Assembly (NCBI RefSeq): GCF_921293095.1
Contig: NC_060246.1
Span: forward strand, 15,518,001-15,582,000
Source of the DNA: Ischnura elegans
Lineage: Eukaryota > Arthropoda > Insecta > Odonata > Coenagrionidae
Direction: 5' to 3'
DNA: 64,000 bases
In this document: piece by piece, positions 1 through 64,000 of the stretch
Numbering within the stretch: position 1 is the stretch's first letter
How the letters are laid out: the number at the start of each line of letters is the position of its first letter
Translations under genes and position numbers: made by a program
Notes under the pieces: model-generated
The model's input: the letters and a program-made list of their open reading frames with translations, nothing else
Databases searched by the model: none
What the model was told of the DNA's origin: nothing

Positions 1-985
1 CCAACATTTCTGTTTGATGTTTTCAACAGGTAGCTCGCTCTACCCCCTCTCCTACCGTCATGCGCTATCGGACAACCCCAGGCATTTTGCAATTTTCATG
101 CTCTTCTCCCCCAGATTCTTTTCATCTTCTTCTGACTGACTCAATCCCGTATGGTGTATGCAGAACCAGATGCATAGGGTGAAGCATGGCCATGTGACTG
201 CACCACAAAATTTTTTGACCTAAAGAGAAGGCAACTCATTTTTGAGTAAAACCAGACAGACATATGAATTCGAATGGCTAGTAGAGAGAAACAAAATATC
301 CTTAAAAGATATTCCTTCGTCATTGACTCACAAGTGAGATTTATAGTATAACTAGTAAAATGTAATCTGATATCCTGTTTTCAGAAAGAAATGCCACATC
401 AACTACCCTGAGAAGCTCAGGTGCAAGGATATCCAGTTTTGCCAGAATGCTGTCTCCATTATAATTTGCCAACCATTTCCTAGCTTAAATAACATCAGAA
501 TTACGTTGCGTTTGGTCTCATTCTTTTTAAATTGTGTGCACATTATGTACCTATATTTCAATCAAATACAGGTATAATACCAATTCCTGAAAGTCAATAT
601 TAGACAACTTTTGGGCTAATAGATGACTCATGCAGCAGTTGACCTCCAGAAACATGGAACTTTGAAGCAGTTCAGCTGAAAAAGGTCAGTGGGGGGGAGA
701 GAGGGAGGCATGAAACACATTTCTATTATTCTTGTGTAACTTGATTTTTTTTTAAACGCAAATGATTTATGGTCTTCGTAACATGATCCCTGCCTGAACC
801 ATAGCGAGGTATCAAAGGCCTTTTGGCTGGTTTCCGAGAGGAGGAAAGATCAGAGAGGGTGCCGAAGGCTGATGGGAGGGGATAGCACATTAATATCCTA
901 CGGCACTGAACTTCTTCATTTGGTAGTTCCATCTCTTGGGGAAGATTCTAACTTTGTGCCTGTCATTATCAGCCATACATGACAC
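1..985 (+). mobile_element. hAT-family internal fragment (copy C)
   Basis: This stretch matches, by eye, the reverse complement of about 22000-22760 inside the hAT element at 21634-23519, and also 42500-42935 inside the hAT at 41030-43220. Shared landmarks include the block around positions 28-130 and the block around 870-960. No terminal inverted repeat is visible here, so the left end lies outside the window and the right part is lost near 985. No transposase frame is recognisable. It is probably a non-autonomous relic. Confidence 0.55.
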
Positions 986-1914
986 ATTGTAAATATTTCA
1001 TCTCCTTTTCATCAAATGATGGATGTGAGAAAATTATACATCGGGACCATAATCTTCAAGCCATTGATGCAGGAAAACAATACTTTGGGGAACAATAGAT
1101 GTAGGAAAAATTACATTGTCTGTATGGCACTTTATTTGGGACCAGGAATGGTGAACAATGAATACAGTAAAACGATCAATGCAGGATAGATAGATCAAGG
1201 TTCCACAGTAAACACAAGGTAAAATTTCTAAAAAAAAGCATAGAATTTGTTAAGAGAGGCTGTTTTCCATAATGAAGACCATTCATGCATTTCATTATAG
1301 GTAGGTGTTGTACCTATGGTAGTTAATTATTGGAGGTAGATCCCCATGCATTACCTATTAGAAGAGCATGTGACCAAATTTATGAATTCATTTTAAGGAG
1401 GTTTTTATATAAAGTTTTGCTCCAGGGAAGATCATTACTACAAGGTTTCAATACATTTAGAAGTCTGACAGCCATTAAATATACATTTTAAATGGAATAA
1501 GAGGGCAGCAATAACTTACTTCCAACCAGGCCAGGTAGGAACTAGTATATTTGTTTCAGAGGGCTTTAATTTAACTGTACAGTGGACATGCAGTTTGTGC
1601 TGAATACAATCATAGTCTTTCAGTACTCCCAAAAGTGTATTGTAGGTAACTTCTGGGAATTGATAGAGTAGTTTGGGTTTTATTAACTGAAAAGTAGAAG
1701 TCAGACAAATGTTAGTGACATATCCATTATCACACTAATTACATTTAACTAAGAATTATTATTGAATCTGCCAACCATGGCCAATTCATCAGCATGGAAG
1801 ATGTTCAGCAACAAAGACAAAGAAGAGCAATAAGTACACACTGCTTTGTACCCCTACACATCCATGTACTGCATATTGACATGAAAAAATATGACATGTA
1901 AATTTTATGCAATA
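986..1914. other. Unassigned AT-rich stretch
   Basis: No coding frame, RNA gene or terminal repeat is recognisable between the hAT fragment and the 3' end of the neighbouring LINE. Confidence 0.5.
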
Positions 1915-3114
1915 GAATAGAATAATTTATTAGTCCAAAACACACTGTACAAAATAAAAGTATAGAGTAAGTGTATAGGACACGTTCAAAGAAAGAGTGA
2001 GGACATCACAAAACCACATAAGATATTCTTTCACACTGTAAAAACACCTCGTGACAAGGAAATTAAATAACTTCCTCGTAAACACATTGTATCTGTCCTC
2101 TGTTTTATATCAGCTGGTAATTTGTTATAAAGTTTTATGCACATGTTTCTCGGACTCCTTAGATGTTTAGTGGAGCAGGATGACATCACATGCATATCAT
2201 ATTTTAGCCTAGTGTCGTAGGAATGGATTTCATTATTCTTTACAAAGTCTGATTTGTGCTTTTTAACATAAATTACAGAGTGATAAACATAAATAGAAGG
2301 TACTGTTAATAGATTTAATCTCAGAAACAGTGGTCTGCAGTGAGCTCTATAGTGTACTTTACAGATTGTTCTTACAAACTTTTTTTGGATGACAAAAACA
2401 CTATTTAAATACGTTGTTGATCCCCACAAGACTATTCCATAAGATATACGTGGGTAAAATAGTCCGTAGTAAAGGGTTTTTTAAATTTCTAAGCTAACAG
2501 TGTGTTTCAAAATAGATACCAAATAAATTACAGAATTCAGTTTTTTACATAGATTAGTGGTATGCACATCCCACTTTAACACGGAATCAACATGCACCCC
2601 AAGGAATTTAACACTGTTTACGACATTGAGGTCAGCAAAGTTGGAGGCTAAGTCATTGACATCCAGTTCATTATTTAAAAATTAAAATTTAGTGATTTGT
2701 GACTTTTGATTGTTCAACATTAAATCATTGCAGTCACACCAACTTGACAGTTGATGTTTTACCAATTTACCTGAATCAAATAAATTAGCCAGATTTTTCT
2801 CAGACATTAAAATACTGATATCATCAGCGTACATTATGCACTTAGAGTCAACATTCATCATTATAGTTTTGGGTAATTCATTGACATACAGAAGAAATAA
2901 TATAGGGCCCAGGACAGAGCCTTGAGGTACCCCTATGGTCACATCAAGTGAAGAAGAAAGGAATATTTGGCCATCTTTTTGATATACCACCCTCTGTTGT
3001 CGTTCAGCAAGATACGACTTTAGCCACTGTAATGATAAGCCTCTGATCCCAAGATTATTGCAATTAAGAAGTAATTTAGTGTGATTTACAGGATTTTGGC
3101 AAGTATTTATTATG
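1915..3114 (-). mobile_element. 5'-truncated LINE, reverse transcriptase C-terminal half
   Basis: A minus-strand reverse transcriptase of a non-LTR retrotransposon. The segment at 2682-3114 reads through the finger/palm region: a PVNH motif, GIRG, then GVPQGSVLGPILFLLYVN, then the catalytic YADD box. The thumb and C-terminal region continues at 2031-2429, with disruptions between the two open pieces. The 3' end, near 1915, has AATAAA-like sequence and a short TTCTA-type simple repeat. The 5' side stops abruptly where the Penelope-like element begins near 3115. The clade is uncertain (Jockey or CR1-like). Because it starts in mid-palm, this copy was dead on arrival or was cut by the later insertion. 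Confidence 0.75.
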
Positions 3115-5525
3115 AGACTACGTAGGTTTCCGCGGTGTTCAGGTTCCAATTTCTCCATGTTTTGCGGTGCAACCGTGTAGGTTTGTTGGTGATGACAACA
3201 GTTTCGCTGGCACTGCTGCCAGCGTCTTCAGGTCGAAGATGATGCCGGTCCACGATTTTCGTCCTCCTTATATAGGGGGTCAGTCCCGCCAGTTGTGGCT
3301 GCCGCTCTCTTATTGGTCCGCCTAATGAGCCTCCTCCAATGGGCATCCAGATGGTAGCCGTCGTCTCTGTTAAAATTGTCCGTCCGGGCTATCTCAATGG
3401 ATTCGCGGATGAGTCTGGGAAAATATCTGCCTTCTTTCACTATTATCTTGGCGTCGTCAAACTTAATGTCATGTCCCGGGGTCCAGGCGTGCTCCGATAT
3501 GGCAGACAGCTGGAATTGCCTGTTTTTCGTTGCCCTTCGGTGCTCTTGCATCCATATCTTGAGTGAACGGCAAGTCTCACCGATGTACGCTTTTCCACAC
3601 GAGCAAGGGACCTTGTAAACACCTTCATGAAGGTCGTGCTGTAGTCTGTCTTTGGCTGTGGGCAGTAAGTCACCAATTTTTGTTGTACAGTTAAACCTGG
3701 TGGTGACGCCGTGCTTTTTCAGGGCCCTGGCAATCCTTTCGGTGGTCCCTGCGACGTAGGGAATGAAGGCCCAAGCTCTTTCGTCTTCCGTTTTTTCACT
3801 TGAAAGTGGTTTTCTTTTAATGGTCCTTTTCAGGGCCGAATCCGGGTAGCCATTCTTTTTCAATGCTGCAGTTAGATGTTTCTCTTCTTCTGCCAGCGAC
3901 TCAGCATCCGAAACGCGGTTGGCCCGGTGAAAAAGTGTATTTATCAAGGATGATGCCTTTTGCACAGGATGGTGGTGCGAGGCATAGTCCAGATACCAGT
4001 CCGTATGCGTGGCTTTCCGATATACAGAGTGCCCGAGATGACCGTCACTCCTTTTCTTTACCAAGACGTCCAAAAAAAGGTAGCTGGCCGTCTTTCTCTA
4101 ACTCCATGGTGAATTGTATATCCTTGTGTTGGGAGTTCAGGTGCAGTAGGAATTGCTGTAGATTTTCCTTTCCGTGGGGCCAGATGATAAAGGTATCATC
4201 CACATATAGAATCCAAAGGGATGGTTTGTGCTTCGCAGAGGCCAGTGCCTTTCTCTCAAATTGCTCCATATACAGGTTCGCTATCACTGGTGACAAAGGC
4301 GAACCCATTGCTGCGCCTTTTATCTGCTCGTAGTAATTATTGTTCCACAGAAAATACGAATTCTCAAGACAGTATTGCACTAATGACGGGAAATCTTCAG
4401 GCACTCCAACTTTTGTGAGTTCTTTGATAATATCTACTGACTCTTTAACGGGGACACGGGTGAACAGCGAAACGACGTCAAAACTGACTAAGAGGTCGTT
4501 CTTAGTAATGGTGGTGCTGTTTAGGATTTCAATGAAATGGACGGAATTCTTCACAAGGGACTCAGTCTTTCCCACAAACTGTTGCAATGATTGAGAGAGA
4601 TACTTTGAGAAGAGGTAAGTGGGGGCACCGATTTGACTCACTATAGGTCGCAGTGGAACTCCTTCCTTGTGGATCTTCGGTAAACCATATAATCTTGGTG
4701 GTTTTGCGGCACGTGGTATGAGGTTCCGCTGCGTCTCTTGAGGGATGGATGACCTCTTGATGAGTTCCTTCACTTGTCGCTCTATCCTGGTGGTAGGGTT
4801 CGATTTCAGCTGCTGATATGCAGGATCGTCCAGAAGTTGGGAGATTTTTTCGTTGTAGTCCTTTCTGGTCATGAGAACGGTTGCGTTGCCTTTATCCGCT
4901 CTCAGTATGATGAGACTCTCATCGCTCTTGAGTTTTGACAGAGCTTCCCTTTCTGCAGCGGATAAGTTTTGCTTAGGTGGTCTAGCATTGCGGAGAATGT
5001 GAGAGACATCCTCTCTTATTTCAGCGGCGTCATCTTTTGGGAGCTTCCTAATGGCAGACTCAACCTCCGTGATGATCCTCTCCATAGGTAAATTCTTGGG
5101 AGCTATGGCAAAGTTATGTCCTTTAGATAGCACTGAGGTGGTAGCGTCGTCTAGTACTCTCTCGGTCAGGTTAACCACAGATCGATCCCGTAGATGTTGA
5201 TCTGAAGGGTGTTGCCTGTTGTGTAACTTGTCGAACTTCTTTATCTGCGTCTTCCGGGCAGTTATTTCCACGTTCTGAGATGTGAAATAAGTTATCTTCT
5301 CAATCTTGTCCCAATCGGTTGCATTCAAATAGCTGCTCAACTGTAAGTGAATCTTGTATAGTTCTTCGGAGCAGCGGTGGAGTGAGAGGCGAGTATGATG
5401 CACGCGTTCCCTAAGCAGGGCCTTGCTGGCTCGAAGCAAGATCCTTTTGGCAGAACTCGTTTTCAGATGATGACTTATTTCCACACATACAGGAATCGTG
5501 TCCGTGTCCCGGCAGATGCTACACC
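3115..5525 (-). mobile_element. Penelope-like retroelement (GIY-YIG type)
   Basis: A minus-strand Penelope-like element. About 4045-5525 encodes the reverse transcriptase, with VSFDVVSLF, a GAAMGSPLSP box and the catalytic LYVDD box. It is followed at 3228-4073 by a GIY-YIG endonuclease (CSCGKAYIGETCRS, then a conserved EHRRA stretch). The two domains lie in overlapping frames, so the copy is not intact. The terminal repeat at 3115-3290 is shared with the solo copy at 20302-20741, including the 41-base tail that ends in GACTACGTAG-like sequence. No matching terminal repeat is seen on the right side, so the element is probably 5'-truncated near 5525. Family knowledge: these elements use target-primed reverse transcription and often carry hammerhead ribozymes in their terminal repeats. 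Confidence 0.85.
3194..3231 (-). ncRNA. Hammerhead-ribozyme-like core in Penelope terminal repeat
   Basis: On the minus strand the order is CTGAAGA, then a hairpin with a GCTGGC/GCCAGC stem, then GAAAC, four bases and GTC. CTGANGA, a stem II and GAAA followed closely by a GTC cleavage triplet is the conserved hammerhead layout. A very short stem III is the form known from Penelope-like elements. Stem I pairing is weak by eye, so self-cleavage is an inference. Confidence 0.5.
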
Positions 5526-5803
5526 ATGCAGTTAAACTAGTGCTTTAACTCATAAAAAAGTTAGTGATAAGGTACTCGATAATACCATAAAACATAACAA
5601 GAGAAAAATAGAGGAAGCTCATAAACACCAGGGGTCATACAGGAGGGGCAAAAGAAGAGAATATAGGGAAGAAGACCAATTGGAAAGAAGAGAAACTACC
5701 ATGGAATGGGGAAAATTGGAAAGCTGTAGGAAAACCAATCCTCAATTCACTATGCAATAAACGCATAATTTTGCTACAAATAGACTTGGATTGAAATTCT
5801 CAC
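5526..5803. other. Unassigned flank of the Penelope-like element
   Basis: Purine-rich sequence with no recognised coding or repeat signal. It does not continue the LINE that ends at 3114, so I cannot confirm that the Penelope-like element is inserted inside that LINE. Confidence 0.4.
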
Positions 5804-5972
5804 CCGGAGAAATCCTTTGATCCAACTATCAAGCAATCGTGGTAGAATAATGCTGGATGCATGCATCCTTAAGATTTTCAAACAGCAGCTACGCATATCC
5901 CTTAGGCCAGCCAGTTTGTCATCACTCATCTTCCATAGAGCCAAAATCTGAGCTTCATCGCAGCGATTGAGC
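5804..5972 (-). CDS. Probable internal exon of an unidentified host gene
   Basis: A minus-strand open stretch of 169 bases bounded by a pyrimidine-rich acceptor (TTCTATTCCAG) at 5973 and a good donor (GTGAG) beginning at 5803. It enters in phase 2 and leaves in phase 0. The 56 codons read LNRCDEAQILALWKMSDDKL, then a helical, leucine-rich tail with a WIKGFLR end. Composition is balanced and looks like a real soluble helical protein, unlike the AT-rich noise around it. I do not recognise the family. No partner exon was found in the window; candidates in 8960-9400 on the same strand are weak. It could belong to a gene extending left of the window. Confidence 0.5.
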
Positions 5973-5974
5973 CT

Positions 5975-6740
5975 GGAATAGAAATATGTATGATGTAATA
6001 TGTATACATATATATATAATAATGACTCCATATGTATCATCCAATTTATGGCTTAAAAATTCACTAAGTAACCTTATATTGGAAGTATAATGATGCATTA
6101 CTTGCTAATGAGATTGACGCAATACAACAACAACGCATTTGCGGGAGTAAGCTGCAGTACAAAAAGGTTTCAACAGATGGCGGTCACGATGCAGACCATG
6201 CAAAATTTTTCTATTTCTAATTAAATTTTCATTATAAATGTAATTTGCATGGGTTAAACAAAACCTGTTGTTTATGTAATTATTTAATCAAGCCCCTGTG
6301 TGCTAACTTGCACTGCACGAGCCTTTGTTTGCACTGCAGGAGCATGTAAAGTGGTTGCATTTTTAATATTATTCACTCCTCCACTACTCTAGATGTAGTA
6401 GAGCCTCAGACATAATTTTTTTGTAAGATATTAATATGCGTATAAAGAATATTCTGTAAAATTTTCACTTGTTTACCTTCTGTCCTTTTTTATATATTGA
6501 CCTGCAAAAATAGAAAAGCTTTCAGCATGGTTTGACAAGGTCTAGAAAAAACAGAGTGCATTCTCAGGGCTAAAACTTATACTGCAAGTAGTTTTTTAAG
6601 TCTTCAACTCAGAATTTACATTTAATTATTGAGTCTCATTTCCTTCATAAAAATTTATGGCATTAAAAAGTTAGCATAGACAAATTTTCCTGAGTTTTTG
6701 CAGAAATATTTTGACTGACTGTCTTTAATGATATATATAT
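5975..6740. other. Unassigned, probably intronic
   Basis: AT-rich sequence upstream of the unidentified exon; no further exon, RNA gene or repeat end recognised. Confidence 0.4.
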
Positions 6741-8119
6741 TGTAATGGTTCAAGCCCCATTACAGTGCATTTCTACTCGGCGCATTTTCTTCCCTACCAG
6801 TTTACCCGCTCGTTCCACAACCTTTCCCAAAACCCCACCCCCAAACCATGGCCCGTGGAGGAAGGCGTGGATGAGTAAGAGGGGATGAATGTGTTTTCGC
6901 CGATTTTTGTATGGTTGTGTGTGAGTTTGTGTGTGTGGGAGGAGGGGAGCTCGGGTTTTCCCTGAGTGAGTGGCGTATTACTCCTCCCTCCCTTCATTGT
7001 GCATTACCCCCACCCCTAGTTGAGGTATGATAAAAGGTGGTGCGCGTGAGAGAACCAGGGAGAATTGCTAAGTGACTGTCGGGCGGAGCCTATGCCCAAA
7101 ATCAGTGCGACGCACGGCAGGAGGAGACAAGGGGCCCAAGTATTTTCAGAAAGATTGATCTGGAAGAAGAATCCCCCCCCCCCGTCCGAAGGAGCAAAGG
7201 ACCAGCTGAAGAGGACGCATTATCTCCGTTCCGGATGCAGCTTCCTCCAACAAGGGAGAAAGGAGTGCAGTAAATTGGAACGAGAGAGTGCTGGATCCAA
7301 CCTGGTCGAGACTCGGACTACGACAAAGTAAGATTGCAGCTATCCCCCCCCCCAAAGCCCCCTTGTGTCTCCTGCCAAGCTAAGTTAAGACAAACAGTCA
7401 CGGAACGCACCCGTTACATTAGTGAAAGTGAAATCAGTCACCAAGTACAATTAACGTTCGCACCCCAAATTTACATTCGACGGGATGGACTATCATTTAC
7501 CTCCCCAGTCAAGAAATCATTGAATTTGTATCATATTTACGTGTTCATCACCGAACTTTTATTTGTTATCATCATTTTCTATATTGATTTTCATCTAGAA
7601 ACCAAGTTATATTGTTGTTTTTTTTTATTGTAATTTATCATCGATGTTTCATAAGTGGCTTTCACCAATTCATATTTCATTAGCGTATAAGAGGGTTCCT
7701 TTTGTTTTTTCTTTTGTCATATGCAATCTTATTTGTGTGAATTATATTTTGTTTAATTGAAAGTGTTTGAGAGAGTGTTTTTGTTCTGATTCATCCACGG
7801 GTCACCCCATTGAAAATATCCTTCGTCCTTCCTTTCGCCCCGTCTGATTTCCTTCCCGTAAATGCGTGTTGGACGAGTGCATCAGCGCCCAAACGTCACC
7901 CATCAGTTTGAATCGGGAACCCCCCACCCGCAATCATCTTCACAGAAGGGGAATATTTTTTTTATTTTATGTGAATTACGAGAAGTGAGTGGCATAGTTT
8001 TGTCCCGTAGGTCCCATGCGGGAGGGATCTTCGCGGATTTGTATTTTTTTTTATTTTTGTGCGACGTCTCCCCCCGGTTCTATTGTGGTATCCGGGCGAG
8101 TCGTGGGTGGGATGCCACA
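6741..8119 (+). mobile_element. Probable solo LTR of an LTR retrotransposon
   Basis: The block begins TGTAATGG and ends TGCCACA, the usual TG...CA ends of an LTR. Its first 24 bases form a small inverted repeat (TGTAATGG with CCATTACA). It is more GC-rich than its surroundings, has a TATA-like GATAAAAGG near 7028, and sits in an AT-dinucleotide target so that both flanks read ATATAT. No internal region or second LTR is present in the window. About 1.38 kb is long for an LTR but possible. Family cannot be assigned; Gypsy or Bel/Pao are both possible. It is a fossil with no coding capacity. Confidence 0.45.
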
Positions 8120-10039
8120 ATATATATATGTATATATTTTTAAAATGGTTATCACAAGTTCTTTTCATGATGAATACACTGGTTATTAAATTATTCTGAT
8201 ATCTTTTAAAATAGGTTCGAAATTGAACTTTATGCAAACCACATTTTTCATCAAAATTTGCCTAGCTGCCTTTTAAAATGGCTGCCAAAAAAAGTATGGC
8301 TAGTAAATTTTTTTCAAATGGCGTTTTGTGATTGTCTACTTGTAGGGAACCAATGATAAAAAAATCAGGATAATTAAAAATGTTGAGCAATTTTGTCTAG
8401 GTGATTTGAAATGGATTGATCCCAACATCAACAAAATGCCACCTTGATCCTACAGTAGGTATTTTCTCATCAGCAGAGAAGAAGAGGACCCGAGAACACC
8501 TCCACATGCCCATTGCCGCAACTTCTGCATCTCCTAAGGGGACAATTCCCTATGTTCCCTAGTTTTCCCATTCCATTCTCACTTTGCCCAAAGATCGCTA
8601 AAGAAATCACCTGACAGAAATAACTCTGATAAACTACGGCCACTGCATCCTTGTACCCTCATCACTCTACCTTACCCCCTCAACCAAGCTGCCATTTGCT
8701 TATCCCGAGCAAAAAACCAATCAACTTCCAAATCAGTCTGACCAACATTCCCTCTTATTCTGCTCCTGAACCTGCCTTGGTCTCTTGTCAGGAACAACCT
8801 TTGTGGGACATAGACCACTCTTACATGTAATTCAGTAGATTGTCTGAACTATTAAAGGAAGTATTCAGAAGGGATTGCTGTTCCTTGATTGTGGTGTGTA
8901 ACCACCTTAATTAACTAGAAACATATTCAGCTAGTTGCATGCTAAAGTTTTGTGGGGAAATCAAGGACGGAAGGAAGAAGAGAGACCAAAGGCAATCAGG
9001 AACCTCCTGACTGGATCAGGACCGTTGACAAAGGCAACAACTATGAACCTGATATCAAACAACCTGAGAATAATGTTTGAGTCAGCCATTGACACATTGG
9101 CAGTAATAAATTGACCTGGAAACTCACCACGAACCCAATACAATTGAATTAGTACCATATTATGTACCTCAGGGATGGTGAGTTATTCCTACCTAGCCAG
9201 CACTAGCCACAAATCCTCCTCACATACATATGCCCTCCAGATGCAGTGAAATGAGCGCCTCCTATTGAAAAGGGGCCCTCCATACGCGTTTTGTAGGTCG
9301 AGTAGAAGTGGAAACGAGGTTCTGCCAAGCATAGAAAGAGGTGGTCTGTAAGGATCATAGGTACTGCCACCAGAGGACAAAAACGAGCACCAAGAAAGCT
9401 GAACTCATACTGAATCAGTCTAAATCTCTACGCTATACCATAATAATACCTAATTACATGAAATTAGGCATTATTATGATAAATAGCACCAATGATTGAA
9501 CCCACTGATTTGTTAAAGAAAGGGGAAGATTGCACATAAACCCATGACAGGCATTTGCATTTAGAACTCACATATACACTCAATTAGCTTCTTAATTCGA
9601 AATAAGACTTAAACTGTACTTGTACTTAAATATTTTGTTCCATGCACATGAGTAAACCTAATGTACAAAGTGCAAACAATGCTATTTCTAAATGGCTCAG
9701 GTAATGAGGTAAGTTCTCCTTACTTTTCATTTTTCCTAGCAATGACATGTACGTAAAATTTTTCTACACATATCATATCGTTTGTACAATCATCATAAAA
9801 AATACTTCTCCGCTGGACATTACAATTAATGTATGAAATGGTATTTCTGTTGTTTCTTATGTTTTATCCACTTTATTGAAAGAATACTTAATACAATGAA
9901 TGAAACACAATGTTCTGGTGCTTTATATACCATGTATTTATCACAGTATAAATGATTTGCCCAAATAATTAAAATGGGTCACTATCTTGCCATGGTTTTT
10001 TCAACAACCTATTGACCATTGTCATGTAACTACTATTCA
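8120..10039. other. Unassigned intergenic or intronic region
   Basis: No gene recognised. Minus-strand open stretches around 8961-9158 and 9189-9380 are of balanced composition and have possible splice sites, but match no family I know. They might be exons of the gene represented at 5804-5972. Confidence 0.3.
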
Positions 10040-11070
10040 TTGGATAAAAGTTTTTAGAATTTTTTTATTAAGTTCAGAAAAATGTGACAACCGGTCAAGC
10101 GTATCTGAGAGGTGAATGCCAAGGTATTTATCAATGTCGAAAAGGTACACAGATGATCGTAAGGTAAATCTTCAGCTTGGTGAGGGTTCTTAATATGGAA
10201 GCGAATGTAACAAGTTTTGCCTTCATTTAATGTGATATTGTTCCGGTGACACCATTCCAACATACATATTCTGTTTGATCTGAAGTATTGCTTGCAGTCA
10301 ACAGATTAATTGTATCACCTGCATACATAACTGTGTGATTCCGGGTAAACTGCTGAGGAAGATCATTAATAAAAATAAGAAACAAAAGTGGGCCAAGTAC
10401 TGACCCTTGTGGGACACCTGCTTTTACTTTCAGTGAGCTTAAGATGGTTTGGACTATCCCAGCTGTGGAGTGATGTGTATAACACACTACTTGAGTTCTA
10501 TTTTCAAGATAGAAGGTAATCCAGTGTAGAGAGATGCCAGTAACTTTTGAGCTTGCATTTTAAAATTGCATGATCAACATTATTAAAAGCATTTTTGAGA
10601 TCATAGGACTGCTAGGACATGCTGTTTTAGGTTCAAGGCCTGTAGTAATAAGTTCAGATACTGGAACATTACAGTATTAGTTGATCTACTAACCCGGAAT
10701 CCATGTTGGGAGTCAGTAATTAGGCTGAAGCAGCTAGGTAGCAACTTAGTCGCCAATAAAATAACTTCTCAAAACCTTTAGAAAATACTGACAGAACAGC
10801 GATGGGCCTGTAGTTACATGCTTCTCAGGAGGGACCCTTTTTTGGGATAGGTGAAACTTTGGTTTGCTTCAGTGCAGAGGGAAAGACCCCAGAAGTGAAG
10901 GATAGATTTATAATATTAGCTAGAGGCAATGCTATCACTTGCGAGGAGGCATTAATGACAGATAAAGGAATACAATCTGGACTTTTAGAAGAAGAGTTGC
11001 AAAGGGATTTAATAATGTTCACTATTACAGAGGGAACATTGGGTGTTAAAAAGAAAGAATTAGGAGAGGC
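10040..11070 (-). mobile_element. Decayed LINE reverse transcriptase
   Basis: Minus-strand non-LTR reverse transcriptase in several broken pieces. At 10825-11022 it reads KSPDCIPLSVINASSQ and ends in the KTKVSPIPKKG motif of the RT N-terminal region. At 10227-10487 it has AGVPQGSVLGPLLFLIFIND and a YAGD remnant of the catalytic YADD box, so the active site is lost. The 5' side ends at the MITE fragment near 11073. It resembles Jockey/CR1-group LINEs and is a different family from the RTE-like LINE at 31136. Confidence 0.75.
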
Positions 11071-11072
11071 AG

Positions 11073-11205
11073 GGGCGCAGCTAGGAATTAAGACTGGGGG
11101 GTTTAGGTACGACTAATACCGGGGTGGGTGGGGGCATTGAATACCCTCCAGGATAAGCGGTAGGTGCGAGATTAACAAAATTGCAGAATGGTGTGGCCGC
11201 AGTGG
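11073..11205 (+). repeat. hAT-type MITE, 5' part only
   Basis: GGGCGCAGCTAGGAAT, a G-run and ACTAATACCGGGG followed by GGTAGGTGCGAGATTAA match the left part of the complete MITE at 51089-51390. Homology ends shortly after, so only the first 130 or so bases survive. Confidence 0.6.
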
Positions 11206-11589
11206 CACTGGACGGCTGCAATGGGGCTAAAAAACCGTGCCTGTGTTTAAACCGAACAATGTGAAAGGTCTCATAGACTTCTTCAGTGGACTAAAGAAAA
11301 AGCCCCTTGCAGTTTTTTCTCGCATGGACGAAACCATGTAATGTGCAAGGAGCATAACAAAGGATTTATTTTACTAAACTCAAAAAGAAATATCAAACAC
11401 ACAAACAATACTGACACTCATCAAGGGGTCAGTAAGTCAAAAACACTAAAAATTTTAGAATTGTTACGAGTTTTTCTTTCAAAATTCACCGTAAATCATG
11501 AGAAAATGAAATTGAAATCCAAAATTATGAATGAGTACATATTTATTTTTCTTTCCAATAGTGTACGTTTCAACTATATGTGACCATTA

Positions 11590-13350
11590 CACTGGACGGC
11601 AAAAAATAATTTTTTCTCGAGCCCTGATACCATTCCTGCTAATTCTTATGTAAAATGACCTCCTGATCTGAATCCGAATGTGACATCCGTTTTTTTCCAT
11701 CACCCACCATTTTCGGGGGGAAGCCCCCCCTCTAATTTTCATCACTTTTGCAATAATTTGGAGGAATGAAAAGGATTATATTAGCATTTATATTTCTTAT
11801 TAGGTTTTTGAAAGGTGAAAAGTTCTAAAATATGATAATTAATGGTAAGGGTGTAGATTTGGGGGGATTCGTTTCCATTAATGATTTAAAAAAAACACAA
11901 AAAATTATCAACCTTTCCTTTTTTTGCAATTTTTTTCTTCATTTTTCAGCTCCCATTTCATCTTCCCCTACCGGAAATACCCCAGAATGATGAGAAAATA
12001 CATCAAAAGCTCACATTAGCAATAATAAAAATATTTAAGATCACGGCATAGAAAAAAATAATGCAAATTTGTGCCAACAGTTCATAAGGTACGCTACCAT
12101 GCTGGCGCCCTCAATACCACACGCGTATCAACAAAGAATGTAAAGAACGATGAATAACATAAGTAATTTGGTATTTGATTTCCTTTTATACACTGAGGCA
12201 TTGGCGAATACAGATGGGGGGCATAGGGGGTGCACCTTGGGGGTGTTTGCGGGTCAACCCGTATTGCCGAACATTGCAAAACCACAATTGTAACTTTTTT
12301 ATATCTTAAGATGGCATTGTCTTTTACATGTGTATTATCACTTTTAAATAATGTTCATATAACTTGCCTATGACTTGATCATCTTGTGGCACCGTTCCTA
12401 ATGTTAATTTGAAACTGCTCCAAAATATTCTATTAAAAGGTCCATGAGTGAATATGTTACACCCCATGGCCTAATATGCTGACAGCAACTCCTCGACATG
12501 AACGACATAATCATCACTTCTTTGTCACCCAAAAAGTTCTAACACACGTTTCAGAATCTACGGCAAGCTAAATTTTCTTTATGATTCAGGTGTTTCATAA
12601 ACATCGAATCTTGGCAAAGTTTCCTAATCTAGGGGCCCACGAATTTCTTCCTTGGTCATAGCCTCACTAAGATGAGGAAATTAAGTTAAAAATTGAAATT
12701 CAGCTCCTGTCTTGTCGATTGACTTCACGAAATATTTCATCTGTCCTAGTTTGATGTGCAATGGTGGCCAGTGAATATTTTCTGTCAGAACAAGGGGAAA
12801 CATAAGCGTCATTTTTATAACCATGAGTGCAGCTTTCTCGCAGAGGCCAGTTCCGTAAGATGTAAATTTTTTCTCGGGTGCGGCTGTGTATTCACAAAGG
12901 AAGCAGTTCAGAAGCAGCATTAGTAGTTTGACCAAGCATTTCTATAAGTGTTGCTGTATATTTTTATCATTCAGGGGAGGATGATGTGAAATGGAAGCTG
13001 GAAATTTTTAAAAATACGTGAAAAATTGCGAAAAAAATGCAAAATTGATCATTTTTAATGAATTTTTACACAATTTACGGTGACTAATTCCCCCCAAATC
13101 TACCTCTTTACCATAAATATTATTTTTTTAGGATTGTGCACCCCTCAAAACCTCTAGAAAAAATTTAAATGCAAAAATAATCCTTTTAATTCCTCCAAAT
13201 GACCAAAAAGTGATAAAAATTGGAGGGGGGAGCTCCCTTGAAAATGGTAGGTGATGGGGAAAAACGGAGTTCATATTTGGATTTAGGAGGTCATTTTACA
13301 TACAATATCAGCAGGAATGGTGGTAGGGCCGATTTTCATGCCTTCCAGTG
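11590..13350. mobile_element. DNA transposon with ~390-bp terminal inverted repeats
   Basis: The ends read CACTGGACGGC and GCCTTCCAGTG, each flanked by TTA (11587-11589 and 13351-13353), a 3-base target duplication. The inverted similarity runs inward for roughly 390 bases on both sides (11590 to about 11970, and about 12965 to 13350). CACTG ends with a 3-base duplication suit the CMC or PIF/Harbinger groups; I cannot decide between them. The interior holds a decayed minus-strand gene (12400-12935). The 11 bases CACTGGACGGC also occur alone at 11206-11216, perhaps a trace of another copy. Confidence 0.7.
12400..12935 (-). pseudogene. Decayed element gene, WPPLHIKLG-motif protein
   Basis: The open part (12681-12935, minus) reads WPPLHIKLGQMKYFVKSIDK, then a TGAEFQFL stretch. 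Further along, the same strand reads FPHLSEAMTKEE, then VVHVEELLSAY and AMGCNIF, interrupted by stop codons. From memory this series (PPLHIKLGLMK...FVKALDK...FP.LS..K) belongs to a repeated arthropod and cnidarian protein family of unknown function. A frame search would settle it. Its location between long terminal inverted repeats suggests it is cargo or a transposase-associated gene of the 11590-13350 element. Confidence 0.5.
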
Positions 13351-13553
13351 TTATCACTAATTTAAATATGCAAAAGGTAAAACTCAAGTAAAAATTTCTC
13401 CCTTGAAACAGAGCTGATTCTGGGCTGAAACTCTACTGAATGCGCTCAAACTGCCTTGAAACAACCTTGTCACTGCACTGCACTGCCTTGTCCTCAACAA
13501 GAAAAAGAGCACTCAACTGAAACTCTGATGCCATTCTCCCTTGCAAGTCCATT

Positions 13554-13915
13554 GAATTTGAACTGCTTCTCCCTTGCTGCATATGTGCCCCACTGATACT
13601 GAACTGGACAATAGGCTCAGGCCTGGCCGAATTTATGACACCACTGTGTCTCTCTTGACGCATGTCTTTACTGCCTTACCACAGAGCTGCGGCAGCATTG
13701 GGTATCCCCTCTCCCTCATGGATTTGAACTTCTTCTCCCCTGCTGCACATGAGCTCTACTGGCACTGAGCTGGACAGTAAGCTCAAAGGCCTGGCCAACT
13801 TAATAACTCCACTGAATCTCTCTTGCCGAATGTCTTAACTGCCCTGCCACAGAGCTGCTGCAGCATTTGGGTATCCCCTCTCCCTCATGAATTTGAACTG
13901 CTTCTCCCTTGCTGC
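13554..13915. repeat. Tandem repeat, ~167-base unit, about two copies
   Basis: The landmark GAATTTGAACTGCTTCTCCC recurs, with small changes, at 13554, 13720 and 13889. That gives spacings of 166 and 169 bases. Between landmarks, the ACAGAGCTGC and GGTATCCCCTCTCCCTCATG blocks also repeat. Confidence 0.8.
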
Positions 13916-14079
13916 GCGTGTGCTACCCATCGTAAGATTTGCCAACATACGGAACCCTTCTACCGGACATATACGCGACCCCTGTTTCCAGCGGCAATGT
14001 ATTTTTTTAATTTAGCTTTTGGCAACACGTATACCTTTTCCCGCGCGTCAAGCTGTCGGTTGCCGTTATTTCTCTCGAG

Positions 14080-15000
14080 TTGCTAGGAGCGAGGTGAGCG
14101 TGGGTTTTAGCATGAAAAGATTGATGGCATAAATATTTTCCCGGTACTTCGATGTTTGTTAACGGCAAGAATTAATCGAAATTAACGTGAAGGGGAGAAC
14201 GAGGTCGGTGGTGGTGACTGCAGTCATAACTGAAGGTAAGCGTTTTAACTTCTCTGATGGCATGTTTATTCCTTCCATGTTTAGCCATGAGAACGTTGAC
14301 ATTGAATTCGTGTTTTAATCCAGGCACGTTTAAGGATTTCAAGCTCCTTTTTCGGGGGTCATGCAGCCAATAACGAATTCTTCTTTCAACGCGTTGGCGA
14401 CTGCCGTCCACTTTTCCTGCCTCAGGGATACCCCGGACGAGGAGGATAATACACCGACCGGTCATCAATGTTGCGGATGCCGCGCCGTCCGTTAGTCATC
14501 CTGCGGAGGACCGGACTCCGTGAGCTCGAGCAGGCTTTCGAAGAAACAAGGAATGCGGGTATGTTTCGCTATAGTGCAATGTATATTTACTGCTTATACT
14601 TATTAGTTACTGCTGAATGTTTTGGAATCTTACGTGGTTTTCGTTTGGAGTTCACACATAGCCTAAGTAACGAGTCATCGCTTCGTTTTTCATTTAACTA
14701 TGATGCAAAGCGCATGCTTCCTCAGTGATAATTTAAGTTTTGTTTTCTATAATTTGAATGATTCACATTAATGCACCATATAACTAATAAGACAAGTAAA
14801 GGAGAGTTTTTTATGCGCAATTTTGCTAATTTGATTTTGAGTTAAGTCGTTTGTGACTCTCATCAGTCATGTTTCTTCTCTTTTTCAGGAGCATCTAACT
14901 TCCATGACTTCTTTCATTTGGAATATTTGTGTATGTGCTTTTAACAGCCATTAATTTATTGATGTATTTTCTTGTTCTAATAAATTGTGTCTTTAAAAAT
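14080..15000 (+). other. Possible small transcription unit in CpG-rich core
   Basis: A CpG-rich block precedes an ATG at 14468 whose frame reads MLRMPRRPLVILRRTGLREL, then EQAFEETRNAG up to a donor (GTATGT) at 14560. A pyrimidine-rich acceptor (TTTTTCAG) at 14889 would join it to a short tail ending in TAA, about 45 codons in all. An AATAAA lies near 14979. A non-coding RNA or captured host first exon are alternatives. The predicted peptide matches nothing I know. Confidence 0.25.
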
Positions 15001-15202
15001 GTTGTGGTCAATTGCAGTTATAGTAACTATTGTTGATCGCAATCACCTATCCACCTTCTCTTATCAAGCATGCAAAATTGTGGGAGAAATCTGTTATGTG
15101 ATCATCCACTGTTGGCTGGGTTGCGCAAGTTGGTAATTGACTGTGTTTCATATGATTTGACAAGGGAATTTTAATGGATTGGGCAGGGGAAATGTATTCA
15201 GC

Positions 15203-15376
15203 CAAACAAGGGAGTTTCAGCCTGGCATACAAGGGAGTTTCAGCCTAGCTATCCAATGGAGTTTCAGTCTAGCTGGCCAAGGGAGTTTCAGTCTAGCCGG
15301 TAGCCAAGGGAGTTTCAGTCTAGTTAGTGGCCAAGGGAGTTTCAGTTTAGTCAGCCAAGGGAGTTTCATTGGAGTA
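15203..15376. repeat. Minisatellite, 24-27-base unit, seven copies
   Basis: Seven consecutive units begin AAGGGAGTTTCAG (or AATGGAGTTTCAG), followed by a variable TCTAGCTGGCC-like half. Unit length differs by three bases here and there, so it reads open on both strands. It lies inside the right end of the 13383-15540 element. Confidence 0.85.
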
Positions 15377-15540
15377 GCTGGAGTTCTTAATTGCACTGCT
15401 ACTGCACTGCCATCCCTCTCCCAAACTCCACTGGTTTGTTTCAATTTCAATGCAGTTTCAGCATAGAAGCAAGGCAGTGAGTTTCAAGGTAGTTTCAGCC
15501 CAGTTTCAGTCAAGTTGCAAGGGAGAAATTTTTACTTGAG

Positions 15541-16600
15541 AAGGTCTGCAGGCATTAATTACGAACTTTAGATGTATTTCGCATGGAAATGATTAAGGGC
15601 CTGTTTCCAGGGCCTCATAGGCCCTGTTGAAGAATGAAAAATAGTTTACCTCCTATTGTCAGCCCTACTGAATACACACTCAAAATTTTATTACTACAAA
15701 AACTGTGACAAGAGAATTTTATATATTAGATTGATAGGTACTTCTTCTATGTATTTGTTGCATTATATAACATTCAGCTATACTATATAGATGTAATACA
15801 TATCATGTGATTACTGGGTATAAAAATAGCTTTATATATAGTGATCACAATTTTAAAATGTCTATGTAGAGAATACATATTATCATTAGAGTTCGAAAAT
15901 AAATATCATCACTATAGTATTTTTTCCAAGGGAAGCCCTATGTTTTCCCAGATACAACCATTAAGCTTTCTCTCACTAGATCCCACTAAATATTGGAAAG
16001 AGGAAAATAACTTACAGAAGTCTTTCTACTGCAACTAATTTTGCTGCTGGCCGTGTGAGAGAGAGGCATTCATCAACGTTTTCTTTTTCCCTCGCCTCTT
16101 TGGCCAGCATATTTTTTCCCATGCTGACATCCATATTAAATACGTCAGTGCACCTTGAAATATTCAACAGAAATCACAGGCATAAATTCATATGATACAT
16201 ATCCAACTTCCACCACTGACAAATTCTTCATGAATGTATTCAGACGGTCCAAGAGTATACAATAATGACCACCAATTAATGAAACTATCACAGTCTAACA
16301 ACCTGTTAAAGACTAATAAACACAGACTATAAGGAATACATTCCATGAAGACTTTGATTACAGTCTAACAAGCACTAGGCGACATAGCAGTCTAATGGGA
16401 GATGAATTACCATGAATTACGCGGATGACTAAACGTTTCGATGACACTCACAACATTTTTGCATGTCAGAATCCTGAATGCCTATGTTAAACTCCATTTA
16501 TAGGTTAAATAATACTTAATCATTAAAAAAATTACGATGCATTTAATATTATTGGAAATGCTACCACAAACCTCGAATGCCACGAGAAAATATGGCTAAC
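15541..16600. other. Unassigned AT-rich intergenic stretch
   Basis: No coding frame, structured RNA or repeat end recognised. Confidence 0.4.
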
Positions 16601-16665
16601 TCACCATGGAAACGAACCATGGCAACCATGATGACCGCGATAACCCGTAGCAACAATATTTTACT
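16601..16665. promoter_or_regulatory. Cluster of X-box-like half sites
   Basis: Within 65 bases there are CACCATGGAAAC, AACCATGGCAAC and ACCCGTAGCAAC. Each resembles one or both halves of the RFX-factor X-box (GTNRCC...RGYAAC) in one orientation. RFX sites typically drive ciliary genes. None is a perfect match, so this is suggestive only. Confidence 0.25.
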
Positions 16666-17140
16666 TGAGTTCAGCGAAAGTCAAGCCACTGAAACCACTT
16701 TCAGCTAATCATTCCGGGATCCGCCCACCTTTTCAGGCTTCCGAAATTACGAGAATCATTCGCGATGACACCAACCACGTTATTGCAATAGAAGAATGTC
16801 ACTCCACCGATTGCGCTTCGAATATGTCTCGGCAAATGGCTTTTACCGTACATGCTAACATGAGGAAGAGCGAGCACACATTAGAGACGCGTGCGGATGA
16901 CCATAGTAAATGTAATTCACGTCTTTCCTCAAAGAGTGATGGCAAATAATGTAAGAACGACAACTGCGAGGTATAAATTTTGGAACTACATAGTGACATG
17001 GATATCGGCACCACTAACATTTCTTTCGAACATGAAAAAAACAGTAAAGTGGGCATCATTAAAAACCAGAAAACGGATGGATTCGTAGCATTCACAATCA
17101 TTGGCATTCAAATTAACGATTTTGCGTTGTGTAAACACTA
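16665..17140 (+). pseudogene. Possible decayed coding stretch, unidentified
   Basis: One plus-strand frame is protein-like for about 155 codons. It starts near SSAKVKPLKPLSANHSGIRP, passes HTLETRADDHSKCNSRLSSK, and after two in-frame TAA codons (16947 and near 16974) continues as DIGTTNISFEHEKNSKVGII to INDFALCKH and a stop. There is no ATG at its start. The composition on both sides of the stops is coding-like, which suggests a recently broken gene or two exons read through. I do not recognise it. Confidence 0.3.
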
Positions 17141-17212
17141 AATAGTTGCTTTATAAAATTTTCCAGTGCGCGGGGGCCCTTACGAAAGAAGCTATCGTGT
17201 TCCGAAGTTGAT

Positions 17213-17701
17213 TCCCAGTCAACACAAAAATTATGGCCTCAATGTGGTTTACCTGTGGCAACTATGGCTAGCCACAACTTGTCGCGGCGTACGCGTATTA
17301 TGGCCCGACCATGGAAGAACCCCTCCATGGTCCGACTCCCATCCAGCAAGCCGTAGTTCGGCTTGCCAAACACATGTACAACTATGGGCACACTTAGGAA
17401 AGTGTCAGGAATGCCACAGATTGGCAAACCAAACATTTGAAAAAATAAGTATATTACGGTTGCAATTGATACAGGTTTGTTGGTGAGTTATTAAAATGGA
17501 AATTGGTTGATGCTATTGACATAAAGAAAGTGTACTATATCTATACTTAAGCCACATTATGGCGGACCACACTTTGGCCATATCTTGCCGGATAGCACCC
17601 AGTCGGGCCAATCATACGGCAAGCCATAGCCATAGTTGCCACAGGTAAAACACAATTCGGCCACATTAATGTGGCCATAAGTACGTGTTGTGTTGACTGG
17701 G
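17213..17701. mobile_element. MITE with CCCAGTCAACACAA termini
   Basis: The ends are a perfect 14-base inverted repeat, CCCAGTCAACACAA and TTGTGTTGACTGGG. Inverted similarity extends inward through a TTACCTGTGGCAACTATGGC block. The element is 489 bases with no coding capacity. I could not identify a target duplication or superfamily. It ends about 630 bases before the NOA1 start codon. Confidence 0.75.
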
Positions 17702-17939
17702 TGGGTTCAGCTTCGCGGCGACAGCGCGAAACCCGCGTGCACGTTGCTTAAGTTTCCGAAGGAGGCAGAAGTAAATAGGTCAAAATATACCAAAGTCCTA
17801 TGGCAAAACCATATAATTGGTTGGGAGAAACCGTGGATGGAGAAAATTCGTGTGCTTGTGCGCAATATTTCGACCCTTATATTTTTTAAATATGCAATTT
17901 TCGCGGCATGGTTGGATTCGACCGATCGATAGACTCGAC

Positions 17940-18333
17940 CTCTCGACTCTACTCGACAGTGGATTGGCTGCACTGAATTCAATTATCCAATGAGTGTTAT
18001 TTATACAAAAGTGATCCGAGCACCCATTTTTATGGACAACTATGATTGGCTAGATTTGCATTGTACTCAACCCTTCGACCTCTTCGAGTATTCGATCGCG
18101 CAGCGGTGCGATTTGAACAAAAGCAGGCGAAAATAGAGGATACGAATGTGGGCACCAAATATTCGTGATGGGCACTGTGAAGTGATAATTAATACTTCGT
18201 TGATTCGCCGAAATTCGAGTGATTATGGTTTTGTGTTCTCTGAATATATACGGAGAAAAAGTAACGGAGTGTTTCACATATTCGCGGAAAATCTTCTGTA
18301 ATTCCACGTAGTGAGTAGTTAATCTAAGGGGGG
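17940..18333 (+). promoter_or_regulatory. Putative NOA1 promoter region with CCAAT/ATTGG boxes
   Basis: Upstream of the NOA1 start are GATTGGC near 17951, TCCAATG near 17986 and GATTGGC near 18044. These are three CCAAT-type boxes in about 100 bases in both orientations, a common NF-Y-responsive layout. No TATA box is obvious near the start. The transcription start cannot be placed from sequence alone. Confidence 0.35.
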
Positions 18334-19189
18334 ATGATGCTTGTTTTAAAATACGGTGGTAATTTTAAGTGTGGTAAGCAGTTTGTTTATAGCCGTATAA
18401 GTCGTAGATGCTGCTCTCAACTGAATGTTTGCGAACCACATGATGGCACGTTCCCAGCGGAGGTTAAAGATTCTCCTGTGGACGTAGGTGACCGAGTAAA
18501 GAATGTGGAAAACAAAGTAATCTACAGTTCTATCCTGCACCGAAATCAAATTCTTAGCTGGAAGGAAATAAGAAAGATACAGAGATATGCCGAGAAAGAT
18601 GCTATGTCGAAAAGACGCGAGAAATTGAAGGAGCATACTTTCCCTATATCAATGAGGTACATGGAAGGATTCATCTCTGAAACTAGCCCTAGTGGAAGCA
18701 GTGTCATTAATCTGCCTATCGGTAAGGATAACTCTGAGGTGCAGGTTTCGTGTGCTGAAGGTGCTGAAATCGTTCGATCAGAATTCGCTGATAGTTTCGA
18801 TGAAATGATGTCTGCCGTGCCAGCATCGTCACCTACGGTTGCATCATTGGAGACCTGTGATGGCCATGATTTGGTTTCCAGCAAATACCTCGAAAGTAAA
18901 ATATCATGTGGAGGTTGTGGAGCACAAATACAGTGTGAACAAATGTACCAGCCGGGATATATTCCCTTAGAATTTCTTTCCTCTTCCAACCAAAACCAAA
19001 AATCGACTCTACTTTGCCAGAGATGTTACTTCACTCGAAGTGTAAAAGTATTATTGCGAGTGAATTATAACCCCTTCAGCTATTTGAAAGGATTGACAAA
19101 ATTGAGGAGTAGGCGCTCTTTAATTTTGGCTGTATTTGATGTCACGGATGTCTCACTCAACATTAGTTCATCCATCAGAAATTTTGTTG
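18334..19189 (+). CDS. NOA1: NOA1 exon 1
   Basis: Residues 1-285: mitochondrial presequence, the linker and the zinc finger (CGGCG and LCQRC pairs), ending just after the start of the GTPase fold ([11 protein letters not shown]). Donor GTGAGT, phase 1. Confidence 0.93.
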
Positions 19190-22100
19190 GTGAGTTTTGC
19201 CTCTTTGATGGATCGTTTTAATTTATCTTGAATTTATGGTTTATTTTATTTATTGCGATTTATTTGGAAGAAGCGTAATGCTTTTTGGTGGTACACCTCG
19301 TGAGAGTCATCAAATATTAGCATATACGTGGACAGGAAAGGTCAAGAACTACTGACTATGTTCAATGGTGTCAGGCTCAACTTTGTGGAAGTTGAAGTTC
19401 ACAAATGAAAAAACGAAGTCGTTTTTTCATTTGTGAACTACTGACTAATTTTTGCAAGTTGTGTATGGGTATGGAAAGCTATACATCATATGTTCTAATT
19501 TCACTTTGACATCTATAATTAGTCAAGTTTGTGGATCAACCATCAAGTATAGAGTCTTTCTGTGCTAATGTTCGCCATTTGTCTGTGGACTTGAGGACTA
19601 TAATAGAGCTTTCCTCTTGGCCTATGCTTATAAAATTATGTCGTATGGAATTCTGGTTTACAAGTGCCATCTCGACCAAGATTTGATGCAGCTACTTAGA
19701 TGACTGTGGAATTGTCTTCTCATTATCTTTTTGTTAGAAGGTATCTTAGAATATAAAATTAAAATTTAATGATTTTGACCATTAGTCAGAATTAAAATTA
19801 TGCAGAATTAAAATGAGTCCTACAGATTCATATCCTACCATATTCCTAAAATCCCTCCACTTGCAGTTTTCATTCTATCTTGATATCCATTGTTTCCGAT
19901 GGGTGATACACCTGCCTTTGTTCTTGCAATTTAGTGATTGGTAGCGGAGTGCTGGGACCTACTCAGACAAAGCGAATGCATTATCTAAACTTTGTATGGC
20001 ATGATATTAACTACGTAATTATAAGTAAATGGTGGGTTACCCTTGGGTGAATTTGAAATTGTTTAAAAGCAGTTAATTGTGGGTGACTAGTTGGCAAAGC
20101 TCGCTTGTAGGTGATATTGATTTGCTGTAATCTCTTTATCCTCTCATTTTGGCCTCTTGTGGACTCTCTTTCATAAATATACAGACTTTCAAAAACAGGC
20201 CTCAGTTTTCTCAGGACCCTAATTTTATGGACATTGAAAATGTCCAAAAATACATTGAAATGCAATAAAAATAATAGAAGGTACGTAAGTATAATATCTC
20301 AATGTGTCCATTCTTCCGGTGCTACTGTGTCGCTTGTTGTTTAAGACAACAGTTTTGCTGGCCCTGCTGCTCGTGTCCTCAGGTCGAAGATGCCGGTCCA
20401 CAATTCTTATCCATGATATATGTATACGGGCTCAGTCCCGCCAGTTGTGGCTGCTGCTCTCTCATTGGCCGGTTTAATCAGTCTTCTCCAATAGGCATCC
20501 AAGTGTTAGCCATCGTCCCTATTGAAATTGTACATCCAGGACCATCGGTGAGAGTGCAGCAGTCACATCTTGAGGGACTGTGCAGATATATAAGGAGGAT
20601 GAGAATTATGGACTGGCATGTTCGGCCTCAAGACACTGGCAGCAGTGCCAGCAAAATTGTTGTCTTAAACCAACAATCGACGTGGTAGCACCGGAAGAAT
20701 GGAGACATTGGCACCTCAACACTGCGGAAACCTACGTAGTCATAATATCTCAGTGTTGCAATGACTTTGTCTGGGATAAAAGGAAGATGCTTGAAAGGAT
20801 GATGGAGATATAGGGTAGTAGGTGGGGAAAGGGTAGGTGGAGGTTATGGGTAGGTAAGAAGTTCACTGCTGCCCCTTTGAAAAACAGTATAAGTATTTTA
20901 GTGGCCTTTGGCGATATGGTCACTTTTTGAACTGCAATATACTTTAACCTATGTTTCCCTGCATTCTGAATTCTAATTTCATGTGCTCTGTGGCTTTTCA
21001 TTGTCACCATGCCTATCATGTTCAGTTTGTTAAGTGTGCCACCATAGACTCCCCTCAGTTACTATGCCAGTGTGATGCTGGACACCGAGGGCACCATGTG
21101 GCTTCATTTAATGTTCTGCAAGTCTTCCGTTATTTCCCAATAATGGTTGTCTGATGTGTATCAAGGATTTCTCTTATTCTTGCGGCCTCTAATTTTTTTA
21201 TATCCTTGCAGGGGAAGGTCATCCGGTTATTCTTATTGGAAATAAGGTTGACCTGCTTCCGCCTGATTGCCATGGCTATTTAAATCGAGTGAAGAATCGC
21301 ATGAGAGAAATTTTCAAATCCAATGGTCATCTGAACGTTAAGGATGTTTTCCTAGTAAGCTCATCTTCTGGAATAGGGATTGAAAGTTTGATTACCAAGC
21401 TATTCAGCACGTGGAAAAACTATGGTAAGATGTGTGAGACTCCTGCATTCTCTTCCCTACAGCCATAAAATTTTCATTTGGAACTTAGGTGCATCAAATA
21501 AGATCAAGATGCCGGCAATAATTAGCCAATTAATGTTCCGCTCTAATTTATTGAAAATAAACATTGATTTTGGTTAATTCATGCCTTCAAGAGTCATGTG
21601 GTGTTTGTTCATATATATGAGATGAGTAAAAAGTCGAGATGTGCAAATAGTATCTGCGAATTCTCGAATACTAGAAAGTATTCTATATTTGAGATCTTGA
21701 ATTATTATCCTAAAGGTACAATCTCAAATACTTTGAAATTCGCTCCATACGCTGTCGCACGCACATTGTTGGTAGTTGACTCGTAAAAATGTAGAGAACT
21801 AGTCGTTTGGTGCATGCAGCACTGTTTTAAGCAAGTTGACAAACTACGTAAAATTCGGGGATTAGAGCGGTGAAAAGAGTTCAACGTGGGGAACCGAAAA
21901 TGATGGGGTGAAAAAATCCGAAAACCCCCGGTTTCCCCCACTAGGAAAACCTCAGTGCCGTGGGATAGTAACTATGTAGTCCACAATTCCCAAAGTCCTC
22001 TACCCCCTCCATCCATCAGCCCTCGGCCCCTCCTCCGACACATTCCTCCTCTCCGAAATCAAACAAAAGGCCCCAGCTGGCACAGGGTTCATATTATGAA

Positions 22101-25100
22101 GACCATAAATCAAAAGCTTCAAAAGAAAATATCAAGTTACAGGAGAATAATCGTGTTTACCCTTCCCCCCTCTTACTCCCCCACTGACCTATTTCTGCCT
22201 ATCTGCTTCAAAGTTCCTCATTTCTGGAGGTCAACTGCTGCATGAGTCATCTACTACCCCAAAAGTTGTCTAACAATGACTTTTGGCAATTGATATTACA
22301 CCTTTATTGGATTGAAATACCAGTAATGTGCGCATAATTTTAATAGAATAAGACCAAACACGACGTATTTTTCACTTTATTTAAGCATTTTATGCAAGGA
22401 AATAAATGTCAAAATAAGACGGAGACATGGCATTCTGGCGAGACTCGATATGAGCAGCAGAGCTTCTCGGAAGTTGATACGATATTTTTTTCCGAAAACA
22501 TTTATCAAGTTATAATTTATGAGTCATGCTATAAATCTCTATTGTCGCAGACGAAGGGATATTTTCTCAGGATATTTGGTTTCTCCCGGCTAGCAATTTG
22601 AATTCATCTGCTTATCTCGTGAGAACTTCCAAAGATGGACTGAAAATAATTGAAGAAAATCCGGTGGAGAAGCGCGTGTATTTTGCAAAATGCCTCGGAT
22701 TGTCTACTAGCAATTGACAGTAGGAGTGGGGGTAAAGCGAGCTACTTGTTGAAAATAGGAAGTTGGATGAAGCCGAGTATCAGATGGGCGTGCCGCTGAA
22801 ATGGCGTTTGGTAGATATGAATGCATGCATACATCAGACAGAAATCCATCGTAGCAGTGTAAATGCCGAGACGGCATGCAATCATTTTTTACGAGGTGGT
22901 GTGTCCCCTTGGGATGTTTGAAAGAGATGTTAGTTGAATAACTATATGCCAAAATTGTTAAGCTATAAAAATAAATATTCCATTAATCTGCTAAATTCCT
23001 GTTTGAATCCTTTAAAGGAAATCATAATTATTCGCCAAAATCTTGGGTTTCCTGCTGCATAGGCAACCTAGTCAAACATTCCCGCATTCATCGTTTTTTT
23101 CGTCCATCCCCTTGAAAAACGATAGATTGAGGTTCCACTGTGTACATTTTTATTCATACATTCACCAAGTGGAATAGAAGAAGAAACGTACTTTCAATAG
23201 GCTTTGCGCAGTTCTAGTATTCGAATATTCGAGCAATGATTTAATGCACAAAAGTTAAGAAAAGACTTTGCTGTTTCTTAAAATAAAATATATTTGCGAC
23301 CGGTTTCGATACAGCGTATCATCATGCTGGCAGATGATACGCTGTATCGAAACCGGTCGCAAATATATTTTATTTTGTGAAACAGCAAAGTCTTTTCTTA
23401 ACCTTTGTGCATCATGAAGGAGTTTCACTATGTTATGCCAACCACCATCGCATTTACAATGATTTTATATTCAAATTTGATATTCGAGTGCGAGGAATCT
23501 GCTATTCAACCCATCTCTAGTAAAAAGTAATAAGATAAAGGAGTGTATGATATGAGGTAAGGAGGGGGAATAAAAATTTGAAGGTAGGAAGGAGTAGCTA
23601 TGTTATGAGAGGTGAGAGCAGTGGTGGATTAAGACAATCGCCCCAATCCCCTTCCAATGAAAAAATTGGAAAGATTGTGATCTTTCTTTCAACAGGCTTA
23701 GGGATGTTTAAAAATAATTGATGAATATCTAAAAGCCAATTGTCTACACAAATCAGACCTCAGACTCATTATTGCTGATAGGTTACAACCAATTAAAATT
23801 CACTAACTCATGATTAACTTTGTGGTATTCGATAATGTATAAGTTTTTTTTTGATATAACACAATTACCTATACCACTTCTTTTTTACAGAGTGCGACCT
23901 GGGTTTAAATGAACTACCCGGGTATGAATTATCATCATCTTCATGCGCAACTTATGATCTGAAATTATTACAGTAAAACCTCACCTTAACGAACTCCCGC
24001 TAAACGAAGAACTCCGTTCAACGAACAAATGCTATTGGTCCGGCCAATTGCCTATGTAAACACATTAGTGAAAAACCCCGATGAACGAACTCCTCTTTTA
24101 CGAAAACTCCCGATCAACGAAATGAAATTTCGGCGCGATCGAGTGAAATTCACCTCCCAATAACCAATTTTTCCGGTTAAATTTTTATTTTCATATGAAT
24201 AATTTAATATTCGTAGCGTTGGAGGGCAAATCAGAGACTTCCACTGAATAAGCCAATCAGAATCGTCATTATTAACCGTAACCATAGCCTTCCGTCGTGT
24301 GTTTCCGCTGACCCCAACTCGCGGCTCGCGGCGAATTGCGAAAAATGTTAATGCTGACTTTCGTAAATAACTCAATGTCCCAATATTTACACGCTCAAAG
24401 ATATTATATCTAGAGCTATGTACTTCGATCGCATTCTTTTGACGGTTGTTTAAGATACTTTACAGAATTACAACGCGTAAATTCCGAGAAGCATTTTTTT
24501 TTCACTCGCCGCCATCTTGGATAACTTCTTTAAAATTTAACTAAATTACGGAAGATACAATGCGCGCGCTAGAAGATGAAAGCCAAAATGTGCATCTCTT
24601 AATTATCTTTAATATATGACTCAGTAGTTACTCTTGTTTCATTCACATTGTTTATTTCAACATCATCTAAAAAATAGGAGAAACTTTTGCATTTGCCGCA
24701 ATCTTGGATAAAAAATATTCACACTTAAGACACGAAAGCCAACATTTCCCATTGATCTAGACGTTACTTGAATTGAGTGCTTTATACTAAAGGTCAGTCT
24801 CTGTCTGTCGGCGATTGTAGCGATGTCCTAACGTGATGTGAAGAGGATGTGAAGCGGTGTTGATTTTCTCCTGAGAAAAAGGTTTGCGACATGAAGAAGA
24901 CGACACAGTCTAAACATGCCATATTTAGACTGGGCCAATGGTGATGCCTCACCCCTGTGGTAGCAGCAAAAATCCATGAATGACAGCGGGATTAATTCAG
25001 CGGTGGTTGGCGGGAGTTGATGCACTCATGGGGAAAGTAGATTTCTTCCTCGATCGCTGCACGGGCCCAAACATAGGACTAACAATAAAAAAATGTGCGT

Positions 25101-28100
25101 GTTATTTTCTTCCCCCAACTGCAATAGCTAAGTTGCGACCTCTCGACCGAGGGGTCATTTCTGCGGCAAAGCGGCATTACCGTAGGATTTTAGTGGAGTT
25201 TATGGTTTGTCGAATGGATGTAAGGGATCGGCGAAATTGAAGAGGACCATTTTGCAGGTAATGCAGCGGCTTTGCAAAGCTCGGAAGCGTGTTGCACCTG
25301 TCACCATATTTAGCTATTTTGCAAAAACCGGGTTTGCAGTCAACAGCATCATTATCGTGACTTATTTTACTTCAAGAACTCATGCATGAGGCCTTTCAAG
25401 CTGTTTTCTTATCGGGAGTTGTCAATCTGGTTTGCAGTCAACTGCGACCACGCGATGGAGAGTGATGACGAAAGCCGTGAATCCTGGCAGGGTCTCTCAA
25501 AAGTCATGAATATTGAAGGGTCGTTTGATGAGTTCACTAGAATAGACTCAAATTTCGTTATCCGCGAAGCCAGCGAACTGAGGGTTACAGAATATAATTT
25601 CTCGAAACTCATTTTTCAAAATCGTGACGTATTTTACTTCGAGAACTCCTGCAAAAGGCCTTTCAAGATGTTTTCTTATCGGCAGTTGTCTATCCGGAAT
25701 GCGATGGAAATGATGCTAGTACAATGAATTATTTACGATGCCCGCGATCGCAAATATTGCTATGGAGTATTCTGGATTCGACTGCTATAAAAAAATGCTG
25801 CCACCCACTGCGCTTTAATGGGTCGACGAAAGTCGCACTCGCGCCGTTATGGTAGAGCGATCTTAATTTCATGATGAAGCTATAATTGGCGCTGTTACTT
25901 TAACTTTATATTAGTAATGGTCAAATCTATCGAATTCTTAATTTTTCAGTGTAAACTTCGCGAATACATGTACTCTATTTCAAATATTGAGAATAAAGGG
26001 ATGGCCTCGCACTCACCGCTACGTTGCATACATTTTTGAAAACCGATGAAAAAGCACGCGAAGTGATTGAATAATACGAACTGAGGCTTCCTAAATGTGG
26101 TCTATTGCCCGCGATTTGCATTGCAGCTGAAGAAATAAGCACTGTTTTGAAGTATGCGAAGGTAGAATGAAGGTAACGCATGCAGACTTGCGTCTATTTC
26201 CGAGCCCCTAGAATGATGCAACGTGCGCATCACCTCCGGGGAACGAACTCCCGATCAACGAAACGGCAAAATTTCGGTCCCTTGAGTTTCGTTTAAGAGA
26301 GGTTTTACTGTATTATTAATTATTATTGTTATTTGCACCTGAAGATGATGATAATTCATCGAAACCTGGGTCATGCTCTGTAAAAAAGAAGTGGTACAAG
26401 TCATTTTGTAATATCCAAGAAAACTTACTACTAAGTACTTACTACCAAAGGATCCCCCCTGAAGAAAATCATATGCCAAAGACTTATGGTAATTATACAT
26501 AATTTATTCGTGTATATCATGCTCTGAAGTTATTCTGCAGTGCGAGTAGAAGTATGGGAGATTGAAGGGACAAGGAATTTTGGCAAGGTATGTTTTTTTT
26601 TGATGATTCCTGAAAGAAACGCTCCTATGAAGTTTGTTTTTACGAACCTCCGGTTTTTTGATCCCGTGAACTTCATAACAATTAGTTTATTGCATGAGCT
26701 CTGCAAGTGAAAGAGTATCCTTGCATAAATGTGTAAATCCTTTGATTTGCTGCCATCAAGGAAGAAGCACCGCTCCTGTACGTCTTGTAAAACCTACTGA
26801 AGCCACACCCATTATGTAAGGCCACCCACGCACAGCATCCTTTTTGACCTTTTCTTTCCCTAGCCCTTTCATCATGCGTTACCATTACAAATAAAATATA
26901 ATCGCCTAACTTGTATTTTGACATTTGATGGCCTGTTAAGGTAATGGGTGTTATAACTCCATTCTATATAAAAAAATTAAGACGACAGAAAAAAATTGTT
27001 GGCAATATGATTTAATAAGTAGTGGTTATCCATCAAAATGGTCTAGTCTTTCTACTATGGAGTAACTTTCTAATGGATATTTACTTGTTTTATTTCATAT
27101 AACTATCTACCACAAAAATTGAATGCTCATATCTCATTAAAAGTCAGTAATAATTACCAAGCATCAAAGGCTTAATGCTTTTTATTAGAAACGTATTTGA
27201 TAAAAGTAGTGTTGATCTTCTATCTGGTACCTAAACAAGACTGCTCATTTCCTGAAAGTTATTTATAAAAGTAATTTAAATACTTTCAATGATGATAAAG
27301 CTTTCTCTGAAATTCATGAACATCATGTTGATCGTATTTGTATCCCCTTCATAAAACGAATGAAGCCAATCTCCATTCATCTTCATGCATATCTTACATG
27401 TTGAGGCTCTATGTTTTAATACTCCTTTTCTTTTTCTTCGTGAAATATTCTTCAGGTGATATATACTTGGTTGGCCTCACTAATGTTGGAAAATCATCTT
27501 TATTCAATGCTCTTTTGAACTCTGACCTATGCAAAGCCTTAACAGCAGCAGAAATTCAGTGTGCTACCACCTCTCCGTGGCCAGGGACAACTCTCGGTGT
27601 TCTCAAGGTAATATAGTTATTGCATGATGGGTTAACAGTTATTACGAATTCTCCCTCTGTTATTGGGCATAGTAATGTGTTGATGACCTGGTGGGAATTG
27701 ATATGAGATCCTGAGGGGGGTGAGGAGAATACAATACAATCATCAATTATCTCTATCTGGCCCTTGGCAATAGTTTCAGAAATAAAACTATCAAAAACAC
27801 CCTTTTCCACAGTTGAGTCACCCAGATTTGTCCCATAACAGAATAAGAAGGATGGAGAACTATGGGCTACATCTACATACTACCCTGCAATCCTCTTAAA
27901 AAGCATGTGGCGTGTTAGGACACCAGCTGTTAACTGATGAAAGGAAATGCACCTACGAAATTAAGACTAGCATTTATTAAAGGGCATGCCCAGATGACGA
28001 TGGACAACTCATGCATCAAAACGTCGGCCGAGATAGAGTTGAAGAACCTGATCTGGTGGAATTAGTTCACAAAGGATACGAGATTCTGAAGGAATAGGGA

Positions 28101-31100
28101 AAATTCAGGGCCTAGGTATTTGGATGATGCCGTTATGTTAAAAAATAACCTTTAGACACATTTTGTATGTGTAATAACATTGAATTAATGCTAAATTTGT
28201 TATATAATTGATGAAAAATAAGTTATTGCAAAATAAAGAACTGATAGAAAACAAAAACTACAGAAATATTTGTATTTACACTTTCCGCCAAAACATGGTA
28301 ATGTAAGCACCAAAATGTTTTGCATCATAACATCCCAAATATTTGGCTTACATTAATTATCCATGCTTTACATGAAATGTACATGTTATAACATTTAAAA
28401 TTACGTAAAAGTATCTTCGTGTTATTAGTATGTACATAAGGCGTAAGTAAAGACAATCAAAATGCTTGCACCAAAAATTTGGGCTAGTTGATTATTCTCT
28501 ATTTTCAAACAGCTCTGAATGCGTTAATTACAGCTTTAAAGAAGCAAACCATTCAGGAAAATGTAATTAAAAACATTCTTATCAATTTTAAACTCATAAA
28601 GCCCAAAAAATTAGGATAAATGACAAAAAAATTACGTTTAGATTTGTACTACCAGCTGGTACCATATGGTACCGCTATGCCTTAATTGGTTAAGCACAAA
28701 AGAACATAAAATCCACTTGGGATGAAGGTTAATTGAAAATGTTTCTGAACTAAAGGAGCATGCTATGAACTAAAAAAGAACATCTTACCTAGGTGAACAT
28801 AAAAGGAATGGTATATGAACAGTATGTATTTTTAAATTTGTTCTTTTGGTGATCGCTTAACCCTGTAACTGCCACAGGGCCAATATATCGGCCCTTGCTG
28901 GTTGTGCAAAAACTGCCACGGGCCGATTTATCGGCCTGACTTGTTTGACTTTTTTATTTCGTGATTGTGACCTTTTCAACGGCTGCCGTCTCATTTATAC
29001 ACATGTGCTATATCTCTGCTACTTACTAAGATGGTTTCACCTTATCTTTGTGATACATTTTGATTGTTTACAGTGTTCTTGCTTCGTAAGTTCGTCTGTA
29101 TATTTTTCGTTGCTTTCGAGCCAGGGTCATCCTGCACAGTATCATCTTTCGTGTTTGCTCTAGGCTGTGTTGAACTGTTTTATTATGTTTCTGAGTATTT
29201 TTTTTAGGGTGTCAGTTTCCAGCTAGAAAAAAAGTGTTCTTTTTTTGCCCGTCTTTTTTTATTTCTTATACTCTGCCATATGCAGGATGTTTCTCAAGTC
29301 TTCGGTATCACGGCTCTTGTCTCATTTGTCCTCACGTCCTCATATCTGCAGTTTACTTAAATATCTTTGTACTATCCTTACAATATATGCTGATTGTTCA
29401 GTGTTCTTACAATGTATGCTGAATACTGGCCTCTCCTGTGTTTTTTCGTTCTCCTCCGGCCAGTAGCATACCGTATTTCGAGCTGGTCAGTGCTCACACA
29501 AGTCTCTATTTTATCTGTGGCTCCTAGTATTTTTACTTGAGTGTCAGTATCCAGAAATATTATCAAATATTCTTCCAAAATTGAGTAACTAGTAATTGTT
29601 GACGAATGATATATGTATCTTACAATTTTACACTATGATAAAATAGGTCTTTTCCGTGTTATTATATATTTCGTTACGATTTCGCAAATTTTCCTGCATG
29701 TATGTTAGTGCACTTGCTGTTCATAGCATTTTTCCATATTATTTCTTTGTTTGACCTTTCATGACGTCTAATTGTACTAAGAATTTATGAAAAACCTGTG
29801 GCTGCTAATTCATACGTAACTGCACCTTTTTGGAAAAATGATTTTATTTTACGAATTCAAGTCAATTATTTTTCCTGGACAATGAATCCCCCTTTTCCAT
29901 GCCATTTATTGTTGGACGAGTAGATACAGTAATTTATGATGCATGATTTTTCATTTTGATACAACTACGAAAATTTATTTTAGGGTTGTCCCAGTGACCA
30001 ATGTCAACTCATATGAGAAGTAAGGATATTGAAGATGCGCTCTTCATCGATGATAACAGTGATTTGCCATCAGACACATCCGATGAAGAGATTTCTTCAT
30101 CTAGCAGTGAAGAATCTTTCGTTTACACCTCAAGGTCAGGGACAAAGAGGCGTAGAATCTCTTCTTCCTCTGAGGAAGATGACTCATATAGGTCCTAGCA
30201 AGAAGAGGATAGAAATGTTGATCCAGATGAATGCGAGTTGGCTGAAGTGAGACTCAATGGTGATAACCCTCCGACAATACCCATTGAGTTTCTAGAGACA
30301 CCAGGGCCAAAACAAGCTCCTCCAAGTGATGCACAACCTATCCAATACTTTCATTTATTTTTTACGGATGCTGTATTGAATGAAATTGTTCAGGAAACAA
30401 ATGCATATGCTCGACACTTTCTCAGTGATGAGGGACGTCTTACTCCAAAGGCTCGTGCAAAAAATTGGGAAAAAATAACGGTTGCCGAACTAAATGCTTT
30501 CATCGCATGTACCTTGAATATGGGCCTTATTCGACGGCCAACAATTGAATCATATTGGTTCACTCAAAAATCACAATACATCAGATGGTTCCATGAGTTG
30601 TTTCCTAGAAATCGATTCCAATTGATCTTGAAATTCCTTCATTTAGCTGACACAAAAACCTACCTCAGCCAGGGGAATCAGGATATGATCCTTGTGTAAA
30701 AATACAGCCCCTCATACTCCATGCCAACAGAGTTTTCAGGCACCACTATACCCCCCATGAGTATCTGAGCGTCGATGAAAGCTTGGTTGGCACCAAAAAC
30801 CATACGCAATACTGCTATACATACCTAGCAAGCGTCATCATCGCTGGGGAATAAAGTTGTGGATGTTATGCGATTCCGTTTCGCACTATTTGTTATATTT
30901 TTATGTTTATAGAGGTGCTAAAGGGAAAGAAGAAAAGGACCAAATAAAAAAGTCTGGCTTTGCTTACACAGTGTTAAAAAAGTTATTGAAGATGGGTAAC
31001 TATCTAATCGAAGGTTATCATATTTTTATGGACAATTTTTTTACGTACATACCTCTAACTGAATACCTTTACAAAGTAGGAACTTATGTAACAATGTTCG

Positions 31101-34100
31101 AAGAAATAGGAAATTTATTCCGTTAGAATTAAAACCTTGCGGCTGAGCTTAAAGCCACCGAGTGCGTCCACCGGGTTGCGGATGGGTCGACCTTTAGATA
31201 TAGAGGTTAGCTGCGAGATAAGCGAGTTCTCTCATCAAATAAGCAGTCGTGGACAAAAAGCGGCGGTATTCTGAGGGGGTATTGGGCTACCCTTGGGTAA
31301 GGTAGACCATTTAAAAGATACCAAAACCTGTGAAGATACCGTGACTTGGCGACTGGGGGCCGCCAACAATTATGGAATATGATAAAATCAGGGCCCAGCT
31401 GTGAAGAAGCAAGAATTAAGAAAGGAGTGCGACAAGGCTGTACATTGTCACCCATAATTTTCAACGTTTACATTGAAAAAGCCATTAATGTAATCAAAGA
31501 AAAGGAATTGGGAGTGAATATCCATGGAGAAAAAATTAGCATGCTAAGATTTGCCGATGACATAGCCATTATAGCAGAAACAGAGAAGGATTTGAAAAAT
31601 ATTCTGGTTAATAAGGGTAGGGTAATGAGTAGATATCAACTGAAAATAAGCACGAAGAAAACCAAGATCTTAGTATGCAGCAGAAGAGAAGAAGTCAAGA
31701 CCAACATTAAAATAGGGAGGCAAAAACTGATAGAGGTGGACGAATTCTGTTATTTGGGAAGCAAGATAACTAGTGACGGGAGAAGCAAGAAAGAAATTAT
31801 CAGCAGAATAGCCCAGGCGAAGAGAGCATTCCACCAAAAGAGAGACCTGCTTACAGCGGGAAACTTAAATTTGGAAGTAAAGAAACAATTTATAAGAACC
31901 TACATATGGAGTATGCTCCTATACGGAAGTGAGGCATGGACAATGACCGCAGCGGAGAAAGCAAGGATAGAGGCCTTTGAAATGTGGTGCTACAGAAGAA
32001 TGATGAAAATCAAATGGATCGACCGAGTTAGTAACGAGGAAGTCCTAAGAAGGGTAGGAGAGAAGAGAAGCCTCATGAAAACCTTAATAAGAAGACGGAA
32101 CAACCTTATAGGCCACATCTTGAGAGATGATGGCCTGATGAAGACAATCGTCGAAGGACAAGTGGAAGGCAAGAATGGAAAAGGAAGACCTCGAACAAAA
32201 TATATGGAACAAGTAAAGAGAGATGTGAAAGAGAAGAAATACGTAGGTGTGAAAAGATTAGCTGATAGGAGAACTGAGTGGGGAGCTGCGTCAAACCAAT
32301 CCTAGGATTGTTGACCAGTGATGATGATGATGAGAATTAAAACAAAAATTTCAAGTAGGAGAACAGTGTTACTACCATAGTGGCCATGTTCTTGCCGCCG
32401 CCGTGAGGGAAAAAAAATCTCAGCGAACTCCTGTGATTCTTCTTTCGACAAGATGCAACACAGAACCGAGTAAACGTTCATCTACCCGATGCGGTCAGGC
32501 AAAAGACGTGGAGAAACCTTCAATTATTCAATCCTATAATGATTATATGGGAGGAATCGATACGTCTGATATGATGCTTTACGCCTATCTTGACGAGAGA
32601 CGTACAGTAAAATATTGGAAAAAGATGTGTTTCAATATTTTTGCGCGTATGGTACTGAATTCTTACATACTATACAAAGAAAACTTGACACCTGGAAAAA
32701 GGCCTTTGTCCAGGCAACAATTCACGATCGACATAATTGAGGAACTAGGCAGCGAATGGCTTCAAGAAAAGCAAAACGGAGATATGCAACCCGGATCATC
32801 AGAGACGTGTATCGAAAAACTTATAAACTTGTCAAATAAAAGAGAAAAGGACTGTTGAGTGTGCAGTGTAAGAGGGAAAAAGGGAAGAGTGCAAAGAAAA
32901 AGATCCAGAACTATGTGCGGAAACTGCAAAGAAGGCCTTATGGTGAATGCTTTCATAAGCATAAGTGCATCAGCTGATGAGACAGTGAGTGTAGAGTTTG
33001 ATAAAATATTTTATATCTCTGGAAAAAATTGATTGATAACTAAAAAATGCACCAAGGGTGAGAAAACTAAATACATAGTATCAACAAGTAACACTATGTC
33101 ACTACATTTGAACAATAATTTATAAATCATAATGTGAAATAAACTGAGGATTTTGGGTTTTTATATATAATTATTTTGTCATTATTTTTCTTTATGAAAA
33201 TTTAAGTAAATCCCCATAATGCATCTACGGTTCTAAACTATAAATATATATTTAGTATTGGGAAAAAATCTAGATGTATTAAATAAATATAAGTAACTGA
33301 AATAATTTAAAATCTGAAATCATACAAATTCGGGAAAATAGCCTTGGCAGTCTTCGCACATCCCATCCCAAATGGGCTGGCAGTATAAGGGTTAAATGAG
33401 CCAGATTTATATATATGTGATGAAAAGAACATTTTATTACATCAATGGAGTGTGTTATTAACTAATAAAGGACACATCACAATAAAGATTATGTAATGCA
33501 TGTGCATCAATTGATCTCTTGCATATCTTTTAGGGGGTATTGTTCCCAATATTCATCAAGCTGACGTCATTTCGAAAATATATGGAAATTAAATCAATTT
33601 GATCCATTTTCCCTAATTCTGATAATTTTTAGGCTGATAAAAGTTAGATGCATATGCTACCCCACCGACAAAATTAAAAACATGGTTACAGTAGTCTTAT
33701 TAATGGTTTGTATGCTTTTTCTTTTATAGTTTCCACTTTCTCGCCCTGCTGGAGATCTTATGTTTGAAAGAACAAAACGTCTTCAGGTGGAATCTAAAGA
33801 GAGGAAGCTTCTAAAATCAGAAGAGTCTTCAAAGAGAAAAAACGAAGCATATCTTGCTTCTCCAGGTACATAATTTTTAATAGGGTAATTGTGTGCCCTT
33901 TGATGGTTGATTCCAATAGTTTAGTGCCATTTCTGCTGTCTGTAGGGATGAGTGCTGTTACTATCATCTTGATAGTCAACCAGATGTGTCAGAGATAGTG
34001 TTCAGTTGCTGATTTGAGTTCCATAAAAGAAACACTAAGAAAATAATTCCCACAACAATCTACAGGCCAAAAGGAGTACATAAGGCCTGTCAATGGGGAT

Positions 34101-37100
34101 GGCTCTTCTATTTCTGTACTTGAAAATGTCTGCTCAGGAATTAGGTATTGAGTTAGTCTCTACGTGATGATCTGAATGTTTTGATTAAGTATGCTGTAAA
34201 ATGCAATACATATGCATGAACAATTGTCAACAGCAGTTTCCCAAGTATCAGCATAAGCTAACTATTGATTTTATTTGTAAACTTTTTAGGCACGTACATA
34301 TATGTATGCATCATATTTTCTATTTTGAATGTGGCCAATTATGAAGGTTATCAATTATCATTTACTATCTTTAGTATGGAACTAATAATAATTTTGGGAG
34401 ATAAAGTAAAACCTCTTTACAATTAATTTGTTGGGAACGGAAAAATAATGACTGCTGTAGGGGTTTTCGGTGTATGGAGACGTCCGAGTTGCATCTTTGC
34501 AGGGGCATCAAGTGTTTGGTGCTCTTTACAATGCAAGTCAAGTAAAATTATCAGTTTTGCTTAATTCTCCTTAAAAACTCTTCCTATAGTAGTGATAAAC
34601 AATTTCTATTATTTACCATCAAATACCATGGCTAGCACCGTTTGGTTTTCAATTTGCATATTTCTCATTGAAATTATTGTTTTTCTCTTCCATTCTGCTC
34701 TATGCCTAATCGCTTACTTTAGTTACGATTTGAAATTAAATAAATGCCATAATTGATGCCTGTGGATTACATATTTTTAAAGTACTCCATAATTTTCCTG
34801 TTTGTCTTGTCGATATTATTCTTGGAGTGCAGTAATTTCGCTTGAAAGAGCACATATTTCCCTTGAGACTTATGAAATAAAATCATTGTTAGAATCCTAT
34901 TGAATGACTGGTAAATATTGTAAATATGTTTGTGATGAGTATATCCTAAATATTGATAACCGACAATTGAAGTTTAAGGTGATCTGAGTTTGCCACCACA
35001 AGTAAAAACGTGACAGTCGGCAATGCACTGAGGTCACAATGGCAATCTCAGATAGTAATGTATTAATGATGCCTTCATAGAAGCTGGACATGATTGGTAT
35101 TCTGTTGGCACGCATGTTCTCCCATGCCAAATCGCCGTACCATCCTCGAGTATGCTAGGTAATACAGCACACTCCCGATTATCCGGCTGCGGTTTATCCA
35201 GGATGCGGATTATCCGTGCACGATTTTTACTCTTGCTGTATTATTTCCGCGATCTTTATTTTAAAAAAATCAAAACGGACGTAAAATCATCGGAATTACT
35301 GCATTAATGCTAGAATAAACCGGGCTTATTATTTCCGTTAGAATCTCCTTCGTGAAATGGAAGTGATCGCACGCTAGCTGCATTCACGGGAGCACCGTGT
35401 TCCTGTTTTCCAAGCCTCGCAGTGCGCAACCGTGCTCCGCTAAAAAGATCGCGAACTGGCAAAGAAAGCTCTCATTGAGTCCGGGAAGCGCTCTAAAATA
35501 ACAGCATAAATAATAATATATTGTTTGTTCTAGGTATAATATGAGCATTGCAAGACATTTAAGGGAAAGTTTGGGTTATCTGTGTTTTCCGATTATTGGT
35601 GCCGTCTCTCCCCATCATTAGCCTGGATAATCTGGAGTGTACTGTATTTGAATCCATACCTTGTCTCCGCTCATCCTGTTATTAATTACCTCTTTATACT
35701 CCTAAGAAAATGTTTTACCAGGTTTGTCCTTTTCAGTCCTTTGCAGAAATGTCTCTCTTTTCAAAATGTGTGCCACTTGCTGGCTAAAACTATAAATCTG
35801 CAAAAATAAGTCACTAAAGCACAATCACATGAGTTAAATATGTCTTATGTTAGGAATTAAGGACATGAAAACAACATCATCCTACTCCATTTTGAGTGTT
35901 TTATGTCTCCAGAAGGACATCATTCTAAAGCAAGCATAAGAGCGAAGGTTGCTGTTCCCAAAAACTCTAGTTGCAACGGTAATTTTTCCAACGATTTGGA
36001 ATGGTGACGTTTAGAGTTGGATGCAGCAAGAGCTTTAACCTGCACAAACGTTGAGCCCTAAGATAAGATAATTGTCCACCTGCCTCTCTCAAAATAAAAT
36101 ACAATGCCGAAAGGTAATTTGAAACTATGTATTTTAGAGGAAAACATGGAGCTGGACTATTCCTGGGGTCTCAGGAATGTAACCCTATATGAAAAGTAAT
36201 CTGATACGTTTTTAAAGAGAAAATTGATTTCCATCCTAATCATCTGCTTCTCTGCAAATGAAGCCCAATACAGGAAGGTAATCTGATAAGACTATCAAGT
36301 GAAAATGTTAGCTAAAGTGAGCCAAGGAACAACCGCTATTTAAAGCACAGACACCGCCTTCCATTCAACTCGCAATGGTAAATAAAAGACAAAACTCACA
36401 TTTAATTTATAATTATGCACACAGTAGTTTAAAGACTGAAGAAAGGAAAGTAGGTTTTCTCTTAAGGGATGCTGAATGGGAATCGAAATTGAATATAAAA
36501 ACAGCTGCTCTGCAGATTTTCCATTAAACAGTTTTGGGTTGTAAACGTTCTAGGCAGTTCAGAGAGGAGTGATGACTTGCCAAGCACTCCTTATCGAAGT
36601 GGAGCATGGAACCAAGCGGAACAGCAATAGACGGAGCAGAGCGGAGCAAAGTCAACTCTTATGATGCGAACCATTGCCTTCACTGAGTCAGAGTGTCAAG
36701 TTTCCTCCATTCCCTCCACTCTGTAAGTCTCGAATGTGAACCCTACAAAGCTGGAATCAGAATGGTTAAGATGCTGCAGTTCTATTTGCTGCTTATTGCA
36801 GAAAGAATCACCTGTAAATGCAAAACGCAACCTTCTACAACCTTTTTTCCTCAATACATATTTTTTTCTAGAGGTGCATTTTCTATGTTTTGGGCCCCAG
36901 CACAGACTTCGATGTAGGGAGTCTTTGTAAGTTGAGAGGCTCATCACAGAAGGTATTTGCATGCATGGGCCATTGGATGGGTCTGGGACTGGGTCATTGA
37001 CTTCCAAATAAGGAGTTTTCCTTGAAATTTTACTGTATGGCGGTTCAATCCACTGTGTATGTAAAACCATTTACTTCTCTAATTTTTGCAGATACTTTTG

Positions 37101-40100
37101 CTCCCGGCAGTCATGAGGAAATAGACTGTGAAATGGGTACAAGAGCTGTGAAGCGCACATTGATTCCTCTTAGCCCAGAGAAGCTAAAGCACCTTGGATT
37201 ACCCCCACCAAGGTTAAGGCTTGATAACGTGAGATGGTGTTACGATACTCCTGGAATACCGACTTCTGAACGTGTAAGCATGTGGGATTAGTGGAAGGTC
37301 TTGGTGGGTGCTTATTGTCAAAAGGGTACTTTAAATTAAATTAATTGGGATCGATAGAGTTTACTAACGCAAAAATGGCATGTTATGGGACGAAGTTTTA
37401 TTAAGTCATTTCTTATGCTCTATTTATTTTGATGATCTGCAGAATGCTTGCAATTACGTTGTAGCTGGTATTGGATATTGTTACTCTTAATGGCTTGACC
37501 AATAAGTTCTAAACCATGGAGCAATATCTGAATGAGTTTTTTCTTTATATAAGATATTGCAAGATAATTTAGTCAAAAATCCATCCATTGAAGCATGATC
37601 CAGTTAGTCATTAATAATGTGATGTGGAGAGTTTTTTGGAGTCTTTTCTTCATTATCTACACTAAAAAGTCCGCTAAAAATTCTTTATGATGTGATTAAA
37701 ATATCCTATGTTTCAAAATAGTTCCATTTTGAGTGTTACGCCCTCGACGTCATTGAAAGAATACATTGAGTGTATCCACGGCATTGCAATGAAAACGATT
37801 TGAATTAAAATTGGTATCATCAGAAAAGATATTAACGTGATATTATTTCACGAAAAATATAAGGCAGATATTATGGAGTCACTTAAGTAAAACAAAAGCA
37901 TGCAGCAAAGAAACTGCAACTAATATGTATAACTTGCATAGGTAAGATATGCAACAAAAAAAAGGAAAAAGCATACGCATCTGATGGACCCTCCAACAAA
38001 GCTTACAAGTATGAATTCATTGATTTAACATTCTCAGTAATGACTTCAAAACATAAAAAAAGAATGCAGAATTTTTTAAATTTAATAAACTAAAGGTGCA
38101 GCATCACCTTTTCACATATGTCATCGTTAGCAGTGCATATTAACTGCATCTAGAAGCATCACTGCAAGAAACACTCATACTGCATGGTTTTTGTCGAGGT
38201 GTAGGTTGAAAAGAGTCCGTTTCGTCTGCATTATATCACACGGACTTTTTAAGATATTCCCCTAGGATTGGAGTCCTTTCTTCCACGGCTCCAGGTTTAC
38301 ACCGCAGGCATCACCTGCATGAAGGGAGATAACTGGTATGTGCTTTAAGTTAGTCTAACCAACCTTCTGAACACTTGAAGTTCTCGATTCTCATTCTATC
38401 ACTGAAATACTCTGCTTTAGCCTTAAGCATAGCCCCTTAATTCTCAGTAGTTCCCACAGATTGAAGTGGGCAAAACTACTATAACAAAGTTCCTTTCAAC
38501 TCTTCATGTTCTGCATTCCTCAGGTGCTCTTGTTTTGTTTTTAATCATGAAGAGAAAATAGATTAATTAATTACGCCACTCTCGTATTGCTCCATTATTT
38601 TTATTTTCTTGCTTAGACGTGTTTGGTGTTTTTCGGCCATGATGTCAACTTCTAATTGGTGCTCCACAGCTCCCTATCATCTCCTGTTCTTCGTTATATC
38701 CCCTCATTTCTCACCTTATGTGGCCATTTGATTTTCAACACTACCTCATCTACACTACATCTTACTGCCAGCATCAGGTCATGAAGGTGTTTATTCTTAT
38801 CTGATCAGCTTTTCTGATGGATCATGTTTCTGATCTATGTTTATGCCCATACAATCGTTTTGATATACTTTTTTATAATAATTTTATTTTTTACTGCAAT
38901 ACTTCTAAAATATGCTTCCATGAAATTTTATTGAGATTGAACCATTTCTATCCATAACAAATCAAATGTGAAGATTTACAAGAAAAACATGTACTAGGTA
39001 ATTTGTCTTAAGATTAAGATAAGGAAGTTGTTTCCTATGTACATATATCTGAAAACATAACTATTGTTATCTATCATATTTAAGCATGAATAATGCGGTC
39101 TCAAGAATTGTGTATTTTTATTGGTAGTAATCAGTTCTAGAAAAATGGGCAATAGCGTAACCTAACATACCAACAGCAGATTTTCCTCTAATTGAAGCAT
39201 TTTCTTGCTGACTTTGTGTAGACATTTTTTGTTACTTTGATCTCAATAATATATCAGGCATTCGTAAGAATTAGTTATGAATGATATAGAATGCATCAGA
39301 ACTATTTTTAAAATATGTATTATGCCAATAAAACTATCAGTCATCTTCCTTTCCTCTTATAGACTTTGGACCTTCTTACTCCTGATGAGATGAAGTATGC
39401 TTTCTCTGGGTCAAGAATGATAATTCCTCGAACGTTCTATGTAAAAGTGGGTCTCAGCTTATTCGTTGGTGGATTGGCTCGATTAGACTATGACTCTGGG
39501 GACCAGCCTATCTGGTAAGTCATATCACTCCAAGAATATTTCACTTTTTTTATATATGTATGCTCTGTGGTCTGAGCATCTCTGCCCTGAAAGCAGAAGG
39601 TCGGTGGTTCGATTCTCGGTTGAGGTGACATTTTTGCATGTGCTTTCGGCCTTCATTCCATCTCCATGCCACGTTGTGTTATCGCCATGTGTTTATGTGT
39701 CCCTCTCTTTGTTTCAATCTCTATCTGTAATTATGTTTGTATATTCACATGTATAGTAGCATCTGAATTTTTGTTTGCATTTACATTTTATGGTGCAGTC
39801 ACTACAATTAAGCATGATTCGTAATAGGTCAGGGGTAGCCAACTTTCTTCAGTTCATTTGAGAGAAGTTCTTTCCTAAATAACCACTTTTTTGGGGAATA
39901 CTTAGTGTTACTTCTCTGACACCTAGCCTTGAAGTATACTTAACTCTTACTCATGCCTACTTATTTTAATGTGCAGAACTCTCTCTCGGGAGCATGGTGG
40001 CCCAGTGAGTTGAGGGTTGGGCTACTGAATAAAGGATCCTGGTTTGAAATCACTGGTGAAGCCATTGGAAAACCTTTGGAAGAGGAACCTTGGTGGTTTC

Positions 40101-43100
40101 TCAGGGAAAGAAATGACCGTAAATGTGAAATTCTCATTCTCGTTGATTAGTCTTGGGTGAGCCTTGCCCTCATACATCCAAACAGACTTGATCACCACTA
40201 TGACCTGTGACCACCTCTATATTCAGACTGTTCACTTCCATGGTCATGTACAGATAGTTAGTTATTTTTCTCTTATTTACCTATTCTGTGGAAAAATGTA
40301 TAAGCTTAAGGACATTTTGTTATCTGGGTTTCAGGATGACGGTTTTTGCCCCACGAAAACTCCCTGTTCTTCTTTGTGCCTCTGTGGATGCTGAAGAAGT
40401 ATACAGCACTCTGTTGGGCTCTCCATTGCTTGGTGTGCCAAGGGGTGAGAAAGGCCGGCTGAATCACTGGCCTCCTTTTGTCAGCAAGCCCTACGAGGTC
40501 ACTGGAATTGGTTGGAAGGAGAGCTGTGCCGATGTTCTTCTTTCATCAGCTGGTAAGATACATATTGGGACTGACCTCTTGACTGCCAATTATATATGTC
40601 AATTAGCAAATACACCACTCTGCTAATCTTGGCAAGTTATTAGAGTTGAGCACCCTGAATCCAGAATTCACTTATCCAGGAACACCCATAACCTGACTAC
40701 ATTTCTAAGCTATGCTTCACAGAAAACATAATTTTTTGCTGAATAATTGCATTCATCTTCACCTGCCGTAACTGTTTCCCTTTCCTAACGACAATTCTCC
40801 CTGTTTTATCGGTCAAAAATAGGACACACAGTAACTCTTATAGTTATATAATTAGGGATGAGTCGATTCCACTTTTTTTCGATTCCGATTCCAATTTCGA
40901 TTCCTTCAAATCGATTCCCGATTCTCGATTCCGATTCCATCGATTCTTGTTCATTCTAACTGGTGGGATTTTGATTTATCTGTAGCATCGCTGTCATTAA
41001 AATTTAAGAATTGAATGGAATGAAATAACTAGGGATGGACGGATCCAGGATTTTTGGAGCGAGATCTTTCGAATCGGATATTTTCGAATCCAAATGCATT
41101 TTCAAATTCCTGCCATTAAACAAAGTCATTATTCAAGTTTATTGTGGGTACATACAATCAATGGAATGCTTCTTAGATTTTCATTCACATTCTAATATTT
41201 TTATAAATTAAAAATTATATTATGGGCTTTCAAGTTGTTTTTTAAAAACATCTTCACATACTCAGGGCCTAAACTGTTACTCTTGGGTTTGGAAATGAAA
41301 ATAGGAAAAAACTTAGGATGAACCACTGACCAGTGGCGTAGCGAGAGGAATATAAATATAAAAAACACAATTACTTTCCTTCATAAAAGGAAACAAAATA
41401 TTTAAAAATCATGAATTTACAAAAATGAAAAAAAATGAATCTTCGAAAAATGAAGTTTTTCTATTATGAAGGGCGTTAAAATTAGTTTGAAACCCTCTCC
41501 TTTGTACCCTGTTGTTTAAAAATTTTCCCCCTGGTTTTGGATCCCCCCTTAACAAAATTCCTGGGTACCCCCCTGCCATCGACTGAATTCCAATTTCCTC
41601 ACGCACGTTTCCCCCGAATTTTACTTTCTCATCACTTACGGACTTGTGTTTCATCCGAAAATGCTTCGGTATGGTGAGGTGGATTTAGCATATCCTCGGG
41701 ATAACTTACGCCACAGTGCACGCACACGGCATTCATTGGTTCTCCTTATCTCAGTGGAAATGTTTACACGCAAGACATTTTTATCGGCACATCATTAAAT
41801 TGAATTGCAACTGTGCAATTAGCAACACAATTAACAGTATTTAAAACGGCATTAACGTCATGTGTGACAAGTGCTCAACCGCTCAGCATGAGGAAGAAGT
41901 GGGCAGCAGAAGCACGTAAAGGAGAGGTGGAGGGGTGGCATAGCCAGGAATTTCGTTCGGGGGGGATTCAAAACCAGGGGGTAAATTTAAAAAAAAACCG
42001 GGCTTTAAATAATGGGTTTTAAACTAATTTTAACACTTTTTATAATCGAAAAACTTAATTTGTTAAAGAAAAATTTTGTAAATTCCTGATTTTTCAATAT
42101 TTTGTTTTCTTTTGTGAAGGACAATAACTGTGTTTTTATATTTCGGGGGGTGAGGTCCGGACCATCCCCATGGCTACGCCACTGGGAAGGAGCACGTGAA
42201 GGAGAGGTGGAGAGGAAGGAGCCCGCTCCCTCCGTATTTCAAACAACAAGGCTACAAATGAGGGAGTCGGACGAAGAAATCAGATCTTGCTTCAGTGACG
42301 TCGTTGCCTTCAAAGAGAAGCCGGGCGCGCTACGTGATATATGTAGTTGGCGTTTCCAATCCGTCTCTAATTGTTTGAGGGGTTAATGCTGCGCTTGTTT
42401 CTTTGAAAATTATGCTGTTTGGACAATCAGTAAAGTGTAATTGTAGAATTGTAGATAGAAAACTGAGTGGCAATCAATTAGAGCTGAAAAATAAACAGAA
42501 ATATCGTCAGGAATGCGTCTCGTTTGGTCTAATTCTTTTTTAAATCCCGTGCATATCATCTAATTGTCGAAGCTATCAAGATATCTTCGGGCCTAAAAAG
42601 TCACTCTCCTAGCATTTGTCGTCTAGAAACAGAGAATTGAAGCAGGTAGGCCAAAAAAGGTCAGTTGGTGAGGCGAGTTAGGGATGAAACACGCTTCAAT
42701 TGTTTTCATGTGATTTGATATTTTCCTTAGAAGACAATGATTTTTGGTCCGTGTGATTTCGGATACAAAAAAAACAACAGAGGCACGGGCTGGTGGACGG
42801 CCGAGGGTGGTTTTCTGAAATCTGCGACGTAGTTACTTTTGACGTGGTTATTATCCTACGGCGCTGAAATTCCTCCGATGATTGTTCAATCTCTTGGGAA
42901 GAGTCACACTATGTGCCAGTCGTATTTTGCCTTTTTTTTCTGGCTGAAAATCCTGGCCACGGCTGAAATTCCACTCGCAACCTCTGCGAGAGCTTTCAAA
43001 CAAAACGGTTCATGAGTAGGACAAGAATCGCATGCGACAACGCATTCGAAGAGAGAATCGGAACTCTTTCCACCCTGATGGGGCGTTGCATTCACTGAAT

Positions 43101-44425
43101 CTATTATTTAAAATTTCGGATCCAGATCCGATGTCTTCCGCGACTTTGGATCCGATGTATCCGATGAAGGGCAATATCCGCGGATATTTGGATCCGAGGT
43201 ATCCGATCCGACCATCCCTAAAAATAACAATAGCCGCGGAGGCTACATTCTCGTTTGGCCGCGGTGGCTAAACAAGAAGCGTTCATTGCGTCCATACACA
43301 CTAGAGCAGCCTGGTGGGTGCGCGGTGGCGGCCGAACGCAACCTGTCGAGTCTGCCCGGAGGCCGCGGCGGCTTATGCCAAGCAAGTATCAACTTCCTCA
43401 AGGGTTGCATTGATGAAACTGGGCTATACAAACGCGAATGTGTCTAATTTTTTTATTATTGACGCAGACGTGTGTTAGTCTAAAAAAGTTACGTATATAA
43501 AAAAAACCCGCTCTCAGCGCGTATTTATAAGAAACTTTTTTCACAGGAAAACTCGCTCTCTGCACGTTTTTATTATCATCAGACTTCAAATATCATTCGA
43601 AAAAAAAATATATATATTTCGATCTATTATACTTTAAAATTGGTGGTCGAGATGAATTCTCCGAATGTGATTCATAATCGCAATACTTTGATTTGCCGTG
43701 ACCAGCGGCTAATAAAAGAACGGAAAACGCATGCATTGCTTCCCGATCCCGAGGTTTCCAATTTTTTTTTCTCTTAGAGTTGCTCATGATCACGCGCCAT
43801 TTCAGGGTTCGTCGGTTTGTCGCTCTTGCCGACATTTTCATGTTTCCGAGGCCGCTTAGGTATGTTAGTCGCAGCACCAGCGTGCCGGGCGTATCCTCCG
43901 CGCGGGCAAGGCTGACACCGCGGCCGCTTAGATGTGTGGCAGCCTTTGTGCCCCAAACTTATATAGTCTATGCTCAAAACATTTATCTTCCTGGAATCGA
44001 TGGAATCGGAATCGACTTTAGGCGATCGATTCTCGATTCCGATTCCGTGCCCGAGAATCGGTGGAATCGAGAATCGACATTTGGAATCGACTCATCCCTA
44101 ATATAAATATTTGGTTTCCTAGCCTTGTTTCATTAGTAGGTACTTATTATATCCTCCTCTTATCTTCCTGTCGAAAATCAATTAGCTTTTCTTCTGGTAT
44201 CAGTGTGGAAAGATATGATTGAAATCTCTTTTTCCAGGTTGGGTGGCCATAACTGCCAAGAAAGGATTGCTTTGCAGAATTCGTGCACATACACCCAATG
44301 GCTTTGGCATTGAAATGCGGACTCCTTGCCTCATGCCATACAGTGTGCGTCAGAAGGGGCCAAGGAGAATGAATAGTCCTGTGTATTCTCCCCTGAATGA
44401 TCATGTGTTCACCAAGTATTCATAA
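18334..44425 (+). CDS. NOA1: NOA1, mitochondrial circularly permuted GTPase (eight coding exons)
   Basis: Encodes nitric-oxide-associated protein 1, a YqeH-type GTPase that binds RNA and is needed for mitochondrial ribosome assembly. Coding exons: 18334-19189, 21212-21424, 27456-27607, 33730-33865, 37092-37273, 39363-39514, 40335-40552, 44238-44425; all introns are GT-AG and all phases agree. The product is 698 residues, equal to the human protein as I recall it. Motif order is circularly permuted: a four-cysteine zinc finger (C192, C195, C228, C231), G4 NKVD (296-299), G5 SSSSG (335-339), G1 GLTNVGKSS (363-371), a G2-like SPWPGTTL (396-403), then G3 DTPG (504-507). The N terminus is basic (SRISRRCC), fitting a mitochondrial presequence. 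The start is the first ATG of the frame. No AATAAA is evident within about 450 bases of the stop. Introns are swollen with transposons. Confidence 0.95.
19190..20290. other. NOA1 intron 1, first part
   Basis: Mostly featureless AT-rich intron. A perfect 21-base inverted stem with a two-base loop lies at 19396-19439 and is listed separately. Confidence 0.6.
19396..19439. repeat. Perfect 21-base hairpin
   Basis: The arm AGTTCACAAATGAAAAAACG(A) is followed by a two-base loop and its exact complement. It is too short and tightly looped for a typical microRNA precursor. A snap-back replication artefact is the simplest origin. Confidence 0.8.
20302..20741. mobile_element. Solo inverted pair of Penelope terminal repeats
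   Basis: Left arm 20302 to about 20430 and right arm about 20578-20700 are inverted copies, each carrying the TTAAGACAACA and CTCAGGTCGAAGATGCCGG-like blocks. The spacer (20430-20577) and a 41-base tail (20701-20741) match the terminal region of the Penelope-like element at 3115-3400. ATAATATCTCA is present immediately on both sides (20291-20301 and 20742-20752), an 11-base target duplication. The piece therefore inserted as a unit. Inverted terminal repeats with a short unique tail are a known Penelope architecture. Confidence 0.85.
20753..21211. other. NOA1 intron 1, end
   Basis: No feature recognised before the acceptor TATCCTTGCAG. Confidence 0.5.
21212..21424 (+). CDS. NOA1: NOA1 exon 2
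   Basis: Residues 286-356 carry the guanine-specificity box ([11 protein letters not shown]) and the G5 box ([13 protein letters not shown]). Donor GTAAGA, phase 1. Confidence 0.93.
23243..23456. mobile_element. Palindromic mini-Penelope element, 214 bases
   Basis: A near-perfect inverted repeat (arms about 23244-23326 and 23333-23412) is followed by a 44-base unique tail. The 9-base CAATGATTT flanks both ends (23234-23242 and 23457-23465). Each arm holds GATGATACG, CGTATC and GAAACCGGTC blocks, matching a hammerhead-like order. Size, arms and tail length match the element at 46507-46721, though the sequences differ. Confidence 0.75.
23332..23359 (+). ncRNA. Hammerhead-like motif
   Basis: CAGATGA, a GATAC/GTATC hairpin that overlaps it, GAAAC, two bases and GTC. 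The second base is A where the consensus CTGANGA has T, so activity is doubtful. The other arm carries the complement. Confidence 0.3.
23971..26310 (+). mobile_element. Tigger/pogo-like DNA transposon, decayed
   Basis: Ends read CAGTAAAACCTC and GAGGTTTTACTG, each flanked by TA (23969-23970 and 26311-26312), with subterminal CGAACTCCCGATCAACGAAA-type repeats. The plus-strand interior retains the DDE transposase: [11 protein letters not shown] corresponds to the usual LLVDNCPAH box, followed by [20 protein letters not shown] and KRHYRRIL (24980-25240), then [13 protein letters not shown] and the acidic tail [17 protein letters not shown]. Frames are broken and the DN catalytic pair reads DR, so it is inactive. 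It is about 2.34 kb. Confidence 0.85.
24980..25700 (+). pseudogene. Tigger transposase remnant
   Basis: The C-terminal half of a pogo/Tigger DDE transposase is spread over at least two frames. A segment of about 75 bases occurs twice in the C-terminal part (25355-25430 and 25623-25697; both contain GGCCTTTCAAG and GTTTTCTTATCGG), splitting the acidic tail. The N-terminal DNA-binding half is not recognisable. Confidence 0.75.
26339..26372 (+). ncRNA. Hammerhead-like motif in split mini-Penelope
   Basis: CTGAAGA, a GATGA/TCATC hairpin, GAAAC, four bases and GTC. This is the best match to the CTGANGA consensus among the short elements. The partner arm near 23910-23955 is degraded. Confidence 0.45.
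26441..27455. other. NOA1 intron 2, end
   Basis: No gene or clear repeat recognised before the acceptor ATATTCTTCAG. Confidence 0.5.
27456..27607 (+). CDS. NOA1: NOA1 exon 3
   Basis: Residues 357-407 carry the P-loop [12 protein letters not shown] and the SPWPGTTL box that acts as G2. Acceptor TTCTTCAG, donor GTAATA, phase 0. Confidence 0.93.
27930..28090 (+). repeat. Single-arm Penelope-type terminal fragment (tentative)
   Basis: Positions 27989-28028 read CAGATGACGATGG, a short loop, then CATGCATCAAAACGTCGG. This is the CNGANGA - hairpin - (G)AAAC - GTC order seen in the other elements, with AAAAC in place of GAAAC. No inverted partner is nearby, so it would be a half element or a chance match. 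Confidence 0.35.
30001..32858 (+). pseudogene. piggyBac transposase 1, broken
   Basis: Begins with ATG at 30001 and an acidic, serine-rich N terminus ([11 protein letters not shown]), followed by a DDE_Tnp_1_7-type domain. Recognisable parts are [20 protein letters not shown] (30340s), [28 protein letters not shown] with the first catalytic Asp, and [10 protein letters not shown] with the second. After the LINE come [17 protein letters not shown] with the third catalytic Asp and [16 protein letters not shown] near 30196 and further frame changes between 30700 and 30900 break it, so it is inactive. All three catalytic Asp residues survive. The C-terminal zinc finger is not clear. Confidence 0.88.
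31136..32332 (+). mobile_element. RTE-like LINE with internal deletion, inserted in piggyBac
   Basis: Flanked by AGAATTAAAAC on both sides (31125-31135 and 32333-32343), an 11-base target duplication. The first 210 bases look like the element's 5' leader. At about 31346 the sequence jumps into the middle of the reverse transcriptase: [20 protein letters not shown], then [27 protein letters not shown], the [20 protein letters not shown] region and [12 protein letters not shown]. The frame stays open to 32305. The 3' tail is a TGATGA-type simple repeat, typical of RTE-like LINEs. Endonuclease and RT N-terminus are missing while both element ends are kept. Confidence 0.88.
33730..33865 (+). CDS. 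NOA1: NOA1 exon 4
   Basis: Residues 408-452 ([19 protein letters not shown] and a charged helix). Acceptor TTTTATAG, donor GTACAT, phase 1. It lies about 340 bases beyond the end of piggyBac 1. Confidence 0.9.
33866..35162. other. NOA1 intron 4, first part
   Basis: No gene found. GTAAAACCTCTTTACAATTA near 34406 resembles a Tigger end, but no partner end was seen. Confidence 0.4.
35165..35644. mobile_element. Pogo/Tigger-type MITE
   Basis: Ends read CAGCACACTCCCGATTATCC and GGATAATCTGGAGTGTACTG, inverted repeats flanked by TA on both sides (35163-35164 and 35645-35646). GATTATCCG motifs repeat near the left end. It is 480 bases with no recognisable transposase. Confidence 0.85.
35647..37091. 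other. NOA1 intron 4, end
   Basis: Open frames near 36690-37070 have no family resemblance and no supporting splice pattern. No repeat ends recognised. Confidence 0.45.
37092..37273 (+). CDS. NOA1: NOA1 exon 5
   Basis: Residues 453-513, including the G3 box DTPG near the end ([14 protein letters not shown]). Acceptor TTTTTGCAG, donor GTAAGC, phase 0. Confidence 0.93.
37274..39362. other. NOA1 intron 5
   Basis: About 2.1 kb of AT-rich sequence. No gene or repeat end recognised. Confidence 0.45.
39363..39514 (+). CDS. NOA1: NOA1 exon 6
   Basis: Residues 514-564 ([20 protein letters not shown], then [10 protein letters not shown]). This is the conserved segment after the GTPase domain. Donor GTAAGT, phase 2. 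Confidence 0.93.
39550..39690 (+). repeat. tRNA-derived SINE (head region)
   Basis: TGGTCTGAGCATCTCTGCCC resembles an A box and GGTTCGATTCT (39606-39616) is an excellent B box, spaced as in a tRNA. The flanking arms do not pair as an acceptor stem, so this is a SINE and not a tRNA gene. Boundaries are approximate. Confidence 0.6.
39985..40200 (+). repeat. tRNA-derived SINE
   Basis: A-box-like TGGCCCAGTGAGTTGAGGG (about 39997-40015) and B-box-like GGTTTGAAATC (40041-40051), followed by a non-tRNA body. Boundaries are approximate and no target duplication was found. Confidence 0.55.
40335..40552 (+). CDS. NOA1: NOA1 exon 7
   Basis: Residues 565-636 ([18 protein letters not shown], then [20 protein letters not shown]). 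The predicted RNA-binding C-terminal part starts here. Donor GTAAGA, phase 1. Confidence 0.93.
41331..41574 (+). mobile_element. hAT-type MITE, first copy
   Basis: Begins CAGTGGCGTAGC and ends ATTCCTGGGTACCCCCCTG. Flanks CCACTGAC and CCATCGAC agree at 6 of 8 bases. Its body (GTTAAAATTAGTTT, CCCCCTGGTTTTGGATCCCC) matches the inverted second copy. Confidence 0.7.
41933..42184 (-). mobile_element. hAT-type MITE, second copy, inverted
   Basis: Same family as 41331-41574 in opposite orientation; the right end reads GGCTACGCCACTG. A 22-base near-repeat (AGCACGTRAAGGAGAGGTGG and AG) lies before it at 41911-41932 and after it at about 42191-42212, longer than an ordinary hAT duplication. The pair can fold into a hairpin with a loop of about 360 bases. 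Confidence 0.7.
44238..44425 (+). CDS. NOA1: NOA1 exon 8 (terminal)
   Basis: Residues 637-698, ending at TAA (44423-44425). Contains [20 protein letters not shown] and [14 protein letters not shown]. Acceptor TCTTTTTCCAG. Confidence 0.93.
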
Positions 44426-44953
44426 CATGTAAATGCCCCTCAGTGTCGCAGTCTGTGTGGAACTAAGTCCATCTTCTAACTTAAAAAATTGAAAGCTAGA
44501 AAACTGATGCATAATTTATGAAACATGTTGTACATATTTTATTTATTTTAAGGATGAGGGACACTTAAACTGTAGGAGTTTTTAATGCCATTAGAAAATA
44601 TTCTAAAGGTATGTTTTTTTTATCTGAAATTGTGGATTCAAAGTTTTTATTTATTTTAAAATAATTAACTATGAAAGTGCCTTATTATCTGTTAAATACA
44701 TGGCAAATATATTTTGTTATCAGTAAGCATAATTTATTTGCTTGAATACTATTCACGTATCACCTGAGAAAATCAGTCACAATAGTAGAAATTTCCTTAG
44801 AAAGGGAAATTGAGTTTTTAATGCATACCAATCCCTTGAAGAAGATCTCATCATGCCAAAAACTGCAGTGATATAACGATTACTATAAAAAAAATAGGCA
44901 TGTGCTGTGGCTTTTTGGTTAGCTGAACATGGAATGTGATGCTAATCACACCA
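44426..44953. other. NOA1 3' flank
   Basis: 3' untranslated sequence of unknown length. No canonical AATAAA is evident. Confidence 0.5.
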
Positions 44954-46008
44954 GCGCCCTAATTATGTAACTGTGAGAAGGGTGAGAGCGATGTCGTTGC
45001 CAGGGGCAACGCGATTCCCACGACGGAAGGTGATAGCAGCGATTATGAAACCGTGATCGCTCTCTTTATCACGCTGCGAGCGTCATCGGCCTATCACGTT
45101 CGAAACCCATGGTGACAAGCATATGCTGACATAAAAACGAGCACTAAATGCATATATTAGCAAAACATTATTGTTTATTTAATTTAAAAATGCCCTATGA
45201 TCGATTAAAAACCAATATAATTCTTAATTATTTCAACAGGAGTGCTCTGTTGACTTTATAGTTGTCCACGTTGTTCAATTGTTATATGCGCATGGTGGTG
45301 AATTCGATTGAGCAGCTTTATTTTCACACAGCAAATTGGAAAGTACTGCTAATTGAAGTACATTCGTGATTCAAACGTCAATTACTTTATATCGAAGTTA
45401 AATTATCAACATTTGCCAAGTACGTTCTCCAACATATCAACATCGTTAAACTCCTTTTCGACTTTTAATCATCATAAATCAACTATTAACTACTTACATT
45501 TAAATCGCTAGCGCGATTACACTTGCATTATCATTTCAACATTAATTAGTTTCAATCCAAGGTCACGACTTTTCGACCATTCTCTACCATATAGCAAATA
45601 ATTTGCAGCATCTCCCGGCGAGCATTAGCATAATAGATTACGTTATCACACATCGAAAAGTAATACTACACTTTCCCCATAACTTTACCATAATACGAGT
45701 ACTTAATTATAATATTATCTATTGGCGAAGCGAAGTACTTAGCTTTGAACTGCCTCCATTATATGTTTTAGTTGTTTGTTATTGTTATTTCAAACTCTCC
45801 GCAGACGACGCATTCTCGGTCAGGGATGTGTCGAAGGATTTCATTGGCTCTTCAGATTTCTCAATGATACCAACCTCACGCGCTCGTACCTGTATGATAC
45901 GCGCGATGACGGAGGCTTACATGATCGCGTGATACAGCGGAACGTGGTAGGAGAACGTGATGGTCATCTATCGCCGTCGTCGCTGTCACATTTACATAAT
46001 CGAGGTGC
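44954..46008. mobile_element. Terminal-inverted-repeat element, possibly Harbinger-like
   Basis: The left end reads GCGCCCTAATTATGTAACTG. The right end, reversed, reads GCACCTCGATTATGTAAATG. CpG-rich blocks (GCGATGTCG, CGTCATCGG) lie near both ends while the middle is AT-rich. ATTATGTAA ends recall PIF/Harbinger elements, but I found no 3-base duplication and no transposase. Confidence 0.45.
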
Positions 46009-46493
46009 AGGCATGGCTTTGTCAAAGCTATGGAATACTAACTATTTTGCACAATGGAAAACTTGATTAAAAAGTATCTGCTACTAAGAATTCATCACTT
46101 TTGATAAGAAAAACATATGGCAACCCTTTTTACATTAACGTGTTTAAAATTTTCATTTCTAACGTTCACCCTGGCTTTAGCTAAATAAACTTTTCTCTCC
46201 TAATTTCCCATTGAAATCCCTATTCAAACAGATTTGGCACAGGTTAGTGACATCCGATTGAGATAAAATTTCATATTTCAGTCAATGTGTCCAAAATGAA
46301 AAGGTGGTGGTGCAGTTTTTTGCTGAAATGAGGGACACCCTCATGTGCATGATTCCTTCATCCCTTGGACCAAAATTTTTGTCCTTTGATACCCATTTGA
46401 CTTTCACCCACCTTTGATCATCTCTCATTTTTCTTCCCTGGCCCTGGTTACTTGTGCACTTCTTTGGGTATCTCTTTTCTTTCTCACTGCAAG
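46009..46493. other. Unassigned intergenic stretch
   Basis: Nothing recognised. Confidence 0.4.
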
Positions 46494-46506
46494 TAGACAG
46501 TATTGT

Positions 46507-46721
46507 TTAAGTAAATGAAAGATCGTAGCACTTTTCCACAAGAATTTTTAATGCGTACAACGCGTTTCGGCTCGCTGAGCCATCATCTGGTGTACCAGAT
46601 GATGGCTCAGTGAGCCGAAACGCGTTGTACGCATTAAAAATTCTTGTGGAAAAGTGCTACGATCTTTCATTTACTTAAATATGTCTAACTTCCACCAATT
46701 GAAGCCTGAATCTGTTGAACT
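46507..46721. mobile_element. Palindromic mini-Penelope element, 215 bases
   Basis: An almost perfect palindrome (46507-46679, one mismatch seen, two-base centre) is followed by a 42-base unique tail (46680-46721). The 13 bases TAGACAGTATTGT flank both ends (46494-46506 and 46722-46734). Each arm has GATGATGGCTCA, TGAGCC and GAAACGCGTTGTAC blocks. The long variable-length duplication indicates retrotransposition by a target-primed mechanism, as for Penelope-like elements. Confidence 0.8.
46595..46629 (+). ncRNA. Hammerhead-like motif
   Basis: CAGATGA, a GGCTCA/TGAGCC hairpin, GAAAC, a few bases and GTA. GTA fits the NUH cleavage rule. The second base is A where the consensus has T. Confidence 0.3.
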
Positions 46722-46734
46722 TAGACAGTATTGT

Positions 46735-47913
46735 CTTCAGAATGCTGTGGAGGTCTAATATGTATCCAAAATCTGGTTATCCATTGCCCAAGTTTCGATC
46801 ATTAATGAATCTGGCCATTCACAGTCAAGACAAATTTAATAAATAGCATTTATAAAATACATATGCTGCAGGGATACCCTTTTCAATTTTCTCACTTCAC
46901 ACGTTGTCACAGCTTGGTAGCAAATACCAGCAAAGAAATAGGCAGCTTGTATATTTTCATGCAAGGACATGTACTTTTTAAAGCTTTTGACTTTTGACAA
47001 TATACTTTTTACAATTCAATTGAGTACCAAAAAAACAACTTATTCAATTGGTTTGAAGGAAACCCACCACATCTTAAAATTATCCACTGCACTGCACACT
47101 CGAATACCATAGTAGTGAGAAATAAATCAGTTAGCTGATTGAAATATAATCACATCCACTGTCATGATAATGAGCCTCAAGTTCAGATATTGGCATGTAG
47201 AACCAGCACTTTCATCCTAACTGGAATTGTTGAATTTGCTCAGGATATGCATAGATCACACTCTCCCCTTGACCATTCTGTTCCTCAGCAAGAATGTTGC
47301 CAGCCAAAGCATGGGCAGCTACAAAGGATAAATAACTTTATCATTATAAAAAATAATAGACACACATTAAAATGATAAAGCTGGTAAAGTTCCATACTGA
47401 AACATTTATTAAACCCTAACCATGGTTTCAACACACATGTAGTCATAATTAAGGTAAATATAGCTCACTAATTTCAGGTGAATATCATCAGGGAGGACAA
47501 GGGAGATATCTTTGGTAGACAGGATGGACAGATTCAAGAGAGAGAAAAAGCTAGGAGAAACTTCAAGGTCTAGAATGACATAATGGGGTGCTCTCATAAA
47601 ATTAAAAAGGTAATTTTTTTTACATATATAGATAAGTAAGTTAAAGTTATTAACGTAAGCAAAATATGACTTCATAATTCTCAATATTCTTGTTGTTAGA
47701 GAGCTTCAAAGTTCGCAAAAATTACAAAATTCTTTCGTGCTACAAGAACACCCTGTGACGTCAGAATACGAGCAAGAAGACTCGCTCCATGGCAATAACA
47801 AAACAGTAACGACAATAACAAATATTTACAATGCTACTGATTCATAACTTGAAGGGTGTGTGAAAAACAGTTATGAATTAGTTTAAAAGTTTTGACGGTG
47901 CGTGTATTGTGCA
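46735..47913. other. Unassigned intergenic stretch
   Basis: No gene recognised. A full CRE palindrome TGACGTCA lies near 47755. Confidence 0.4.
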
Positions 47914-47967
47914 ATGGTTGACTCCGACTTCGTGAAGACGCAGTCTGGGAACATTCTTAAGGTAGAT
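47914..47967 (+). CDS. Orphan first-exon-like stretch (MARVEL-like N terminus?)
   Basis: An ATG in good context (GCAATGG) opens a frame reading MVDSDFVKTQSGNILK, followed by a possible donor GTAGAT. The pattern of an acidic start, FVKT...G.LK resembles the first residues of MARVEL/CMTM-type four-helix membrane proteins, where exon 1 is often this short. A CRE palindrome lies about 155 bases upstream. No continuing exon is found before the NFYB gene, so it may be a relic or chance. Confidence 0.25.
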
Positions 47968-48721
47968 TAATTCATGGCCGCTTATTTCTTCTCCAGTAAT
48001 GAATATTTCTCAAAAATAAATTGTACTGAGATACATAGGTTTTTCTAAAACTGGTGCAAATAGTCTACTGGCACCACGCAAACGTATTTTTTACTAGACT
48101 CTGACGTCACGCTCAGCCAACATGGCGATGGGTCGTTTGGAGTGCAAGATTAATATACAATTTTCAAATTGGAATTTTATGAAAAATACACAGGTTAGAG
48201 AAGAACTACTTTAAATGTAATTTTCAGAATGAAAGATATTTTTTTATTGCTTAATCATCCATTTTCAGTGGATTTCCTCATTAGTTGATGAAAAGGAGTG
48301 ATTAAGAATCAACAGAACACTTGGGAAGTCAAGAGGGAAAATATATTTTTACAGAAGAGAACATTTGGAGATTACATCAAGGTAAAAGTATGATATAGTA
48401 AAAAATTATGTAATGTAGGAATGGAGACAAAATGTAAGTAAGGACCTAAATTTTATATTTAAAAAAATCTCACTTCGCACCTTCGACAATATAATGTAAA
48501 ACACTAATGTCAAAATAACTAAAATTATTACAAGAACAAAAATTTTTTGCAAAACAAGACTTTTCATCATTACAAATAAAACTATAGATGGTCCAATAAT
48601 CTGAGCTTTAACTTTATCCTGGTTGATTAACATAACAAATACCACGGTCATCCCATTGAAATTTGTCAACTCCACTATTGCCTTAAGTCATTCTGATCTT
48701 TAGAATTAAACAACAGTTTTC
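47968..48721. other. Unassigned, with a second CRE palindrome
   Basis: TGACGTCA near 48104 is followed by CAACATGGCGATGG, similar to a YY1 site. A hydrophobic minus-strand frame at 48406-48675 is AT-driven and not supported. Confidence 0.35.
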
Positions 48722-48725
48722 TTAA

Positions 48726-50952
48726 CCCTCTCCCTATTGAAGTTTAAATGCCTCATTCTCCGCTCCGTCCTAACCCGGCCGAAACCGGCCTCCGCCATTT
48801 AAGTCGCTCCTTCATAAACCGGCCGAATCCGCCCGGCTTGGTCTGCTCTGTTTGGGGCAGCCTTTTGAGCTTCATAGGCATCTGTTTTATCTTGAGAGTG
48901 TTTATCTTTGCTAGCACAAGCATCCTTCCTATCTCTCGTTTCATTAAGAAGAAGCAGAACGTCGTCACCATAAGCTAAAATCCCGAGACAATAAGGTGCT
49001 TTGTTCCAGCGTGGCACATTAACTGAGAAGTTGTTTAAGCTCTTACGATGGGATTTTTAGGAGGGCCAGTTTTGAAATGGTGTGATACGAAAACCCTAGG
49101 CATGCCCTGTGTTATGTAGAGTGACTGTCACATCTAATGACGATATTTCTTTCTGTGTGGTCACACACAAGCTCACGCTTTTCCTATCTCATATGGCAAG
49201 GAGGCGAAGCTCAGCTGGTCAGCTAAAATGAAAAGAAAATTAATCCCCCTCAGTTCTGTTTGTGGGTGGTCACAGGCACTCTCACACTTTTCCTATCTCA
49301 TATATCGAGGAGGCAAAGCTCAGCTCAAATGAAAAGAAACCTAATGCCCCTCAGTTCTGGCCATGGCTTGGTTAAGTGAGGATGCTATCGCAGAAGAAGT
49401 GAACAGAAGCGAATTTTCGAGTGATTCAGATGGTTCTAGTTGTTTGAATGGAGAAGAAGGATACAGTGATAGTGTCAGATCAGGTGATGTACCACTGGAG
49501 GATGACGTTACCCCAAGCACGAGTGATTTAAAAGGTGATGATCAGGTGCATGACTCTTGGAGAGACACCCTGATTTTTGAAGAACCGTCGGAGTTCAAAG
49601 AAGAGAGAGGGCCTATTTATAATTTGGCGATAGGTGAGAATGAATTTTCCTTCCTAAAATATATGCTAGGGGGCGAAGTTTTTTTTTCACAACATTGTCA
49701 AGAACACAAGCAAATATGCAGAACACCGTCAACATTCCTCAGGAAAGGCTGACAAAGACTGGGTAGATGGTACGTGCGATGAAATGGTGGCATACATTGG
49801 AGTGCTAGTATACATGGGAATATTCGATTTGCCTGAAAGCAAGGATTACTGGCATAGCCAAGATATTGACTGCTCAATTGTTCGTGACTGTATGACCTTT
49901 GGAAGATGGACAAACATTTCAAAATATTTCCATATTAGTGATATAACTCAGGAAAAAAACAGGAAGAGGAGGGTTTTAATGTATTGCATAAAATTAGGCC
50001 GGTTCTTGATGTAATGGAAACTTTTCAGCAAAAGTATAAACCGGTAGAGAATTAAGTGTTGACGAGGCGATGGTTGCTTTTAAAGGACGTCATAAAATTA
50101 AACAATACATCCAAGGATAGCCAACGAAGTGGGGATTTAAAGTTTGGGTTTTAGCAAGCTCCCATGGCTACGTTCTGCAGGTAAATGTGTACTTAGGGAA
50201 AAAAGATAAAAGAAATCGTAAAATGTTTCTTGGGACGCAAGTTGTAATGAATTTAATGAAAAACTATTTAGGGAAAAATCATCATTTGTACTTTGATAGC
50301 TTTTTTTCGAGTTGGTCTCTCATGAAATTACTACTTATGAATAACACATACGCATGCGCTACTACAAGATCATCTCGTATAGAATGACCTCAAATACTAG
50401 GCATGGAGTAACACAGAAGAATTTTCGTTTAGCACTTTACAGGCAGATGATAGGGAAATTCTCCTCGCGTATAATAGTGGGACGTAAAAGAATCCTTCCG
50501 ATGGGCACATTTTCACAGAGACAGCAACACTCTTTTGTAAAGATCGTGGGGAGAAAAAAGTGTGCGCCTATTGCAGCTCAAAGAAAAGATAAACTCCTGC
50601 TGGTCGGAGCATAGAAACGTAATGGAAATGCATTGGATGCGATTTACCTCCTTGCAAAATAGGATATTATCATCAATATCACCAAGAAAATGGATTTGAA
50701 GGAGGGAATTAAATTCAATATAAGGTAAGACCAACTTCTTTCAATAAATTAATATATTCTTAAAACGTATACAAATTTTAAAACAAATCACTTAAATATA
50801 TTTCAAGTTATTGTAAGTTAATTAAAGTAACCTGCGTCAGTTCCTCATCGCGGAGAAAAATAGGTCTACCAGTGGGGCAAATGGGTATTTAAACTTCGTG
50901 CATGACGGGGAAATGTTTACGGCCGGTTTCGGGCGGTTTAGGAAGGAGAGGG
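48726..50952 (+). mobile_element. piggyBac element 2
   Basis: TTAA flanks both ends (48722-48725 and 50953-50956). Termini are CCCTCTCCCTATT and the reverse partner CCCTCTCCTTCCT. Both subterminal regions carry CCGGCCGAAACCGGCC-like motifs. The element is 2.2 kb with a plus-strand transposase. It is a different family from piggyBac 1 by its ends and protein, and more decayed. Confidence 0.88.
49363..50700 (+). pseudogene. piggyBac transposase 2, broken
   Basis: ATG at 49363 opens an acidic N terminus (EEVNRSEFSSDSDGSSCLNG). The domain continues in other frames: EMVAYIGVLVYMGIFDLPE, DYWHSQDIDCSIVRDCMTFG, KYFHISDIT, then KMFLGTQVVMNLMKNYLG and the HLYFDSFFSS box with the second catalytic Asp. 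A Cys-rich C-terminal finger is visible near 50560-50700 (KVCAYCSSKK, CIGCDLPPC). Several frame changes and stops make it inactive. Confidence 0.82.
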
Positions 50953-51088
50953 TTAAAGCCATGTTACTATAAAAAAGAATCCATATTTAACTGCAGGGAC
51001 TATTTTTATTAATTTATAAGAAATTTTCCCCATGATGGGAATTATGACCCAATGATAGGGGCTAGAATCAATACTTAACAGAGGGGTG

Positions 51089-51390
51089 CACGGGCGCAGC
51101 TAGGAATGAAGGGGGGGAGGGTTTAGGTGCAACTAATACCGGGGAGTGTGGGGTCTGGTATACCCACCAGGATAATCGGTAGGTGCGAGATTAATAACTT
51201 GCGGAATTTTAATATAAATGGTTCAAAATGGTGAGTTCTACAGCTTTCTGAGGGATATTTTATTAATCCTTACACTTTTCTATTAGTGATATCAATCCAA
51301 TTAAGTAAAATGGATTAAACTTAAAAATTTCTCTGAGCTCTAGGGGTTGGGGGGTTGTATCCCCCATAACCCCCCCTCGCTGCGCCACTG
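51089..51390 (+). mobile_element. hAT-type MITE, 302 bases
   Basis: Ends read CACGGGCGCAGC and GCTGCGCCACTG. GAGGGGTG flanks both sides exactly (51081-51088 and 51391-51398), an 8-base duplication. It shares its left part with 11073-11205, and its end motif CAGTGGCGYAGC with the MITE pair in NOA1 intron 7. Confidence 0.88.
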
Positions 51391-51398
51391 GAGGGGTG

Positions 51399-51692
51399 AG
51401 CAGATGTGACGATTTCTTAAGTTGACATCTATATAATAGCTTTTCCACCACCTTATCTTTGAAACCATTTTGAGTGCCTATGGTTTTAATCAACGATTTC
51501 CTGAAATCATTGAAAAATTTACCTCTAAAATTCTCCCACCCTATTTCTGTTGTAACTTTCTCCCCATTTTTCTTACGATTAAAAAGTCTTTTTTCTCTCT
51601 TGAATCCCTACACTCTTGTTTCCCCCCTCCCCATACCCCACCAGAGACATTTGAGCTCCGACATATGAGCAGAGAAAAACCAAATTCCAAAA
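51399..51692. other. NFYB 3' flank
   Basis: Presumed NFYB 3' untranslated or downstream sequence. No polyadenylation signal was singled out. Confidence 0.4.
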
Positions 51693-51776
51693 CTAGGAAA
51701 ATGCCAACTCACAAAATGTGTCCTGTGACATGTCCTCGTACATCTCTCCAAGGTTCATGTTGCCTCCTTTGGTAGC
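51693..51776 (-). CDS. NFYB: NFYB coding exon 4 (terminal, or cassette)
   Basis: Reads [20 protein letters not shown], then FCELAFS and TAG. RE|ATKGG fits the REAMKGEKG of vertebrate NF-YB across the junction. GTGAGT after ...ACATTTT would splice out the last residues into an unseen downstream exon. The true C terminus is therefore open. Confidence 0.75.
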   Translation of the reverse strand, partial: ATKGGNMNLGEMYEDMSQDTFCELAFS

Positions 51777-53032
51777 CTAGAAAAAGGAAAAAGACTAAGC
51801 TAATACCAAACAGAAATGGTCAACCCCTTTCTTCATGTTGAAATTGAAGTTCAAGGAATTTCCCCAAAAAAGTCTGCTGGACTCTTCATTGAAATGAATT
51901 TATCAGAAATTTCATGCTCGTGTTACCAACTAGATATTTTCTGCCTTAAGATCTCAAAGGTAATATCAGAAGTAATTCTGGATTGAAGTTTGGAGCACTG
52001 AAGATGCAATAAAACAACCATAACTATGTACTTAATCATTTAAAAAACTTGGCCTATATGTGCATGAACTGGCATTTCAGTACTTTACCTCGAGGATAAA
52101 ATAATTGATCAACATTACAGTTTGACATTAACTACAGATGTAGAGAAAGAAAGAAATTTAGACAGGCATATGACCTAAGTAATTGCCAACCTATATCACT
52201 TATTTGCAAGCCTATGCAACACATTCTCACTGAAAGAAGAAGAAGTTAGCCCTACCTCTCTATATTTCTGCAAATACAGCTTCAGTGGTTCCACGTAGTT
52301 GTCAAACCCAAGGTTAGTCATGGCAAAAAGGATATCCTCCCCATTGATGGTCTTGCGCTTCTCCATGTGGCAACGATCACTAGCTTCACTAGTGATGAAA
52401 CTGATGAACTCAGACACACACTCCTGGACACATTCTCTCGCATCTTTGGCAATCTGTAATCATTGGGAGAAGTCAATGCAATCTGGAAGGGCACACCGTA
52501 AGACATGAGTCACATTAACAGCCAATTAAAATCCCCATGTCGCAAAGTTTTACTGAAGGGTATGGGATAGTTCACAAATTGACTGGGAAAATGGGCAAGT
52601 TGAAAATACAAAGTAATGACCTCTCTCAGAGATACTCAAAATGTAATTATTGATACGACAGAGGCAGGGTTAGAACATCCCACTGACCATAGGTTGACCT
52701 TTCCGAACTCTTACCTTACCAGATTCTGGAATAGCTTTTTTCATAATTTTTGCAACGTTAGCTATAGGCAGAAACCTGTCTTGTTCTCGCAATGGATGAG
52801 AGAGCTTATCCCCGCCGTCATGATTGGAGTCATCAGTATTTTCAGCTGTCAAGGCGGCATCACCATCATCTAAAAGACAATTTGCGCCAATAAATGCCTG
52901 CTTTCGCAAAAATAATAGCCAATATAATTCACCAAAACCTCTCCTACCATCGGCTTCACCATGAACAATGTAGGACCCATCTCCAGTCAAGAAGGAATTA
53001 CCGAGATCGTCACCGCTTTCACTATTTTCCAT
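51693..53032 (-). CDS. NFYB: NF-YB, nuclear transcription factor Y subunit beta
   Basis: Encodes the histone-fold subunit that pairs with NF-YC and then NF-YA to bind CCAAT boxes in the nucleus. Coding exons on the minus strand: 53032-52948, 52869-52715, 52453-52256, 51776-51693, all GT-AG, total 173 residues. An acidic N terminus ([14 protein letters not shown]) leads into the core [40 protein letters not shown] and [20 protein letters not shown]. The start is the only ATG in the first coding exon. An acceptor at 53074 implies an upstream untranslated exon. It is shorter than the human protein because the Q-rich tail is missing. A strong donor (GTGAGT) inside the last exon hints at an alternative 3' end. 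It lies head-to-head with PRIM2. Confidence 0.93.
52256..52453 (-). CDS. NFYB: NFYB coding exon 3
   Basis: Residues 81-146, the rest of the histone fold ([46 protein letters not shown]). This is the most conserved part of the gene. Acceptor GATTACAG, donor GTAGGG. Confidence 0.93.
52715..52869 (-). CDS. NFYB: NFYB coding exon 2
   Basis: Residues 29-80, acidic linker then first histone-fold helix ([20 protein letters not shown]). Donor GTAAGAG; an overlapping GTAAG six bases earlier could also be used. Confidence 0.9.
52948..53032 (-). CDS. NFYB: NFYB coding exon 1
   Basis: Residues 1-28, acidic N terminus. Donor GTAGGAG, phase 1. The following intron (52870-52947) is 78 bases, in contrast with the large transposon-filled introns of NOA1. 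Its length is divisible by three and it stays open, so retention would add 26 residues. Confidence 0.85.
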
Positions 53033-53783
53033 TGGGTACCACTTCTGCGTAGCGACGTATTCTTTGTTCCTCACTGCGATGAAGAGGAATGTTAAACAAT
53101 GGTTTATAATTATTATGTAACTAATAAAAGTTTCAAAACATTTAGAACTCGCTTTATTGATACTGTAAAATACAGTAATGGATTTGAATTACTCGCAATA
53201 CGTAGCACAATGCGAATAGACAGACGATGTATCCATCGTCAATACTGAAGTAGTTCATTCTAAGATACACAAGGAATATTTACTGAATTTGCATTAATTT
53301 AATGGGAACAAATTATGTTAACCCTACTTACTATGTTGAAAAGAAGAAATAGCACTTAAATGTATTCTCACTAAATCTTAAAACGTTTGCCCAAGTCCAT
53401 TGTAGTTACTAATATCGGTGAATTACCTAGGGAACACAGATCGTCGGTTGTGGCACACGATTTGCACAAATATTAAGTTTTGCGTTTAGTTGTATTGGCG
53501 TTAATATTACCTACAAAAATAATCCAAACGGCAATAGCGTCTGTTTTGATCTTTCCGATGACAACGGTGTTGGTCACCCTGAATTTCAGAATGCGGTAAA
53601 TGAGATTCTTTTATTTCGTTGTAAGAACAACAGAGCGTTGATAAAGCGCGTTTTAGCGCGGCAAAACTGACGTTTGTGCTACGACGATTTTAATTTGTTG
53701 TTTGTGTGCGCAATACATGTGTGTGGAATTATAGGCTTTGTTACTTTTTGTTGACATATATCTATTTGATATTGATCCATTCA
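53033..53783. promoter_or_regulatory. Divergent NFYB-PRIM2 promoter region
   Basis: About 750 bases separate the two start codons. It includes the NFYB 5' untranslated part (acceptor at 53074) and an inverted CCAAT box (ATTGGCG, near 53493). No TATA box is clear on either side. Confidence 0.55.
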
Positions 53784-53928
53784 ATGGATATTAAGCGTAA
53801 TACCAAGGTTAAAGTCACTGGCGTTGTCAACGCCAATTATCCTCATGACTTACAATTTTATGGCTTGCCTCCTGATTTTGATATAACTTTAATCGAACTT
53901 CGGAGATTAGCTTTTGAGCGTCTGAAAA
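53784..53928 (+). CDS. PRIM2: PRIM2 exon 1
   Basis: Residues 1-48 (MDIKRNTKVKVTGVVNANYP). Donor GTAAGT, phase 1. The next intron is only 78 bases. Confidence 0.92.
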
Positions 53929-56900
53929 GTAAGTATGCATTGATATGTAATCATATTCGTTGCTTCTCCGTACTTGTCCATTAATATTATCTTTTCTCTT
54001 CCCCAGTCTTAAGAATTATTGAAGAAGTGACTCTACGAGGCCGCTCTAAGTATTCTAAAGAGTGGACCGCTGCTATTTTGAATGAACTGAGAAAGCAAGG
54101 ATTAAAGAAGTATGCCACTTTGGTAAGACCACATCTTCATTGTTGTATCATCTATACATATCTGTACGTATACATTTGTTTTATTTATTGTGTAACCGCC
54201 TTGAAGTGGAGTTGAAACATTGATGGAATTTCATTCATTAATATTTGTAGACTGACCCAAATTGCGTTGAACTTGTCACTCAATATTTGTATCAGCTAAT
54301 CCTTTCACACCAAAATATTTCTTCTCTTTCACATCCCTCTTTACCTGTTCCATGTTTTGTTCAAGGCCTTCCTTTTCCGTTCTTTCCATCCACTTCTTCC
54401 TTGAGGATTGTTTTCATTGGGTCATCATGTCTCAAAATGTGGCCTATAATGCTGTTTCATCTTCTTAATAATGTTTACATGACTCTCCTAAGCTTCATTA
54501 CACCTCATTACTAACTAAGTCGATCCATTTGATCCTCATCATTCTTCTGTTGCACCTCATTTTGAAGGCCTCTTTCCCCACTTTCTCGGCTGCTGTTATT
54601 GTCATGCCTCACTTCCGTATAGAAGCATATATGGACTCCAAAAGCGAGTTCTTGTAAATTGTTCTTTACTTCCATATTTAAGTTTCCCACTGAAATCAGC
54701 TGTCTTTTCTGGTGGAATGCTCTCTATGTTTGGGATATTCTGCTGATAACTGAGGCCTTTTCATTAATAATTTTCTTGATGTAAACATGGAAAATTATGG
54801 GTGACAAAGCACAGCCTTGTCTCACTCCTTTCCTAATTCTTGCTTCTTCCCAGGTGGGCCCTGATTTCATCATGGCTATATGGTTTTTGTATACACTTAG
54901 TATAATTCTCCTGCCATGGTGAAAAACTCCCAATTTATTTCAGGATTGTGTTCTAATATGCATTGTCAAATGCCTTCTCTAAGTCCATAAACGCGATGAA
55001 TACTGGCTTGTTCTTTTCCATACTCTTCTTTATTAGCAGCCTGAAGCCCATATGGCACTTCCAAAATTATTGGCCCATCCATTGGATCTTAGATTGTGGC
55101 CCAATTGACACACACCAATTTCTACTCCAATATCCTTTTCACAATAATGGACACAATTTCTTGACCAATTTGGTATTTAGAATAGTTTCTATTTTCTTGC
55201 AGCCAATCTCTAATAATAAGTCAGTTTTGTTGACTCCTAGTGGCCAAACAAATTGATTGACAAATTGAAACTGAAACAAAGTGATTGAAAAATTACTTTT
55301 GAGCATGCAAATCACACGAATGCTTACACAAAGTTAAGTCATTGAAATGCAATGACATTCTCTAGTGGGGCATTAGAACACTATTGGTAAGGTATGATAT
55401 TTGGAGGAGACGAGTGAGAGTTGGTCATTTGCAACGTGAGGGAAGGGTAGGTAAGGGAGGGTGGAGAGAAACCCGGCCCCAGCATATGCCTGCTGATGAC
55501 GAAAGGCACCAAGGGGACGGCTTTTCATCCCATCTGACGGACAGAGTGTTGCGCTTGAAATGTCCTCCACATAACACTCAAGCAGGGATCAGGCAGTCTC
55601 CGAAAAATACTCTGCCACCATTGGGATTTGAACATGGGCCCACGGGGTGGGAAGCCAACACTCTAGCCACCACACCAGCCCGATCCCAATTAGAACACTA
55701 TTATGACCAATATTGGTATAAATATTGATACGTTTTATACGGTATGTAACGCCCAATATTTTAAACAATATTGCACGCTGATGTATTGGCCAATGAATTG
55801 TAAAGTATCTTATGGGCTTAAGGGCCAATATTCCTTCCCTTGTACCTTCGTTTTTTCTGAATCCAAATTTGGCCTCATCCAAATACTCTTCTACTCTTTG
55901 TTATATTCTTCTACCTAGATGATGTTTGTCAGTATTTTCGATGCATATGTTGTCAGGCTTATGGTCCTAAAATCTTCACAGTTCTCCACTCTTTTCCTCT
56001 TGAAAATTGAGATTATAATGTTCCTCTCGAAGTCCTTTGGTATCTCACCTGTTGAATACATTTCCCTAATGATTTTGTGCGGCTGGTTCAATGTATTTTC
56101 TCCTGTGTTTATAATTAGCTGTGCATCAATTCCAGGTGCTTTATTTATCCGTAGGTCTCTTACAGTTGCATCAAATTCTGATCTTAAAATCTTGGGGCTA
56201 CCATGTCATCTTCATCCACTTCCCTCTTGTTTTCTTTAGCATTCATTCTTAGGCTGCTGCCTTTGTACAAATCTTCCAGGTATTTCTTCAGTTTCTTCTC
56301 TGTCTTCATTATCATTCATTAGTTCTCCATTTTTGTCCTTAAGGGTAATACATCTTACACCCATTTCCTTAAAGTGGTTCCTCTCTATCCTATTGGCGGC
56401 CTCTACTTTTCCATGCACAAGATTGTTTAATACGTCTTCACAGATATTTTTTCATCCACGCTTCTTTAGCCTTCCTAGCTTTACAAAATATCTCGTTTAT
56501 TATTCCCTTGTAACAATTCTGCTCTTCCACTGTTTTCACAGCCTTGTATTTTCTTCTTTCTTCAATGAGATTTAATATGTACTTCCTGCAATGTCTATGA
56601 TTTTTTCATAACGACTTTCTTTTACCAAGAAATTCTTCAGCTGCTGCCTGCAGACCACTTCAAATGGTTTTCCAACTCTCTTTCTCTGATTTATCAGTCA
56701 TATCCTCCCCTATTTTTTCAGCTTCTTTAAAAGCCAGTTGATGCTGAACCTCTTTTAATTTTTAACCTGCCATAAGTTTTTCAAGGCTTCATTCAATTTT
56801 TATTAATGTTAGGTGGCATTTCATCATTATTTACTTATAATCCCTGTCAATATTTGCCACAGAGTAGCTTCTTTAGTAATTCACCTGGTTCCTTAACCTT

Positions 56901-59900
56901 TGTTTTGCTAGGAAGTAGTTGATTTGAAATCTTCTAAGATCTTCTGGCATTTTCCTCGTATATACTCTTTGCATGGAATTTTTTAATAATGTGTTGCTTG
57001 TGTTCAGTGTAGAATTCAAGTAGCCTTTCTCCTCTTTCGCATATGGTCACTGCCGATATTTGACCCCCGGTGGCTTTTGTAATCCTTCACCTGGTTTCTG
57101 AATCTTTTATTTTTTTCACTAGAATGTAGTCAGATTATAAGACCCGTTAAGTCAGGATTGTTTTCAATTTGTAAGGTTCCTGTATGAATTCGTATAGTGC
57201 ATGTGCCTGCTAGTCAATTTTTGATTCAAGTACAAAGCCAAGTAATATTGATGAAGCCAGATTATTTGTGGTACTTGGTTATTTTTTTTAACAACTCCAT
57301 TGACAAAAAACAAGAGATGCTTCAGCCATGTTGGAAATGGTGGTGTTGTGATACAGGTTAAATATTATTTTTTTGAGTGAAAGTAATTCAAGTACAGTTT
57401 TAAATGAGGCATCAGATGCTCTTTGATCATTTTGAGAGAAAAATAATCCCAAGAATTGAGCCATCAGGAATAATGTTCATATTTTATTAAGGATTGTGGA
57501 AAGATTTTTTTGGGTGAACACGCTCTGGGGTTGTTCATATACAAGACAAGCAGATCTACTTTGATATTTGAACATCGCATTCCTAATATTCATTCAAGGT
57601 TTGCTCCTGAACTTAAAAAAAACATGTTTTGTGGCGATTGTACTTATTTTAAGGTAATATACTCAACTGCGTTAAATATCCTTTGTGTCACCTCTAAAGT
57701 GAATATTTGGTTCATTATTGCTTTTCATATATGTATAATATAGACTACTCTTTTAAAGGTGTGAAAAATCCAGATTGGAATTTCTCTTTGATGGTTGAGC
57801 GAGTGGCCATGCTGAGTTCTGAATCTCAATGTTTTCCTTTATACAGTCCACAATTATCAATTCATACTGATAACAGTAATTAGTTGTGCATTTAATTTTG
57901 CTCTAGTTTTCATCGTCGGGAGCATTGGGTTCATCACCTGTGGACGAGGATGCCCGACGGGATGACCACACCTCACACTACATCCTGCGCTTGTCCTATT
58001 GCAACTCAGAGCAGCATCAAATGTGGTTCATGGCAAGAGAGCTTGAACTGTTTCGATTACGGTTCGGTCATCTTAGCCAAGAAGGTGTTCAGAGTTTTGT
58101 AGAACAGAACAAGTTATCTTTTTCAGTGGTAAGTTTCTTTTTTGTTGGTCTTCAATGAGTTGGAGAAGCAAATAAGTATTAACCCTAGAAAAAATTTCTA
58201 TAGATCATTATATGGTGAATATATTTATTTTTCTACAAATTTTTCTCAATTTTAGTCTGCAGGACCTTGAAAAGCTACATGAATGCACATCAAAAATTTG
58301 AGATTTTGTCAAATTGGGCACGTCACACTCACTAGAATATTAAGGCTTGTCCATTAAGTAAGGGGTGGGAACTCAATGTTTTTCGTGTCTCATGAAATGA
58401 AAGAAGAAAGTTTAACACAAATTTCTTTGCTTCAGTTGACATTGTTGCCATGCTCTTTTCAATTTCCCCATGGCGCAGCTTCCTATCTTGCCGTGAGCAG
58501 TTGGTGAATTACTGTATTTATTTTGCAGTGATAAATTCTTCCTGACCTCTCTCTCGGTATGTAGTCCAGGAAGAGTTTATTACTGCAATGCATGGGGAAA
58601 CCGAAAAATCTTACTTCTTAAACAGAAGTCAAATCAGTACTTGGGACCAATTCTGTACTAAGTAAATCAACAAAATCAAGGTTTCATTTATTGAATGCTC
58701 ATTCTCATGGAGCTATGTGGAACTCTTTCTTTGCGTGTGCGGCTGTGACTGGGAGAGTAGTTTGTATGTTGGTCTCTTCATTTAGCCTTCTTCATTATTC
58801 AACCCTGAGGTTGGTTTGCAGTAGTACTCCATTCCTCTCTTTCATCTGCCTTTCTCTTTATTTCTGTTTATGTAATGCAACCCATAGCATTCAAAATCTG
58901 CTGCTTAATTGACATTTTCGGTCATCACCATTGATTCTTTCCCTGAATAGCTCCTTCGGCTATCGTGCTATTATTACATATTGTTGTCACACCTTAGAAT
59001 GTGCCCTATGAGTTAGTCTCCTCTCATTTGGATATGCCCTCTCAAGGATCTGATTCCTGAACTCATCTCAGTACCTGTTCATTTGTGACACTCTTTTCTT
59101 CCTCTGAGCTTCACCATCCTTCTGCAGAGCCACCTCTCTCTGGCTTCCAGCCTCCTCTCCACACTTCCAACAAATGCTTTCATCATTCATTTCCTTATTT
59201 CCTAACAGATGTAAGTTCTTTCTTAGGTAGAATGCAATTTTGGCCAGCCGTAATCTCGCCATAATTTTTTTCTGGCTTCTACCATCTCTTGTTATTTTGC
59301 TTCCCAAGTGGGCAAAGCCTTCTATTACCTCAAGCTTTTTTCATCTAATACTTCCAGCTCATATTTGGAAACTTATGAGCAGAACTGTTTGTGTACTGAA
59401 AGTTAGATCTGAGTCTCTGCAATTTCTACCGAGGATAGACCCAGCTTGACACACCGGGAATCAGTGCGGCCCCCCCTTCTGGGAAATTTTTCAAAAAATT
59501 AAATAATGGATTATATTATATATGCTTAATTTCATTATTGTGACTATCAAAACACTTCCTTGCCTTGGTCGCAGGAAGATATTGGGTTCACTGGCATGTG
59601 TTAATAAGAAATCAATCCAAATTCTTGTGGAAACATCATTGGGGAATTCTTTAATTAAAAGACAGTGGACACACTGTCATAGCTTTTGAAAGAGTAGCCT
59701 TCTGTTACCTTAACTTACCTACATTTCCTATGTCATATGTAGGTTTTTAAATTTTCTGCATATCTCACTGAGTTAAATAAAAACTTAAAATTCCGCAACA
59801 ATTGTTTTTTTTTTTTCAATGACCCTGTTAGTGGAGCGGTTGAAACCCAGGCTGGCATAGTTAAAATATTTATGGAATAGTACAAAATCATTATATTACC

Positions 59901-62900
59901 TGGTGAAATTACGTGATACCACCTTGTTTTACCTTAGAACTTAAGTCTGTATTTATTCTTTCAGGTCTCTCCAAGTGAGAAGGAACAAATCTTTACTCAC
60001 TTGATGAATTGTACTCCACATATGACGTCAGCTGCTGTAGAAGTGTCAGAATACTACAAGTTTCAGTTCAATACAGTTCCTGATCTAGTTCGAAATCGTA
60101 GAGTTTACTTACAAAATGGTGTGGCATACGTTCCATCTGGTGAACTTCTTTATGTTGTGCTTCATATGTATCGGGGCATACTTGCAAGAGGTCTCAAGGT
60201 GAGTTGTGGCTATTTACCTTTATAATTAAGTTCATTTCTTATTATTAGCCAAAGAAAGAAAAAAATGGTGACACTAAGCCGAGAGGAGTTAAATTTGTGG
60301 AGGTCATTCTTGCAACGGAAGGAAACATTTTTCTATTTTTCTTTCTAGTGAATGAAGAAATGAATCCGGTGCCAGGGGAGGGCATATACCCCTCTGTCAC
60401 AGGTTCTTTTTCTGTAGCATTCATCATCATACTACAGTATAGCCACAATATTGTGTCCCCTTTGTTGCCCTGGACTAGCTTTATCAGTGGTAAACTTAAT
60501 TTGCAGCAGTGGACAAAAGATTTGATAAGGACAGAGTATTTTGGAATTATATGAAAACATTTTGTTTTGCCTTTATCATGAATTTTATTTTCTATGAGAC
60601 CTTAATCTTGAGATAAAACATCATTTAAAGGCAGGAGATGAGTATTTAAGTAGCATATTATGTGATGAAAATATTCTTTGTAATAGGTTGGAAGAAAGAA
60701 TCAACTGTTGTTTGAATGTCAACATGGCTACATAACTTGCTACTTGCACCACTACCTAAAAAAAGTCCTATCTATTTCAAAATTGAAAGCAATTTGAGTT
60801 TTAAATATTTTACCTTAGTGATATTCATTGCACGAAAGGAAATTGAAAGCACATATATTGGCAGAAAGCGTGTTTTATTTTACATCACATTAGTAACTGA
60901 AGTCAAATTTTGTTGCATTTCTTTATCAATACTAGTTTTCTCCCCAAAGATTTTTGAAAATGAGGGCTCTTTTTTGGCAGTTGAAGAAATAAGTTTGAAT
61001 TGAAGTTTCAATTGTTGTAGTTACATCTTTTGTTGTGAAATGATAACATGCATGTACTTAGTGATTGTTATGTTGTTTATTACTAGAGAGACTAATGCAT
61101 CAAAAATTTCACACCACCATCCAATAAAAAATAAGACCCAAAATTAGTCAGGTCACATCTTTAGGTAAAGAGAAAAAAACTGTTATTATTGTTCTTGTCA
61201 TTTCCATGCTTTCATATTAGTTCCCTAATGGTTCCCAACTATTATCATTAAACCATGTTCAATATTGTCCAATTCCAGAGCTGAAATCTATTTTTAACAG
61301 GATAGCACAACGGAACAGCAGAGTTTTCTTCTGCTGATGAATTTTTAATGGCTTCAATTAAAAATGTACCATTGAGTGACCATTTTCTGCCACCAGTGTT
61401 TTACATGCCGAGATGTTTCTTTATCCTATGCCTCCCTCTATGCAACAGGCATTGGTTCGAATCCGGGCTTCATTGGATAGTGACCCTCGTCTTGGAGCTC
61501 TCATGTCTGGCCTGCATGTAGCATATACGGGACGTGATTACTCAAACACCCCTGCCAAGGAGAATTCGATTCTGCCTCAAGAATTAGACCAGGTGAGGAA
61601 GTGTATTTCAACTCTTTCATTTAGAAATAGGAAAGTGAGTGTGTGGGGCATATTAAAATAGACCTTCAAAATAACTGCGGCAGTCACTGGATAAGTCGAA
61701 GGAAGTGATCACTTGAATTACACCCATGTATGAATTTTGCTGTCTGATCATTGCTTAGGTGTGAGTTGTGACCAGTAAATACTCTAAAGCCCCTAAAAAA
61801 AAGTGGCAGGTCCTCATTAAGTGTTTTTCTGAATTAAGTCTTCAAAATTTTTGTCCCCCACAGAAAAAATGTTAAATTATGAGTCAACTGTATTTCGTAT
61901 TCAATTCAAAATTTATTTGTATCAAGTATATGTTAGTCCTTGTGAAAAACAGGTTTATTTTTGGTTGAAGAAAGAATTGTAGTTGCAAACAAATGAACAA
62001 ATTAGAAATAAAACAAGTTTTTAATGGTGAGTGTGGTCACTGAAGATACCACAGTGTAAAATGCTTAGGAAGGGTTGAAAGTGGTTCTTCCTGAACGTGT
62101 GGTGAGTCATGTGCTTTCTCTCTTTGGCTGTTTGCAGTTTTGTCTCGAGTCCTTCCCACCTTGCATGCAGCAACTGCACCAGCAGTTGAGAGCTACCCAC
62201 CACCTGCACCACTCGGGGCGCCTCCGATACATACTCTACCTGAAAGGGCTTGGCCTCTCCTACGAGCATGCCATGGAATTCTTCCGTGATGAATTTATGC
62301 AGCATGATGCCAAGAAGGTGAGTTACTGATCCACACGCATAGATATTGTCATCTCGAGTTAAGCAGAAGTTGACTTTCGTACTCAAGGTATTTCTTTCCC
62401 TATGTGTTAGCAGTCAGTCTGCGCTTCAGCCTGACAGTTGGTTTGTATAGGTGAGGATAGAGCTCACCAAAGACTGAGCCACGTGGGCATTTCAGCCCGA
62501 GGATTTGGTGGGCCTGTGGGTTGAGCATGGTGGGCCACTGATATAATTATACCAGCGTTTGAATCCAAGCTCAGACTCTCCCAAGCCAAAATCCTCAGTG
62601 AGTGATTGAAAAAGATTTTCTAAGCTTTTTATTAATGTCATCTTACTGTAGCCTCTCAGTTGTGTAGTCATCCATTTGCAATAAAAGTGCATGTTATTTT
62701 TCTTTGAAATTGCCCAAGAATTTCTCTTTCAATTAGAAAATGCTGCTGATGAAAATGTAATATGTACATTTATGTTGTCCTGAGCAATTCCGCAGTGGAA
62801 AAGAATACTTTTCTTATATAGATACACTGTATTCAGCTTGGTTATTAATGCACGCATGCACACATCATATCATTGAATTCAGGACATGAAGCAAAATAAC

Positions 62901-63562
62901 TACAGAACAAAACAAAAACGCATCATGGATACCCAAGCCCACTGTGACCCAAACATAAATGCAACTTGTTGATGTCATATGAAAACTACTATAATGCACC
63001 TATAGTGTGTAGGGCGGCAAAGCTGGGATACAATTGAAGTTTTGTGTTGATTTGACTGTTATATTAGTAAATTTGGGTATTTACTGTAAGGGAGAAATTT
63101 GCCTTTGTCAGGATTCGAAACTGGACCGTCTAATTTCTGTTCAGGTATGCTACCAGTAGTACCACCAAACCAAGGATTCGTGTTCAAATTCCAACTAAAC
63201 CAAATAATTTTTCCATGGCAAATTTCACCTATGGCGTCAACTTTGCATCTGTGCACAAGACTGCGTACGAAGTCACATATTACGATTAGCACTTTATATT
63301 TAGTTAAATTAGTTATATGTAGTTATATTCTACGTTAATTTTTTAAAAGTGTAATGATTAATATTTTTCCAGTTTGAAAAGGAGTATTCGTATATCATCA
63401 ACCATTCGTATGGAAAGGTGGGCGCCTGCAAGCAGTACTCTCCATATAGTTGCTCCAAATTAATCACGGAGACTTTGGGGGAGGGAAGCTGCCCCTTCAA
63501 GTTTGAGGCATCCAACAAAATCAAGGCCCTCCTCACATCTCATGATTCCCACACCCCGGAAT
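53784..63562 (+). CDS. PRIM2: PRIM2, DNA primase large subunit (5' seven exons; 3' end outside window)
   Basis: Encodes the regulatory p58 subunit of DNA primase, which with the catalytic p49 subunit and DNA polymerase alpha makes RNA primers in the nucleus. Exons: 53784-53928, 54007-54122, 57907-58128, 59965-60198, 61449-61592, 62138-62317, 63373-63562, all GT-AG. That gives 410 codons and one base; the rest lies beyond the window. Landmarks: NANYPHDLQFYGLPPDFD (N-terminal domain), HTSHYILRLSYCNSEQHQMW, VYLQNGVAYVPSGEL, YTGRDYSNT, then SFPPCMQQLH with the first [4Fe-4S] cysteine (C296), and HSYGK with GSCPF carrying the second (C387). The third and fourth ligands are expected downstream. The start is the first ATG of the frame. 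Confidence 0.95.
54007..54122 (+). CDS. PRIM2: PRIM2 exon 2
   Basis: Residues 49-87 (ILRIIEEVTLRGRSKYSKEW, then LNELRKQGLKKYATL). Acceptor CTTCCCCAG, donor GTAAGA, phase 0. Confidence 0.92.
54245..57160 (-). mobile_element. RTE-like LINE in PRIM2 intron 2, decayed
   Basis: Minus-strand LINE of the same family as 31136-32332. The 3' end near 54245 reads [20 protein letters not shown]. 54724-54933 has SGPTWEEARIRKGVRQGCAL. 55900-56200 has APGIDAQLIINTGEN and IPKDFERNIIISIFKRK (RT N-terminal motifs). Sequence up to about 57100 (GSNIGSDH) looks like the end of the endonuclease domain. Many frames are broken. A SINE is inserted at 55386-55688. Confidence 0.8.
55386..55688 (-). repeat. tRNA-derived SINE with target duplication
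   Basis: On the minus strand, TGGTGTGGTGGCTAGAGTG forms an A-box region and GTTCAAATCCCA a B box (plus-strand 55622-55633). ATTAGAACACTATT flanks both sides (55372-55385 and 55689-55702), a 14-base duplication. The LINE fragment resumes beyond it. Confidence 0.85.
57161..57906. other. PRIM2 intron 2, end
   Basis: AT-rich; no feature recognised before the acceptor TTGCTCTAG. Confidence 0.5.
57907..58128 (+). CDS. PRIM2: PRIM2 exon 3
   Basis: Residues 88-161 (RRDDHTSHYILRLSYCNSEQ, RELELFRLRFGHLSQEGVQS). Donor GTAAGT, phase 0. Joins exon 2 without a gap relative to the human protein. Confidence 0.93.
58860..59450 (-). mobile_element. RTE-like LINE fragment in PRIM2 intron 3
   Basis: Minus-strand 59068-59307 reads LGSKITRDGRSQKKIMARLR, then LAKIAFYLRKNLHLL, matching the [12 protein letters not shown] segment of the LINE at 31136-32332. 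The rest of the RT C-terminal region is scrambled. No target duplication found. Confidence 0.7.
59965..60198 (+). CDS. PRIM2: PRIM2 exon 4
   Basis: Residues 162-239 (VSPSEKEQIFTHLMNCTPHM, FNTVPDLVRNRRVYLQNGVA). Acceptor TTCTTTCAG, donor GTGAGT, phase 0. Confidence 0.93.
60199..61448. other. PRIM2 intron 4
   Basis: About 1.25 kb of AT-rich intron; nothing recognised. Confidence 0.5.
61449..61592 (+). CDS. PRIM2: PRIM2 exon 5
   Basis: Residues 240-287 (ALVRIRASLDSDPRLGALMS, AYTGRDYSN). Donor GTGAGG, phase 0. Confidence 0.93.
61593..62137. other. PRIM2 intron 5
   Basis: About 545 bases; nothing recognised. Confidence 0.5.
62138..62317 (+). CDS. PRIM2: PRIM2 exon 6
   Basis: Residues 288-347 with the first iron-sulfur ligand (ESFPPCMQQLH) and the HHSGRLRYILYLKGLGLSYE segment. 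Acceptor TTTGCAG, donor GTGAGT, phase 0. More GC-rich than its neighbours. Confidence 0.94.
62490..62610 (+). repeat. tRNA-derived SINE
   Basis: A-box-like TGGGTTGAGCATGGTGGG (62517-62534) and B-box-like GTTTGAATCCAA (62557-62568). Boundaries are approximate. Confidence 0.55.
63090..63185 (-). repeat. tRNA-derived SINE
   Basis: Minus strand: a GGTTTGGTGGTACTACTGG region as A box and AGTTTCGAATCCTGA (plus-strand 63109-63123) as B box. Boundaries are approximate. Confidence 0.5.
63373..63562 (+). CDS. PRIM2: PRIM2 exon 7
   Basis: Residues 348-410 (FEKEYSYIINHSYGKVGACK, EGSCPFKFEASNKIKALL). Contains the second iron-sulfur ligand. Donor GTAAGT, phase 1. The last exons lie outside the window. 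Confidence 0.93.
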
Positions 63563-63649
63563 GTAAGTGAAGTCATTGATTCTCTATACCTTTTCTCTCA
63601 AAGGGTGGCCGTTAATCGGGAAAGAGTTTACTGTGGGCTCTTTCTTTCA

Positions 63650-64000
63650 CATTCTCTTTCCTATGAGTAGCCTAAGGGCCAATATAGCCTCCCTTGTTGA
63701 TTGCTTTTTTTGAATTCTAATTGGTCCTCATCCAAGTACTTGTTTGCTCTTCGTTGTATTTTTCTGTAGATGATCCTTGTCAGTATCTTCGATGCATGTG
63801 TCGTCAGGCTTATGGTCTTCAAATGTTCACAGTTCTGTGCTCATTTTCTTTTGGGAATTGGAATTATAGTGTTCCTCTCCAAGTCCTTTGGTATCTTACC
63901 TGTTGAGTACAATTCACTTATAATTTTGTACGCCTGGTTCAATGTCTTTTCTCCTGCATTTTTAATTAGATCTGCTGGAGTATCGAGAAATCCAGATGCT
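63650..64000 (-). mobile_element. RTE-like LINE fragment in PRIM2 intron 7
   Basis: Parallel in sequence to about 55770-56140 of the LINE in intron 2 (shared blocks GCCTCATCCAA-like, CGATGCATGTG, GTTCCTCTCCAAGTCCTTTGG). It is the RT N-terminal region on the minus strand and continues past the window edge. Confidence 0.75.

Follow-up and report, generated by a model that had tools for sequence, protein, structure and literature searches.

We find that a 215-bp palindromic element in the genome of Ischnura elegans is very probably the trace of a single integration by a Penelope-like element (PLE), in which the 3' ends of both target strands primed on PLE RNA at two different sites. Genomic copies of the element have two fixed start sites, one per end, arms whose lengths vary independently, and arm variants that are concordant within a copy, and they are associated with target duplications, empty sites and a partner reading frame. 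The element lies within a 64,000-nucleotide stretch of DNA (C1:15518001-15582000), hereafter the window, and searches covered a genome of 1.72 Gb in 110 contigs (C numbers denote contigs and L numbers individual copies).

Structure and genomic distribution of the palindromes

The element comprises a palindrome of 173 nt (46507-46679) and a 42-nt tail, 215 bases in total, and its inverted arms align over 86 nt each (46506-46591 and 46594-46679) with 99% complementarity and a gap of 2 nt (Table 1). The initial annotation had described a palindrome of 173 bases with one mismatch, a 42-base tail and a 13-base target duplication, and proved exact to the base in each respect. The mismatch itself recurs, a T-to-C substitution at RNA position -69 within a stem-loop being carried by 5 of 52 left arms and by 1 of 67 right arms (the copies cited include L018, L027, L030 and L074). 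Candidate miRNA genes at 23272-23384 and 46559-46625 were rejected, as the Rfam matches fall below gathering scores and are due to the hairpin shape of the palindromes.

Table 1 Features of the two palindromic insertions and of related sequences in the window (coordinates are positions within the window)
Feature	Coordinates	Strand	Remarks
Left target site duplication (TSD), TAGACAGTATTGT	46494-46506	.	Its final T fits the arm's first base as well
Left inverted arm, antisense copy of PLE 5' leader	46507-46590	-	Start is the inner site (first-ATG boundary)
Centre, junction of both arm copies	46590-46593	.	Varies among most genomic copies
Right arm, sense copy of PLE 5' leader	46591-46679	+	RNA positions -89 to -1 ahead of the tail
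Tail	46680-46721	+	ATG (46681-46683) and opening codons (MSNFHQLKPESVE) of the PLE frame
Right TSD, TAGACAGTATTGT	46722-46734	.	
Sole arm mismatch	46574 (g) vs partner 46611 (t)		
Hammerhead-like stem GGCTC-AGT-GAGCC, then GAAAC	46604-46621	+	5-bp stem
Companion insertion, second family	23243-23456	+	Same layout; tail opens with the ATG of a putative frame (MKEFHY...)
Degraded PLE of another family	3228-5484	-	Reverse transcriptase (RT) frame 4045-5484; GIY-YIG-type frame 3228-4073
Paralogous empty site of family-2 insertion L041	31715-32026	-	98.4% identical, single target copy

A similarity search with the element yielded 943 candidates, of which 40 were scored, namely the element itself and 39 others at 91-97% identity. 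All 40 also match in the opposite direction, and so are palindromic, and the genome contains a 26-mer from the tail core 1008 times in exact form (456+552), not always as part of a palindrome, against no occurrence of the reversed control; a chance origin, already argued against in the initial annotation, is accordingly rejected. When the 30 best copies are aligned, nearly all possess their own target duplication, the centre mostly differs between copies, and variants private to one copy are present on both of its arms. Because this first set had been selected by similarity, we additionally drew a positional sample, consisting of 83 of the first 86 places in the tail list on C1 and C2 (L001, L011 and L012 included; C1:157955115, C1:160942876 and C2:6247089 left out), within which the places L099/L100, L132/L133, L134/L135 and L061/L126 are duplicated. 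An assembly artefact is very unlikely, because there are dozens of dispersed copies with different flanks.

The companion insertion (Table 1) is equally real, bearing out the view that a single layout is common to two families that differ in sequence. It has 80-nt arms (96%) and a target duplication best read as 12 nt with one mismatch, and a similarity search with it yielded 991 candidates, of which 40 were scored. The two families look distantly related: the tails, each starting at an ATG, read MSNFHQLKPESVEL and, in most copies, MKEFHHVTPTTIAF, a likeness judged by eye. The family-2 tail pattern has 22 exact copies only, because the window copy carries a letter that most copies lack, and the set analysed for this family combines 30 copies chosen by similarity with 20 of the 22 exact-tail copies (the other two being already among the 30). 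Left arms in the 30 best copies start 1-5 nt before the ATG, at which the family-2 reference sequence ends.

A Penelope-like partner

At the head of an 849-residue open frame (L161) we find, in order, a TATA box, 30 nt, GTCTTG, a 93-nt arm and ATG TCT AAC..., that is, the tail; of the ATGs that follow a stop in this frame it is the earliest, and in L068 the same PLE frame is read on past the tail. It follows from the order of leader and frame in this partner that the arm is the 5' leader of a PLE mRNA, with the tail representing the start of the 849-residue frame, and that the inner start corresponds to the first ATG and the outer start lies ~42 nt inside the frame. A tie to PLEs had been proposed for these palindromes from the outset, and is supported here. 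Within the same 849-residue frame (on C2), the C-terminal, GIY-YIG-type portion of L061 is matched at 98% identity, and a 120-residue piece from the middle of the frame is 38% identical to the RT protein of the window, which in turn matches RVT_1 in Pfam (1.3e-15). Since the Pfam match to GIY-YIG is weak (E 0.017, below the cut-off), use of that name rests on the letters GIY..YIG together with 28% identity to the second frame of the degraded PLE in the window.

Related PLE frames, ~2.77 kb apart, occur in arrays (C9:35533412-35539201, C8:5718823-5727203 and C9:114213112-114218929), with a regular tandem spacing of 2772 bp on C9 and head-to-head pairs on C8. On C2, the 849-residue frame is situated on the inner-primed side, with a shorter copy opposite.

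The right arm additionally contains a short stem followed by GAAAC, which is kept with altered but pairing letters in families 1 and 2 and in L163 and L165, and is weak in L162. This putative motif, one core letter of which departs from the hammerhead core, may be akin to a hammerhead; Rfam hammerhead families gave no match on the palindromes, nor on a short stretch.

Assignment of start sites to the two ends

Among the insertions seen, each end keeps strictly to one of the two start sites. The arm end has 458 exact copies in the genome, and arm end followed by tail is found at 232 places (the two patterns being slightly different). Among the first 100 of the 458 arm-end places there are 37 adjacent opposite-strand pairs within 6 kb, the other 26 places being unpaired at exact match. 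All 37 close pairs are oriented outward, and 36 have exactly one tail by the exact pattern. The lone two-tailed pair is the inner pair of a locus (C2:68123840-68128454) with a single tail on its outer ends; when outer ends are considered throughout, there is one tail per insertion in 37/37 paired insertions, as judged by exact patterns, which miss tails with a changed letter in copies not fetched. Distances within pairs range from 44 to 4854 bp, and 21 of the 37 belong to a leader-only class of 184 bp or less.

In the positional sample, an inverted left arm that starts at the boundary between arm and tail was identified by script in 53 of 83 copies, with starts at coordinates -7 to +11 but mostly between -1 and +4, and inner-site left arms were added by eye for L061, L066 and L068. 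For 14 copies the fetched stretch ended too soon for a left arm to be scored (L086, L087, L088, L090, L092, L101, L108, L109, L121, L126, L128, L131, L136, L138). A further 13 show no inner-primed left arm within the fetched stretch (L070, L079, L082, L085, L091, L094, L097, L103, L115, L118, L122, L129, L135), among them L085, a clear sense-only copy that starts at GTCTTG. Two-ended priming is therefore not universal, or its trace is sometimes lost.

Arm lengths, centres and self-priming models

The arms are cut back independently of one another, and one is at times far longer than the other. Across 50 copies, the left arm is longer by more than 5 nt in 23 and the right arm in 10, while 17 have arms within 5 nt of each other; extreme examples (left/right, in nt) are L084 (83/17), L110 (86/43) and L078 (28/92), and in L093 a full left arm is joined to part of the tail on the right. 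A general tendency towards longer left arms (23 vs 10, p=0.035) was considered and dropped as a bias, left arms shorter than ~10 nt never being scored as two-ended.

These lengths bear on two explanations in which a single strand would prime on itself. In a sense snap-back, cDNA primed at the tail would reach the 5' end of the RNA, fold back and copy itself into the left arm, and this would account both for the variants that the arms of a copy have in common and for centres that resemble fold-back points. However, a self-copied arm cannot outrun its template, yet left arms exceed right arms by more than 5 nt in the 23 copies just mentioned (e.g. L084, L110 and L093), which excludes a simple snap-back; the ending of left arms at the first ATG is likewise unexplained, and we consider the model very unlikely. 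Self-priming of an antisense transcript, to which inverted PLE insertions in Adineta vaga have been attributed (Arkhipova et al. 2013, PMC3846280), would also yield head-to-head arms, and the available text of that study notes promoter motifs in both directions. Nevertheless, the right arm is the longer in 10 of 50 copies, and the model predicts a tail in both arms or in neither, whereas paired insertions have one. It is because the tail is present at one end only that antisense self-priming fails, and its probability here is very low indeed.

Of 50 centres resolved by script, 23 are insert-free and 27 contain 1-41 extra bases. Mean microhomology at the insert-free centres is modestly raised (1.43, vs 0.74 by permutation), with three of the four strongest cases having one common junction, and centre joining would on this evidence resemble microhomology-mediated end joining.

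The supposition that the palindrome is a fixed design finds no support when the copies are compared, as arm lengths and centre differ between them, and its form is not passed on unchanged. Because of this same variation, it appears to be rebuilt at insertion. The high copy number, the common length class and the target duplications would all be accounted for by a non-autonomous palindrome, foldback or MITE-like, that is fixed in form and moves whole. Two sets of copies could be read in its favour, and speak against rebuilding at every insertion: L139 and L140 have an identical six-base centre insert with different target duplications (by chance reuse or from a shared template), and L107, L111 and L124, again with different target duplications, are joined at one self-complementary AATT point. 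The insert common to L139 and L140 could represent a ready-made palindrome that was copied once. Set against a fixed element are the variation of centre and arm lengths from copy to copy, the independent truncation of the arms, the tail at one end only, and the better match of arms within copies (94.6% identity in the positional sample) than between copies (91.1%), and we regard it as scarcely credible.

If the palindrome is rebuilt at insertion, then the fidelity of its arms would be a product of insertion. The initial annotation had taken that fidelity as a sign of youth. The element does belong to a young group, in which the 29 next-best copies are 93-97% identical to it (the best of the 40 scored).

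Concordance of variants between arms

Arms of the same copy share variants well beyond the permuted expectation. A permutation test on 50 pairs of the positional sample (L100, L133 and L065 removed) gave 58 shared arm variants, compared with a permuted mean of 21 and maximum of 35 (1000 permutations), or 0.026 per overlapping base compared with 0.011 (maximum 0.018). Agreement at single sites, among pairs with letters on both arms, is 30/34 at -17, 36/40 at -12 and 38/39 at -6. Subfamily structure accounts for part of the concordance in this sample, and for that reason the 30 young copies provide a cleaner test. In these, site -17 agrees in 28 of the 29 copies with letters on both arms (Fisher p=3.5e-7), and one further copy has the same deletion at this site on both arms; when site -17 is set aside, 6 shared variants remain where 0.21 are expected (maximum 2 in 2000 permutations). 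Moreover, five young copies carry on both arms a variant that is present in no other of the 30. L015, the lone young copy whose arms disagree at site -17, may reflect mutation or two different templates.

Family 2 behaves in the same way as family 1, with 23 shared arm variants in 46 pairs from 50 copies, as opposed to 3.2 by permutation (maximum 10). At its site -27, agreement is 37/40 among pairs that have a letter on each arm, a count that leaves out one gapped pair and five without a letter on one side. The left match lies away from the boundary in 4 of the 46 pairs (L142 and L149, both cut by the fetched edge, L157 and L159).

Concordant variants would also result from ongoing gene conversion between the arms after insertion. 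However, unshared arm differences are more numerous in the positional sample (122/2252 sites) than in the 30 most similar copies (29/2546), from which we conclude that conversion is not keeping the arms alike, and it leaves independent truncation unexplained; we accordingly view conversion as highly implausible.

A different question is posed by the possibility that a dimeric enzyme used two RNA molecules, one for each primer, a variant nested within our preferred explanation of priming by both target ends. Such an arrangement would explain overlapping arms with no need for two enzymes to occupy a single RNA, dimerisation of the PLE protein is predicted (PMC11167929, in the text available), and the disagreement of the L015 arms at site -17 would follow naturally. 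If two RNAs were drawn at random, however, they would give neither agreement at site -17 in 28/29 young copies, where both letters are common, nor five young copies with a private variant on both arms, whereas pairs of RNAs from a single locus remain compatible with both. Indeed, arm concordance fits one RNA, or two sister RNAs of one locus, equally well. We judge the two-RNA variant on the whole unlikely, while giving it appreciable weight.

Target duplications and empty sites

Insertion is confirmed by the combination of target duplications and paralogous empty sites. The target duplication lies above the 99% null in 45 of 51 copies, with a median of 12 nt, and of 73 joined sites compared with the sequences gathered in the analysis, 5 gave a match across the joint. 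The initial annotation had called for a clean empty site with a single copy of the target, and on paralogous sites exactly one target copy is present at L041, at L030 (four empty relatives), at L013 (one relative, weaker) and at L031, which is the family-2 copy of the window and has two paralogous empty relatives over 84-85 nt; the fifth joined site, L071, matches across the joint at 73%. A genome-wide search for an empty site of the copy at 46507, the flanks of which are single-copy, found none. Within the window, a frame at 31346-32305 appears RT-like by eye, and it is another genomic copy of this repeat that hosts L041.

A model of two-ended integration

From the copies we infer the order of steps, the use of one RNA by both primers, how the ends are joined and where full copies come from. 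A PLE protein with RT and a GIY-YIG-type endonuclease would cut both target strands ~12 nt apart, and both freed 3' ends would prime on PLE RNA, either the same molecule or sister molecules. The primer at the outer site, ~42 nt inside the frame, would leave the tail, while the other would begin at the inner site, the first ATG. Both cDNAs would then traverse the 5' leader, either as far as the 5' end of the RNA, which lies 30 nt beyond the TATA box, or only part of the way. Their ends would be joined head to head, in many cases at short microhomologies or with the insertion of a few bases. With both priming sites located where the frame begins, a single mRNA would give only a 5'-leader palindrome of ~215 bp, and a frame-bearing copy would need a transcript that runs through a second unit.

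We tentatively extend this model, with slightly less than even confidence, to a two-primer PLE integration distinct from ordinary target-primed reverse transcription. A dimer would hold one RNA across both active sites, ~42 nt apart, such that the two target ends move along a single molecule in convoy as they copy it, and exactly one tail is left per insertion of this kind. On this view the sole source of full copies would be transcripts that cross a second first-ATG region, single-unit mRNAs yielding the abundant 5'-leader palindromes as a by-product.

Leader palindromes provide a natural record of insertion by PLEs, which are poorly understood, and hundreds of such short insertions in one genome register the start sites, the extents of copying, the joint, the target duplication and the empty site. 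They count against both self-priming models, account at once for the odd tail and for the inverted ends, suggest a reason why PLEs stay in tandem arrays, and make copying from one RNA or from two directly testable.

Comparison with known systems

MITEs and foldback elements have terminal inverted repeats at both extreme ends and are inherited as a unit, whereas the elements described here have a one-end tail of ~42 nt and a variable centre. In LINE-1 twin priming, an inversion results when the second target end serves as a primer at an internal position of the element RNA, an occasional event in which the two parts scarcely overlap. By contrast, both ends here copy the same stretch from fixed sites, and the arms overlap by up to 93 nt. 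Retrozymes are linked to PLE machinery, and their units are arranged in direct tandem with a hammerhead. In animals they are small non-autonomous elements with hammerhead-type motifs, according to the available text of PMC7229834. Units in the present case are inverted and have no Rfam hammerhead match.

Several features of endonuclease-bearing PLEs are present. RT and GIY-YIG endonuclease are found in one frame in the 849-aa partner on C2 (the 215-bp copy itself has no complete coding frame), a tail extends one end (37/37, exact patterns), target-site duplications are short (45/51, median 12 nt, with empty sites), and tandem or inverted copies occur among related frames. PLEs of this group also have a hammerhead ribozyme motif in the pLTR, for which the stem followed by GAAAC is a candidate that no Rfam hammerhead family matched.

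The likeness to A. vaga PLEs includes inverted pLTRs, an optional tail at one end, palindromic inverted junctions and short target duplications, as far as described in the available text of PMC3846280; the high-copy leader-only class and the independent arm lengths seen here differ from that system, and point instead to two-ended priming. Another close counterpart is PAc, a Penelope/Poseidon-type PLE of Anolis carolinensis, which has an RT and GIY-YIG protein and for which cutting and extension of both target strands were reported in vitro, with RT initiating internally at a pair of adjacent sites close to where the frame begins and the tail between them (Frangieh et al. 2024, PMC11167929, in the text available). 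In that in vitro study the start site showed no difference between strands, and the second-strand and repair steps were left unvalidated, according to the same text, whereas genomic copies here split the start sites between the ends, the inner site is the first ATG, and a head-to-head joint product is observed. A search of titles and the opening parts of abstracts in the open literature, for earlier short palindromic PLE insertions or two-ended priming, returned PMC11167929 and PMC3846280, and we make no claim that other reports are absent. To the in vitro findings of PMC11167929 the genomic copies add the allocation of one start site to each end, the concordance of the arms and the origin of the short palindromes.
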